IMG/VR virus record: IMGVR_UViG_3300046804_001888 | Location: 1 to 37,558 of that record | DNA length: 37,558 nt | Source: a virus | Direction: 5' to 3' (one strand) | In this document: in pieces, positions 1 to 37,558 of the stretch | Layout: each line of letters begins with the position of its first letter | Position numbering within the stretch: the stretch's first letter is position 1 | The notes under the pieces: generated by a model | The model's input: only the letters and a program-made list of their open reading frames with translations | What the model was told of the DNA's origin: nothing | Databases searched by the model: none | Made by a program: the position numbers and the translations under genes

Positions 1-1
1 A

Positions 2-1348
2 GTTGTTGTACAACAAGATGGTAAGTTTAGTGTAGTGAGTCCTAAAGGAAGTATAGTGGCTAAAGATATTGAAAATGCAGATGAGGCTCAGAAAATAGCT
101 GATGAGTTAGATGTTGTATTGGCTGGACAAGGTGGAGGATCATCTTCATCAACACCAGATAAGCCAAACAATCTTAGTAAAGATGCTGTGGTTAAAGATA
201 AAGGTGAGGGAATCTACCTTATAGAAGAGGTGGACAAAGATGGTAACAAGTTTTACTACATAGCTGATAAAGAAAATAAACCTGTATCTAACATAGAACT
301 GGATGATGAAAAATATCCAAACTATGATCCTGCTATGGGATATGAAGACTATAATGAAGCTAAGCTTATATTTGATGCTTTACAAGAACAGATTGCTAAG
401 GATAAAGGGGAATACATGTTTGATGGTAAGAAGATAGCAGCTGGCACTATATTAGTAAATGATAAGGGTAGAAAGTTTAAAGTGGTTACTAAAGGAAAAC
501 CTCTTGTTGTAGCCGGTATTTCTAAAATAACAATAGTTCCATTAGAAGGAGCAGCTGTTAGTACTGTAATTGAAAACTTAAAAGGATATAGATTGGAATC
601 TGAGGTTGAATCAGCAACTACTCCTGATGATCCAAATGCATTCAGACTTCTTAGAAATAATGAACTTATAAAAATATATCCTCATCAAGAGAATCTTCCT
701 GATGGTAAAAGAGAATCTAGAGAGGCTGCTGAAAAAAGACTTAATGAATTAATTCTTAATACACCACAAGCTGCTCTTTTAGCTGGGCTATCTATAGTTG
801 TAACAAAAAATACAAACTTAGGACAACCTTATTTTGCATCTTATACAAATGGACAAAATCCTAATAAGCATCTTCAAGTACAACCTGAACCATATAGTAT
901 TCAATTAGTTTATAATGGAAAACCTATTGGGTATATTCCTAATTATAATCAATATAAGTATATAGATAATACAGGTGCACGTTCTGATATTGATGTTATT
1001 AACAAACAGCAGTTTTTACAAATCTTTAATCCTGAAGATAAGAATGTTGATAAAGAGCTTGAAGACTTTAAAAAGAATTATAAAAAAGCAAGAGAGGTTT
1101 ATACAAGACTTATAAATGAATTAAAGACAGGAGACCAGGTAGTTCTTGATCCTGCAAAAGTGTCTGATCTTTTCTATGTAAATTCTTCATCAGGTGAATA
1201 TGATTTTGTAGATAAGGAAGAAGATAAGGTGAGTTTTGATCAACTTCAGCATAACACCATTAATGGATTCACTTATATTAAAAATATAAGAAAGGAGACC
1301 AGTTTGAAACAATTGAAACTATACGTGTTTCAAGTGAAGCTAGCTTAG
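2..1348 (+). CDS. Giant virion protein, upstream segment of the vRNAP polypeptide (5' partial, frame breaks at 3' end)
   Basis: The frame is open from base 2 to a stop at 1348, so the true start lies left of the window; the first possible start inside (GTG at 35) is not convincing. The product is acidic and lysine-rich, with no signal peptide or membrane segment, and has a Gly/Ser-rich linker (GGGSSSS) near its visible start. I recognise no domain. Frame +1, directly downstream, reads as good protein (KKGDQFETIRVSSEASLDEI) from about 1282 with no start codon until 1456. The last roughly 20 codons of this frame are therefore probably out-of-frame read-through, and the two frames belong to one polypeptide. 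In crAss-like phages such large proteins next to the vRNAP are virion components ejected into the cell; that role is inferred here from position only. Confidence 0.7.
   Translation, partial: VVVQQDGKFSVVSPKGSIVAKDIENADEAQKIADELDVVLAGQGGGSSSSTPDKPNNLSKDAVVKDKGEGIYLIEEVDKDGNKFYYIADKENKPVSNIELDDEKYPNYDPAMGYEDYNEAKLIFDALQEQIAKDKGEYMFDGKKIAAGTILVNDKGRKFKVVTKGKPLVVAGISKITIVPLEGAAVSTVIENLKGYRLESEVESATTPDDPNAFRLLRNNELIKIYPHQENLPDGKRESREAAEKRLNELILNTPQAALLAGLSIVVTKNTNLGQPYFASYTNGQNPNKHLQVQPEPYSIQLVYNGKPIGYIPNYNQYKYIDNTGARSDIDVINKQQFLQIFNPEDKNVDKELEDFKKNYKKAREVYTRLINELKTGDQVVLDPAKVSDLFYVNSSSGEYDFVDKEEDKVSFDQLQHNTINGFTYIKNIRKETSLKQLKLYVFQVKLA
1280..1295 (+). other. Apparent -1 frame change joining the two giant reading frames
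   Basis: The upstream frame reads sensibly to about TYIKN (1274-1285). The downstream frame reads sensibly from about 1282, right after its own TAA at 1279-1281, and has no ATG for 170 bases. A run of five A (1280-1284) lies at the switch. One additional A would give a continuous TYIKKYKKGDQFETIRV. No canonical X-XXY-YYZ slippery heptamer is in frame, although an AAAGGAG purine stretch follows (1291-1297). A lost A (mutation or assembly error) is the simplest reading. Programmed frameshifting is possible but less supported. Confidence 0.65.
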
Positions 1349-1455
1349 ATGAAATAAAAGCAATAGAAAAAAAGATAGAACAAGCTAGAAGAGATATTAA
1401 CGGTAATGATAAGTTAAATGGTCCTGCATATGGTAGATATGTAGGTGTTGTAGAA

Positions 1456-4400
1456 ATGCCTAATGGAGATATAAAATTTGTAAATCTTACGGCAGCTGCA
1501 ATGGATAAACTAACATTAGATAGTTTTGCTGAAAAAATAAATGAAGTCTCTAAAAAGTTAAAAGAAACTAATAGTAGAGAAGCTGTAGATAAAAATACTA
1601 AGAAAACTTTTTTTGAAGCTATTGACCCATATGCTGCTAATGATATTAATGAAGAACTTTCTAATGCATTATATGTAGCTCTTAAGACAAAAGGAATGGC
1701 TGGGATGAATGTAACATTGATTGTTACTCCCACTGGTAATATAAAAGTAGATTTTGGTATTCGTTATAGAGATTCTAATAGTTCTATAAAAGGGGAAGTT
1801 TATCTATATCAATCTGAAAATGATAAAAGTGTTCCTTTTGAATTAAAAGATTTTGATGATCTTATAGCTAGAATAAATAAAGGAATAGATGAGTATAATG
1901 CTAATCCATCAAATAGTAATAGCACAGATAAAACTAAACTTAAAAATATACCTATAAGATTACTTTCTTCTAGTTTTAAAAGAAGTGTAATGGATAACTC
2001 TGAAATTGGAGAGTATCGTCAATTACTTTCCAGTGTTGGAGCTGCTATAACTAAAAATCCAAATTTAACAATCACTCCTAAGTTTAAACAAAATGCTCCT
2101 TCAAATTCTTCAACTACAGCTGCTACAGTTGATGATATAGATGAAGTACCTATTCCTGAAGATATTGCTGCACAACAGGTTGAGACTATGAGAAAACTTG
2201 CAGAAGCAAAAAGAAAAAAACAAGAGGAAGAAGAAAAAAGAAAACAGCAAGCTGGTGGTGCAAAAAATAAAAATGAGAAAATAGCAGAACTCAGACAAGC
2301 TTATGATGACAGAATTAGAGAGATTAGTAATGAGAAAATGGCTGCTGGAAAAACCAGAGCTGAGGTTAATAGAGAGCTAAGAACTGTAGAAGATCCTAAA
2401 AAAGGAGATCCTAAAATACTTCAAATCCTTCAAGAGATAGCAGCACTTCAGCAAGGAACAGCTAATAAGATAGCTAACAACTTAACAACTTCTGAAGTTG
2501 TAGATATTAATGAGTTTACAAAATGGGTTGAACAAAACCTTCCTGAGTTTATATCTGTAGAAGACCTTAAACTGATGAGCCGTAAAATGAAACAAAACGG
2601 TGTCACTGTAGGTATGTTCTACACTCATATGAATAATATAAAGAATCAACTGGAGGGTAGAATAGCTGTAGGTAAAAAGAGTCCTTTCAAATATCATGAA
2701 GCTTTCCATGCTGTATTTAGAATGCTTCTTCCAGATGATAAGATAGATGAGCTTTTGTCTATAGCTAAAAAAGAACTTCTTGCTAAAGGAGAAAGTGTAG
2801 CTGATCTTAAAAGAAAACTTTTAGAATCAAAACCTGAGTTTTATTCTCAGTTTAGTGATATAGAATTGGAACAAAGAGTTTATGAAGAATATCTGGCTGA
2901 TAGATTTGATGCATGGAAGAGAGATATTAAAACCCCCACCTCATCTAAAAATAAAGGTTTCTTTAGATATCTATGGGATCTTATATCAGGACTTTTCAAA
3001 GCATTTAGAAACTCTGATTCTTTAGAGAACTTCTTTATGAAGATAGAGAAGGGTAAATATAAAAAGAGCCAGATTGCTTCTAACAGATTTACCAGTGAAT
3101 CTCTTGTTTCTGTAACTGAACCTGCCCTTAAGGTGATTAAGATTGGTACAGATTTTATTGAGAATGAATATGGTGAAATGGAAGAGGTTCCTGTCTATCT
3201 TGGTGAAGAAGAAGGTAATGTTCTTTCAGCTACAGTGGCAGCATTGTTCCATAGAAAAATGATGGAAGCTGGTTTGAATGCTTACAATGAAAATATTCTT
3301 GATGAAGTGATTGCAGACTATGCCAATCTATATGACTTTAACTTAAACCCTTACTATGATTCTGATGAATTCTTAGAGAGATATGAAAATCCTGTAGAAT
3401 TTAAAAAGATAGAAAAAAAGATAAACGACAGGTTTAAGATTTTTACTAACCCAGAGCTTATTAAAATATTTAAAGATGCAGCAATGGTGCATATTAAGCT
3501 AATGGGGTATAAAGAACAGATAGATGAAGAAGAGTTTGAAAGAAAAGTGGATGAGTATGGTGACAGGTCTTCTACAGATGGTCGTAGAGAAACATACACT
3601 ATTGGTGGATATGGATCTCTTTCTAAAGAACTTAGACTCTATCTTAGTACAGTTGTAGAAGAAAAGGCTGATGAGTTTGGTAACACTATGTTTATAAATG
3701 ACAAAGGTGAAAAAACCACTCAAACTATTATAGAAGCAGCTAATGCTAATGTTCTATATCAGGGTATTCTTAAGGCTGTTGCTGGATCAGTTACAGAAGA
3801 ACAGATATTAGAAAGACTTAGAATATTTTCTGAAAGCAATCCAGAAGCTAAAAAGTTCTGGAATAAGTTTTCTGGAGATGTAGATTTGGTATATGATGAG
3901 AATGGTGATTTTGTAGATGTTGGAAATAAGAAACAGGCTAACTTGTTTCAGGCTGTAATGAAAGGTTTTTCACAATTCTGTGTAGACTATCTATTTATCA
4001 ATAAAGATATTAGTAAAAGGAAAAGTAGAATCTTAGAAGCTAACCGTAGAGGAGCTGCTAGAAATCAGTTTAGTATTTGGTATAATGCTTATGACAATAT
4101 ATTTGTTGAGAAGTTTTATCACTTAGATAGAGAAAAACAAGATAAGTTTATAGATGATAGAACTAAGTCTTTAGTGTACATCACCAACTGGTTTGGTTCT
4201 CCATTAAACCCAGCTGTCATTGATGCTAAAATACAAGAAACAATTATAGGATTAAAAAATGATCTTGGTATATCACTTTCTCCACTTTATTTAAAGTATT
4301 CATATTTAAAGTCTTTACCTGCTGAATATTTTAATGATCTTACAAAGCCTGAAAGAGCTGCACAATTAAGAATTATTAATGCTTATGATGGTGTCACTCC

Positions 4401-7400
4401 TTTAACAAAAGATGATGCTCTTCAAATAGCTGCTGTTATTAAGGCTCGTAAGAATCCATTTGGTGACAATCTTGATCCATCTAAGCTTGCTGCTGTTGAA
4501 GAATCTACCAATCCAAAAGCTGCTCATGAAACTCCTGCAGAAAGTAAAGAAAATCCTTTGACAGATGCAGATAGTCAACAAGAAGAAAGAGATGTAGATG
4601 ATGATGTTGATGGAGCTAGAGGTCGTCTCACTAATATAGCAGAAGGTAATGCTGTATTTGATGAGCAAGTGGCTAGTACATCCCATAAGAATGCAGAAGG
4701 AGAGATGGTGTTTTCTCATCAGCTTCCTACATTTAATCTTATAAGAGGAGCTGAACTTAGAAGTGAAGACTTTAGAGAAAAGTTAAAGAAGGATAAATTC
4801 TTAACAACAAACTTCCTTCTTAACAGTCCTTTATTCCAAGCTATTGCTAGTGGATTTAAAATCATTCGTTCAGATGGATTGAAAGATTCTTCCCTATCTG
4901 AAATAGAAGATGGTAAATATAAAGAAGATAAGAGACTTAATATAAACCAAAATAAAGGTATTACATATGGGTCAATGTCTCCTAGAGAGTTTATGATCAC
5001 TCTGTTGGAGTTATATGGTAGAAATAAAACATATACAGTAGCCACTGAGAACAATAAGGCTAAGCCTTTTATGACTTCAGCTGTTTTGTTAGGTGTTTTA
5101 GAAGCCTCTAATACAGGGGATATTGCAGAACTTCCTGTTATAAAGTCTGTACTTTTTGATGCTAAAGGAAACCTTAAGCTTACAGATGAAGCTAAAGAAG
5201 CTTTATTTAATGAGGTGATGCGTGAGTATGATAGAATTACAAGAGTACAAACTGAAATTAGTACAGGTGTATATGAAAAAGGCATCATAGATGGTTATCA
5301 CACTGGTGATCCTAACAATAAAAAGAATCCTGGAAAGAGAGGACTTAGATTCATCAAGATGAGAAATATGCTTGGTGATAGAGTTGCTCAATTAGAAGAA
5401 GCTGCTAAACAAGGATTAGAACTTACGGCAGATGAAAAATCTATTATATATCAGCAGATTGAAGAGTATTGGCTTGGAGAAAATGGAGAACTGAATAAGT
5501 TTATAAAAGATCTTAAAAAGACAAATACAATTGGCCAGGATAAAGAAGGTAAGTATAACAATAGACTATTAAATAGTTTTGCTTTTAGTGGTTTCTGGAA
5601 AGATGGTAAACCTGATCAGATTAAAAATGATCTACTTAATCTAAGTACCACTTCTTTTGAGTATAACATGGCACAGATTGTTATTAATAACTATATAAAT
5701 GTGTTATCTGTTAGACAGCTGTTTATTAATGATGCTGCTAAAAACTATAAAGATGATGGAGGAAAGGATGAAACCAAACGTAATAAAGGTTTAAATGGTG
5801 CTGGTCCTTCTTCTTATGCTATAATCACTGCTCCTGAATTGGGTATCACTCATGCTAATAAAACATCTCATGTTGTAACTTATGAGGATAATCAATATGA
5901 TGGTAAATATAAAGGTAAAAGAGATAGTAAAGAAGATGGTCAGATGAGAATGACTGTAAAAGCTTTACGTTATACATTGTTTGGTTTTGGTAGACTTAAC
6001 CAGGCCCAGGCTGATTTACTAGATAAGATAGAAAGAGGAGAAGACTTAAAAGTGTCTGATATATTTGGGGAAGAATATAAAGATGCTTATGGTATTACAA
6101 GAAAGAAAAAAGGATCTATTGAGTTTAATGCTCAAACAAATTCTATTAAACTTGTATACAATGATGGTCAAAATTATATAAAAATATCTGGTGTAATCCT
6201 CACTAAACAACTCACTTCTATAAAAGATAGAAGAACTGGAAAGTGGATGGCTAGACCAGAAACTGAAGAGCTTCATAACCTGAGAGAAAAGCTTGAAGAC
6301 TATGAATCAAGAAACTCTACCATCACATTTGCTGTTCCTAAATCAGGTTCTAAAGGATTGAAAACCAATGTTGCTAAAGATATAAATTCTATCAATGATG
6401 ATAGCTTTATAGAGCATGACAATAGATTCTGGAGACTTCAGCTTGAGAACCCTTCTAATAAAATAAAAATAACAGATCCTACACAGGCTAAGCAGATGAT
6501 TCTTTCTGAACAGGAAAGAGATCTTGTTGTTCACTTTAAAGGTGAAAACATGAAGCTTGGTGATGTAATAGATCAGTATCTTTCTGATACAGAGCAAAGA
6601 ACTACTAATAAGTATACAGCTGCACGTAACACTATATTTGATATTAAAGGAGCATTTAGAGAGCTTAAGAAGTCAATTAAGCAAAGTGAAATTACTCCTA
6701 AGCTTGGAGAATTCTTAAATAGAGCAGTTGGTATTTTGGAAGCAACAGGTACAGATCCTCAAACTATACAGTTTTTCACTCCAACATTGAATGAAAAAAC
6801 AGGAGAATATACACCTAACTACAACTTAAATCATCCTATTACATTAGAGAAATTCACTCAGCTTTTCTTAGCTTATTTTTCTAGAGATGTTATGAATGAA
6901 AAAGTTCCAGGTCACTCTGTAGCTTTGATGTCTAACTTTGGAATGAAGACAGTTAAAAGAGTGGTGGAGCTTGATGAGAATGGTCAACCTAAGAGATGGG
7001 AAGTTATTACAAAAAGACAATATGAATTAGATAGGGATCTTTTAAATGAAGCTATTTTAGCTAAAAAATGGAACAATGATTTAGACAGACAATTTGAAGG
7101 TCTTAATGTTGGTGATCTTTATATAGATGACCTTAGACATAATGTTCCAGAATATGATGAGAAAGGAAACATTATAGGTTACTTTACAGAATATATGATG
7201 CCTCCTCACTTTGAAGAAGACATGAGAGAGTATCTTAAAACCGGTGTAATAAATGATGAACTGCTTAGAGCTTTTGGTGTACGTATCCCTTCACAGGATA
7301 AGCACTCTTTTGTAACACTAAGGCTTGTAGACTTTATGCCTGCTAACTACGGATCCACCGGTGTATTTCCACATGAACTTATTGAGATATCTGGTGCTGA

Positions 7401-10400
7401 CTTTGATATTGATAAATTGTACATGCATATAGTGGATAGCTATAAAAAGAATGGTAAGAGAATAGCCTATGGTACAGCTGTTACAAACAAAGATAAGTTT
7501 GCAGAGTATGTCTATTACATGGCTAAAAAGGATAGAAGTGTTAAAGCTAAAATGGCTGAGCTTAAAAAGATAACAGCCTTTTATGATGAAACTGAAGACA
7601 GATATGAAATTGATGGAGAAATTGAACCTGTAACTACATATGATGATGTACAGGATTTAGCTCATGATTTATTTTCTTCTGAGGTTTCTGCTAAGAACAT
7701 GATGGAGATAATAGCTCTTAAAGAACTTGGACTACCATCCAATGTAGATGAATATATTAAATATGTTGAAGATAAGGGTGAACTTAATAATGGTGTTCTT
7801 AATAATAGAATATTAGATGCTAAGATTAAGTTGGCTAACAATGAAAGAATGGTTTTGTCTAAAAATGGTAAAACCCCTATTGCATTCCAGGTAGCTGAAA
7901 CAAAACCTTTAGAAGATATTATTGATTCATTTATAGAAAGATTCCCTATTCTTCATGATATTCTTATAGAAGACTCAGCAGATGTTGACTCTATAAGAGG
8001 TCAGTTTTATTCTTTTAAAAATAATAAAGAGGGTTCTAGAAACATTGGTCCTGCTGTAAATGCTATGTTGGTGTATGCATTAATGAATGCTTATAAAGTT
8101 CAGATTAGAAAGCAGAATGCAAAAGGAGAATCTATGTTTGTTCTTAACATAGATGGTAAAGATTTTGATAGTTATGGTAATTCTAGAGAATGGAATGATA
8201 ACACTAAAACCCATGACGGTGAACGTATAGCCTATCATATATCAGCTATAGTGTCTGCTATGACAGATAATGCTAAGGAACGTTTGGCTGCAAGACTTGG
8301 ACTAAACTTCAATGCTATTGGTGTAGTTTCTAATATGGTGGCTTTAGGTGTACCTTTAGAAACAGCTATTATGTTTAACCTTCAACCTTCAGTGAGAGAA
8401 TTTTATGAATTAATTTCTTTAACTAACAACAACATTAAGACATCAGAGGAACGTGATATATACAAGAAAGACGTTGGTGAAAATATATTAAAAAAGATAA
8501 ATTCTAAAAGAAGTAGAAAAGAAGAAGAGAGACTTACATTCCCTGTAACCACTCAGTTGCTAGAAGACAATATAAAAACAGTGGGTGATAATGCTGATGT
8601 AGACTACAGTATATTTAAGACTTTCTTTGATTTTTATAAACAAACTGAGGCATTTTCTTCTGTAGCTCAGATTATGAAACTGACACAAGGTTTAGGTACA
8701 AGTAATGAGGATATTGACAAAATAGATGAAGTGGAGGAAAAGCTTGGCTTTAATATGCCAGAATCTGAATTCTTATCAAGTAATATTCCATTTGATGTTC
8801 GTCAGGTGCTAAGAGGTGATAATCCTAGCAAACCACATAACAATATAATAGCTGGTCTTATAAGGATTAAGAATGAAATCAAAGAGCTTCAAAAAAGTAT
8901 CATGATTGAAAGAAGCTATTTATATAAAAGACTTTATGAAACAGTTCTTGAAAATTTACACATACATTCTAAAGAAGAAACTTTTGAAAAAACTCTTAAG
9001 AAAGATATAATAGCCTACTTAGGTATTAAGTCTTACATGAACCTTCTTAAAACAACCGGTAAGGGAGTTAAACTATCTGGTCTTGACAATGCTCTTATAT
9101 ATGATGCTGCAGCTTTACAGAAGGGTGAAGAGTATGAAGATATCATTACAGCAGTTCAGAAGATGAGAGAAACAGATCCTGAAAATGCTTTCTTGAAATT
9201 TATAAATGCTGTACCTGCAGGGTTAAAAGATATAGAAACTGGGGAAATGTTTAGAAACCCTAAAGGAAAGTTTGGTATTAACACTTTGCTTGTAAATACA
9301 TGGGCTTCTTTAGACTTAGCTAAGATTAACAAGATTGAAGATGGTTTGATGGAGCTTTATTCAAATGTAAAAACTAGACCATATGTATATAAGTTGTTTA
9401 ACTATCTACTTGTAAAAGATGGTGGTCAGTTTAAGAATGGAAGCTTTATTAGATTTATGCCTCCTGCTATGTTTAAAGAATTATTAGATGCAACAGGAAA
9501 TGCTCAAGAGCTTCTTAGATATGACAATGCTATAAAAGATGATGAGGCTTATAAAGAAGTATTTGGTGCAACAGCTATGGAAATCTTTAATGAATTCACT
9601 AAGCTGTACACCACTAATGCTAATAATTCTTTTAATGTTAAGATAGTTAATCCTAAAGCTACCCCTGATGAAAAAGTAGAAAGAATACCTGGATATGAAC
9701 CAGAAGTATTTAAATATAATAATGATAGGATAGAGCTTGATATTTTTAAAGGAATTCGTAAAAAAGAACCACAACTTGTTACAGATGAAAATGGTAATGA
9801 GTTTATTATGGAACTTGTAAGCACTGGTAAATTCACTTCCGATGAGTTAAAGAAATTAGATTTTAATAATGAACTATTAAAAGCACATGGCTTTAACATT
9901 GTACAAAAAACTGATGATAAGGGTAAAAAGAAATACTATATAGCTCTTCCTTACACTATAAAGATAGTAGTGTCAGATGATTTAGTTAACGGTAGACAGT
10001 TTGCTTATTACAAACTATCTAATGTAAGTAAGACAAAACAAGATCCAAATAGTCCAGGAATTGGTAACTTTATAATGGATGTAGGTGATAATATGGCTCT
10101 TGGTAGTAAAGCAGTGTATGAAAAGTTTGAACCAGAAGGAGCAAGAGATCAGTGGAAAGTGGGTGGTCTTACAGGTGAAATGCCTACACAGAAAGTGTTA
10201 AGAGACAGATATGGTAAAAAGAAAGTGGGGTATGATGAAGTGGAATATGCTGATGATTTAGAATACTATGAAGCACAACTTGAAGGACTTCCTGATTTTC
10301 AATTAGAAGAGCCTGTTCAAGATCTTGATAAAGATTGGGGTATAAAAACAAAAATGATGGGTAACACTGTAACTTATTATAAATTAGTTAAAGGTAAAGA

Positions 10401-10692
10401 AGTTGTCTATGATGCAAAAGGTGCCAAATCCCCACAAGAACTTCTTGATAGACTCAACAAAGAATATCAGGAAAGTGGTGGAAAATCTGCTCAAGGTGGT
10501 GAATTAAAGAATGCTTATACAGAAAAAGTGGTTCCTGTTGAGCCAACACTACCAGAGGTTGGAGAAAACGTAGACTTATCAGGTCAATCTGAAGCTGCTA
10601 CTAACAAATTAAAAGCAATGTTAGCTGCTAAAAAAGGTTTATCTTCGGAAGTCAATGATCAAAAAAATGAAAAAGATAAAGGTTGCTCATAA
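1456..10692 (+). CDS. Giant crAss-like virion RNA polymerase (DFDID) with N-terminal zincin-like motif
   Basis: This 3078-residue protein carries ISGADFDIDKLY, with DFDID at residues 1982-1986. That is the metal-binding catalytic loop of the single-chain, double-psi beta-barrel RNA polymerase of crAss-like phages (phi14:2 gp66 family), equivalent to NADFDGD of cellular beta-prime. It is preceded by RIPSQDKHSFVTLRLVDFMP, which fits the second barrel. An HEAFH motif (residues 414-418) with EEYLADRF about 60 residues later suggests a zincin metallopeptidase domain, perhaps for processing virion proteins. A Lys/Glu-rich charged segment lies near residues 245-265. The ATG at 1456 is the first in frame, but coding signal extends upstream to about 1282, so the real N-terminus is probably in the preceding frame. 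The polymerase would be packaged, ejected and used to transcribe early genes (known for the family). The stop is 18 bases before the next gene. Confidence 0.9.
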   Translation: MPNGDIKFVNLTAAAMDKLTLDSFAEKINEVSKKLKETNSREAVDKNTKKTFFEAIDPYAANDINEELSNALYVALKTKGMAGMNVTLIVTPTGNIKVDFGIRYRDSNSSIKGEVYLYQSENDKSVPFELKDFDDLIARINKGIDEYNANPSNSNSTDKTKLKNIPIRLLSSSFKRSVMDNSEIGEYRQLLSSVGAAITKNPNLTITPKFKQNAPSNSSTTAATVDDIDEVPIPEDIAAQQVETMRKLAEAKRKKQEEEEKRKQQAGGAKNKNEKIAELRQAYDDRIREISNEKMAAGKTRAEVNRELRTVEDPKKGDPKILQILQEIAALQQGTANKIANNLTTSEVVDINEFTKWVEQNLPEFISVEDLKLMSRKMKQNGVTVGMFYTHMNNIKNQLEGRIAVGKKSPFKYHEAFHAVFRMLLPDDKIDELLSIAKKELLAKGESVADLKRKLLESKPEFYSQFSDIELEQRVYEEYLADRFDAWKRDIKTPTSSKNKGFFRYLWDLISGLFKAFRNSDSLENFFMKIEKGKYKKSQIASNRFTSESLVSVTEPALKVIKIGTDFIENEYGEMEEVPVYLGEEEGNVLSATVAALFHRKMMEAGLNAYNENILDEVIADYANLYDFNLNPYYDSDEFLERYENPVEFKKIEKKINDRFKIFTNPELIKIFKDAAMVHIKLMGYKEQIDEEEFERKVDEYGDRSSTDGRRETYTIGGYGSLSKELRLYLSTVVEEKADEFGNTMFINDKGEKTTQTIIEAANANVLYQGILKAVAGSVTEEQILERLRIFSESNPEAKKFWNKFSGDVDLVYDENGDFVDVGNKKQANLFQAVMKGFSQFCVDYLFINKDISKRKSRILEANRRGAARNQFSIWYNAYDNIFVEKFYHLDREKQDKFIDDRTKSLVYITNWFGSPLNPAVIDAKIQETIIGLKNDLGISLSPLYLKYSYLKSLPAEYFNDLTKPERAAQLRIINAYDGVTPLTKDDALQIAAVIKARKNPFGDNLDPSKLAAVEESTNPKAAHETPAESKENPLTDADSQQEERDVDDDVDGARGRLTNIAEGNAVFDEQVASTSHKNAEGEMVFSHQLPTFNLIRGAELRSEDFREKLKKDKFLTTNFLLNSPLFQAIASGFKIIRSDGLKDSSLSEIEDGKYKEDKRLNINQNKGITYGSMSPREFMITLLELYGRNKTYTVATENNKAKPFMTSAVLLGVLEASNTGDIAELPVIKSVLFDAKGNLKLTDEAKEALFNEVMREYDRITRVQTEISTGVYEKGIIDGYHTGDPNNKKNPGKRGLRFIKMRNMLGDRVAQLEEAAKQGLELTADEKSIIYQQIEEYWLGENGELNKFIKDLKKTNTIGQDKEGKYNNRLLNSFAFSGFWKDGKPDQIKNDLLNLSTTSFEYNMAQIVINNYINVLSVRQLFINDAAKNYKDDGGKDETKRNKGLNGAGPSSYAIITAPELGITHANKTSHVVTYEDNQYDGKYKGKRDSKEDGQMRMTVKALRYTLFGFGRLNQAQADLLDKIERGEDLKVSDIFGEEYKDAYGITRKKKGSIEFNAQTNSIKLVYNDGQNYIKISGVILTKQLTSIKDRRTGKWMARPETEELHNLREKLEDYESRNSTITFAVPKSGSKGLKTNVAKDINSINDDSFIEHDNRFWRLQLENPSNKIKITDPTQAKQMILSEQERDLVVHFKGENMKLGDVIDQYLSDTEQRTTNKYTAARNTIFDIKGAFRELKKSIKQSEITPKLGEFLNRAVGILEATGTDPQTIQFFTPTLNEKTGEYTPNYNLNHPITLEKFTQLFLAYFSRDVMNEKVPGHSVALMSNFGMKTVKRVVELDENGQPKRWEVITKRQYELDRDLLNEAILAKKWNNDLDRQFEGLNVGDLYIDDLRHNVPEYDEKGNIIGYFTEYMMPPHFEEDMREYLKTGVINDELLRAFGVRIPSQDKHSFVTLRLVDFMPANYGSTGVFPHELIEISGADFDIDKLYMHIVDSYKKNGKRIAYGTAVTNKDKFAEYVYYMAKKDRSVKAKMAELKKITAFYDETEDRYEIDGEIEPVTTYDDVQDLAHDLFSSEVSAKNMMEIIALKELGLPSNVDEYIKYVEDKGELNNGVLNNRILDAKIKLANNERMVLSKNGKTPIAFQVAETKPLEDIIDSFIERFPILHDILIEDSADVDSIRGQFYSFKNNKEGSRNIGPAVNAMLVYALMNAYKVQIRKQNAKGESMFVLNIDGKDFDSYGNSREWNDNTKTHDGERIAYHISAIVSAMTDNAKERLAARLGLNFNAIGVVSNMVALGVPLETAIMFNLQPSVREFYELISLTNNNIKTSEERDIYKKDVGENILKKINSKRSRKEEERLTFPVTTQLLEDNIKTVGDNADVDYSIFKTFFDFYKQTEAFSSVAQIMKLTQGLGTSNEDIDKIDEVEEKLGFNMPESEFLSSNIPFDVRQVLRGDNPSKPHNNIIAGLIRIKNEIKELQKSIMIERSYLYKRLYETVLENLHIHSKEETFEKTLKKDIIAYLGIKSYMNLLKTTGKGVKLSGLDNALIYDAAALQKGEEYEDIITAVQKMRETDPENAFLKFINAVPAGLKDIETGEMFRNPKGKFGINTLLVNTWASLDLAKINKIEDGLMELYSNVKTRPYVYKLFNYLLVKDGGQFKNGSFIRFMPPAMFKELLDATGNAQELLRYDNAIKDDEAYKEVFGATAMEIFNEFTKLYTTNANNSFNVKIVNPKATPDEKVERIPGYEPEVFKYNNDRIELDIFKGIRKKEPQLVTDENGNEFIMELVSTGKFTSDELKKLDFNNELLKAHGFNIVQKTDDKGKKKYYIALPYTIKIVVSDDLVNGRQFAYYKLSNVSKTKQDPNSPGIGNFIMDVGDNMALGSKAVYEKFEPEGARDQWKVGGLTGEMPTQKVLRDRYGKKKVGYDEVEYADDLEYYEAQLEGLPDFQLEEPVQDLDKDWGIKTKMMGNTVTYYKLVKGKEVVYDAKGAKSPQELLDRLNKEYQESGGKSAQGGELKNAYTEKVVPVEPTLPEVGENVDLSGQSEAATNKLKAMLAAKKGLSSEVNDQKNEKDKGCS

Positions 10693-10710
10693 TAAATAAA
10701 AGAATAAAGT

Positions 10711-13700
10711 ATGACTTGTAGTATATTTAGAAATGATGAAGGTAAAGTAGAAAGAGTAATTGCCCCTAATGGAGAAGAATCTAGATTATATACAGATATT
10801 CTAGCTCATCCAGATGTGCAGGGTGATGAAGACTTAGCTGTAGATCTCTATCTTACAGCATACACTCCATCATTTAAATCCTACTTTGGTGATTTTGAGA
10901 ATGGTGAGATTAAAGGAGTGGTGGATGCTAATAATGAACCCTTCTTAAATTCTGTACTAAACTTTTTAAACCTTCCTGAAAAGACACAACCTCGTGTTAT
11001 TAAGAAAGCTGCTGAGTCTCCTAAAGAAATTCCTACAGAAATTCCTGTAATGAAGAGTGTGGCTAATGTAAATAAAGTGTTGGACAGACTTAAAGAGAAA
11101 TTTGGAATAGAATATGAAATGGTGAATGAACCAAATGCTGACTGGAAAGGAAAGTTTGAGAATGGTAAAGTGTACATCAATGGAGCTAAAGACATCACTA
11201 AAGACACAGCTTTCCATGAATACCTTCACCCTTTTGTTTCTTCTCTTAAAGTAGAGAATCCCACCCTACATGAAAAGCTTATTAACGAATTACAATCTTT
11301 AGAAGATGGTCGTGCAGAAATAGAAGCTGTTAAACAAACTGCAGGATATGCCGGTCTTACACAAGAAGAAATATTAGATGAAGCTTTAGTGAGCTATTTA
11401 GGAAAACTTGCTTCAGGAAATATCACCCTTACAGGAGATGTTGTTGAAAGTAAAGTGGAGAGAGTGAGACAATCTATGCTCACTCAGTTTACTAATTGGG
11501 TTAAAAGAATGTTTAGTAAACTATTCTCCGTCAAGCTAAAAGACTTTAATCTTAAATATAATCTTCAAGATATTGCTAATGTAGTTAGTACATCTGATGT
11601 TAAAATAGATCTATCTGGTCTACCTATTAGTTCCACTCCTCAGTATCAACTTTCTGATGAAACTAAAAAGTTCAAACAAAAAATAAAAAGTCAAGCTAAT
11701 GATCTTCAGAATAGAGTTATTGATGATCTTTTATTTGAAGCTAAGCCAGGAGAACCTGACATGGGTAAAGTGATATTAGAAGAAGAAAATCACGTATATA
11801 TACATACACAGACAGGTCAAACTTATAAATCTGTTACAACAGCTATTAAAGGAGAGCTAGATGATCCAGAAGGACTTTATGAACTAAACAGAATTTTTGG
11901 TAATCATTTTGATAAGATTCTTCAGAACATCATACTTGGTAGAACATATGAGCAATCTAAAGCTGATATGACAGGTGCTATCTCTGAGGAAATATCTAAA
12001 ACAGCATATCAGGCTTTACAGGGATACGTAATAGGTGTGATGTCCGATGGTAGTATTATACTTCCACAAGTGATATTATCCGATCCTCAGTCTGGTATAG
12101 CTGGTTCACTGGATATATTTATAGTGAAGCCTGATGGTAAAGTGTTTATTACCGATCTTAAAGTTTCTAAGAATAGTTACATGAGTAATTATTATAGAAC
12201 AGAAAAACATGATGTAGGAAAGGGGTCTGTATTTACAGGACAGCAATTAACTACACAACAACAACATGGTATTCAGGTGGCCACTTATAAAAGGCTTGCT
12301 GAAGTAAATGGTTATCAAATTGAAGGTATTAGTACTCTTCATATTATTTTAGATGTAGAAGGTAAAACTAAACAACAAAAGGTTAAAGACTTTCAATGGG
12401 AAGGATTACAGGTACATCAGTCTACATCTAATGAAACTTTTGTAGATAAGGTGGTGCCTACTAAATCTAATCGTAATAAAATTAAAGGATTTAGAAAAGC
12501 ACTTGGTTTACAAAACCCTGCTAATGATGATGACTTTTTAGATGATGAAGAAGCTGTACCAGAATCAGTGGAGCTCCCAGAAGATACAAAGAACCTTCTG
12601 CAAAATACTCTTGACATATATGTAAATAAACTCTATCAAAGGATGGAGTACCTTAAGAATCTAAATAAAACAAGATTTTCTGTGTTTAGTGAAAGTAGCC
12701 GGGAACAAGCTGTTGACAGAATCTCAGAACTACTAACAAGTATAGAGGTTGAAAACCTTGGAAAACCTGACAGAGCATTTGGTGCACTGTTAAGATATAC
12801 TAAAGAAACCCTTGATAACTTATACAGATATATAAATGATCCCGATAATGTAGGTAAGCCTGAATACATAGATATAATATTAGAAGCTGAGAAGTTTGTA
12901 GAATCTTATAGGGATATAGCTAGTGTTCCAGAAATGGGACTGGGATCTCAAGAACAGTATAAAGAAATGAGAGCTGTTCAAAGTAGATTAAATGCTGTAA
13001 AAGCAGAAATAAATCCTGCCTTAGAAGCTTATGTTAAAGATTTGATTAGAACAAAAAGCAGCAATCAACTTACAGAAGAAGAGCTTAGTAAACTTCTTAA
13101 AGAAGGGTTTGATATAAGTCTTGATGAATATGCTGTCACTGATATGCAGAACACCAAAGAAAGATTATTAGCTATAGCTGCTAATCTGTATACAGAAGCT
13201 AGTCAAAAAACTTTTAATAAAACAGATGGTATAATTGAAGATATAAAAAAAGCTGGAAATAGATTAGCCAATGCTTTAGGAACCAATAAAATAGATTTTT
13301 CTTTTATGCTTATGTTTGATAAGTTAGGAGAATTTACAGGAAGATATTTAGAAAATATTGGTCAAAAGTATTATGATCTTAAGAAGAAACTTTATGCTGA
13401 TCTTAAAGATGAAAATGGTGACAATCTAGAATATGTCATCATTGAAAACTTAGAAGAGGCTAGTTTAGAAGATATTCAACATAATATAGAGCTTCAAAAG
13501 AAAAAAGAAAAACTTAGAGAGTTTCTTCAAACTGAGAAATTTGAAGGAGATACAATAGTTAGTGGTGAATATCACAGACTTTCTGATGAATTCCGTGCAA
13601 TACGAGCTAAGTATGAGGTGGCTGTTGTATCCGAAAATGGAAAACTATTCTGGAAAAAAAGATCAGATGTAACTGATGAAGACTATAGAAAGTTTTTAAA

Positions 13701-15903
13701 TCGTTACTATGACAGAGCAGAGTATGTATCTCTTCAGTTTGAAAAAGATGGATCTTATAAGGGAAGAACTAAACCCCAAAAAGAAATAGGATATTTTCCT
13801 AAAAAAGAATATGTAGAAGTAAAAGAAGTCACTTCCTCTGGAGTAAAGATGACTGACCCTAGATATGATAAAATAATGAATCCCACTACAGAAGTTGAAA
13901 GAGCTCAAAAAGAATTCTATCAGATGTTTGTTTCTAGAATGAAAGAAGCCCTTGAAAAACTTCCTGTTGATGTTCAGAAAAAAATGTTAGGTAAGGTGGG
14001 TAGAGTGAAGGATAACTACATTAATAATGCTAAAAAGAAAGGAGGTTCTTTCTTTACAGCTGTTACAAAAAATATGAGGGAATGGTTTGATCTATCTGGA
14101 AAAGTGCATTCTGTACAAAGACTCACTGATGATAACGGAGTCATAGTTGATAGTCTTCCTATTCTTTATACAAATGATCCTCGTAATGAAAAGAAAATAG
14201 AATCTATAAAAGAAAAAATAAAAGATCTTAAGAATAAATATATAGTTAGTAAATCCATCACTACAGAAGATTATGAAGAAGAACTTAAAAAATTAGAATA
14301 TTCTTTAGCTGTTGAAAATGGTAAATTAGATTTTAAAGATATTAATCAGAATCTTGTAGAAAACCTAATAGCTTTTACAAAAATGGCTGAGAAATATGAG
14401 CAAATGTCTAATATAGAAAGTGCTCTGTTAGCTATTTCTAAAACTGTAGAAAAGAAAAAATACTACCAGTCTAACTCTATAGCTGAGAAGTTTACATCTA
14501 AAGGAAAAAATAAAAAAGATCTTTATAAAAAAGAAGGTGAGTCATTAGCTTACCAAAGAATGAAGAAATGGTTTAAGATGGTTTATTATAACAACGATGA
14601 GTATGATTATAGTACATTTGCTCAGGTGGCTGATAGACTTCAAAACATTACATCACTTAAAGGTATAGGTCTTAATTTATTTGGTGGTGTGAACAACTAT
14701 GTGATGGGTAGAATAAACAATGCTATAGAAGCATATGGTGGAGTGTACTACCAAAGAAAAGCATACTTTAGAGCTACAGGTGAATATAATAAGGATTATA
14801 TGCCAGGACTCATGAAGAAAATTGGTGCAGATAATGAAGGTCCATACAAGATAGAAAAGCCAAAATCTAAATATGAAGCTGTAGTAGAATATTTTAGAAT
14901 GGTTAGAAAGTTTCAAGCTGATTCTGGACGAGTTGATCTTTTTTCAAAAGCTTATATTTTTCAAGAAATAGGTGAATATAATGTACAGTCTAAAACAGGA
15001 GTGGCTGTTACAATGAGTGATAAGTTTCAGCTTACTAATGAAGAAACTGGTGAAAAGATGTCCATTTATGATGCTTTTAACTTTAATGAAGCCACTGGAA
15101 AGCTTAGCTTAAAACCTGGATTTAATATAGATGAGTCTTTTAAAACTAAAGTGACTAACTACATCTATGAAGTGAATAAACAAATTCATGGTAACTATGC
15201 ATGGGAAGATAGAATGGTGATACAGCAACATGCTTTAGGAGAACTTGGTGCTCAGTTTCATAAGTGGGTGGTTCCTTTATTTAATGCTAGATTTAAAAAA
15301 AGATATGATAATGAAGTGTTAGGATCTATAGAAGGTAGATATAGAACATTCTGGAATGTAATGAAATATATGTACCAAACAGAGCAGGGCGTTACAGGTA
15401 AACTTACAGGAATGTTAAAAGCTACATTTGCTCCCGGATCTGTTAAAGGACTTGATGAATACCAAGTGAGAAATATGTATAAGAATCTAGCTGAACTTGG
15501 TTTCTTTGTAGCTTCTTTTGTAATGTCTCATTTGTTTAGTTTATTAGCTTCAGGACTTGATGATGATGATGAAGAAGTTAAAAAATTAGTTAACTTCCTC
15601 ATCTATCAACAAACTAGACAACAGAATGAGATTAAAACATTTATACCAGTGTTAGGTATAAAAGAACAATATCAGATGGCTAAAAGTCCTATAGCTGCTT
15701 TAAGTACATTAAGAGATTATGGTGAATTTATGGCTTCTATATTAACAATGCCATTTCCTCCTTATGATAAGAATTATTATGAAAGAGGTCCTTATAAAGG
15801 AGATTTGAAGGCTTGGAAAGAAGCTAAAGATATTCTACCTGCTCTCAATCAATTAAATAGATGGGAAAGCTTTGAGACCGTTAGAAGTTTCTATATCAGA
15901 TAA
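10711..15903 (+). CDS. Giant virion protein with HExxH metallopeptidase-like and PD-(D/E)XK nuclease-like domains
   Basis: The 1730-residue protein opens with CSIFRNDEGKVERVIAPNG, a start style I associate with large crAss-like virion proteins (from memory). FHEYLH places an HExxH at residues 169-173, with a downstream LDEALVSYLGK near 220 that could supply the third ligand, so a zincin-type peptidase is likely. Around residues 355-490 there is a nuclease-like core: YKSVTTAIKGE, then GSLDIFIV (Asp468) and ITDLKVSK (Asp482, Lys484), matching the D...(D/E)xK signature of PD-(D/E)XK nucleases. Long Lys/Glu-rich helical stretches follow. Near residues 1590-1620 a hydrophobic segment (LGFFVASFVMSHLFSLLAS) could insert in the host membrane. 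Stacked after the vRNAP on the same strand, it is probably co-packaged and ejected. The role of either enzyme domain is inference. Confidence 0.8.
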   Translation: MTCSIFRNDEGKVERVIAPNGEESRLYTDILAHPDVQGDEDLAVDLYLTAYTPSFKSYFGDFENGEIKGVVDANNEPFLNSVLNFLNLPEKTQPRVIKKAAESPKEIPTEIPVMKSVANVNKVLDRLKEKFGIEYEMVNEPNADWKGKFENGKVYINGAKDITKDTAFHEYLHPFVSSLKVENPTLHEKLINELQSLEDGRAEIEAVKQTAGYAGLTQEEILDEALVSYLGKLASGNITLTGDVVESKVERVRQSMLTQFTNWVKRMFSKLFSVKLKDFNLKYNLQDIANVVSTSDVKIDLSGLPISSTPQYQLSDETKKFKQKIKSQANDLQNRVIDDLLFEAKPGEPDMGKVILEEENHVYIHTQTGQTYKSVTTAIKGELDDPEGLYELNRIFGNHFDKILQNIILGRTYEQSKADMTGAISEEISKTAYQALQGYVIGVMSDGSIILPQVILSDPQSGIAGSLDIFIVKPDGKVFITDLKVSKNSYMSNYYRTEKHDVGKGSVFTGQQLTTQQQHGIQVATYKRLAEVNGYQIEGISTLHIILDVEGKTKQQKVKDFQWEGLQVHQSTSNETFVDKVVPTKSNRNKIKGFRKALGLQNPANDDDFLDDEEAVPESVELPEDTKNLLQNTLDIYVNKLYQRMEYLKNLNKTRFSVFSESSREQAVDRISELLTSIEVENLGKPDRAFGALLRYTKETLDNLYRYINDPDNVGKPEYIDIILEAEKFVESYRDIASVPEMGLGSQEQYKEMRAVQSRLNAVKAEINPALEAYVKDLIRTKSSNQLTEEELSKLLKEGFDISLDEYAVTDMQNTKERLLAIAANLYTEASQKTFNKTDGIIEDIKKAGNRLANALGTNKIDFSFMLMFDKLGEFTGRYLENIGQKYYDLKKKLYADLKDENGDNLEYVIIENLEEASLEDIQHNIELQKKKEKLREFLQTEKFEGDTIVSGEYHRLSDEFRAIRAKYEVAVVSENGKLFWKKRSDVTDEDYRKFLNRYYDRAEYVSLQFEKDGSYKGRTKPQKEIGYFPKKEYVEVKEVTSSGVKMTDPRYDKIMNPTTEVERAQKEFYQMFVSRMKEALEKLPVDVQKKMLGKVGRVKDNYINNAKKKGGSFFTAVTKNMREWFDLSGKVHSVQRLTDDNGVIVDSLPILYTNDPRNEKKIESIKEKIKDLKNKYIVSKSITTEDYEEELKKLEYSLAVENGKLDFKDINQNLVENLIAFTKMAEKYEQMSNIESALLAISKTVEKKKYYQSNSIAEKFTSKGKNKKDLYKKEGESLAYQRMKKWFKMVYYNNDEYDYSTFAQVADRLQNITSLKGIGLNLFGGVNNYVMGRINNAIEAYGGVYYQRKAYFRATGEYNKDYMPGLMKKIGADNEGPYKIEKPKSKYEAVVEYFRMVRKFQADSGRVDLFSKAYIFQEIGEYNVQSKTGVAVTMSDKFQLTNEETGEKMSIYDAFNFNEATGKLSLKPGFNIDESFKTKVTNYIYEVNKQIHGNYAWEDRMVIQQHALGELGAQFHKWVVPLFNARFKKRYDNEVLGSIEGRYRTFWNVMKYMYQTEQGVTGKLTGMLKATFAPGSVKGLDEYQVRNMYKNLAELGFFVASFVMSHLFSLLASGLDDDDEEVKKLVNFLIYQQTRQQNEIKTFIPVLGIKEQYQMAKSPIAALSTLRDYGEFMASILTMPFPPYDKNYYERGPYKGDLKAWKEAKDILPALNQLNRWESFETVRSFYIR

Positions 15904-15907
15904 AAAA

Positions 15908-15926
15908 GGAGAGCTTATTGCTCTCC
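15908..15926 (-). terminator. Rho-independent terminator between convergent units
   Basis: A perfect 7-bp stem (GGAGAGC / GCTCTCC) with a 5-base loop. Six A precede it on the plus strand, giving a U6 tract on the minus-strand transcript. It therefore ends the leftward replication block, and the stop codon of the last leftward gene lies in the loop. The same hairpin may also slow rightward transcription leaving the giant genes, but there is no strong U tract that way. Confidence 0.85.
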
Positions 15927-16100
15927 TCTCTGTGTTGTTGTCATAAAACTTATGTAAAAAAATAAGAACCCTAAGATAAATTCTTTATAATTTTTTACAG
16001 TGCCATCAACTTCTGTTAACCTACCGTTAGTGTGTTCTATTCCTAAAACTGATCTGTTTAAGTCTAGGAAATTGCAATTAATGCTGTACTCTTTTTTCAT
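15915..16100 (-). CDS. Small hypothetical protein, last gene of the leftward block
   Basis: A 61-residue product that I do not recognise. It has a basic N-terminus (MKKEYSINCNFLDLNRSVLG), a central polar part and a hydrophobic stretch (EFILGFLFFYISFM) that could be one membrane segment or a buried helix. The start is supported by an A-rich leader (AATAAACAAACATATG) of the same kind as several other leftward genes, with no Shine-Dalgarno site. It is the promoter-distal gene of the block, and its final codons form half of the terminator stem at 15908-15926. Eight bases separate it from the NUMOD1-like gene. Confidence 0.6.
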   Translation of the reverse strand: MKKEYSINCNFLDLNRSVLGIEHTNGRLTEVDGTVKNYKEFILGFLFFYISFMTTTQRGEQ

Positions 16101-16108
16101 ATGTTTGT

Positions 16109-16324
16109 TTATTTTTTACTGATTCTAATAGCCACTTCTTTCTTTAAGAAGGGTGAAAACTTTCTACTTTTATGTACACAAGCATCATGAACAATTTTAC
16201 CACTAAGTCCTAAATACTTACCGGCTTCTTTGTATGATTGATAAACAGCTATAAGCTCTTGCTTAGCTGGGTCATAAACCTTGATACATGTACCATCGTC
16301 TATTTTATATCCTCCTACTTGCAT
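16109..16324 (-). CDS. NUMOD1-like small DNA-binding protein
   Basis: A 71-residue product with the pattern IKVYDPAKQELIAVYQSYKE followed by AGKYLGLSGKIVHDACVH. This resembles the NUMOD1 module, a helix-turn-helix DNA-binding segment usually found at the C-terminus of GIY-YIG and HNH homing endonucleases: a beta hairpin with xVYD, then xSYKEAxKYLGLSxKxVHxA. No nuclease catalytic motif is present. It is either a stand-alone DNA-binding protein or the remnant of a homing endonuclease whose catalytic half was lost. The GIY-YIG protein at 32064 carries a similar C-terminal module, so the two may share ancestry. It sits between the radical SAM gene and the block-terminal small gene with very short spacers. 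Assignment is by pattern reading only. Confidence 0.6.
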   Translation of the reverse strand: MQVGGYKIDDGTCIKVYDPAKQELIAVYQSYKEAGKYLGLSGKIVHDACVHKSRKFSPFLKKEVAIRISKK

Positions 16325-16335
16325 AATATTTATTT

Positions 16336-17187
16336 TTAAAATATATATCTAATGTTTTTAGGATCAAAAAACTCACTGTACAAAGATATAAAATCTTTTA
16401 CCATTTTAATCTTGAGTTGGTGTTTATATCTGATATTATCTGGTGCATACTGAGAGTCTTTAGCTTCTTGTATATCTGGTCTCCAGCATAGTGCATTCAC
16501 CTCATCACTTGCATTCTTATGAGAGGTCTCATTGTATGTAAGGAATATACACTCACAGGGTACGTCTATACCCATATGAGCTAGCTCTTTAAATAACTCT
16601 TTATACTCATCCAACCATCCATCTGTATAAATGATAGGAGAGAAATTAATGTGCACCTCCATATATCTTTGAAGATTAGGGATGCATTTTATTCTGTCTA
16701 TTATTTTATCAGTGTTTGGTTCTAATACATCTGAATACTTCTGAGGCATTAGGCTCACTCTTATTCTATGTTTACCTGGCTCTAAATTATACTGCTCTAC
16801 AGGAAATCTAGTGGGATACTTAGTGGCAAACGTACTTTTAGCTTCTGCACAATTATTAAAATAACTAAATACTTTTTGCCAATTATAATGTTTAGACATT
16901 AGAGCTACATCTGTACTGCATCCTATATCTATAGTATAATATTTCTTATCTGTTTGATTAGGGACCTTAGGCCAGGGTTGGTTAATTATCCACTTGTCTA
17001 CAGAAATAAGTATATCATCTATATTCTCATTTATATATACCTTGTCATTATTAAATCTTCCTACATAACAATATGACTTCATGCAACCTCCAAGGCAGCC
17101 ATAGACAAAATTGGGAGAAATGGCATCTGCACTTCTCCCATTATCTCTGGTGGTTAGTGTTTTAGTTTTCTGTTTTATTATCTTCAT
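16336..17187 (-). CDS. Spore photoproduct lyase-like radical SAM protein
   Basis: A 283-residue protein with YGCLGGCMKSYCYVGR at residues 29-44, a cluster of three cysteines (Cys31, Cys35, Cys40) where radical SAM enzymes bind their [4Fe-4S] cluster. The spacing is Cx3Cx4C rather than the usual Cx3Cx2C. The rest follows the SPL-like fold pattern: YTIDIGCSTDVALMSKHYNW, then KSTFATKYPTRF, IRVSLMPQKYSDVLEPNTDK and a DGWLDEYKELFKEL helix. The family includes the B. subtilis enzyme that reverses spore photoproduct in DNA, but many SPL-like proteins have unknown substrates. Next to dNMP kinase and DNA polymerase, a DNA- or nucleotide-related reaction is a reasonable guess. The start (ATG at 17187) overlaps the 3' end of the upstream DUF4177-like gene by 26 bases, which suggests translational coupling. 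Confidence 0.75.
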   Translation of the reverse strand: MKIIKQKTKTLTTRDNGRSADAISPNFVYGCLGGCMKSYCYVGRFNNDKVYINENIDDILISVDKWIINQPWPKVPNQTDKKYYTIDIGCSTDVALMSKHYNWQKVFSYFNNCAEAKSTFATKYPTRFPVEQYNLEPGKHRIRVSLMPQKYSDVLEPNTDKIIDRIKCIPNLQRYMEVHINFSPIIYTDGWLDEYKELFKELAHMGIDVPCECIFLTYNETSHKNASDEVNALCWRPDIQEAKDSQYAPDNIRYKHQLKIKMVKDFISLYSEFFDPKNIRYIF

Positions 17188-17326
17188 ACTCTTTTTTAAA
17201 TATATATTTTCTTAATTCAAAATCTGCACAGACTAATTCCCATCCTTCTGCCCCTAATTCATTAAGAGCATTTTCAGTCATTAGAGTGCTGGTTGCCATA
17301 ACTACAATCTTATACTGGTATTTCAT
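17162..17326 (-). CDS. DUF4177-like small protein
   Basis: A 54-residue frame, short enough to be missed by length-filtered gene callers, reads YKIVVM near its start, then LNELGAEGWELVCAD and YIFKKE. That order (YKxV, then LNxLGAEGWELV, then YIFK) is the DUF4177 pattern, a small protein of unknown function common in Firmicutes and phages. Its ATG overlaps the stop of the dNMP kinase gene in an ATGA arrangement, and its own end overlaps the radical SAM gene by 26 bases, so it is embedded in a coupled three-gene run. Both overlaps and the motif make it a real gene rather than chance. Function unknown. Confidence 0.75.
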   Translation of the reverse strand: MKYQYKIVVMATSTLMTENALNELGAEGWELVCADFELRKYIFKKEYEDNKTEN

Positions 17327-18012
17327 AATAAATTACTTTCTTTTAATATTACTTCCATTGTGTATTTAAGTGAAATTAAATCTGATACATTAGCTATTTT
17401 ATGATCAAAGTTCCAATCATCTAATCCTGTCTCACTAGGATGAGCATTTATAGGTTTTACTCCTGGTCTGTCTATACGGATGATGATACCACCCTTATCT
17501 TTAATAGCTTGGGCTTCATTAGGAAATCTAACATCTGTAATGATCCAATTTGGATATCTTGCTGTTAAATGTTCTGAATAAGGATGATCTGTTTCAATAC
17601 GTAACTCTTTTTGATAATCAGCCATAAGAGCATTTACCCATGTATTTTCATGTAGTCCTGTTCTCATACATTCTGTACCTAATTTCTGTAATAAATCTCT
17701 TACAGTCATAGGTTGAAGTCCTTCGTCACAAGTAGTCCACCATTCTTGACCTAATATGGTTTTTTTAAACTCTTGGTCTTCAAACTTTTCTACAGGTATT
17801 CCTGTAAGTATACTACCTACCTGTTTTAATTTACCTGCAAACTTTTTAATTTGCCATCCTGATTGATCTTCTAACCACCACTCATGGTTAAGATAATCTT
17901 TACATACATCTTCTATAGTTAACTTACCTGTATTATAACAGTTTAAGTATTGTATTATAGCACCCACAGTGTCTTTACCACTGCCTGAATAACCATTAAT
18001 TCCTATAATCAT
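17323..18012 (-). CDS. Deoxynucleoside monophosphate kinase-like P-loop protein
   Basis: A 229-residue protein starting MIIGINGYSGSGKDT, a Walker A P-loop at residues 7-15 of the kind seen in nucleotide kinases. VRDLLQKLGTECMRTGLHENTWV and WIITDVRFPNEAQAIKDKGG match the phage dNMP kinase pattern (T4 gene 1-like and relatives), where the DxRxxNE segment forms part of the active site. It would phosphorylate dNMPs to dNDPs for phage DNA synthesis in the cytoplasm. It lies just downstream of the DUF932-like and polymerase genes and is ATGA-coupled to the DUF4177-like gene, and the terminator at 18036-18064 sits before its start. A different P-loop kinase of the AAA_33 or dephospho-CoA kinase type is less likely. 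Confidence 0.8.
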   Translation of the reverse strand: MIIGINGYSGSGKDTVGAIIQYLNCYNTGKLTIEDVCKDYLNHEWWLEDQSGWQIKKFAGKLKQVGSILTGIPVEKFEDQEFKKTILGQEWWTTCDEGLQPMTVRDLLQKLGTECMRTGLHENTWVNALMADYQKELRIETDHPYSEHLTARYPNWIITDVRFPNEAQAIKDKGGIIIRIDRPGVKPINAHPSETGLDDWNFDHKIANVSDLISLKYTMEVILKESNLL

Positions 18013-18035
18013 GTGAAGAGTTTTTAATTAAAAAA

Positions 18036-18064
18036 GGAGATGACTACATTACGTAGCCACCTCC
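18036..18064 (-). terminator. Rho-independent terminator after the DUF932-like gene
   Basis: Read on the minus strand, a 12-bp stem (two G-U pairs) closes a 5-base loop and is followed by six U and then an AU-rich tail. The two G-U pairs become A-C mismatches on the plus strand, so the element acts on leftward transcription. It separates the polymerase/DUF932 transcript from the dNMP kinase and radical SAM genes. Confidence 0.85.
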
Positions 18065-18075
18065 GTATTCTTGGG

Positions 18076-18936
18076 TTAGAGAAAATTCACTCCATATGCA
18101 TTTCTATCTGCATCAATATAAGATTCTCCTGCTGGACTTACTGGCTCTGGTTTCTGTACATCATATACTTCTTCCTCATCATCGTCATCATCATCTTGCA
18201 TAACTACCTGAGGGGTAATGAGCTGACCATAAGCATCTACAAAATATCCATGTACTTTTTGATGATCTTTCATAAAGCTACTAGGATGAGATTCTTTTAG
18301 GGCTAATGTGATGTGGTTGTACATAGCCCATGCTGAATCAGGATTAGCATTATAACTATGTGTTGGCTTATCTATCTCACGCTTCACTATACCCACCTGT
18401 GTAAGGGTTAGTATCTCATCATTAGCAAACAGCTCACCTAAGATTCTACCTTTGTCTCTAGGAGTAAGAATAACATTTTTAAGCATCTGTTTATCAGCTA
18501 ATAGTACATCATAGTGTTCTTTAGCATGAGCTATCTGATGATCAATCTGAGCTATTACATCTTGAAGAGCTGTACCAGAATGCTTTCTAGAATAGCTGCC
18601 CATGTCTCCTCTCACTACACCATTTCCACATATAAATACATAGGCTCCTACAGCACACTTAAATCTCATAGTCTTATTATATGAATTACTCCATGCAAAC
18701 ATCATCCCCATATCATAATCTCCTGCATAGTCTAGATGATATACACCTTGAGCCACTTGTCCATCTAGGGTACTTTTATATTCTTCTTTGGTAATAATAA
18801 ATCCAGCTTTAGCTAGTCTAGCTTTTGCATTATCTATAACATCACCGTGACTAACCACGGCATATCTCCCCCCATGATTAGGGAGAGGAGCATTTCTTAA
18901 ATCTTGTTCTGTATAAAACGGTACTTTACTTGGCAT
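18076..18936 (-). CDS. DUF932-like phage protein
   Basis: A 286-residue protein with the DUF932 style of sequence: HGDVIDNAKARLAKAGFIIT near residue 29, then a DYDMGMMFAWSNSYNKTMRF segment and AVGAYVFICGNGVVRGD followed by SRKHSG. DUF932 proteins occur in many phages and plasmids, often near replication or recombination genes, and their activity is not settled. The C-terminal quarter has a strongly acidic run (DDDDDDEEE near residue 250), likely a flexible tail. The gene is 10 bases downstream of the family B polymerase and is followed by a strong terminator, so the two are probably one transcript. Match is by remembered family pattern; the biochemical role is unknown. Confidence 0.7.
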   Translation of the reverse strand: MPSKVPFYTEQDLRNAPLPNHGGRYAVVSHGDVIDNAKARLAKAGFIITKEEYKSTLDGQVAQGVYHLDYAGDYDMGMMFAWSNSYNKTMRFKCAVGAYVFICGNGVVRGDMGSYSRKHSGTALQDVIAQIDHQIAHAKEHYDVLLADKQMLKNVILTPRDKGRILGELFANDEILTLTQVGIVKREIDKPTHSYNANPDSAWAMYNHITLALKESHPSSFMKDHQKVHGYFVDAYGQLITPQVVMQDDDDDDEEEVYDVQKPEPVSPAGESYIDADRNAYGVNFL

Positions 18937-18946
18937 AGTTTTAATT

Positions 18947-20878
18947 TTAAAATAATAATAATTGTGTAGATCCTCTACTCTTCACTTTTTCTATCTGATC
19001 TATCTCCTTATAGATCTCTTCTAAGTAATACTTTTTGTCTAAGTTATAACTTTCAAATGGAATATCATTTGAAATTTTATTTATAGTTGTTTGGAGCCAC
19101 TGACCGGCTTCCACTTGTATCTCTCTACCATCTTTATGACACTTCATGAGCTTAACTCCATCCTGTGAAACAAAATATCTTACAATCTTTTGTAAACGTT
19201 TTACAGACATCTCACCATTTATAATTTCTCTTTCTTCATAATGCCAACCTGCTTTAGCTTTTACACCTGCACAGTAGTCAAATATGTCTTTGTTCTGATC
19301 AAGAAAGTCTTCAGGAGAAACTCCGTTTACAAAATAGGCATATATAGCTTTAGGAATGATGAGGAAAGACTTATTCTTATGAAATGTAGCCACCTTCTTT
19401 TTCTGAAGATCTTCCCATTCAAATCTACCTTTACACTTCACCTTACCATTCTTATATACAGCTATATAGTTATTTACATCACCAATGATCATCTTAGAAT
19501 ACTCATCGTGTTCAAGACTCAGCTTAGTGATATATTCCCATTCTGTACATATTTTAAGATATTCATCCTTCTTATCTTCAGGAATCATCATCTCCAAACC
19601 ATCTGTATTTTGCATTAAAGGAACAGCTTCTGGAATAGCCAAACTTAACATTTCATAAAGTTTTGATAATAGTAGCTGACCATTAATAGTTATTTGCATA
19701 GTCATCTTTGGATCATACAGGAAACTATTTTCGTCACCTGTTAGACCATATGTACTATTCAGAATAATCTTATACACATAGTTCTTTGGATCTGTCTTAG
19801 GTATCTTTTTTCTCTCTTCAAATATCCATTCATAAAGCTCACAGAATTCTTTATTAGGAAGATGTTCAGGAGCCCACTTGTTTTTAATAGCTAGATTGGG
19901 ATAGTAGCTAACCACATCACTGGTCATAATAGTCCAGCCTTGTTTAGCTTCATATGTTCCCATCTGTCTAGCACCATGAATGCCACCTAAGCCATAATCT
20001 GTCTTCATTCCTTTATACTCAAGCCTATGTTTAAAGCCTTCTTTAGTGGATGTAATTACCTTCTTACGGAAATATTCCAACACACTTTGAAATTCAGGTG
20101 TTTTAAACTCTATATAGGGAAGAATACAATCAGCCAAGACAATATAACTTCTTGGTGTACGGAGCTGTTTTATATCTGCTTTACTCATTCCTATCTTCTG
20201 TTGTAAGAAATGTAGAAATAGTTCTTTAGATATACGAGGCTCTGATGCAGAATATAAATCTATACCATATTCAGTGGTGAGATCTTTTCTAAGCTGTATC
20301 TGTTCTTTGGAATGCTTGAGGATTTCTTTAGTGGAGAGTACATCATTTACACAATAGTCAATCACTTCCTTTAAGGTGTTAGCATCTGTCACAGGTTCAT
20401 AATGTGGATGAGGCATCTCTTCTACATTATCCCAGTCCATAGAATACTGTATCCATTTAAGACTTGACATTTTTGCTTTGTTATCCCAATGGTTGAGCTT
20501 GAACAAATCAATCTGTCTGATCTTAAGCTTAGAAGGAGAATAAGGAGCAAATGCATTCTCACTTGTTTTCTTAATAACTTCTTGTGCAAATGTATAAATT
20601 GAATTAACAATACCCTCTACAGAAAGTTTCTCAAGGGATTTATGCTTATCAAGAATAAACTGTGTAATCTGAGCATCAAAGTTCAATCCATTGTAAGAGA
20701 TATGCCACTCTTTATTTGTCACGTTTCTTTGAAGAAATGTGACAAACTTAGAAAAGTCATTTCTCTGTTCGCAAACAACGAACAGATGCTTTACATTACT
20801 GTCTTTATAATCTACAAAAACGGCTATAAAACAATTAACTAATGTTTCATAGTCCATTACCCAGTGTGTCTTTTTCAT
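18947..20878 (-). CDS. Family B DNA polymerase
   Basis: The 643-residue protein has a full set of motifs. The 3'-5' exonuclease residues are Asp9/Glu11 (VMDYETL), Asn63 to Asp68 (YNGLNFD) and Tyr175/Asp179 (YCVNDV). The polymerase motifs are A at Asp321-Tyr326 (SDVVSYYPN), B at Lys370-Gly378 (KIILNSTYG) and C at Thr425-Asp426 (QNTDGLEM). Motif C is a TDG form rather than DTD, as in some phage family B enzymes. GLGGIHGA before motif A is another phage PolB hallmark. The size is compact for the family. It is the replicative polymerase of the phage, working with the helicase, primase and SSB encoded to its right. The leader lacks a Shine-Dalgarno site. Confidence 0.92.
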   Translation of the reverse strand: MKKTHWVMDYETLVNCFIAVFVDYKDSNVKHLFVVCEQRNDFSKFVTFLQRNVTNKEWHISYNGLNFDAQITQFILDKHKSLEKLSVEGIVNSIYTFAQEVIKKTSENAFAPYSPSKLKIRQIDLFKLNHWDNKAKMSSLKWIQYSMDWDNVEEMPHPHYEPVTDANTLKEVIDYCVNDVLSTKEILKHSKEQIQLRKDLTTEYGIDLYSASEPRISKELFLHFLQQKIGMSKADIKQLRTPRSYIVLADCILPYIEFKTPEFQSVLEYFRKKVITSTKEGFKHRLEYKGMKTDYGLGGIHGARQMGTYEAKQGWTIMTSDVVSYYPNLAIKNKWAPEHLPNKEFCELYEWIFEERKKIPKTDPKNYVYKIILNSTYGLTGDENSFLYDPKMTMQITINGQLLLSKLYEMLSLAIPEAVPLMQNTDGLEMMIPEDKKDEYLKICTEWEYITKLSLEHDEYSKMIIGDVNNYIAVYKNGKVKCKGRFEWEDLQKKKVATFHKNKSFLIIPKAIYAYFVNGVSPEDFLDQNKDIFDYCAGVKAKAGWHYEEREIINGEMSVKRLQKIVRYFVSQDGVKLMKCHKDGREIQVEAGQWLQTTINKISNDIPFESYNLDKKYYLEEIYKEIDQIEKVKSRGSTQLLLF

Positions 20879-20925
20879 TTTTATATATGTTCAGTTAAGC
20901 TGTCCCCCCGTTAGAGATAAAAAAA

Positions 20926-20947
20926 GGAAGTGTTTTTCAACACCTCC
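20926..20947 (-). terminator. Rho-independent terminator upstream of the polymerase gene
   Basis: Minus-strand reading gives a 9-bp stem GGAGGTGTT / AACACTTCC (one G-U pair) with a GAAA tetraloop, followed by seven U. It ends the transcript of the 138-residue protein gene at 20971-21387. The polymerase gene, starting 48 bases further on, then needs its own promoter or some read-through. Confidence 0.88.
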
Positions 20948-20970
20948 TTAATTATCAGTATGAATAACCC

Positions 20971-21387
20971 TTAAGACATTGTTACAATATTGCTTTCAAC
21001 AGGAATAGGTTTTGATTCAACCACCATATCAATATAGGATTGGGTGTTGAAAACCTCTGCATTTACAGCAAACATCTTAACAAAATTTTGAATTTCTGTA
21101 GCATCTTCTATGTAGTACTCATAGAAGGTCTCTAACATTTTTCTCTCTTCAGCATAGTCTTTACCATTGTTTCTCTTGCTGATCTTGAGATATTGAACAT
21201 CTCCTTGATCATTGAGCTTAGGCAGCATATGCAAAGATTCTTTTTTATCTTTACCAATAATGGCAAGAACTTTAGTCTGTACATCAAAAATGCACTCAGA
21301 ATAAGGACAATCTTTGTGAACAGGAATCATTTTGAAGGTCTTAAATTGACCCCAGCTAGATGTAACTAGCAGCATTGAATTATTCAT
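20971..21387 (-). CDS. Hypothetical protein, 138 residues
   Basis: Not recognised. The product is soluble with mixed alpha/beta character: a beta-rich N-terminal half (MLLVTSSWGQFKTFKMIPV, ECIFDVQTKVLAIIGKD) and a helical segment (YAEERKMLETFYEYYIED), with no membrane segment. It has the leader AAAACCAACAAGTATG, one of the clearest copies of the A-rich start motif used by leftward genes, and a strong terminator directly after its stop, so it ends a transcript. Its place between a PD-(D/E)XK nuclease and the DNA polymerase suggests an accessory replication or recombination role, which is inference from context only. Confidence 0.65.
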   Translation of the reverse strand: MNNSMLLVTSSWGQFKTFKMIPVHKDCPYSECIFDVQTKVLAIIGKDKKESLHMLPKLNDQGDVQYLKISKRNNGKDYAEERKMLETFYEYYIEDATEIQNFVKMFAVNAEVFNTQSYIDMVVESKPIPVESNIVTMS

Positions 21388-21409
21388 ACTTGTTGGTTTT
21401 TTTGTAAAG

Positions 21410-21976
21410 TTAAATTGTTTTCTTCAATTTCTCCAAATATTCTTTTGGAATTTTTAAAGTTTCTTTCTCAATATCACAGGCATCACATAGTTCCCCTGTA
21501 TATTTAAGGTCTTCCACTGTAACATTTAAAAGACTTGAGTAATCATCATAATACTCTTGAGGGTGGAGGTAGCTATCCATATACTTATATTCAGAGGAAT
21601 TATCTCCATAATAATTTTTGATAGCTCTTTTTAAAACTTGAGAAAGCTTGGAATATTTTCCTAATATGAAATTGAACCAATCATTTTGATATATAGTGTA
21701 ATCATATATATAAATTGTATACTCCTCTATATCAATCTTTTCTAAGAAAAGAGGATTTTCTAATAACATATTTTGTTCAAAAGTTTTATACTCATCACTG
21801 TTAATTCTCTCAAAAGTGCATATAAACTTCACATCTTCAGCACCTATATAGCCCTCTATGGCCATATAGGTACCTGAAGGTGAAAACTTACTATTTTTCT
21901 TTATGCCAAGAGCAGGATAGAGAAATGACTTTGATTTCTGAAAGTATTTTCCGTATAAACTTTTGATCACTGGCAT
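21410..21976 (-). CDS. Hypothetical protein, 188 residues
   Basis: Not recognised. The sequence is rich in aromatic and acidic residues, with beta-strand-like pieces (GTYMAIEGYIGAEDVKFICTF, EYTIYIYDYTIYQNDWFNF) and a helical C-terminus carrying CDACDIEKETLKIPKEYLEKL. The CxxC pair could bind metal, but only two cysteines lie in that pattern. It lacks signal or membrane sequences. It follows the PD-(D/E)XK nuclease by 10 bases and precedes the 138-residue protein by 22, so it is probably co-transcribed and may be a partner of the nuclease. Confidence 0.6.
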   Translation of the reverse strand: MPVIKSLYGKYFQKSKSFLYPALGIKKNSKFSPSGTYMAIEGYIGAEDVKFICTFERINSDEYKTFEQNMLLENPLFLEKIDIEEYTIYIYDYTIYQNDWFNFILGKYSKLSQVLKRAIKNYYGDNSSEYKYMDSYLHPQEYYDDYSSLLNVTVEDLKYTGELCDACDIEKETLKIPKEYLEKLKKTI

Positions 21977-21986
21977 TGCTTAATGT

Positions 21987-23015
21987 TTATAATGTTACTG
22001 AATCTGTTGCAAATTCATATGGTAAGTCATAATTTCTAGTTTGATAGTGCCATTCAGCTTTATTTAATACGGAATTAAGCTGGTCCACCCAATTTACAAG
22101 CGTAGATTCTTTGACAGGAAACGCATATGTCTGAAACATTTTATCTATAACTACAAAGTGGAACTTAACATCATATCCCATACTGACTAATTCAGCAAAG
22201 TGGTGGCTAACAAGTGAACAATAAATCACAGCTTGCATCCAATATGAATAGAACTCTACAGTTTCAGGAAAATCTTTAAGCTCTTTACTAGTAGTCTTTA
22301 CATCATTAATATAAATAATTTTTTTGTCATTATCAATAACAATATTATCTATTATACCCTTAAGGCCAAATGGTCTGCTTGGTAGATTAACTTGTATAGG
22401 AAACTCATTAATTACAGAAACATTATCAAACTCAGAAACATTACAACCTATTAAGTCACAAACTTTTTTATTTGTCTTAATAAGCTCTACAGCATTTACA
22501 CAGAAATCATAACTCTCTTTGTCTATAAGTGTCTTATTTCCTTTAGTTTTTAGGAAATTCCAATAGTTGAGTGATTCCGGTGTCATCACTTTATCCAATC
22601 TTTGAACATCTGTTTTAAGAGATTGATGATAATTCATATCTCTTAAGATATCTATAATTGCATCTGTAAATTCCTGTAGCTCTTTTCTTTCATCTCCGTT
22701 CCTGGAAAGCTCTTTATGATGAGCAAACACTCTGTCTACCACTGTCTTTACATTACCGGTGGGCAAACTGTCAGGACTTACAATAAAATTCTCATCAAAT
22801 TTTTCAGGCTCTAATAACAAAGCATGTATAATCTTTCCTTGTACAAGATGAGCATCTGTCTTCTCTTCTTTAATACCAAGCACATACAGCTGATGAAATA
22901 CAGCAGGGCTCCAAGCAAGTTTATTTAAACTACTATAAGAAAAATAAAACTTCTTGCTATAAAAATCATTCTCCAATCTTTCTATAGATTCTTCCATTAA
23001 TTGTTCTAATTCCAT
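21987..23015 (-). CDS. PD-(D/E)XK (RecB/Cas4-like) nuclease
   Basis: From the ATG at 23015 the product is 342 residues. YSSLNKLAWSPAVFHQLY and LVQGKIIHALLLEPEKF form the N-terminal part of the RecB-like fold (SxSxLxxF-like start and GxxxHxLLLEP). The catalytic Asp223 (GIIDNIVI) is followed by YINDVKTT with Asp238 and Lys240, the D...(D/E)xK signature. The family includes phage exonucleases that resect DNA ends, so pairing with the Sak4-like ATPase and SSB to the right makes a recombination role plausible. A GTG at 23039 would add eight residues. I prefer the ATG because it falls two bases after the stop of the upstream gene (TAATTATG), giving a coupled start. Confidence 0.82.
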   Translation of the reverse strand: MELEQLMEESIERLENDFYSKKFYFSYSSLNKLAWSPAVFHQLYVLGIKEEKTDAHLVQGKIIHALLLEPEKFDENFIVSPDSLPTGNVKTVVDRVFAHHKELSRNGDERKELQEFTDAIIDILRDMNYHQSLKTDVQRLDKVMTPESLNYWNFLKTKGNKTLIDKESYDFCVNAVELIKTNKKVCDLIGCNVSEFDNVSVINEFPIQVNLPSRPFGLKGIIDNIVIDNDKKIIYINDVKTTSKELKDFPETVEFYSYWMQAVIYCSLVSHHFAELVSMGYDVKFHFVVIDKMFQTYAFPVKESTLVNWVDQLNSVLNKAEWHYQTRNYDLPYEFATDSVTL

Positions 23016-23017
23016 AA

Positions 23018-23182
23018 TTAATTTTCTAAAGGAGGCCACACTCCTAATTTGGTTAATAATTTTCTGATTCTTTTAGCTGTCATACCATCTTTGGTACAAG
23101 CTTCCTCATACTCAAGAAATTCTATAAGGTCTTGAATACTGATCTTGTCTTTAAGATCTTGTGTGTTTGTTACTTCTGCCAT
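23018..23182 (-). CDS. Small hypothetical protein (54 residues)
   Basis: A short frame with an ATG at 23182 and a TAA at 23018-23020. The product is charged and helical: MAEVTNTQDLKDKISIQDL at the start, then EYEEACTKDGMTAKRIRKLL and KLGVWPPLEN at the end. It overlaps the upstream 60-residue gene by 13 bases, and its stop lies two bases before the nuclease ATG. This tight end-to-start packing over five genes argues that it is real. It might be a small DNA-binding or regulatory peptide (the MTAKRIRKLLTKLG helix is basic), but no family is recognised. Confidence 0.6.
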   Translation of the reverse strand: MAEVTNTQDLKDKISIQDLIEFLEYEEACTKDGMTAKRIRKLLTKLGVWPPLEN

Positions 23183-23352
23183 TTGTTTCTGATTTGTTTT
23201 CCTAATTCCATATCATTAGGAAACTGTTTGATTAAACTTTTAATTTCTTTGTTTTCTAAAGCATCAGCTATTCTTTTAAGCTGCTCTGCTATCTCAGGAA
23301 GTGTACCTTCTATAAGTCTTCTACCCATTAGGGTCTCATGTAGTTCAGGCAT
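23170..23352 (-). CDS. Small coiled-coil-like protein (60 residues)
   Basis: The product begins MPELHETLMGRRLIEGTLPE and continues IAEQLKRIADALENKEIKS, an amphipathic heptad-like helix. The LPEIAEQLKRIADALE pattern is common in small phage proteins, but no function is assigned. It overlaps its upstream neighbour by 8 bases and its downstream neighbour by 13, so the run is translationally coupled. Its size and highly charged helix suggest an oligomerising accessory factor, which is inference. Confidence 0.65.
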   Translation of the reverse strand: MPELHETLMGRRLIEGTLPEIAEQLKRIADALENKEIKSLIKQFPNDMELGKQIRNKWQK

Positions 23353-23491
23353 TTTTATAAATTTTATCTATTAATGCTTCAAATTCTTTTACTTTCTTGA
23401 GTCCTATTTTCTTAATAAGACTACTAATATTTATAGTGGTTTCATCAAAGTAAGCTTTTAGTGCTTCTACTTCTTCATTACTTAATGTCAT
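23345..23491 (-). CDS. Small hypothetical protein (48 residues)
   Basis: An ATG at 23491 opens a frame reading MTLSNEEVEALKAYFDETTI and then NISSLIKKIGLKKVKEFEAL, ending IDKIYKNA with TGA at 23345-23347. The helical, charged composition is like that of the adjacent tiny genes. The stop overlaps the next start by 8 bases and the start overlaps the previous gene by 14, fitting the packed run. Unrecognised; called from context and composition. Confidence 0.55.
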   Translation of the reverse strand: MTLSNEEVEALKAYFDETTINISSLIKKIGLKKVKEFEALIDKIYKNA

Positions 23492-23666
23492 CTCTTAAAT
23501 GTTTAAATGGTTTCCAGTCTTCTTCTGGCAAAAAATTTATTAGAGTATCTGCGGATAGAGAACCAAGTAGAGCTTCTATTGTTTCTTTAAATCCACAATC
23601 TAAATCAAGTTGTATTTGTTGTACTACTTTTTCTATAAGGTCTTCTTTACTTTTTAGACTTTTCAT
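23478..23666 (-). CDS. Small hypothetical protein (62 residues)
   Basis: I start at the ATG at 23666 (MKSLKSKEDLIEKVVQQIQL), which overlaps the end of the HNH gene by 20 bases. A longer frame from 23723 would overlap HNH coding by 77 bases and adds a less likely N-terminus (MRLITFKFYAMFAII). The product is acidic and helical, with GFKETIEALLGSLSADTLIN and a WKPF segment near the end. No family is recognised. It is the first of four tiny overlapping genes between the HNH and PD-(D/E)XK nucleases. Confidence 0.6.
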   Translation of the reverse strand: MKSLKSKEDLIEKVVQQIQLDLDCGFKETIEALLGSLSADTLINFLPEEDWKPFKHLRDDIK

Positions 23667-24039
23667 CTTGTGTTTTTTTATTATGGCAAACATTGCATAA
23701 AACTTGAAGGTTATCAATCTCACAGAACAACCTTTCTACAAACCCTGGAAGATCATTGGCACATCTTAATGTACCTGCTGGTATGATATGGTCTACATTG
23801 ATTTCCTTATCAGGAAACCATTGTTTACAAACATTACACAAATATTCAAACTTTTGTCTTTTGTTTGGACCTTTATATTTTCTTTTAGCTTTTTGTTTAG
23901 CTTGGCTAATAGGCTTCCACCATCTAGACTTTTGTCTAAGAGATGACCTAATAAACCCCCAGAAGGCACTCTCTGTCATTGTACCAGCATTTCTAGTCTT
24001 GGGAGTGGTAGATCTTGGTGTCTTTTTCTTTCTTACCAT
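23647..24039 (-). CDS. HNH endonuclease
   Basis: The 130-residue protein has a basic N-terminus (MVRKKKTPRSTTPKTRNAGT) and TESAFWGFIRSSLRQKSRWW, a segment I know from phage HNH proteins. The catalytic and zinc core is Cys68xxCys71, Asp83-His84 (NVDHIIP), Asn110 (NLQVLC) and Cys115xxCys118-His-Asn-Lys: a treble-clef HNH fold with structural zinc. The start at 24039 overlaps the primase end by 47 bases. An internal ATG at 23979 would remove the overlap but would also remove the conserved RNAGT stretch, so I keep the long form. It may be a free-standing homing nuclease or act in replication or recombination; position inside the replication block favours a phage housekeeping role. Confidence 0.85.
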   Translation of the reverse strand: MVRKKKTPRSTTPKTRNAGTMTESAFWGFIRSSLRQKSRWWKPISQAKQKAKRKYKGPNKRQKFEYLCNVCKQWFPDKEINVDHIIPAGTLRCANDLPGFVERLFCEIDNLQVLCNVCHNKKTQDEKSKK

Positions 24040-25000
24040 TACTTAATTTTTTATCTAAGATAGGAACTAATCTATTACGAACTTCCTTAGCTCCAGAATC
24101 TTTTATACTATCTGATATATCCTTACTCATAGGAAGCACTGTTATTTCTATAAAAGGATACTTTTCTTTATAAGCTTCCATAGCTTTTATACCTGCTTCA
24201 TCATTATCAAACAGCACTATTATTTTATTATACTTTTTCTTTAGCTGTTCCATGACATCTGATTTAAGCATAGTGTTCTCACTATCAGGAGCTATCACGT
24301 CTATATGAAGCTTAAGAGATTTAATAGACATTATATCTTTAAGACTGGATGTTATCACAAGATTTTTATGCTGCTGTAGCTGCTCCCATCCCTGTATATA
24401 ACTTTCAATTTTAATAAACTTCTTGTCTAGTGTCTTGGGCTGATAGATTTTATAGGGGCTACCGTCTTCTTTGAAATAACCATAGAGATAGAGTCCCTTT
24501 ATACAAAGTTCATTACCATCTTTGGTCATACAATAACTTTCTAAAGGCCTTACATTGTGTGCCTCAAGTAGTTTAGATCCAATATTAAACTGTGTCCAGA
24601 AATATTGATCCTGCGTAGTCCAGCCTCTAACCTTAAAGCTTGTTACTTTATACCTGCTAGCTTGTTTAAACTCACCTATATCATATCCTCCATTGTTGTG
24701 AAGAACATAATCATTGTAGTTTTCCACTATAAGCTGACAAGCTTTATGAAAGGGTATTTGATATAAGTCTTTCACTAAATCTATAGCTGACCCTCCTTTA
24801 CCTGTTGAGAAATCTTTATACTTATAATCTTTCTTATCTGTATAAATACACATACTTGCAGTGCGTTCTTTAGGATTAAATAAAGATTTAATCTTTACGT
24901 CTACACCGTTTAGTTTATGTGGAAGTTTACAGAAATGCTCAAATATCCAGGATGTAGGAACATCTTTAATATTGTGTACTAAGTTTTTTGTTTTAAACAT
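23993..25000 (-). CDS. DnaG-type primase with TOPRIM domain
   Basis: In this 335-residue protein the N-terminal part has SLFNPKERTASMCIY and DFSTGKGGSAIDLVKDLYQI, the primase zinc-binding-domain pattern (SPFxxERTPSF and DFxxGxGGxxxDxV) but without the zinc cysteines. The TOPRIM part reads LVITSSLKDIMSIKSL (residues 214-229) and IIVLFDNDEAGIKA (260-273), with the DxD pair Asp265/Asp267. Where canonical TOPRIM has a glutamate in the first motif, here there are serines (Ser218/Ser219) followed by LKD, a variant I recall from crAss-like phages. It would make primers for the family B polymerase with the DnaB-type helicase encoded 2 kb to the right. A terminator sits before its start. Confidence 0.82.
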   Translation of the reverse strand: MFKTKNLVHNIKDVPTSWIFEHFCKLPHKLNGVDVKIKSLFNPKERTASMCIYTDKKDYKYKDFSTGKGGSAIDLVKDLYQIPFHKACQLIVENYNDYVLHNNGGYDIGEFKQASRYKVTSFKVRGWTTQDQYFWTQFNIGSKLLEAHNVRPLESYCMTKDGNELCIKGLYLYGYFKEDGSPYKIYQPKTLDKKFIKIESYIQGWEQLQQHKNLVITSSLKDIMSIKSLKLHIDVIAPDSENTMLKSDVMEQLKKKYNKIIVLFDNDEAGIKAMEAYKEKYPFIEITVLPMSKDISDSIKDSGAKEVRNRLVPILDKKLSNGKKEKDTKIYHSQD

Positions 25001-25024
25001 AATCTAAGTTTATTAAATAAATAA

Positions 25025-25046
25025 GGGGATGGTAGAAACCACCCCC
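25025..25046 (-). terminator. Rho-independent terminator after the SSB-like gene
   Basis: On the minus strand a 9-bp stem GGGGGTGGT / ACCATCCCC (one G-U pair) closes a TTCT loop, followed by UUAUUUAUU. It lies in the gap between the SSB-like stop and the primase start and closes the transcript with the SSB and Sak4-like genes. Confidence 0.82.
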
Positions 25047-25081
25047 ATTAAATGGACACACATTAAACTATGATGCAAAAC

Positions 25082-25690
25082 TTACATATCAAAGTCATCA
25101 GATACAGGCTCAAAACCTGAAACAGGTTTGGTGGCAAGAGCCTTGTAATGGTAGGCATTGTTTTTATCAAACTTATCCAATCCGTCTTCTGTACCAGAAG
25201 CAAATTTATATTTAGGAAGGGATAGTTTTACAATCGTTTTACCATTATACTCTTCTTCTGTACCTTTTAAGAAGAAATAAAGATTGTGACCTTTTAGAAT
25301 ATCAACAACCTTTGTCACCCACTCTTCTATAGTTTTAGAAGTAACATTATCAATCTCATCTCTGAGTCCTAATTCAGAAGCTATAAACAACAACTTATAG
25401 ATGATGTCATTTTCAGCAGGGCTTTTTGAATTATAGTTATCAGAATAGATGGTGGCACTCACTCTAGAAGATTGACCTGTAAACTTAGGACCTTCAGGGT
25501 TGTTCTTGTCTATAGACCAACCTTCAAATCCTTCCATTTCTGGACCTTCTAAAATAAGTTCTAAAGATTTCTTACCACTCTTAGCAGTTCTTACATTACC
25601 ACTATAGATGTGAGCATAAACCACTCCTGCTTGGAGTGACTTGGGTGTACCTCCACCCGTTTTCATTTCTTGTCCTTTCGTGTTAAACAT
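25082..25690 (-). CDS. Putative single-stranded DNA-binding protein
   Basis: A 202-residue protein with a beta-rich body (AGVVYAHIYSGNVRTAKSGK, KSLELILEG, GKTIVKLSLPKYKF) and a short acidic C-terminus ending SDDFDM. An acidic tip after a beta-barrel is the hallmark of bacterial and phage SSBs, used to recruit partners. The Gly-rich N-terminus (GQEMKTGGGTP) is unusual. I see no exact OB-fold match, so the call rests on size, tail and location between the Sak4-like ATPase (upstream, 25 bases) and primase. Sak4-type recombinases typically pair with an SSB. It has a clean A-rich leader (AAAACAAACAAGTATG) and is followed by a terminator. Confidence 0.55.
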   Translation of the reverse strand: MFNTKGQEMKTGGGTPKSLQAGVVYAHIYSGNVRTAKSGKKSLELILEGPEMEGFEGWSIDKNNPEGPKFTGQSSRVSATIYSDNYNSKSPAENDIIYKLLFIASELGLRDEIDNVTSKTIEEWVTKVVDILKGHNLYFFLKGTEEEYNGKTIVKLSLPKYKFASGTEDGLDKFDKNNAYHYKALATKPVSGFEPVSDDFDM

Positions 25691-25715
25691 ACTTGTTTGT
25701 TTTTAAAATGTGAAT

Positions 25716-26399
25716 TTAATTTTCGTAATCTAGAATAGCCTTTCTAACATAGTCTAAATCATTTACAATCTCAAAACCAGGAAACATTCCTTTAGGAGAC
25801 TTACAGGTATTTTCTCCGTTGTTCTGTGTTTCAAACACATGACGGATGTTACCATCTTTGTCTTTCTTCACCTTACCAAATAATACAATGGAAAACAAGC
25901 CTTCTAATGTAAGCTTCTCATCCACCATTCTACCAATGGTTTTAGCTTTGTAACGTTTCTTTCCTTCAAGATCTGTTGATTCTTCAGCATGTGTCAAGAA
26001 GTAAACTTGTAAATCATCCCTCAGATCTTTAGGCATTCTAGCTATACGTGCTAGACCTGCACCAATCTGAGTGAATTTTTCATAGCCCTTTTCATCTGAC
26101 CTATCAAAGAACTCAAATGAGCTCATGTATTGAAAGTCATCAATTACTAAGACTTTGATTTCAGGACGTTTGTCATTTACATACTTAATGCATGCTTCAA
26201 TGTTTGGTACAGAAGATTTGTCATACATGTTACCTGTGGGGTTTTCTTTGCTCCACACGGTGTACTTTTTCTTCCAACCTTTGAATGGCAACGGCTTGTT
26301 AGCTACGTTGATAATAAAGGTTTCTGTAGGGTCTAAGTTTTCTATACTAGTAGACTTCCCTGTACCGGATTCTGCAATTACTAAGATACTCTGTGCCAT
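25716..26399 (-). CDS. Sak4-like RecA-fold ATPase (single-strand annealing type)
   Basis: This 227-residue protein has a Walker A at residues 9-17 (AESGTGKST) and a Walker B-like VLVIDDFQY (Asp87-Asp88), then a QVYFLTHAEES segment and GRMVDEKLTLEGLFSIVLFG. The pattern fits AAA_24/Sak4 proteins: short RecA-core ATPases that promote strand annealing in phage recombination. The stop of the preceding gene (26400) abuts this ATG (26399), so translation is likely coupled. With the SSB-like protein and PD-(D/E)XK nuclease downstream it makes a plausible recombination set. Some other phage-type P-loop ATPase is possible, as the family is assigned by motif and length only. Confidence 0.8.
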   Translation of the reverse strand: MAQSILVIAESGTGKSTSIENLDPTETFIINVANKPLPFKGWKKKYTVWSKENPTGNMYDKSSVPNIEACIKYVNDKRPEIKVLVIDDFQYMSSFEFFDRSDEKGYEKFTQIGAGLARIARMPKDLRDDLQVYFLTHAEESTDLEGKKRYKAKTIGRMVDEKLTLEGLFSIVLFGKVKKDKDGNIRHVFETQNNGENTCKSPKGMFPGFEIVNDLDYVRKAILDYEN

Positions 26400-26957
26400 T
26401 TATTTAGAGGATTTAATTAAGTCGTTCAACCAGCTTTTAAGACTCACTGGTTTCCCTGTATGGATGGCATAATAATCTCTTATTGTCATCTCATTGTAGG
26501 GTGCATCATTCTGCAAATTTACAGAAACATTTTTAAATGTAGAAGAATTTTCTTTATTAAATTTGTCACTGCTCGTTACAGCACTAATCTTACTGATAGC
26601 TACAGATGTAGGATTAACTACCCTCAGCTCTTCTAATGGGACATTGTAAGAATTCTTTGGGTTTAATTCATACTCTTCCTCATAACAAGTGGATGGAGGA
26701 ACCCTATACACCTTTCTCTGAGGATCTATAGGATCTAAATCACTTGTAATGAGTTCAAAGAAAAACCCTTTTTCTTTACGGAATTCTGATCCAAAGATTC
26801 CAACTACTTCTCTTCCATTACTGTCAAAGAAAGCTTTCTTCATGTTGAAATCCAATGGAGAAATTCCAAGGTCTGTGATTAACTCTGAGTGGTAATTTCT
26901 GATAGCATCTAGCTTCTCTTTTTTCCACTTCTTTAAGTCAAAATCTAATTCTGCCAT
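26400..26957 (-). CDS. Hypothetical protein, 185 residues
   Basis: Not recognised. It is acidic and soluble, with a charged helical N-terminus (DFDLKKWKKEKLDAIRNYHS), a middle containing VVGIFGSEFRKEKGFFFEL and VYRVPPSTCYEEEY, and a C-terminal piece MTIRDYYAIHTGKPVSLKSW that looks like a short conserved motif, perhaps a protein-binding tail. It starts with the A-rich leader AAAAACAAACAAACATG and ends exactly one base before the Sak4-like ATG. It lies between helicase and recombinase, so an accessory loader or adaptor role is conceivable but unproven. Confidence 0.65.
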   Translation of the reverse strand: MAELDFDLKKWKKEKLDAIRNYHSELITDLGISPLDFNMKKAFFDSNGREVVGIFGSEFRKEKGFFFELITSDLDPIDPQRKVYRVPPSTCYEEEYELNPKNSYNVPLEELRVVNPTSVAISKISAVTSSDKFNKENSSTFKNVSVNLQNDAPYNEMTIRDYYAIHTGKPVSLKSWLNDLIKSSK

Positions 26958-26978
26958 GTTTGTTTGTTTTTATTGTTA

Positions 26979-28031
26979 TTAAATACCAGATACATCTATG
27001 TCATTAGGTTCTGGTTGATTCCTCTGTGATCTTCTTCTAAATCCACTAGCTCCACTTGGATTGGCTGCTACAGGCTCTCCCACTTCAATCATTCTTTGCC
27101 TGTTAAATTCAGCCTTCATAAAGAGAATATTAACGTCATTAGAAGCATTTCTAACCTTTAACAAATGTACAAAAATGTCATCATTTTTCACAATATATTG
27201 TTTAGGTCCATAAATATTTATGTCGTTAATAGCTGGTCTACTTAACACCATCACCATGTCAGATCCCTGCATAAGAGCATCACCACCAAATATATCAGAG
27301 CTTGTTGGATAGTTCCCAATAGATCCTGGAGTTTTCCTGGCTGGCTCTTCTATACTTCTGTTAAGCTGTGTAATCATAATCACTATAATAGGAAGCTCAT
27401 TCTTTAATTTCATAAGCATCTCTACAGTGTTATACAGAGTGGCTATCTTCTCTTTTTCATTTGGTGACTTCTTAATAAGCCAACTATGATCTATAGTGAC
27501 CACCATTGGTTTACTTCCTAACTCATTATACCAATAATGAATAGCCTTTTCCATGTCTTGAGAATTCAAAGGATTGTTAATCTGCATTCTTATTATTCCC
27601 ATTCTTTCCATATCCTCTACATCTTTTGTAAAGTTAACCATATGGTTGTATGAGAACTGGTCAAGCTGTTTGTTAGTACTTAAAACCAAATTGTAGTCTA
27701 GAGCAGTCTCTGCAGCAAAGGCTCTTGCTGCAGATTGTTTACCACCCATTTCAAACTGGAATTCTAAAATATTAAAGTCCTGTCCTTGATTATTTTTATA
27801 AGCTTCTTTTAATAATTGACTCACTATCAATGTCTTACCAGACCCTGGACGAGCACCTATAGTTAACATAGATCCCCACTCCAAACCATTAATGCTTGCA
27901 TTATTAAAACCCAACCAAGGAGTCTTTAATGATTTAATTTTACCCTGCCTTCTATTCTCTATATATTCTAAACCTTCTTTAAGAATTTCAGAGTATTTTT
28001 TTGCACCAAATGGTCTTCTTGGTTCGGTCAT
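26979..28031 (-). CDS. dnaB-like: DnaB-type replicative helicase (C-terminal RecA core)
   Basis: The 350-residue protein contains the SF4 helicase core with no N-terminal DnaB domain. Walker A is at residues 58-67 (IGARPGSGKT), the H1a glutamate in EFQFEM (Glu94), Walker B at Asp181 (VVTIDHSW), and H3 in IMITQLNRSIEEP (Gln222), followed by SSDIFGGDALMQGSD, which matches the LSDLRxSGxIEQDAD region. The C-terminal 25 residues are basic and low complexity. Lack of the DnaB N-domain, normally the primase-contacting part, implies a different contact with the phage primase. Its ATG overlaps the upstream stop as ATGA. It unwinds the fork for the family B polymerase. Confidence 0.9.
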   Translation of the reverse strand: MTEPRRPFGAKKYSEILKEGLEYIENRRQGKIKSLKTPWLGFNNASINGLEWGSMLTIGARPGSGKTLIVSQLLKEAYKNNQGQDFNILEFQFEMGGKQSAARAFAAETALDYNLVLSTNKQLDQFSYNHMVNFTKDVEDMERMGIIRMQINNPLNSQDMEKAIHYWYNELGSKPMVVTIDHSWLIKKSPNEKEKIATLYNTVEMLMKLKNELPIIVIMITQLNRSIEEPARKTPGSIGNYPTSSDIFGGDALMQGSDMVMVLSRPAINDINIYGPKQYIVKNDDIFVHLLKVRNASNDVNILFMKAEFNRQRMIEVGEPVAANPSGASGFRRRSQRNQPEPNDIDVSGI

Positions 28032-28237
28032 AGTTTAAAGAATTTATTTATTGATTCTACCACTGTTTCGTGAGCTCTACCCACTCCTTCTGTTACACCT
28101 TCTGTATATGCTAATTCTATAAGTTTGGACACCCCTATTTTAAAATTGTCAAGGGTTGTCACTTTAAGTGTCTCATGACCTGGAAAGTCAACAGTCACTG
28201 TGTTAAACACTTCATTTAATTCTTGTTCGTATTTCAT
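28028..28237 (-). CDS. Small hypothetical protein (69 residues)
   Basis: The product reads MKYEQELNEVFNTVTVDFPG, then a mixed middle and VVESINKFFKL at the end. It is acidic, with no membrane segment or known motif. It is ATGA-coupled to both neighbours (membrane peptide upstream, helicase downstream), which supports a real, co-regulated gene. A helicase-associated role is a guess from this coupling. Confidence 0.65.
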   Translation of the reverse strand: MKYEQELNEVFNTVTVDFPGHETLKVTTLDNFKIGVSKLIELAYTEGVTEGVGRAHETVVESINKFFKL

Positions 28238-28416
28238 AATCCTAATTTTTGATTTGTGTATGTAGATAGTTTAAACATTAGTAGGAGAAATATTTCAATT
28301 ATAAAATATTTCCAAAGCTCCACCTTAACTAATAAACTGTTGATAACTAACCAACTAGTTAAAGACATCACTAAACTTATTAAAAACCTGTGCACACCTT
28401 TTTCTGTATTACTCAT
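28234..28416 (-). CDS. Small membrane protein (60 residues)
   Basis: I start at the ATG at 28416 (MSNTEKGVHRFLISLVMSLT), preceded by AAATTAAAACAAATG. A longer frame from 28449 would run into the end of the upstream gene. Two hydrophobic stretches (FLISLVMSLTSWLVINSLLV and YFIIEIFLLLMFKL) suggest two membrane passes with short polar ends. It overlaps the next gene as ATGA. A membrane peptide inside a replication operon could be a holin-like, anchoring or anti-host protein; nothing in the sequence decides. Confidence 0.6.
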   Translation of the reverse strand: MSNTEKGVHRFLISLVMSLTSWLVINSLLVKVELWKYFIIEIFLLLMFKLSTYTNQKLGL

Positions 28417-28426
28417 TTGTTTTAAT

Positions 28427-29005
28427 TTAAATTGAAATATTGGGATCATCCACTAGCTGTTGACAATAGTCTGCTAATAGTGATTTCACTAACTTTGTAT
28501 ATATGTCAGTTTTTTGTATAAAATAACTGCTTGTTACAGTGTATTGGAAATCTGTTTTACTTTTTAGATGGATGTAATAATCTGCTGCATCTAATACAAG
28601 ATCCCAATCATATTCAGGATATGTCTTAAAGAACCATACAAACTTATCTGTAAGTTCTTTTACACTCTGTCTAGCAAGTTCCCCTGACGGGAGCCTTTTC
28701 TTTGGAAACAGCTCTCTATACTCATTCACCTTAGCTAAAAAATCTTCACCTAGCACTTCTTTAGTTACCTTTTTCTTTGTCTTAACCAAATGTGTTTCAA
28801 ATTCTTCCAGTATATGCAAAGCTGCTGCACTTAGCTGGTTATCTTCTGTAAGATATCCTTTAGCTCTACACACTAAAGCTTCTGCTTCTTGGTTAATGAT
28901 AGATGTAGGTTTTATTTTGTTTTTACAACAATCTAAAAAGTACAGCTGATTTGGGCTAATTGAATATTTGATCGATGTAGACCATAACTGATGGCTTTGA
29001 TTCAT
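28427..29005 (-). CDS. Hypothetical replication-linked protein (192 residues)
   Basis: Not recognised with certainty. The N-terminal part (ISPNQLYFLDCCKNKIKPTS, then INQEAEALVCRAKGYL) could hold a winged-helix-like segment. It continues with a Lys-rich helix and ends with VWFFKTYPEYDWDLVLDAAD and VTSSYFIQKTDIYTKLVKSL. It starts with leader AAAAAACAAGTATG inside the last 50 bases of the DnaA-like gene, and comes two genes before the DnaB-type helicase. Initiator, then this protein, then helicase is the order expected if it were a helicase loader, a hypothesis from position only. Confidence 0.65.
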   Translation of the reverse strand: MNQSHQLWSTSIKYSISPNQLYFLDCCKNKIKPTSIINQEAEALVCRAKGYLTEDNQLSAAALHILEEFETHLVKTKKKVTKEVLGEDFLAKVNEYRELFPKKRLPSGELARQSVKELTDKFVWFFKTYPEYDWDLVLDAADYYIHLKSKTDFQYTVTSSYFIQKTDIYTKLVKSLLADYCQQLVDDPNISI

Positions 29006-29438
29006 ACTTGTTTTTTAATTGTCTTTTAATAGTATTCAGTATAGCATTGTATAATAGTCTAAACTGATCAGAAGTACTTATCTGGTGATCAAAGATTTCC
29101 ATACAATGGATGATAGTAGTGTGGTGACGACCACCTAAGTATTCACCTATGCTAGATAGAGAAAACTGCATAGACCTTGCTATGTATGAGAATATAGCTC
29201 TTAGGTCTACAATTTCACGGTATCTGGTAGAACTACTAAGATACAACTTTTTTCCGAATTTATTTGGTAAAAAAGGATCAAAACAACGTTCCAATTCTTC
29301 TAATGTGATTGGAGAACTCAGAGGTGTCTGAGCAATATACTTGTTTACTACGGGATAATACCCCAATTTTTCATAAAAATCCTGCTTGAAACTTTCTATA
29401 AGCTGTGTTTCAAGTTCCTGTTTATTGATGTCTGTCAT
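28956..29438 (-). CDS. DnaA domain IV-like origin-binding protein
   Basis: The 160-residue protein carries RYREIVDLRAIFSYIARSMQ (residues 72-91) then FSLSSIGEYLGGRHHTTIIH (92-111). This follows DnaA domain IV, the DNA-binding helix-turn-helix with signature GGRDHTTVLHA, here GGRHHTTIIHC, an Asp-to-His change in the signature. No AAA+ ATPase motif is present and the length excludes one, so it is a domain IV plus a unique N-terminal half (residues 1-70). In bacteria domain IV binds DnaA boxes. In this phage it likely binds the origin or regulates transcription. It is the first gene of the leftward block, next to the divergent control region, a location that suits an initiator acting on adjacent DNA. 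Confidence 0.82.
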   Translation of the reverse strand: MTDINKQELETQLIESFKQDFYEKLGYYPVVNKYIAQTPLSSPITLEELERCFDPFLPNKFGKKLYLSSSTRYREIVDLRAIFSYIARSMQFSLSSIGEYLGGRHHTTIIHCMEIFDHQISTSDQFRLLYNAILNTIKRQLKNKYESKPSVMVYIDQIFN

Positions 29439-29533
29439 AACTTTTTAAAGTTTAAAAAACAAATTTAGATATTTTCTTCAAAATAATGTATATTATATTG
29501 TAGATATTCTATGAAGCATTGTTTACATATAAC
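29439..29533. promoter_or_regulatory. AT-rich divergent control region (left part)
   Basis: About 95 bases of very AT-rich DNA lie between the leftward DnaA-like gene and the structured RNA. Both directions of transcription must start here or nearby, so it very likely holds divergent promoters, and it could serve as a DNA unwinding element. I could not identify a convincing Bacteroidetes-type promoter pair (TTTG then TAxxTTTG) by eye, so no promoter is placed. Confidence 0.45.
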
Positions 29534-29647
29534 GGGCCAGAAAGTACTGGGTAGTCAGCTATCTGATTATTCTGACCAGCTTGCATCTCCCCGGTGTTAT
29601 CCATTTAACGTAAGGATAGGTCATGATTTTAGCCCAGTACCTGGCTC
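29534..29647 (+). ncRNA. Structured RNA candidate with three-way junction
   Basis: GGGCCAG (29534-29540) pairs with CTGGCTC (29641-29647), and GTACTGGG (29544-29551) pairs with CCCAGTAC (29633-29640): 15 bp in all with an AAA bulge on the 5' side. Inside, TAGTCAG/CTGATTA (29552-29558 with 29563-29569, CTAT loop) forms a second stem. TGACC/GGTCA (29573-29577 with 29619-29623) encloses TATCC/GGATA (29598-29602 with 29614-29618). The result is a junction with stems stacked end to end. G-U pairs (29535-29646, 29554-29567) fit the plus strand and would be mismatches on the minus. The element is visibly more GC-rich than its surroundings. It fits no RNA family I know. Confidence 0.65.
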
Positions 29648-29678
29648 TATTTTAAATAATATTAAAAGATAATTCAAT

Positions 29679-29987
29679 ATGTCACCTGTACGTACAAAGC
29701 TAGTTGATCAAGTTAAGATATGGCTTTTCCCAGCATTGGTAACGATATTAGGAACAATAATATATAGAGAAATACTAGAAATGAGAGCTGATGTTAAACA
29801 GCTATTAGCTCAGTCTAACATTGATAAAACAAAGATTGAAAAGCTTGAACAGCAGGTACAAATGATAAACCAAGCTTTATTCCTTAAAAAAGGTGTTGTA
29901 GCTTATGTATCACCAGATGAAATGAGAACATATGGTAAACATGAAGAGCTATATACATTAGAAAATAATATTGAAACTGAAAATTAA
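29679..29987 (+). CDS. Small membrane-anchored coiled-coil protein (holin- or spanin-like candidate)
   Basis: This 102-residue protein opens with a short basic stretch and one membrane segment (WLFPALVTILGTIIY, residues 14-28). A coiled-coil follows (EMRADVKQLLAQSNIDKTKI, then EKLEQQVQMINQALF) and an acidic tail. It is the first gene rightward of the structured RNA, at the start of the lysis and fibre block. The single N-terminal anchor with a coiled-coil resembles small phage lysis or head-to-membrane factors. I do not recognise a family; the lysis role is inferred from the neighbouring M15 peptidase and coiled-coil pair. Confidence 0.65.
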   Translation: MSPVRTKLVDQVKIWLFPALVTILGTIIYREILEMRADVKQLLAQSNIDKTKIEKLEQQVQMINQALFLKKGVVAYVSPDEMRTYGKHEELYTLENNIETEN

Positions 29988-29993
29988 TTAATT

Positions 29994-30410
29994 ATGCCTA
30001 ATCCTACAGATATTTTTGGAAACCTAAGATGGTTAAATAAATGGATTAAAAACCTACTTGGTAGAGTGTACACTCTTGAGCAAGGGGGAGGATCTTCTAG
30101 TGTAGACTCTGAAGGTAATCTTATTGTTGCAGATAGTTCATCTAACACTGTATCAGTTGCATACGGTGATAAACATGATATTCCTAACTTTTCAGGAATG
30201 CTTATAGTGAATGATCATTATGATGGATCCGTAGAACTATGGATATGTGGTGGAGGTTCTAATGCTGAATTGGTAAGTCGTACAAATTATGGTCCTGGAG
30301 CTGGAAGTGTAGATATTAATGGTGCAATAAATGGTTATCAATGGACTAATACTAGTAATGCTGAAGGACCATTTACATTTACAGTGATTAAAACAAGAAG
30401 TGGAGCATAA
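29994..30410 (+). CDS. Modular virion/fibre-like protein
   Basis: A 138-residue protein. The N-terminus (GNLRWLNKWIKNLLGRVYTL, then EQGGGSSS) looks like a short amphipathic trimerisation or docking helix followed by a Gly/Ser linker. The body is Ser/Gly/Asn-rich and beta-like (YDGSVELWICGGGSNAELV, TFTVIKTRSGA), as in tail-fibre or head-decoration domains. No signal peptide. The gene is spaced six bases from its predecessor and two bases from the next, fitting one rightward operon. Docking helix plus variable beta domain parallels the two other modular families further right, so a virion surface role is likely but unproven. Confidence 0.65.
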   Translation: MPNPTDIFGNLRWLNKWIKNLLGRVYTLEQGGGSSSVDSEGNLIVADSSSNTVSVAYGDKHDIPNFSGMLIVNDHYDGSVELWICGGGSNAELVSRTNYGPGAGSVDINGAINGYQWTNTSNAEGPFTFTVIKTRSGA

Positions 30411-30412
30411 TA

Positions 30413-30769
30413 ATGGAAAAGACATTAAACATATTAAAAATTATAGGAGTGTCTATTGTAGCACTCTTTGTTATTTTTATACTAATCTTTATATTCACTA
30501 TAAAGCCTAAGCTTATAGAACCTAGTATTTTTCAAGATCAGATTAACGATCTTAAAGAAGAGAATGTTCAGATAAAAGATGAACAAACTAAAATATCAGA
30601 AATAACTGATATGTATAATAGACGTATAGATAGTCTAAACTTACGTATAGATAGTGTAAAAGAGAAAACCGTTGTTATAAAGAAATACTACCATGAAAAG
30701 ATTCAGGAGGTTAATTCTTATAACGATACAGATGTAGATAACTTCTTAAAGAACAGGTATGAATATTAA
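30413..30769 (+). CDS. Inner-membrane coiled-coil protein, spanin-like (i-spanin candidate)
   Basis: A 118-residue protein with a strong N-terminal membrane segment (IIGVSIVALFVIFILIFIFT, residues 10-29) and then an extended coiled-coil (DQINDLKEENVQIKDEQTKI, RIDSLNLRIDSVKEKTVVIK). This topology, N-in with a periplasmic coiled-coil, is that of Rz-type inner-membrane spanins. Its 3' end overlaps the next gene by 11 bases, and that gene encodes an exported protein, resembling the overlapping i-spanin/o-spanin arrangement. The M15 endolysin follows two genes later. Spanin function is inferred from topology and order. Confidence 0.65.
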   Translation: MEKTLNILKIIGVSIVALFVIFILIFIFTIKPKLIEPSIFQDQINDLKEENVQIKDEQTKISEITDMYNRRIDSLNLRIDSVKEKTVVIKKYYHEKIQEVNSYNDTDVDNFLKNRYEY

Positions 30770-31178
30770 AATTCTTATATGTTTATTACTGTTGTCTTCT
30801 TTTGGATATTCCCAGAAGCCTACAGTTTGTATTCCTTCCACCACTGCTAAAAAGATAGTGGAAGATCTTGTTATAGGAGATAGTGCTAGAGATTTATTAG
30901 TTGTTGTAACACAGGAGCTTGATCTTACAAGAGAAAAAGTGAGATACCAAGATAGTGTTATAGCTCAAGCTGACAGTCTTCGGCTCAGTTTTGAGAAGCT
31001 TGTCAACAATGAAAAAGCCCAAAAGAATAACTATATTGACATGTACAACAACTGTGAAAATCAGTATGGTAGTTTGTCACGTAAGTATAAAATGCTTAAG
31101 GTTAAATCTAGACTTTTTAGTTTCCTTGGTGCTGGAACTATTGTAGGACTAGGTGTATTATTATATATATTAAAATAA
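30759..31178 (+). CDS. Exported coiled-coil protein with C-terminal membrane segment
   Basis: The 139-residue product starts with a signal-like sequence (MNIKILICLLLLSSFGYSQ), a likely signal peptidase I site after GYS, with no lipobox cysteine in the usual place. It then has a helical body (LLVVVTQELDLTREKVRYQD, ADSLRLSFEKLVNNEKAQKN) and ends with a hydrophobic segment (LFSFLGAGTIVGLGVLLYIL). It overlaps the preceding spanin-like gene by 11 bases. Two membrane-associated, coiled-coil proteins in tandem before an endolysin suggest a lysis pair, although this one is not the lipoprotein expected for a classical o-spanin, so it could also be a holin-type or adhesion factor. Confidence 0.6.
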   Translation: MNIKILICLLLLSSFGYSQKPTVCIPSTTAKKIVEDLVIGDSARDLLVVVTQELDLTREKVRYQDSVIAQADSLRLSFEKLVNNEKAQKNNYIDMYNNCENQYGSLSRKYKMLKVKSRLFSFLGAGTIVGLGVLLYILK

Positions 31179-31183
31179 ATATA

Positions 31184-31642
31184 ATGTCACTTAAAAAATA
31201 CAAAGCTCTCAGCCCTGATCCTTATATTAATAAAATAAAAGGAGATACAGAATTAGCTAGACTTGCTCATCTTAATAATCTAGTAGATCAGATTAATAGT
31301 AATGTGGTGGATAGTAGACCTTATAAAGTATATACTGCATTATTAACACAGACTGGAATAAATGACCCAACTGCTATTATATTAGAAAATACATTTGATG
31401 GAGAAATAGTTTGGACATTTGATTCAAATGGTGTTTATATTGGTACATTAACAGATGCTTTTACAAGCAATAAAACTTGGCTAAATATAACAAATAGCGA
31501 TGCGGTTTATGAAGGTGTTTTGTATTCAATTGATTATAATAATGTTAGTCAAGTTTATATAACAACTTATGACATTAATACAACATCATTAACTGATAGT
31601 TTGTTAAATAATACATCAATAGAAATTAGAGTTTATAATTAA
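31184..31642 (+). CDS. Modular virion/fibre-like protein, family B (N-terminal SPD domain)
   Basis: A 152-residue protein whose first roughly 38 residues (SLKKYKALSPDPYINKIKGD, TELARLAHLNNLVDQI) match the N-terminus of the protein at 35940 (ALKKIKPISPDIYLGKTVGD, NEVARLAHVNDIV). The remainder is unrelated: a beta-rich, Asn/Thr-rich domain (NTFDGEIVWTFDSNGVYIGT and on). The shared module is probably a docking domain joining interchangeable surface domains to the virion. No signal peptide or membrane segment. It lies between the spanin-like pair and the M15 peptidase with five-base spacers. Function inferred; no family named. Confidence 0.7.
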   Translation: MSLKKYKALSPDPYINKIKGDTELARLAHLNNLVDQINSNVVDSRPYKVYTALLTQTGINDPTAIILENTFDGEIVWTFDSNGVYIGTLTDAFTSNKTWLNITNSDAVYEGVLYSIDYNNVSQVYITTYDINTTSLTDSLLNNTSIEIRVYN

Positions 31643-31647
31643 TAACT

Positions 31648-32067
31648 ATGCTTACATCTGCACAATGTCTTAAAAAATACGGTGATCCATACAGAACTGA
31701 TGGACACATGGTTATGTGGGATGTACCTAAAGAACTAGAAATAGGAGTTATTCCTAAAAAACTATACTGTAATAAAGATTTAGTAGCACCATTATCTAAA
31801 GCTTTTAAAGCACTAATAACAACAGGATATGTTAAAGAACTTAAAACTTGGGATGGTTGTTTCAATATTCGTAAGAAGCGTGGTGGTTCCACTATGTCTC
31901 TTCATAGCTGGGGTGTTGCTGTTGATGTTAATGCTTATGATAACTGCTTTGGATGCAGCCCTAAGTTCTCTAAAGGGTTTGTAAAATGTTTTACAGATGC
32001 GGGGTTCAACTGGGGCGGAAATTGGAAAAAACCCGATGGTATGCATTTTGAATTAGCTAAGATATGA
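31648..32067 (+). CDS. Peptidase M15 (D-Ala-D-Ala carboxypeptidase-like) endolysin
   Basis: The 139-residue protein has the M15 zinc motif: His86 and Asp93 in SLHSWGVAVDVN and His133 in DGMHFELAKI, with Glu135 probably catalytic. M15 phage enzymes cut peptide bonds in peptidoglycan cross-bridges during lysis. There is no signal peptide, so it needs a holin, and neighbouring small membrane genes are candidates. Several cysteines (CNKD, CFNIR, CFGCSP) are unusual for a short endolysin but not disqualifying. Its stop overlaps the start of the GIY-YIG gene (ATGA). Confidence is high for the fold, moderate for lysis rather than entry use. Confidence 0.85.
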   Translation: MLTSAQCLKKYGDPYRTDGHMVMWDVPKELEIGVIPKKLYCNKDLVAPLSKAFKALITTGYVKELKTWDGCFNIRKKRGGSTMSLHSWGVAVDVNAYDNCFGCSPKFSKGFVKCFTDAGFNWGGNWKKPDGMHFELAKI

Positions 32068-32675
32068 GTTGTATATACACCATAAAAAACATAGTAAATA
32101 ATAAAATTTACATTGGTAAAGCTAGTTGTTTTATTACTAGACAAAAAGAACATTTAAGAAAACTAAAAGCAGGAAAACATGTAAATAAACATCTTCAGTT
32201 TTCTTACAGTAAATATGGAAAAAATGCTTTTATGTTTGATATTTTAGAAGAATGTGATAACACAATTTTAGATGAAAGAGAAAAGTATTGGATTACTTTC
32301 TATGATTCTACAAAAGATTCTAAAGGTTATAATCTTATGTATGGTGGAGAAGGTGGAATAGGAACAAAAGAAACTAGAGAAAAACAAAGTAAAGCACATA
32401 ACAAACATAAAAGAAAAGTGTATGGATTTACTTTAGAAGGAGATTTTTACAAAGTTTGGGAATCTATAAAAGATTGTTCTAGAGACTTATTAGCAAATCC
32501 TTCTGATATAAGAAGAACTATTCAACAAAAACAATACAGTTGTAAAGGATTAGTGTTACAAGATATTGATATTTTTGATAATAGATTAACACCATCTGAG
32601 AAAATTAGTTTAAGATTAAGAAATTTAAATGGTACTTTTAAATCAGGTATGCACTTTCAATTAAAACAAATATAA
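32064..32675 (+). CDS. GIY-YIG homing endonuclease with NUMOD1-like tail
   Basis: A 203-residue protein with IYTIKN (4-9) and IYIGKA (15-20) as the GIY and YIG elements. Arg26 is in TRQKEH, the metal-binding glutamate in LDEREKYWI (around residues 71-73), and Asn90 in GYNLMYGG. The C-terminal half (KVYGFTLEGDFYKVWESIKD, CSRDLLANPSDIRRTIQQ) has the NUMOD1 DNA-binding form found in homing nucleases, similar to the stand-alone peptide at 16109. The ATG overlaps the endolysin stop (ATGA). A free-standing homing nuclease between endolysin and cytochrome genes suggests mobility in this locus; it may have carried neighbours with it. Confidence 0.85.
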   Translation: MSCIYTIKNIVNNKIYIGKASCFITRQKEHLRKLKAGKHVNKHLQFSYSKYGKNAFMFDILEECDNTILDEREKYWITFYDSTKDSKGYNLMYGGEGGIGTKETREKQSKAHNKHKRKVYGFTLEGDFYKVWESIKDCSRDLLANPSDIRRTIQQKQYSCKGLVLQDIDIFDNRLTPSEKISLRLRNLNGTFKSGMHFQLKQI

Positions 32676-32680
32676 AATAT

Positions 32681-34474
32681 ATGAAGAAGTATTTATTTCT
32701 TATTATTCTTTCAGTTGTTGCAATAGGTTCTATGGCTCTTGTAGAGATTACATATAACTACAATAGTTTGAACTTTAATCCTAGTGCAGCAGGAACTCCG
32801 TACACTTATGCTCTTTCTCCTACGTTTCCTAATATGCCAAGAGATATAGATGTTACTACAGACTCTTTGGCTCCAGGTACAGCAGCTGACACTCTTAGAA
32901 ATATGGATAATGAACCATATTCTATAGGACTTAATGGTCAAAGAAACTTCACCACTAATGCTGGTGCAACATTAGGTAGAGTGATATTCTATGATAGAGA
33001 CTTATCAGTAAACCACAGTATAGCTTGTGGAGATTGTCATAAACAAAAGTTTAGTTTTACAGACACTGCTAGACTTAGTTATGGATGGCAGGGACCCACT
33101 GGTCCAAGAACTGGTAGAAACAGTATGAATCTAAATCATATTAGATTTCATAAAGCAATCAGTATGTATTGGGATATGAGAGCTGCATCTATAGAAGATC
33201 AAGTTTGGAGACCAATGCATGATCCTGTAGAGATGGGTATGTCACTAAATCCTGTTACACTTCAAGTTCAACCTAGCACTGTAGCTAGGTGGGATACTAT
33301 TAAAAATAGAATGAATGCCAAATCTTTCTATCCTATATTATTCCAAAAAGCTTTTGGATCTACACTTATAGATAGTCAGAGAATTGTAATGGCTTTAGCT
33401 CAGTTTGTTAGAACAATGAACACATTTGATTCTAAATGGAGAAGAGCTATGAACACTAACACTGGTAATCCTTCTGTAGAAAATCTTCGTGGACTTAATC
33501 AGCAGGAGCTTCTTGGTAGAAATCTTTTTATGGATGTAAATCGTGGTAACTGTCAAGCTTGTCACACACGTAATATTTTTGTTAATCAGGGAGCCCAAAA
33601 TAATGGACTAGATGGTAGCATATTTGCCACTACAGATGGGGGTAGAGTTCCTTACAGAAATTCTGTATGGTTAGCTCAGAATGGAGCTTATACATTTGCA
33701 AACAGAGTGAATGCATTTAATGACTACAATGGTAAAGATTCAGGACTTGGAGGTTGGAAGTATTGGTTTAACAGAAGAGGTGGTAATATACCTGATCCTA
33801 ATAATGTAAATGACTTTGATGCTGAAAGAGGTACAACTAATAGTATAGGGTTTATAGGACGTATGGCTGTTCCTAGTCTTATCAATATAGCTGTTACAGC
33901 TCCTTACATGCATGACGGTAGATATAAAACACTTGATGAGGTGATAAATTTCTATTCAGATAGTGTAAAGAATAGTGATTATAACACTCTATCTGGATTC
34001 TTAAGAAAGATAGATCCTCAAGCTCCTATTAATGAAGGGGTTAAGGGTAAAGATAACGTCTCTCAAGCAGTTGTAGATACATCACCTGTACAAGTGATAC
34101 ATTATTCAACAAGAGAAAAGGCTGCTCTAAAAGCTTTCCTTCTCACTATGACAGATTCCACTATTCTTACAGACCCAAGATGGGGTAATCCTTTCACTGT
34201 AGTGGCAGGAGTTAAAAATACAAAAGACTTAAAACCTGTAATGAATATAGAAGCTTCTTCTCAAGATGACAAGCTTGTAATAGAGGTTGTTAATGGAAAA
34301 GATTTTAATGGATCTATCCTTATATATGATGATAAAGACAGACTTGTAAGAAGAAAGAGTGCAAGATTTGCATTGGGTAATAACTTCTATAAGTTTGATG
34401 ACTTAAAGAAATCTGGATACACTATTATAATCAGAGATGATAATAAAACTATAATGGATAGTAAACAAATATAA
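32681..34474 (+). CDS. Secreted diheme cytochrome c peroxidase (MauG/CcpA family)
   Basis: The 597-residue protein has an N-terminal signal-like segment (MKKYLFLIILSVVAIGSMAL). Two CxxCH heme-binding sites are CGDCH (116-120, in ACGDCHKQKFSFTD) and CQACH (291-295). It also has LGRVIFYDRDLSVNHSIACG and PYMHDGRYKTLDEVINFY, with Met410 a likely distal heme ligand. This is the BCCP/MauG pattern: periplasmic reduction of H2O2 to water using electrons from cytochrome c or a quinol pool, or MauG-like oxidations. Residues about 525-597 form a separate beta-rich domain resembling a T9SS sorting tail. It lies five bases after a GIY-YIG gene and three before a fibre-like gene, with the same AT-rich codon style, so it is phage-borne. 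Which reaction it performs is unknown. Confidence 0.88.
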   Translation: MKKYLFLIILSVVAIGSMALVEITYNYNSLNFNPSAAGTPYTYALSPTFPNMPRDIDVTTDSLAPGTAADTLRNMDNEPYSIGLNGQRNFTTNAGATLGRVIFYDRDLSVNHSIACGDCHKQKFSFTDTARLSYGWQGPTGPRTGRNSMNLNHIRFHKAISMYWDMRAASIEDQVWRPMHDPVEMGMSLNPVTLQVQPSTVARWDTIKNRMNAKSFYPILFQKAFGSTLIDSQRIVMALAQFVRTMNTFDSKWRRAMNTNTGNPSVENLRGLNQQELLGRNLFMDVNRGNCQACHTRNIFVNQGAQNNGLDGSIFATTDGGRVPYRNSVWLAQNGAYTFANRVNAFNDYNGKDSGLGGWKYWFNRRGGNIPDPNNVNDFDAERGTTNSIGFIGRMAVPSLINIAVTAPYMHDGRYKTLDEVINFYSDSVKNSDYNTLSGFLRKIDPQAPINEGVKGKDNVSQAVVDTSPVQVIHYSTREKAALKAFLLTMTDSTILTDPRWGNPFTVVAGVKNTKDLKPVMNIEASSQDDKLVIEVVNGKDFNGSILIYDDKDRLVRRKSARFALGNNFYKFDDLKKSGYTIIIRDDNKTIMDSKQI

Positions 34475-34477
34475 CTT

Positions 34478-35035
34478 ATGAAGAAAAGAGCATTTGCAAG
34501 ATATACTAAGAAAGGACAACTTGTTCCTGGTAGCCTCATAATTACCACTCAAGGTGGTTATCCAAATAAAACTTCTTTATGGAAAGAAGTAGATGTAGAT
34601 TTATTTCAAGAAGCTAATAAATTTTTACCATGGAAAGTAGTTACAACTGGTGAAGCTGGAGATGGTATAATACTTGGTAATGTTAATTCATCAAATCTTT
34701 TTACAGTTATTGGTCCTGATGATGATGTTAATGATGGATGGGTTTATTTAAAAAGATATTTTCCACTAGGAGCTGAATTTTCTATAGATTATAAATGGGC
34801 ATCTCATGATGATAGTGGTATTTCTAATCCTCCAAATGTAGATTGGCCTGTATATTGGACTTCTGTTGCAGAACCTACAGGTATTCCTAGTGATTTAACA
34901 GTTAGAGTTTCTGGAACTCCAGCTAATGGTACATGGAATATTACAGTTAATCCAGGTGAATGGTTTTCTATAGGTATATATAGTGATGACAGCTGTTGTG
35001 GTAGAGGATTTCTACAATTAAGTTTTAACCTTTAA
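34478..35035 (+). CDS. Modular virion/fibre-like protein, family A (RAFxRY domain), copy 1
   Basis: A 185-residue protein with an N-terminal module MKKRAFARYTKKGQLVPGSL, IITTQGGYPNKTSLWKEVDV shared with the next two genes, and a unique C-terminal beta-rich domain (DVNDGWVYLKRYFPLGAEFS and on). The last stretch has CCGRGF, a possible metal or disulfide site. It begins three bases after the cytochrome stop. The conserved start and different ends suggest a common attachment module with different receptor-facing domains. No signal or membrane sequence. Function inferred as surface or fibre; family not named. Confidence 0.7.
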   Translation: MKKRAFARYTKKGQLVPGSLIITTQGGYPNKTSLWKEVDVDLFQEANKFLPWKVVTTGEAGDGIILGNVNSSNLFTVIGPDDDVNDGWVYLKRYFPLGAEFSIDYKWASHDDSGISNPPNVDWPVYWTSVAEPTGIPSDLTVRVSGTPANGTWNITVNPGEWFSIGIYSDDSCCGRGFLQLSFNL

Positions 35036-35047
35036 TATTTATAAACA

Positions 35048-35446
35048 ATGAAAAAAAGAGCATTTGTAAGGTACAGTAAGCAAGGCAAAATTGTACCTGG
35101 TAGTTTGATCCTTACTAGTGGGTCATTCCCTAGTGGACCATCTACATGGAATGAAATTCCAGCAGACTTATGTTGTGATTCTATTGACCTTACATGGGAC
35201 AATGGAGATGTAAGTCTTAATAATGTTTCATTACGAATTAAATGTAATGGGACCACTGTTAAAGAAGTATTTACTAATCAAAATACAACTAGTTCTTCTA
35301 GTTTAGAATCACTTTTAAATATGACATTTGGATTAATTGGTACATTCGTTGTATCAGGAACTCTTGTCACTCTTACTATGACAAGTGCACAAAAAAATGC
35401 ATTTTGTAGTAGTGGTATAATTACTTTTGAAATATTTGAAGATTAA
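35048..35446 (+). CDS. Modular virion/fibre-like protein, family A, copy 2
   Basis: The 132-residue product opens MKKRAFVRYSKQGKIVPGSL, ILTSGSFPSGPSTWNEIPAD, clearly the same module as its neighbours, then diverges (SIDLTWDNGDVSLNNVSLRI and a Ser/Thr-rich C-terminus ending GIITFEIFED). It is the shortest of the three. Its beta-rich end is reminiscent of small adhesin or fibre tips. The twelve-base gap and matching start style make it part of the same rightward operon. Confidence 0.7.
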   Translation: MKKRAFVRYSKQGKIVPGSLILTSGSFPSGPSTWNEIPADLCCDSIDLTWDNGDVSLNNVSLRIKCNGTTVKEVFTNQNTTSSSSLESLLNMTFGLIGTFVVSGTLVTLTMTSAQKNAFCSSGIITFEIFED

Positions 35447-35458
35447 AAATATATTATC

Positions 35459-35935
35459 ATGTCAAAAAATAGAGCCTTTGTAAGGTATAACAAGAAAGGA
35501 ATACTAGCTCCTGGAAGCCTAGTAGTAACTAAGAACTACCCTGATAGATCACAAAATTTATGGTATGAAGTACCCACTAATTTATTAGGAAGCACTACAA
35601 TACTTGAAACTGGTTTATATATGCCGTCACTCCCTTGGGTGTATAATCCAAGTATTTACAAAGCTATAGAATTAGGAATGGGATGTATGTCTAATACAGC
35701 TGATTGGATGAATGTATATTGTCCTCTTACAGAAGATATAACTACAGCAGATCAGTTAGTTAGTATTTTAAATACTAGAATGTCATTTTTGGGAACATTT
35801 GAGCTAGGAAAACTTGATGGAGATTATCAAACAATAATCTTTAATCTGTCTTCACAATTAGCTACAGATTTAAATAAACCTATTGATGCTAGTCCAAACT
35901 ATTGTGGATTTGGCATATCACTTTATATAGATTAA
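35459..35935 (+). CDS. Modular virion/fibre-like protein, family A, copy 3
   Basis: A 158-residue product with the module MSKNRAFVRYNKKGILAPGS, LVVTKNYPDRSQNLWYEVPT. The rest is unique (LLGSTTILETGLYMPSLPWV, LGMGCMSNTADWMNVYCPLT), with several cysteines but no CxxCH. The copy is the most divergent in the module (extra N-terminal residue, LAPGS instead of LVPGS). Three tandem copies with different ends suggest duplication followed by domain exchange. It is placed four bases before a family B modular gene. Confidence 0.7.
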   Translation: MSKNRAFVRYNKKGILAPGSLVVTKNYPDRSQNLWYEVPTNLLGSTTILETGLYMPSLPWVYNPSIYKAIELGMGCMSNTADWMNVYCPLTEDITTADQLVSILNTRMSFLGTFELGKLDGDYQTIIFNLSSQLATDLNKPIDASPNYCGFGISLYID

Positions 35936-35939
35936 TACT

Positions 35940-36386
35940 ATGGCACTGAAAAAAATAAAACCCATTAGCCCAGATATTTATCTTGGTAAAACTGTTGGAG
36001 ACAATGAAGTGGCTAGACTAGCTCACGTAAATGATATTGTAAGTAAATTTAGAAAGACATGGACTTTTGAAGTTCCTACAAGTGGAAGTACAGTTAACAT
36101 CTATCCAAACCATGTAGAAACTATTGTTATTTTTGATGGTCTACTTGTAAATGAATTTACAATTAATATTGTTGTTGATGCTAGATTTAGTCCCAATCTT
36201 GAACCAGGAGATAAAATGTACATCTTTTTAAATGGACCTTCTGGTATTGGTACTAATGTTACTTTTACAGGTGCCGTTAGTGTAACAGTATGTGGAGATA
36301 CTGATAATGTTTATCGAGTAGATACTCCAGTGTGTTTAGAAGTAATATATAATGGTAGTCAATTTATTGGAATAGATATTTGTTAA
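35940..36386 (+). CDS. Modular virion/fibre-like protein, family B, copy 2
   Basis: This 148-residue product shares its first roughly 38 residues (MALKKIKPISPDIYLGKTVG, DNEVARLAHVNDIVSKF) with the protein at 31184, but its C-terminal domain (VPTSGSTVNIYPNHVETIVI, FDGLLVNEFTINIVVD) is different and beta-rich. No signal or membrane segment. That two proteins 4.3 kb apart keep the same N-terminal module while differing afterwards strengthens the docking-domain reading. It closes the array before the small basic protein gene. Confidence 0.7.
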   Translation: MALKKIKPISPDIYLGKTVGDNEVARLAHVNDIVSKFRKTWTFEVPTSGSTVNIYPNHVETIVIFDGLLVNEFTINIVVDARFSPNLEPGDKMYIFLNGPSGIGTNVTFTGAVSVTVCGDTDNVYRVDTPVCLEVIYNGSQFIGIDIC

Positions 36387-36395
36387 ACAAAACTA

Positions 36396-36524
36396 ATGGC
36401 AAAAGTAAAATCATCAGGAGAATTAAGAAAAGTATCTTTTGGTAGACGTAAGGGTGGTAAAGCTGCTAAGTCTAAAGGACCTAAGGTTAAAGCTACATCT
36501 AAATATAGAGGACAAGGAAGATAA
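36396..36524 (+). CDS. Small very basic protein (42 residues)
   Basis: A frame from the ATG at 36396 to the TAA at 36524. The product MAKVKSSGELRKVSFGRRKG, GKAAKSKGPKVKATSKYRGQ ends with GR and has about a third Lys/Arg. I recall similar small basic proteins ending in KYRGQGR in other crAss-like phages, so it is probably conserved (recalled, not searched). The charge would suit binding DNA or RNA in the capsid or a ribosomal or nucleoid target. It is the last rightward gene, followed at once by a terminator hairpin. Confidence 0.75.
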   Translation: MAKVKSSGELRKVSFGRRKGGKAAKSKGPKVKATSKYRGQGR

Positions 36525-36545
36525 GGGGAATATAGAAATATCCCC
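36525..36545 (+). terminator. Terminator between convergent units
   Basis: GGGG, a bulged A, then ATAT (36525-36533), loop AGAA, then ATAT and CCCC (36538-36545) form an 8-bp stem starting on the base after the basic-protein stop. The downstream plus-strand sequence (CTTTCCTTGTTTT) is only moderately U-rich. The element separates the rightward operon from the leftward VWA gene and may act both ways. Confidence 0.7.
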
Positions 36546-36569
36546 CTTTCCTTGTTTTACACACACTTA

Positions 36570-37558
36570 TTATTTTACCACTTTTCCTTCGGCATCTATT
36601 TTAAAGATCTTATTACCATCAAACATGATGGCTTGATCTTTTTCTGAATAGAGCTGTATAACATCATTAGAGAAATGATGGAATGAACAGCCTTTCACAC
36701 CTATAAAAAATGCTTTCTCTGAATATTTAAAGCAGTTATCTTCTGCATCTGTAATTATTATAGCATTAATACCATTCTGGTTTATCTTATCAATAACTTT
36801 ATTGATATTTGTTCCACCATGTTCTGATAGCATTGCTATTGTAATAACATCAGAATCTACGTGCTTTACATTGTTCTCAAAAGTATACAAATCATTAAGA
36901 AGATCCATTTCTTTAAGCTTATAGACAAAAGACTTACAGAAATCAAGTTTGCTTATTTGATTACCATTGTTATTTTCTACACCACAATGTGAAGACATAG
37001 AACCAGATATATCTACATACACATCCACTTTACCCACTCTTTTGGTTTCTTTAATTGTTACATCTTCAATCATCACCTTTCTGAGCTTAGGATGTAAAAG
37101 AACATAATCATCTAGTCCTGCTATATTATCTGCATTAAACAAATCTTCATATGTTGTTTCTTCTTTAGCAGAGAAATAAGAAATAGATCTATCCATTAGT
37201 TTCTTTATCTTCTGTTTAACAGAATTAAGAGATAGTTGGATGTTTTCAATTTCTTTAGCAACCACTTGAATATAATCAGAATTTATTTTAGAAGCCTCAG
37301 ATGACCCAGAATCACAGTTCTCAAACATTTGATCCTGTTGTTCCTGTGTCATTGCATTATCAAGCTGATTACAGGTATTTTGAGCATTCTCAAGAGCTTT
37401 CTCCATAAGATTTTTAGATGACTTATCATCTAACATGCTTTTCATAATGTCATCCACCTTATCATTTGAGAATTCATCACTGTTTCCTTTTAGATTATTC
37501 ATCATATCATTGGCTGCTTGTGGATCAACATAATCTAACATAGCTAATTGTGTAATAT
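36570..37558 (-). CDS. VWA (MIDAS) domain protein, probably 5' partial
   Basis: From the ATG at 37541 the product is 323 residues, but the frame remains open to the window edge, so the N-terminus may lie beyond it. The VWA domain starts near VDVYVDISGSMSSHCG, with MIDAS residues Asp177, Ser179 and Ser181, Thr244 in GGTNIN, and Asp265 in IITDAED: a complete metal-ion adhesion site. An acidic, helix-rich region precedes it (NLMEKALENAQNTCNQLDNA). In phages and bacteria such proteins often pair with MoxR-type AAA+ ATPases as assembly or chaperone factors; an ATPase partner, if any, would be to the right outside the window. It is transcribed leftward toward the terminator at 36525. Confidence 0.8.
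   Translation of the reverse strand, partial: ITQLAMLDYVDPQAANDMMNNLKGNSDEFSNDKVDDIMKSMLDDKSSKNLMEKALENAQNTCNQLDNAMTQEQQDQMFENCDSGSSEASKINSDYIQVVAKEIENIQLSLNSVKQKIKKLMDRSISYFSAKEETTYEDLFNADNIAGLDDYVLLHPKLRKVMIEDVTIKETKRVGKVDVYVDISGSMSSHCGVENNNGNQISKLDFCKSFVYKLKEMDLLNDLYTFENNVKHVDSDVITIAMLSEHGGTNINKVIDKINQNGINAIIITDAEDNCFKYSEKAFFIGVKGCSFHHFSNDVIQLYSEKDQAIMFDGNKIFKIDAEGKVVK

Follow-up and report, generated by a model that had tools for sequence, protein, structure and literature searches.

The 37,558-base virus record analysed here (the window) is a fragment of a crAss-like phage and carries at positions 29534-29647 of the plus strand an element that almost certainly belongs to a genuine family of structured RNAs. 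This structured RNA has not been described before and is without a match in Rfam. To our knowledge, no structured RNA is known from crAss-like phages, and none was found in the open-access papers searched. Since its seven members are diverse, show compensatory changes and occupy a fixed place, the family lends itself to study by metatranscriptomics, probing and reporter assays. The features of the region are as follows.

28956-29438, minus strand: protein with a DnaA C-terminal (HTH) domain (PF08299, Bac_DnaA_C, 6.3e-12)
29488-29503, plus strand: promoter-like motif GTATATTATATTGTAG, conserved at this junction
29511-29672, plus strand: 53-codon ORF across the element; conservation is judged not to lie in this frame
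29534-29647, plus strand: structured RNA element, recognised by fold, shuffles, rank and homology to loci L082 and L089
29534-29551, plus strand: 5' strand of P1 (from the fold), consisting of GGGCCAG (29534-29540), an AAA bulge (29541-29543) and GTACTGGG (29544-29551)
29552-29569, plus strand: hairpin TAGTCAG-CTAT-CTGATTA, located where other members have the 5' loop and P3
29570-29577, plus strand: 5' strand of P2, TTCTGACC, with GGTCATGA at 29619-29626 as partner
29583-29597, plus strand: P4 hairpin GCATC...GGTGT (from the fold)
29598-29618, plus strand: P5 hairpin TATCC...GGATA with TTTAAC in the loop (from the fold)
29633-29647, plus strand: 3' strand of P1 (from the fold and homologue comparison), CCCAGTAC (29633-29640) and then CTGGCTC (29641-29647)
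29679-29987, plus strand: gene of a 102-aa protein, the first after the element, conserved in the alignments of relatives

Fold and stability

Folding of positions 29534-29647 reproduced the outer helix (7 bp, AAA bulge, 8 bp) that an earlier note on this DNA had proposed, together with its second two-part stem, in which 29570-29577 pair with 29619-29626 and which is topped by two hairpins in the minimum free energy (MFE) structure. The proposed tetraloop hairpin is also present, with 6 bp in the MFE structure instead of the claimed 7 bp, although 7 bp are possible. The MFE of the element is -40.6 kcal/mol for the plus strand compared to -33.7 kcal/mol for the minus strand, in line with the plus-strand preference claimed from the pairing. 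When the element was shuffled with dinucleotide content preserved, 1 of 1000 sequences was as stable (z = -3.5; z -3.2 in another run), and none of the 1972 sampled 114-nt windows of the contig, drawn from both strands, reached -40.6 kcal/mol. The element has a GC content of 47%, compared to 17% over the preceding 93 bases and 6% over the following 33, which agrees with the description of a GC-richer element in AT-rich surroundings.

The absence of a known RNA family was likewise confirmed: no Rfam match at or above the gathering score was obtained across the whole window, and a permissive scan of the element region yielded a chance match of 12 bits only. No Rfam 15 family was matched, neither at the gathering cut-offs in the window nor in permissive scans of the members and the element. 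ARAGORN found no tRNA or tmRNA genes in the window, L082, L089, L098, L124 or L128. An intrinsic terminator or attenuator was rejected, as 29430-29700 contains no G + C-rich hairpin followed by a T run, and a sequestered start codon was looked for at the element and not found. Neither of these two features being found, classical attenuation or a riboswitch is without anatomical support.

Homologues and common architecture

Approximately 340 related loci, many of them overlapping, were fetched with proteins of the region as queries and by pattern scans. The endolysin-type, 102-aa and helicase proteins served as queries, since the DnaA-like protein, searched alone or as an alignment, gave no loci. 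The 102-aa protein had no relative in the genome collection and none in GenBank phages. At the DNA level, an exact pattern taken from the window had no other match, and blastn of the window region or the L124 element against GenBank phages gave chance-level matches only. Patterns of P3 recovered four real members and those of P5 three, in addition to chance matches elsewhere.

Seven members were found in the same slot: the window, L082, L089, L098, L124, L128 (on a contig shared with L015) and L143. A clearly related RNA lies between the promoter-like motif and the 102-aa gene in L082, L089, L098, L124 and L128. L143 is a divergent member with 32 bits in the covariance model R1 (E 5e-8, a rough value as for all covariance-model E-values, from a search of 231 nt with filters off) and a z of -4.05. 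The members share a plan in which P1 (13-20 bp, usually with a bulge of 1-3 nt) is followed by a one-sided 5' loop of 7-14 nt, P2 and then a four-way junction with P3, P4 and P5. The module is about 110-140 nt long and occurs once per contig, and the operon gene starts 30-60 nt past it in every member. Most letters differ among members though the fold plan is common. P3 reads GGUUAASAAGUUCURAUUAACC in most members and is near-invariant in five of them, as would be seen for a recognition site. A kissing loop between P3 and P5 (AGUU with AACU), drawn by eye only, was rejected; the pairing is absent from L128 and only partial in L098.

Covariation was assessed in a core alignment of six sequences that excluded the window, aligned by sequence with MAFFT and with the structure named from the folds. 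Standard pairs make up 97.8% of its base-pair cells, and pairing drops to 30-49% when the partners are slid by one to three columns. Covariation among homologues, which the earlier note had proposed as a check, is evident: 13 of the 24 pairs show double changes, a number equalled in none of 500 shuffles, and every core helix contains compensatory changes. RNAalifold recovered the same core unaided from a related, sequence-only alignment. For the strands of P1a, P1b, P2, P4 and P5, pairing is about 1.0 within members, a value given by construction because the helices were chosen by folding, and 0.41-0.54 between members, which is the informative value. The z values of six members, the window copy among them, range from -3.5 to -7.2, with the plus strand lower in energy in all of them.

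The window copy as a divergent member

An alignment of the window with L082 spans 126 nt and scores 57, compared to 20.4 ± 3.5 for shuffled sequences (0/300 shuffles, z 10.4). The alignment with L089 is likewise significant (z 7.6, 0/300 shuffles), that with L124 is weak (z 2.3), and no alignment signal was obtained with L098 or L128. For a model built from the window, L082 and L089, the next best sequences were L124, L098 and L128, none of which had been used in training. Model R1, built without the window, gave the window copy only 10.5 bits, indicating that it is a divergent member. The canonical P2 and P3 (CCTG/CAGG; GGUUAA...UUAACC) are absent from this copy, in which P2 and P3 are rearranged. 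Judged from these comparisons, the window copy is a member by descent and not a canonical one.

The 8 bp of P1b are identical in L082, whereas other members have different letters and keep the pairing. In L082, TACTGGG and TCCTGGG flank the 5' loop, and it looks as if a deletion fused the two in the lineage of the window, giving P1 its partner CCCAGTAC and creating a new P2. The window P2 matches an alternative helix of L082, TTCTGATT/AATCAGGA. The window architecture has an energy of -43.1 kcal/mol in L082 compared to a minimum of -45.8 kcal/mol (2.7 kcal/mol above), while the same alternative fold costs 8-15 kcal/mol in L089, L098, L124 and L128. With these energies, L082 is a plausible bistable bridge in the evolution of the fold, and a conserved switch is unlikely. 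L082, as a relative able to take up both folds, seems to mark the route along which the RNA fold changed.

Genomic context

The element is placed between the promoter-like motif (29488-29503) and the 102-aa gene (starting at 29679). About 100 of the fetched loci contain the exact 15-mer GTATATTATATTGTA, each of them once; in those whose leaders were read it sits at the same junction, and the window has a single exact copy. Exact copies of TATATTATATTGTAG number 0-4 in whole contigs of 79-130 kb. In Flavobacterium, the promoter motif SM5 has a TAnnTTGY -7 box (PMC9723704). The sequence TATATTGT (29494-29501) fits this box. From this fit, the transcript is predicted to start near 29506, about 30 nt upstream of the element. 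The conserved motif directly upstream and the operon gene directly downstream are in agreement with the earlier assignment of the element to the place where rightward transcription begins.

The 102-aa protein has a hydrophobic N-terminal stretch and is coiled-coil-like. Its gene heads the rightward operon, in which small genes and an endolysin-type peptidase come next. This peptidase, 2 kb downstream, bears out the claimed location ahead of lysis genes, whereas the 'fibre genes' named with them found weak support. The leftward neighbours encode the DnaA C-terminal-domain protein and a DnaB-like helicase (DnaB_C); the DnaA-like neighbour of the earlier note is a real Bac_DnaA_C match (6e-12). 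Among the matches listed for the helicase, the top ones are largely from crAss-type gut phages at about 30% identity, and the contig is on this basis read as a divergent crAss-like phage.

Distribution and contents of the leader slot

Most relatives are without the element. In the helicase tree, the RNA-bearing contigs fall into two deeply separated groups, one with L082, L128, L089 and L143 (recognised later), the other with L098, L124 and the window. Several label changes are needed on this tree, with 5 as an upper estimate because L143 was scored as RNA-less. L082 is the closest relative of the window for the RNA and the 102-aa protein (57% identity), but its helicase is only 34% identical, while the helicases of L098 and L124 are 66-69% identical to that of the window. 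These identities indicate that the start of the operon and the replication genes differ in history.

Relatives without this RNA have almost nothing in the slot (L005, L017, L063), a 57-aa ORF (MKNWKTT...) in place of the RNA (L009, L011, L056), an ORF of about 80 aa (many relatives) or a different RNA-like leader (L121/L130; L155). The leader slot thus varies between RNA, protein or nothing, and the element can be regarded as a swappable structured RNA module.

The leader of L121 (2818-2972) and L130 (2822-2972) is an unrelated RNA-like sequence of about 150 nt in the same slot, also present in L123, with the closing pairs TATAGACG...GTCTATA; it is represented by only two distinct sequences. 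A third leader in L155 (about 2830-2945) has the closing stem TATGATAA/TTATCATA and several hairpins; it was rejected as a member of the family (R1 13 bits, at a different place). The short leader of L122 (2906-2965) and L004 keeps AACTAATTGTAAATCA, the same as part of the P5/P2' region of L082, and is perhaps, judging by this shared stretch, the remnant of a lost copy. L122/L004 adjoins L124 in the helicase tree with modest support. Just past the promoter box, L134, L144, L150, L195, L257 and others contain an inverted repeat, TGTAG(A)...(T)CTACA, which precedes the ORF of about 80 aa (KFYAQKDxxGxPxPGTMM) and may act either as a hairpin at the 5' end of the RNA or as an operator in the DNA. 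Across 42 distinct leader sequences, the stretch of 50 nt that starts with TGTAG is somewhat more stable than its shuffled versions (mean z -0.91, compared to +0.28 upstream). This effect is modest, and a few of the 42 are motif matches possibly located elsewhere. The operator reading arises because the predicted transcript start falls inside some of these hairpins.

Proposed function and alternatives

Transcription would start about 30 nt upstream of the element at the conserved TATATTATATTGTAG motif, and in this clade of crAss-like phages the transcript of the rightward, lysis-encoding operon would carry the element at its beginning. From its position, co-transcription with the operon is very probable. 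In the RNA, a long stem with a bulge would carry a junction of several hairpins, all upstream of the 102-aa gene, and this folded 5' leader may act in cis by determining how stable the operon mRNA is or how well it is translated, with the conserved P3/P5 part probably recognised by a phage or host protein. That it acts mainly in cis as a structured leader is, on its position, about an even chance. Of the three roles considered in the earlier note, that of operon leader is thus the best supported, and those of stand-alone ncRNA and origin transcript are less so.

Trans action is the second choice, given that the slot has the character of an accessory site. Here, the element would be a stand-alone or processed phage ncRNA, active in host takeover, in counter-defence or as an sRNA, and carried as cargo behind a conserved promoter. 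Its patchy presence and the small gene in the slot of many relatives also fit a cargo RNA, as do the different RNA-like leaders found there; the RNA has a compact, self-closed fold, and together with the 102-aa gene it differs in history from the replication genes. However, no terminator was found after the element (29430-29700), and the operon gene begins just 30-60 nt on in every member, so that we regard trans action as possible but rather unlikely. We are slightly more doubtful of its extension to an independent ncRNA class with a cloverleaf-like four-way junction, carried as swappable cargo and acting in trans, with the host or its defences as target. Quite improbable is an origin-associated transcript or DNA element, in which replication would begin at the divergent junction and the RNA would prime it or assist melting. 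The adjoining DnaA_C and DnaB_C genes, the single copy per contig and the change of sign of the GC skew would suit it, but coding direction flips at the same place as the skew. In addition, 28521-30610 contains no DnaA-box match with at most one mismatch, most relatives with the same replication genes lack the element, and the plus-strand bias of the pairing is unlike a DNA cruciform.

A two-state switch driven by a ligand or temperature could draw on the low cost of the alternative fold in L082. Given the cost of that fold in the other four homologues, and with neither a terminator nor a masked start attached, such a switch appears a little less probable again; in these energy calculations the two folds look like evolutionary steps more than a conserved switch. 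Chance stability or a small coding gene is barely credible. The frame across 29511-29672 is open in the window, but all three frames carry stops across the element in the five homologues examined, indicating conservation of the pairing but not of the 53-codon ORF. The possibility, raised in the earlier note, that homologues conserve this protein frame rather than the pairing is thereby contradicted. The ORF also gave no significant protein family match, and the compensatory changes in every helix argue against chance stability.

Comparison with known RNA systems

Structured 5' leaders, such as the 5' stem-loop mRNA stabilisers of the ompA type, are a known system. The element resembles them as a folded RNA between promoter and first operon gene, and the early leader of this phage's relatives tends to fold too. 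It differs from them in being much larger and multi-branched and in having near-invariant P3 letters. With tRNAs and tRNA-like cloverleafs it shares a closing stem and three hairpins at a four-way junction, whereas its long bulged P1, one-sided loop and spacer before the closing strand distinguish it from tRNA, so that the resemblance is one of shape only.

Bacterial Y RNAs, the partners of Ro60/TROVE proteins, likewise combine a long terminal stem with a hairpin module; unlike in Y RNAs, the letters of the terminal stem are not conserved in the element, and an Rfam match was not obtained. The early genes of crAss001 were reported to include a TROVE protein (PMC8375218). No TROVE gene was found in 14 records (several of them fragments), the window and five RNA-bearing contigs included, and a Y RNA role has no support.

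Comparative genomics has provided candidate structured RNAs, with 104 motifs in one set (PMC2864571) and a further set from the human microbiome (PMC8040213). These candidates rest on the same type of evidence and some adjoin phage genes; the main text of the latter report, its motif tables aside, does not mention crAss.

Other genes in the window

Immediately after the endolysin-type gene, a GIY-YIG homing endonuclease is encoded at 32064-32675 (plus strand). The rightward operon also contains a 597-aa ORF (32681-34474, plus strand) matching di-haem cytochrome c peroxidase (PF03150, 2.7e-38), which is unusual for a phage and has no PHROG match. On the minus strand, an ORF at 16336-17187 matches spore photoproduct lyase (PF20903, 3.8e-12).

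Follow-up and report, generated by a model that had tools for sequence, protein, structure and literature searches.

The locus described here raises the question of why a phage should carry a gene for an exported enzyme with two hemes, what kind of enzyme this is, where the gene came from and what its product could do in the infected cell. The window, i.e. the whole stretch of DNA that was analysed (37,558 bases), is the whole IMG/VR record IMGVR_UViG_3300046804_001888, which is classed as linear. An earlier note on this DNA had described a secreted diheme enzyme of the CCP/MauG superfamily, encoded by a crAss-like phage, and this general description is supported, with secretion being probable. 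The occurrence in a crAss-like phage of an exported two-heme enzyme that appears to be derived from Chitinophagales and is common to an unrelated phage suggests that some phages control the envelope redox chemistry of infected cells.

The phage and the setting of the gene

Assignment of the phage to the crAss-like group is supported by a predicted protein of 1730 aa encoded at 10711..15903 (+), which is homologous to crAss RNA-polymerase subunits (E ~1e-26). The replication genes are located on the minus strand. General searches identified no capsid, portal or terminase gene in the 37.6-kb fragment.

The di-heme gene (32681..34474, +) is intact, with an uninterrupted reading frame of 597 aa from ATG to stop. 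Upstream are the gene of an M15-type endolysin (31648..32067, +), which is recognised by PF13539 (E 7e-14) and PHROG endolysins and conserved in relatives, and an ORF for a GIY-YIG homing endonuclease (32064..32675, +; PF01541, E 3.5e-9; PHROG homing endonuclease, E 6.8e-30). The latter ends 5 bases ahead of the di-heme gene, and the next ORF starts 3 bases behind it at 34478, in agreement with the phage neighbours at 3-5 bases reported earlier. Because the GIY-YIG protein ends in GMHFQLKQI (32646..32675, +), which at the amino-acid level matches the endolysin tails of relatives, this segment is a possible remnant of the endolysin 3' end. The endonuclease may thus have inserted at the end of the endolysin gene, which the di-heme gene may originally have abutted; at the nucleotide level the match for such a duplication is weak.

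The gene directly downstream (34478..35035, +) belongs to a family with a conserved N-terminus. The related contig L163 keeps the M15 and GIY-YIG genes and, on the same side, the downstream gene, but the slot between them has different contents: a metzincin-like protein (2099-3043, +), a membrane protein and a protein that matches T9SS type C weakly (3588-4226, +). The region between the homologues of g29679 and g36570 is variable among relatives and holds unrelated exported proteins. A search of 48 DNA-polymerase relatives, many of them fragmentary, did not find the di-heme gene.

Further features of these relatives were recorded. In one crAss-like relative the region in which the window has the di-heme gene encodes an exported 567-aa protein (L179, 4946-6649, -, in G032) with CTNCH near the N-terminus and a PF18962 T9SS type A domain above the cut-off, with a same-family match in G013 at 8320-8553. 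Another crAss-like relative has a gene (L167, 3190-8151, -) for an exported protein of 1653 aa in which SprB repeats occur, a feature of gliding adhesins. Two gene families of the window, one at 34478-35935 and one at 31184-31642 and 35940-36386, have members in many relatives; about 40 N-terminal residues are conserved (KKRAFxRYxKxGxxxPGSL; SPDxYxxKxxGDxExARxAHxN) and the C-termini are variable, as if a common anchor bore exchangeable domains.

Type and domains of the enzyme

The CCP/MauG superfamily assignment of the earlier note was borne out by PF03150 (CCP_MauG), to which the protein scored 132.4 bits against a cut-off of 25.6 (E 2.7e-38), far above chance; PHROG families gave no match. 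The signal-like N-terminus noticed before is hydrophobic and represents a predicted Sec signal region without lipobox (approximately residues 1-20, 32681..32740, +; MKKYLFLIILSVVAIGSMAL). CxxCH motifs occur exactly twice, at residues 116-120 and 291-295 as previously given, and the LGRxIFYDxxLS-type segment (LGRVIFYDRDLS) and PYMHDGR were likewise found. Heme site 1 (C116-G-D-C119-H120; 33026..33040, +) is by analogy the peroxidatic heme, and heme site 2 is C291-Q-A-C294-H295 (33551..33565, +). Both sites are invariant in the 30 homologues compared, as are Trp164 (33170..33172, +), which aligns with the WDGRA motif of solved BCCPs and is the equivalent of the inter-heme Trp in BCCP/MauG, Glu184 (33230..33232, +), which aligns with the VEM motif of solved enzymes and is the equivalent of the catalytic Glu (MauG Glu113), and Tyr425 (33953..33955, +). 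With Gln174 and Pro178, Trp164 and Glu184 make up the peroxidatic-pocket residues, all of which are present in the sequence.

The PYMHDG motif (residues 408-413; 33902..33919, +) is near-identical in the MbnH-like 6e1c and in MauG. The earlier note had named the protein a cytochrome c peroxidase with a distal Met in PYMHDGR, and both parts of this reading were rejected. The likely ligand position of the second heme is Tyr425, 14 residues past the PYMHDG His, which a gap-free MauG alignment from PSL to FY places on MauG Tyr294. The corresponding position is Met in BCCP 1iqc; across the set it is Tyr in all MauG-type homologues examined and Met in the BCCP-type phage homologues. Trp136 sits at the position of the BCCP gating His (S-x-G-H loop) in an alignment with MacA that is approximate in the loop. 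The features of a classical BCCP, Met at H+14 in PYxHxG and the gating His, are thus replaced by Tyr425 and Trp136, which is the MauG/MbnH pattern.

The closest solved structure by sequence is 6e1c, an MbnH-like enzyme, and the fold matches of an AlphaFold2 model (mean pLDDT 72) are ranked 6e1c, then MauG, then BCCPs, with the BthA structure also among them. The search with MauG profiles suggested in the earlier note gave matches, but the curated cut-offs of the MauG and MbnH families were not reached. MbnH proper (TIGR04039, 172.9 bits against an equivalog cut-off of 362.85, E 9e-51) and TTQ-type MauG proper (TIGR03791, 80.2 bits against 443.85) were therefore rejected. The Tyr ligand, Trp136, the fold and the kept residues indicate that the phage protein is very probably a MauG/MbnH-type di-heme enzyme, though below the cut-offs of both named families.

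The earlier note had described a purely periplasmic product and overlooked a C-terminal domain of seven predicted strands (residues 518-597; 34232..34471, +) that resembles T9SS type A sorting domains. These last 80 residues align to the tails of two Bacteroidota homologues, L002 and L003; both of them, like L195, carry a recognised T9SS sorting domain there, of type A by TIGR04183 in L002 and L003. Searches of Pfam and NCBIfam gave the phage domain no PF18962 or TIGR04183 match above the cut-off. A small model made from five sorting domains scored the phage tail above 2000 shuffles, and structure models, in which the seven strands are predicted, match the solved T9SS C-terminal domains 8qb1 and 8gl6_D (mirolase, RemA) with TM 0.58-0.68, as they do other Ig-like folds. 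Homology and fold likeness to known sorting domains make a diverged T9SS sorting domain probable, and the di-heme protein may be destined for the cell surface.

Origin and viral relatives

Among cellular genes the closest relatives are chromosomal and belong to Chitinophagales, and the nearest relative of all, with 60-65% identity, was found by profile scan in another viral contig, L162. In a tree with host Bacteroidetes enzymes, as proposed in the earlier note, the two phage enzymes form a 100/100 clade among the Chitinophagales enzymes, and a second tree reproduced this result. Further viral scans for this MauG-type phage clade found only L162. In L162 the tail genes are followed by genes for small membrane proteins and then by the di-heme gene, at whose stop codon a GH24 phage lysozyme gene starts. 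The tail and primase genes of L162 have weak matches to Cellulophaga phages, and this contig is not crAss-like in any gene examined. The di-heme gene thus abuts the endolysin gene in L162, whereas in the window one homing-endonuclease gene lies between the two; the endolysins are of different families.

Both phage enzymes have insertions in common that are absent from the sampled hosts. Between the two copies dN is 0.37 and dS about 1.9 (near saturation), with dN/dS of approximately 0.19; the phage enzymes are under purifying constraint. GC3 of the di-heme gene is 0.21, compared to 0.18-0.29 in large phage genes, and the host homologues have 41-48% GC. As judged from the sequence comparisons, the phage enzyme derives from a Chitinophagales enzyme, with an unsampled host lineage as a possible common donor of both copies.

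The host homologues examined have no conserved partner gene next to them. In L195 the enzyme is fused to repeats and the sorting domain. The domain at the end of L196, L197 and L199 recurs at the end of unrelated exported proteins encoded on the L197 contig (L202) and may be another anchoring or sorting module. Several exported Chitinophagales proteins (L201 4755-6125, L202 8884-10221, two other L202 ORFs and L203 4589-6013) have one type of terminal domain in common, with WxxGxxGTxxVxQ near the stop, which is a possible sorting or anchoring module as well.

A scan for TAPY[M/F]HDG and a profile scan delivered ten IMG/VR contigs of 27-172 kb (L216-L225) with a separate di-heme peroxidase of the BCCP type, which argues against the rarity of such enzymes in viruses assumed in the earlier note; a truncated match in a 16-kb contig (L213) was left out. 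The N-termini are mostly lipoprotein-like, the ligand is Met in all six proteins in which it is readable, and the peroxidases form their own 100/100 clade. PHROG matches of neighbouring genes support phage origin in each of the three contigs tested, and the two longest contigs encode T4-type gp23 (E ~1e-64); searches of the large-phage contigs with terminase (phrog_2) and phrog_9 gave nothing usable. With the MauG-type phage clade and this separate clade, di-heme peroxidases have entered phages at least two times, as two biochemical types. Four matches (H1-H4) came from phage collections. H3 and H4 were rejected as Salmonella genome records, and H2, in which an enterobacterial ccm operon lies, was treated as bacterial DNA, with H1 giving the same match. 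OR845265.1 (Escherichia phage ECO95 1-6-1) is filed as a phage record, but with its enterobacterial ccm operon it has the look of bacterial DNA.

Possible function and comparison with known systems

The best explanation, to which we give an even chance, is that a crAss-like phage, presumably of Bacteroidota, encodes a MauG/MbnH-type enzyme of Chitinophagales origin which acts as a peroxide-driven oxidant in the envelope. The protein would be exported late in infection by the Sec system of the host, alongside the neighbouring lysis genes, and would receive its hemes from host cytochrome c maturation; by way of the C-terminal domain it may reach the T9SS of the host and the cell surface. The heme with the open site would be oxidised by hydrogen peroxide, and the oxidising equivalents would be shared between the second heme and Trp164 and spent on electron donors or residues of the envelope, with consumption of peroxide. 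We infer peroxide-driven oxidation in the host envelope as role and location, be it for peroxide removal or for target modification. The most likely single role, proposed tentatively and at somewhat less than an even chance, is to lower envelope peroxide and so to keep the infected cell and the new virions intact until lysis; it is favoured because a peroxide-type enzyme was captured by other phages also (BCCP type, two of them with T4-type gp23). Against the best explanation, a surface location would sever the enzyme from periplasmic electron donors, and the putative sorting domain stays under the T9SS family cut-offs. Since the L162 homologue has no C-terminal domain, surface export would not be common to both phage enzymes.

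A role in modifying one particular target in the envelope, comparable to the Trp modification of partner proteins by MauG and MbnH, is possible though not expected; with its MauG/MbnH set of ligands and its surface-directed relatives, the enzyme is nearly as likely to do this as to consume peroxide. The target would be a receptor or a component of T9SS or gliding, and rival phages would be excluded or the cell surface changed. The Tyr ligand with Trp for the gating His, the nearest structures, the sorting-like domain pointing to the surface and the further surface-type proteins, also exported, that related phages encode in this region are consistent with such a role. Neither the examined host homologues nor either phage copy have a conserved partner gene beside them, however, and MbnP (PF20243) gave no Pfam match among the scanned neighbours and none in seven related phage records, in a search in which the control genomes were silent as well. 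BthA is a Tyr-ligated di-heme enzyme able to act as a peroxidase; as enzymes with this ligand also include the protein-modifying MauG and MbnH, the reaction is not readable from the sequence. It is improbable that Bacteroidota phages carry MauG-type enzymes in their late gene set which are routed by the T9SS to the surface and there use peroxide to oxidise a surface protein, so altering the host, e.g. by blocking superinfection or T9SS/gliding function; if true, phages would have a new class of control over the host envelope, one based on redox chemistry.

It is equally doubtful that the gene is cargo (a moron) that serves the phage in no specific way and, like several other genes for Bacteroidota surface proteins, has inserted near lysis genes, with benefit to the host or none. 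The variable region with its unrelated exported proteins, the missing gene in the searched relatives and a C-terminal domain that is degenerate here and missing in L162 would fit cargo, but all catalytic and heme residues are kept under the constraint described above, the codon usage is that of the phage, and the phage copies are mutually closest relatives, suggesting long residence in phages. A bacterial fragment joined into the phage contig by assembly is highly improbable: the exact arrangement is seen in one contig only, yet the frame is kept across the short intergenic gaps, GC3 is phage-like, the closest homologue lies in an independent viral contig and L163 keeps the flanking gene order around different slot contents.

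Returning to the peroxide-driven envelope oxidant as the preferred reading, the separate captures of two enzyme types, by Bacteroidota phages and by other phages, two of them with T4-type capsid genes, indicate that extracytoplasmic peroxide chemistry can matter to phages. The predicted dependence on host heme attachment and export is a test of how strongly phages, late in infection, rely on the envelope machinery of a living host. The few phage genes that may supply cargo to the type IX secretion system, which is specific to Bacteroidota, are joined here by one for a redox enzyme. The literature searched, exclusive of supplementary tables and subscription papers, yielded no report of a di-heme peroxidase or MauG from a phage, and the novelty is provisional.

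Among known systems, phage cargo of the T9SS was reported for Cryophage (PMC7468147) and crAss-BACON phages (PMC6949934), which likewise encode products with T9SS type A sorting domains; the cargo named for them includes glycoside hydrolases, a PA14 protein and BACON proteins, with no heme enzyme mentioned in the parts of these reports consulted, and the sorting domain of the di-heme enzyme differs in falling below the family cut-offs. The enzymes of L216-L225 belong to the same superfamily and are exported and phage-borne, but are of the Met-ligand BCCP type where the motif is readable, form a separate clade and are not of the Bacteroidota MauG type. With BCCPs (e.g. 1iqc, 3o5c) the phage enzyme has in common the PF03150 fold, the heme sites, WDxRA and the Gln/Pro/Glu pocket, whereas it has Tyr for Met at the second-heme ligand and Trp136 at the gating-His position. 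MauG of TTQ biosynthesis (PDB 3l4m) agrees in the position of Tyr425 on Tyr294, two c-hemes and the kept Gln/Pro/Glu of the pocket, but no methylamine dehydrogenase genes were found in the window. MbnH (6e1c; TIGR04039) is the best match by sequence and fold and has the Tyr ligand position and TAPYMHDG; the phage enzyme differs by inserted loops at about 189-203 and 313-390 and by the sorting-like C-terminal domain, and no partner MbnP gene was seen. The surface di-heme enzymes of Chitinophagales (L002, L003, L195-L197) belong to the same 100/100 clade with 49-55% identity over the catalytic half; L002, L003 and L195 have C-terminal extensions with sorting domains, and the Chitinophagales copies are chromosomal with 41-48% GC, whereas the phage copies carry extra insertions.
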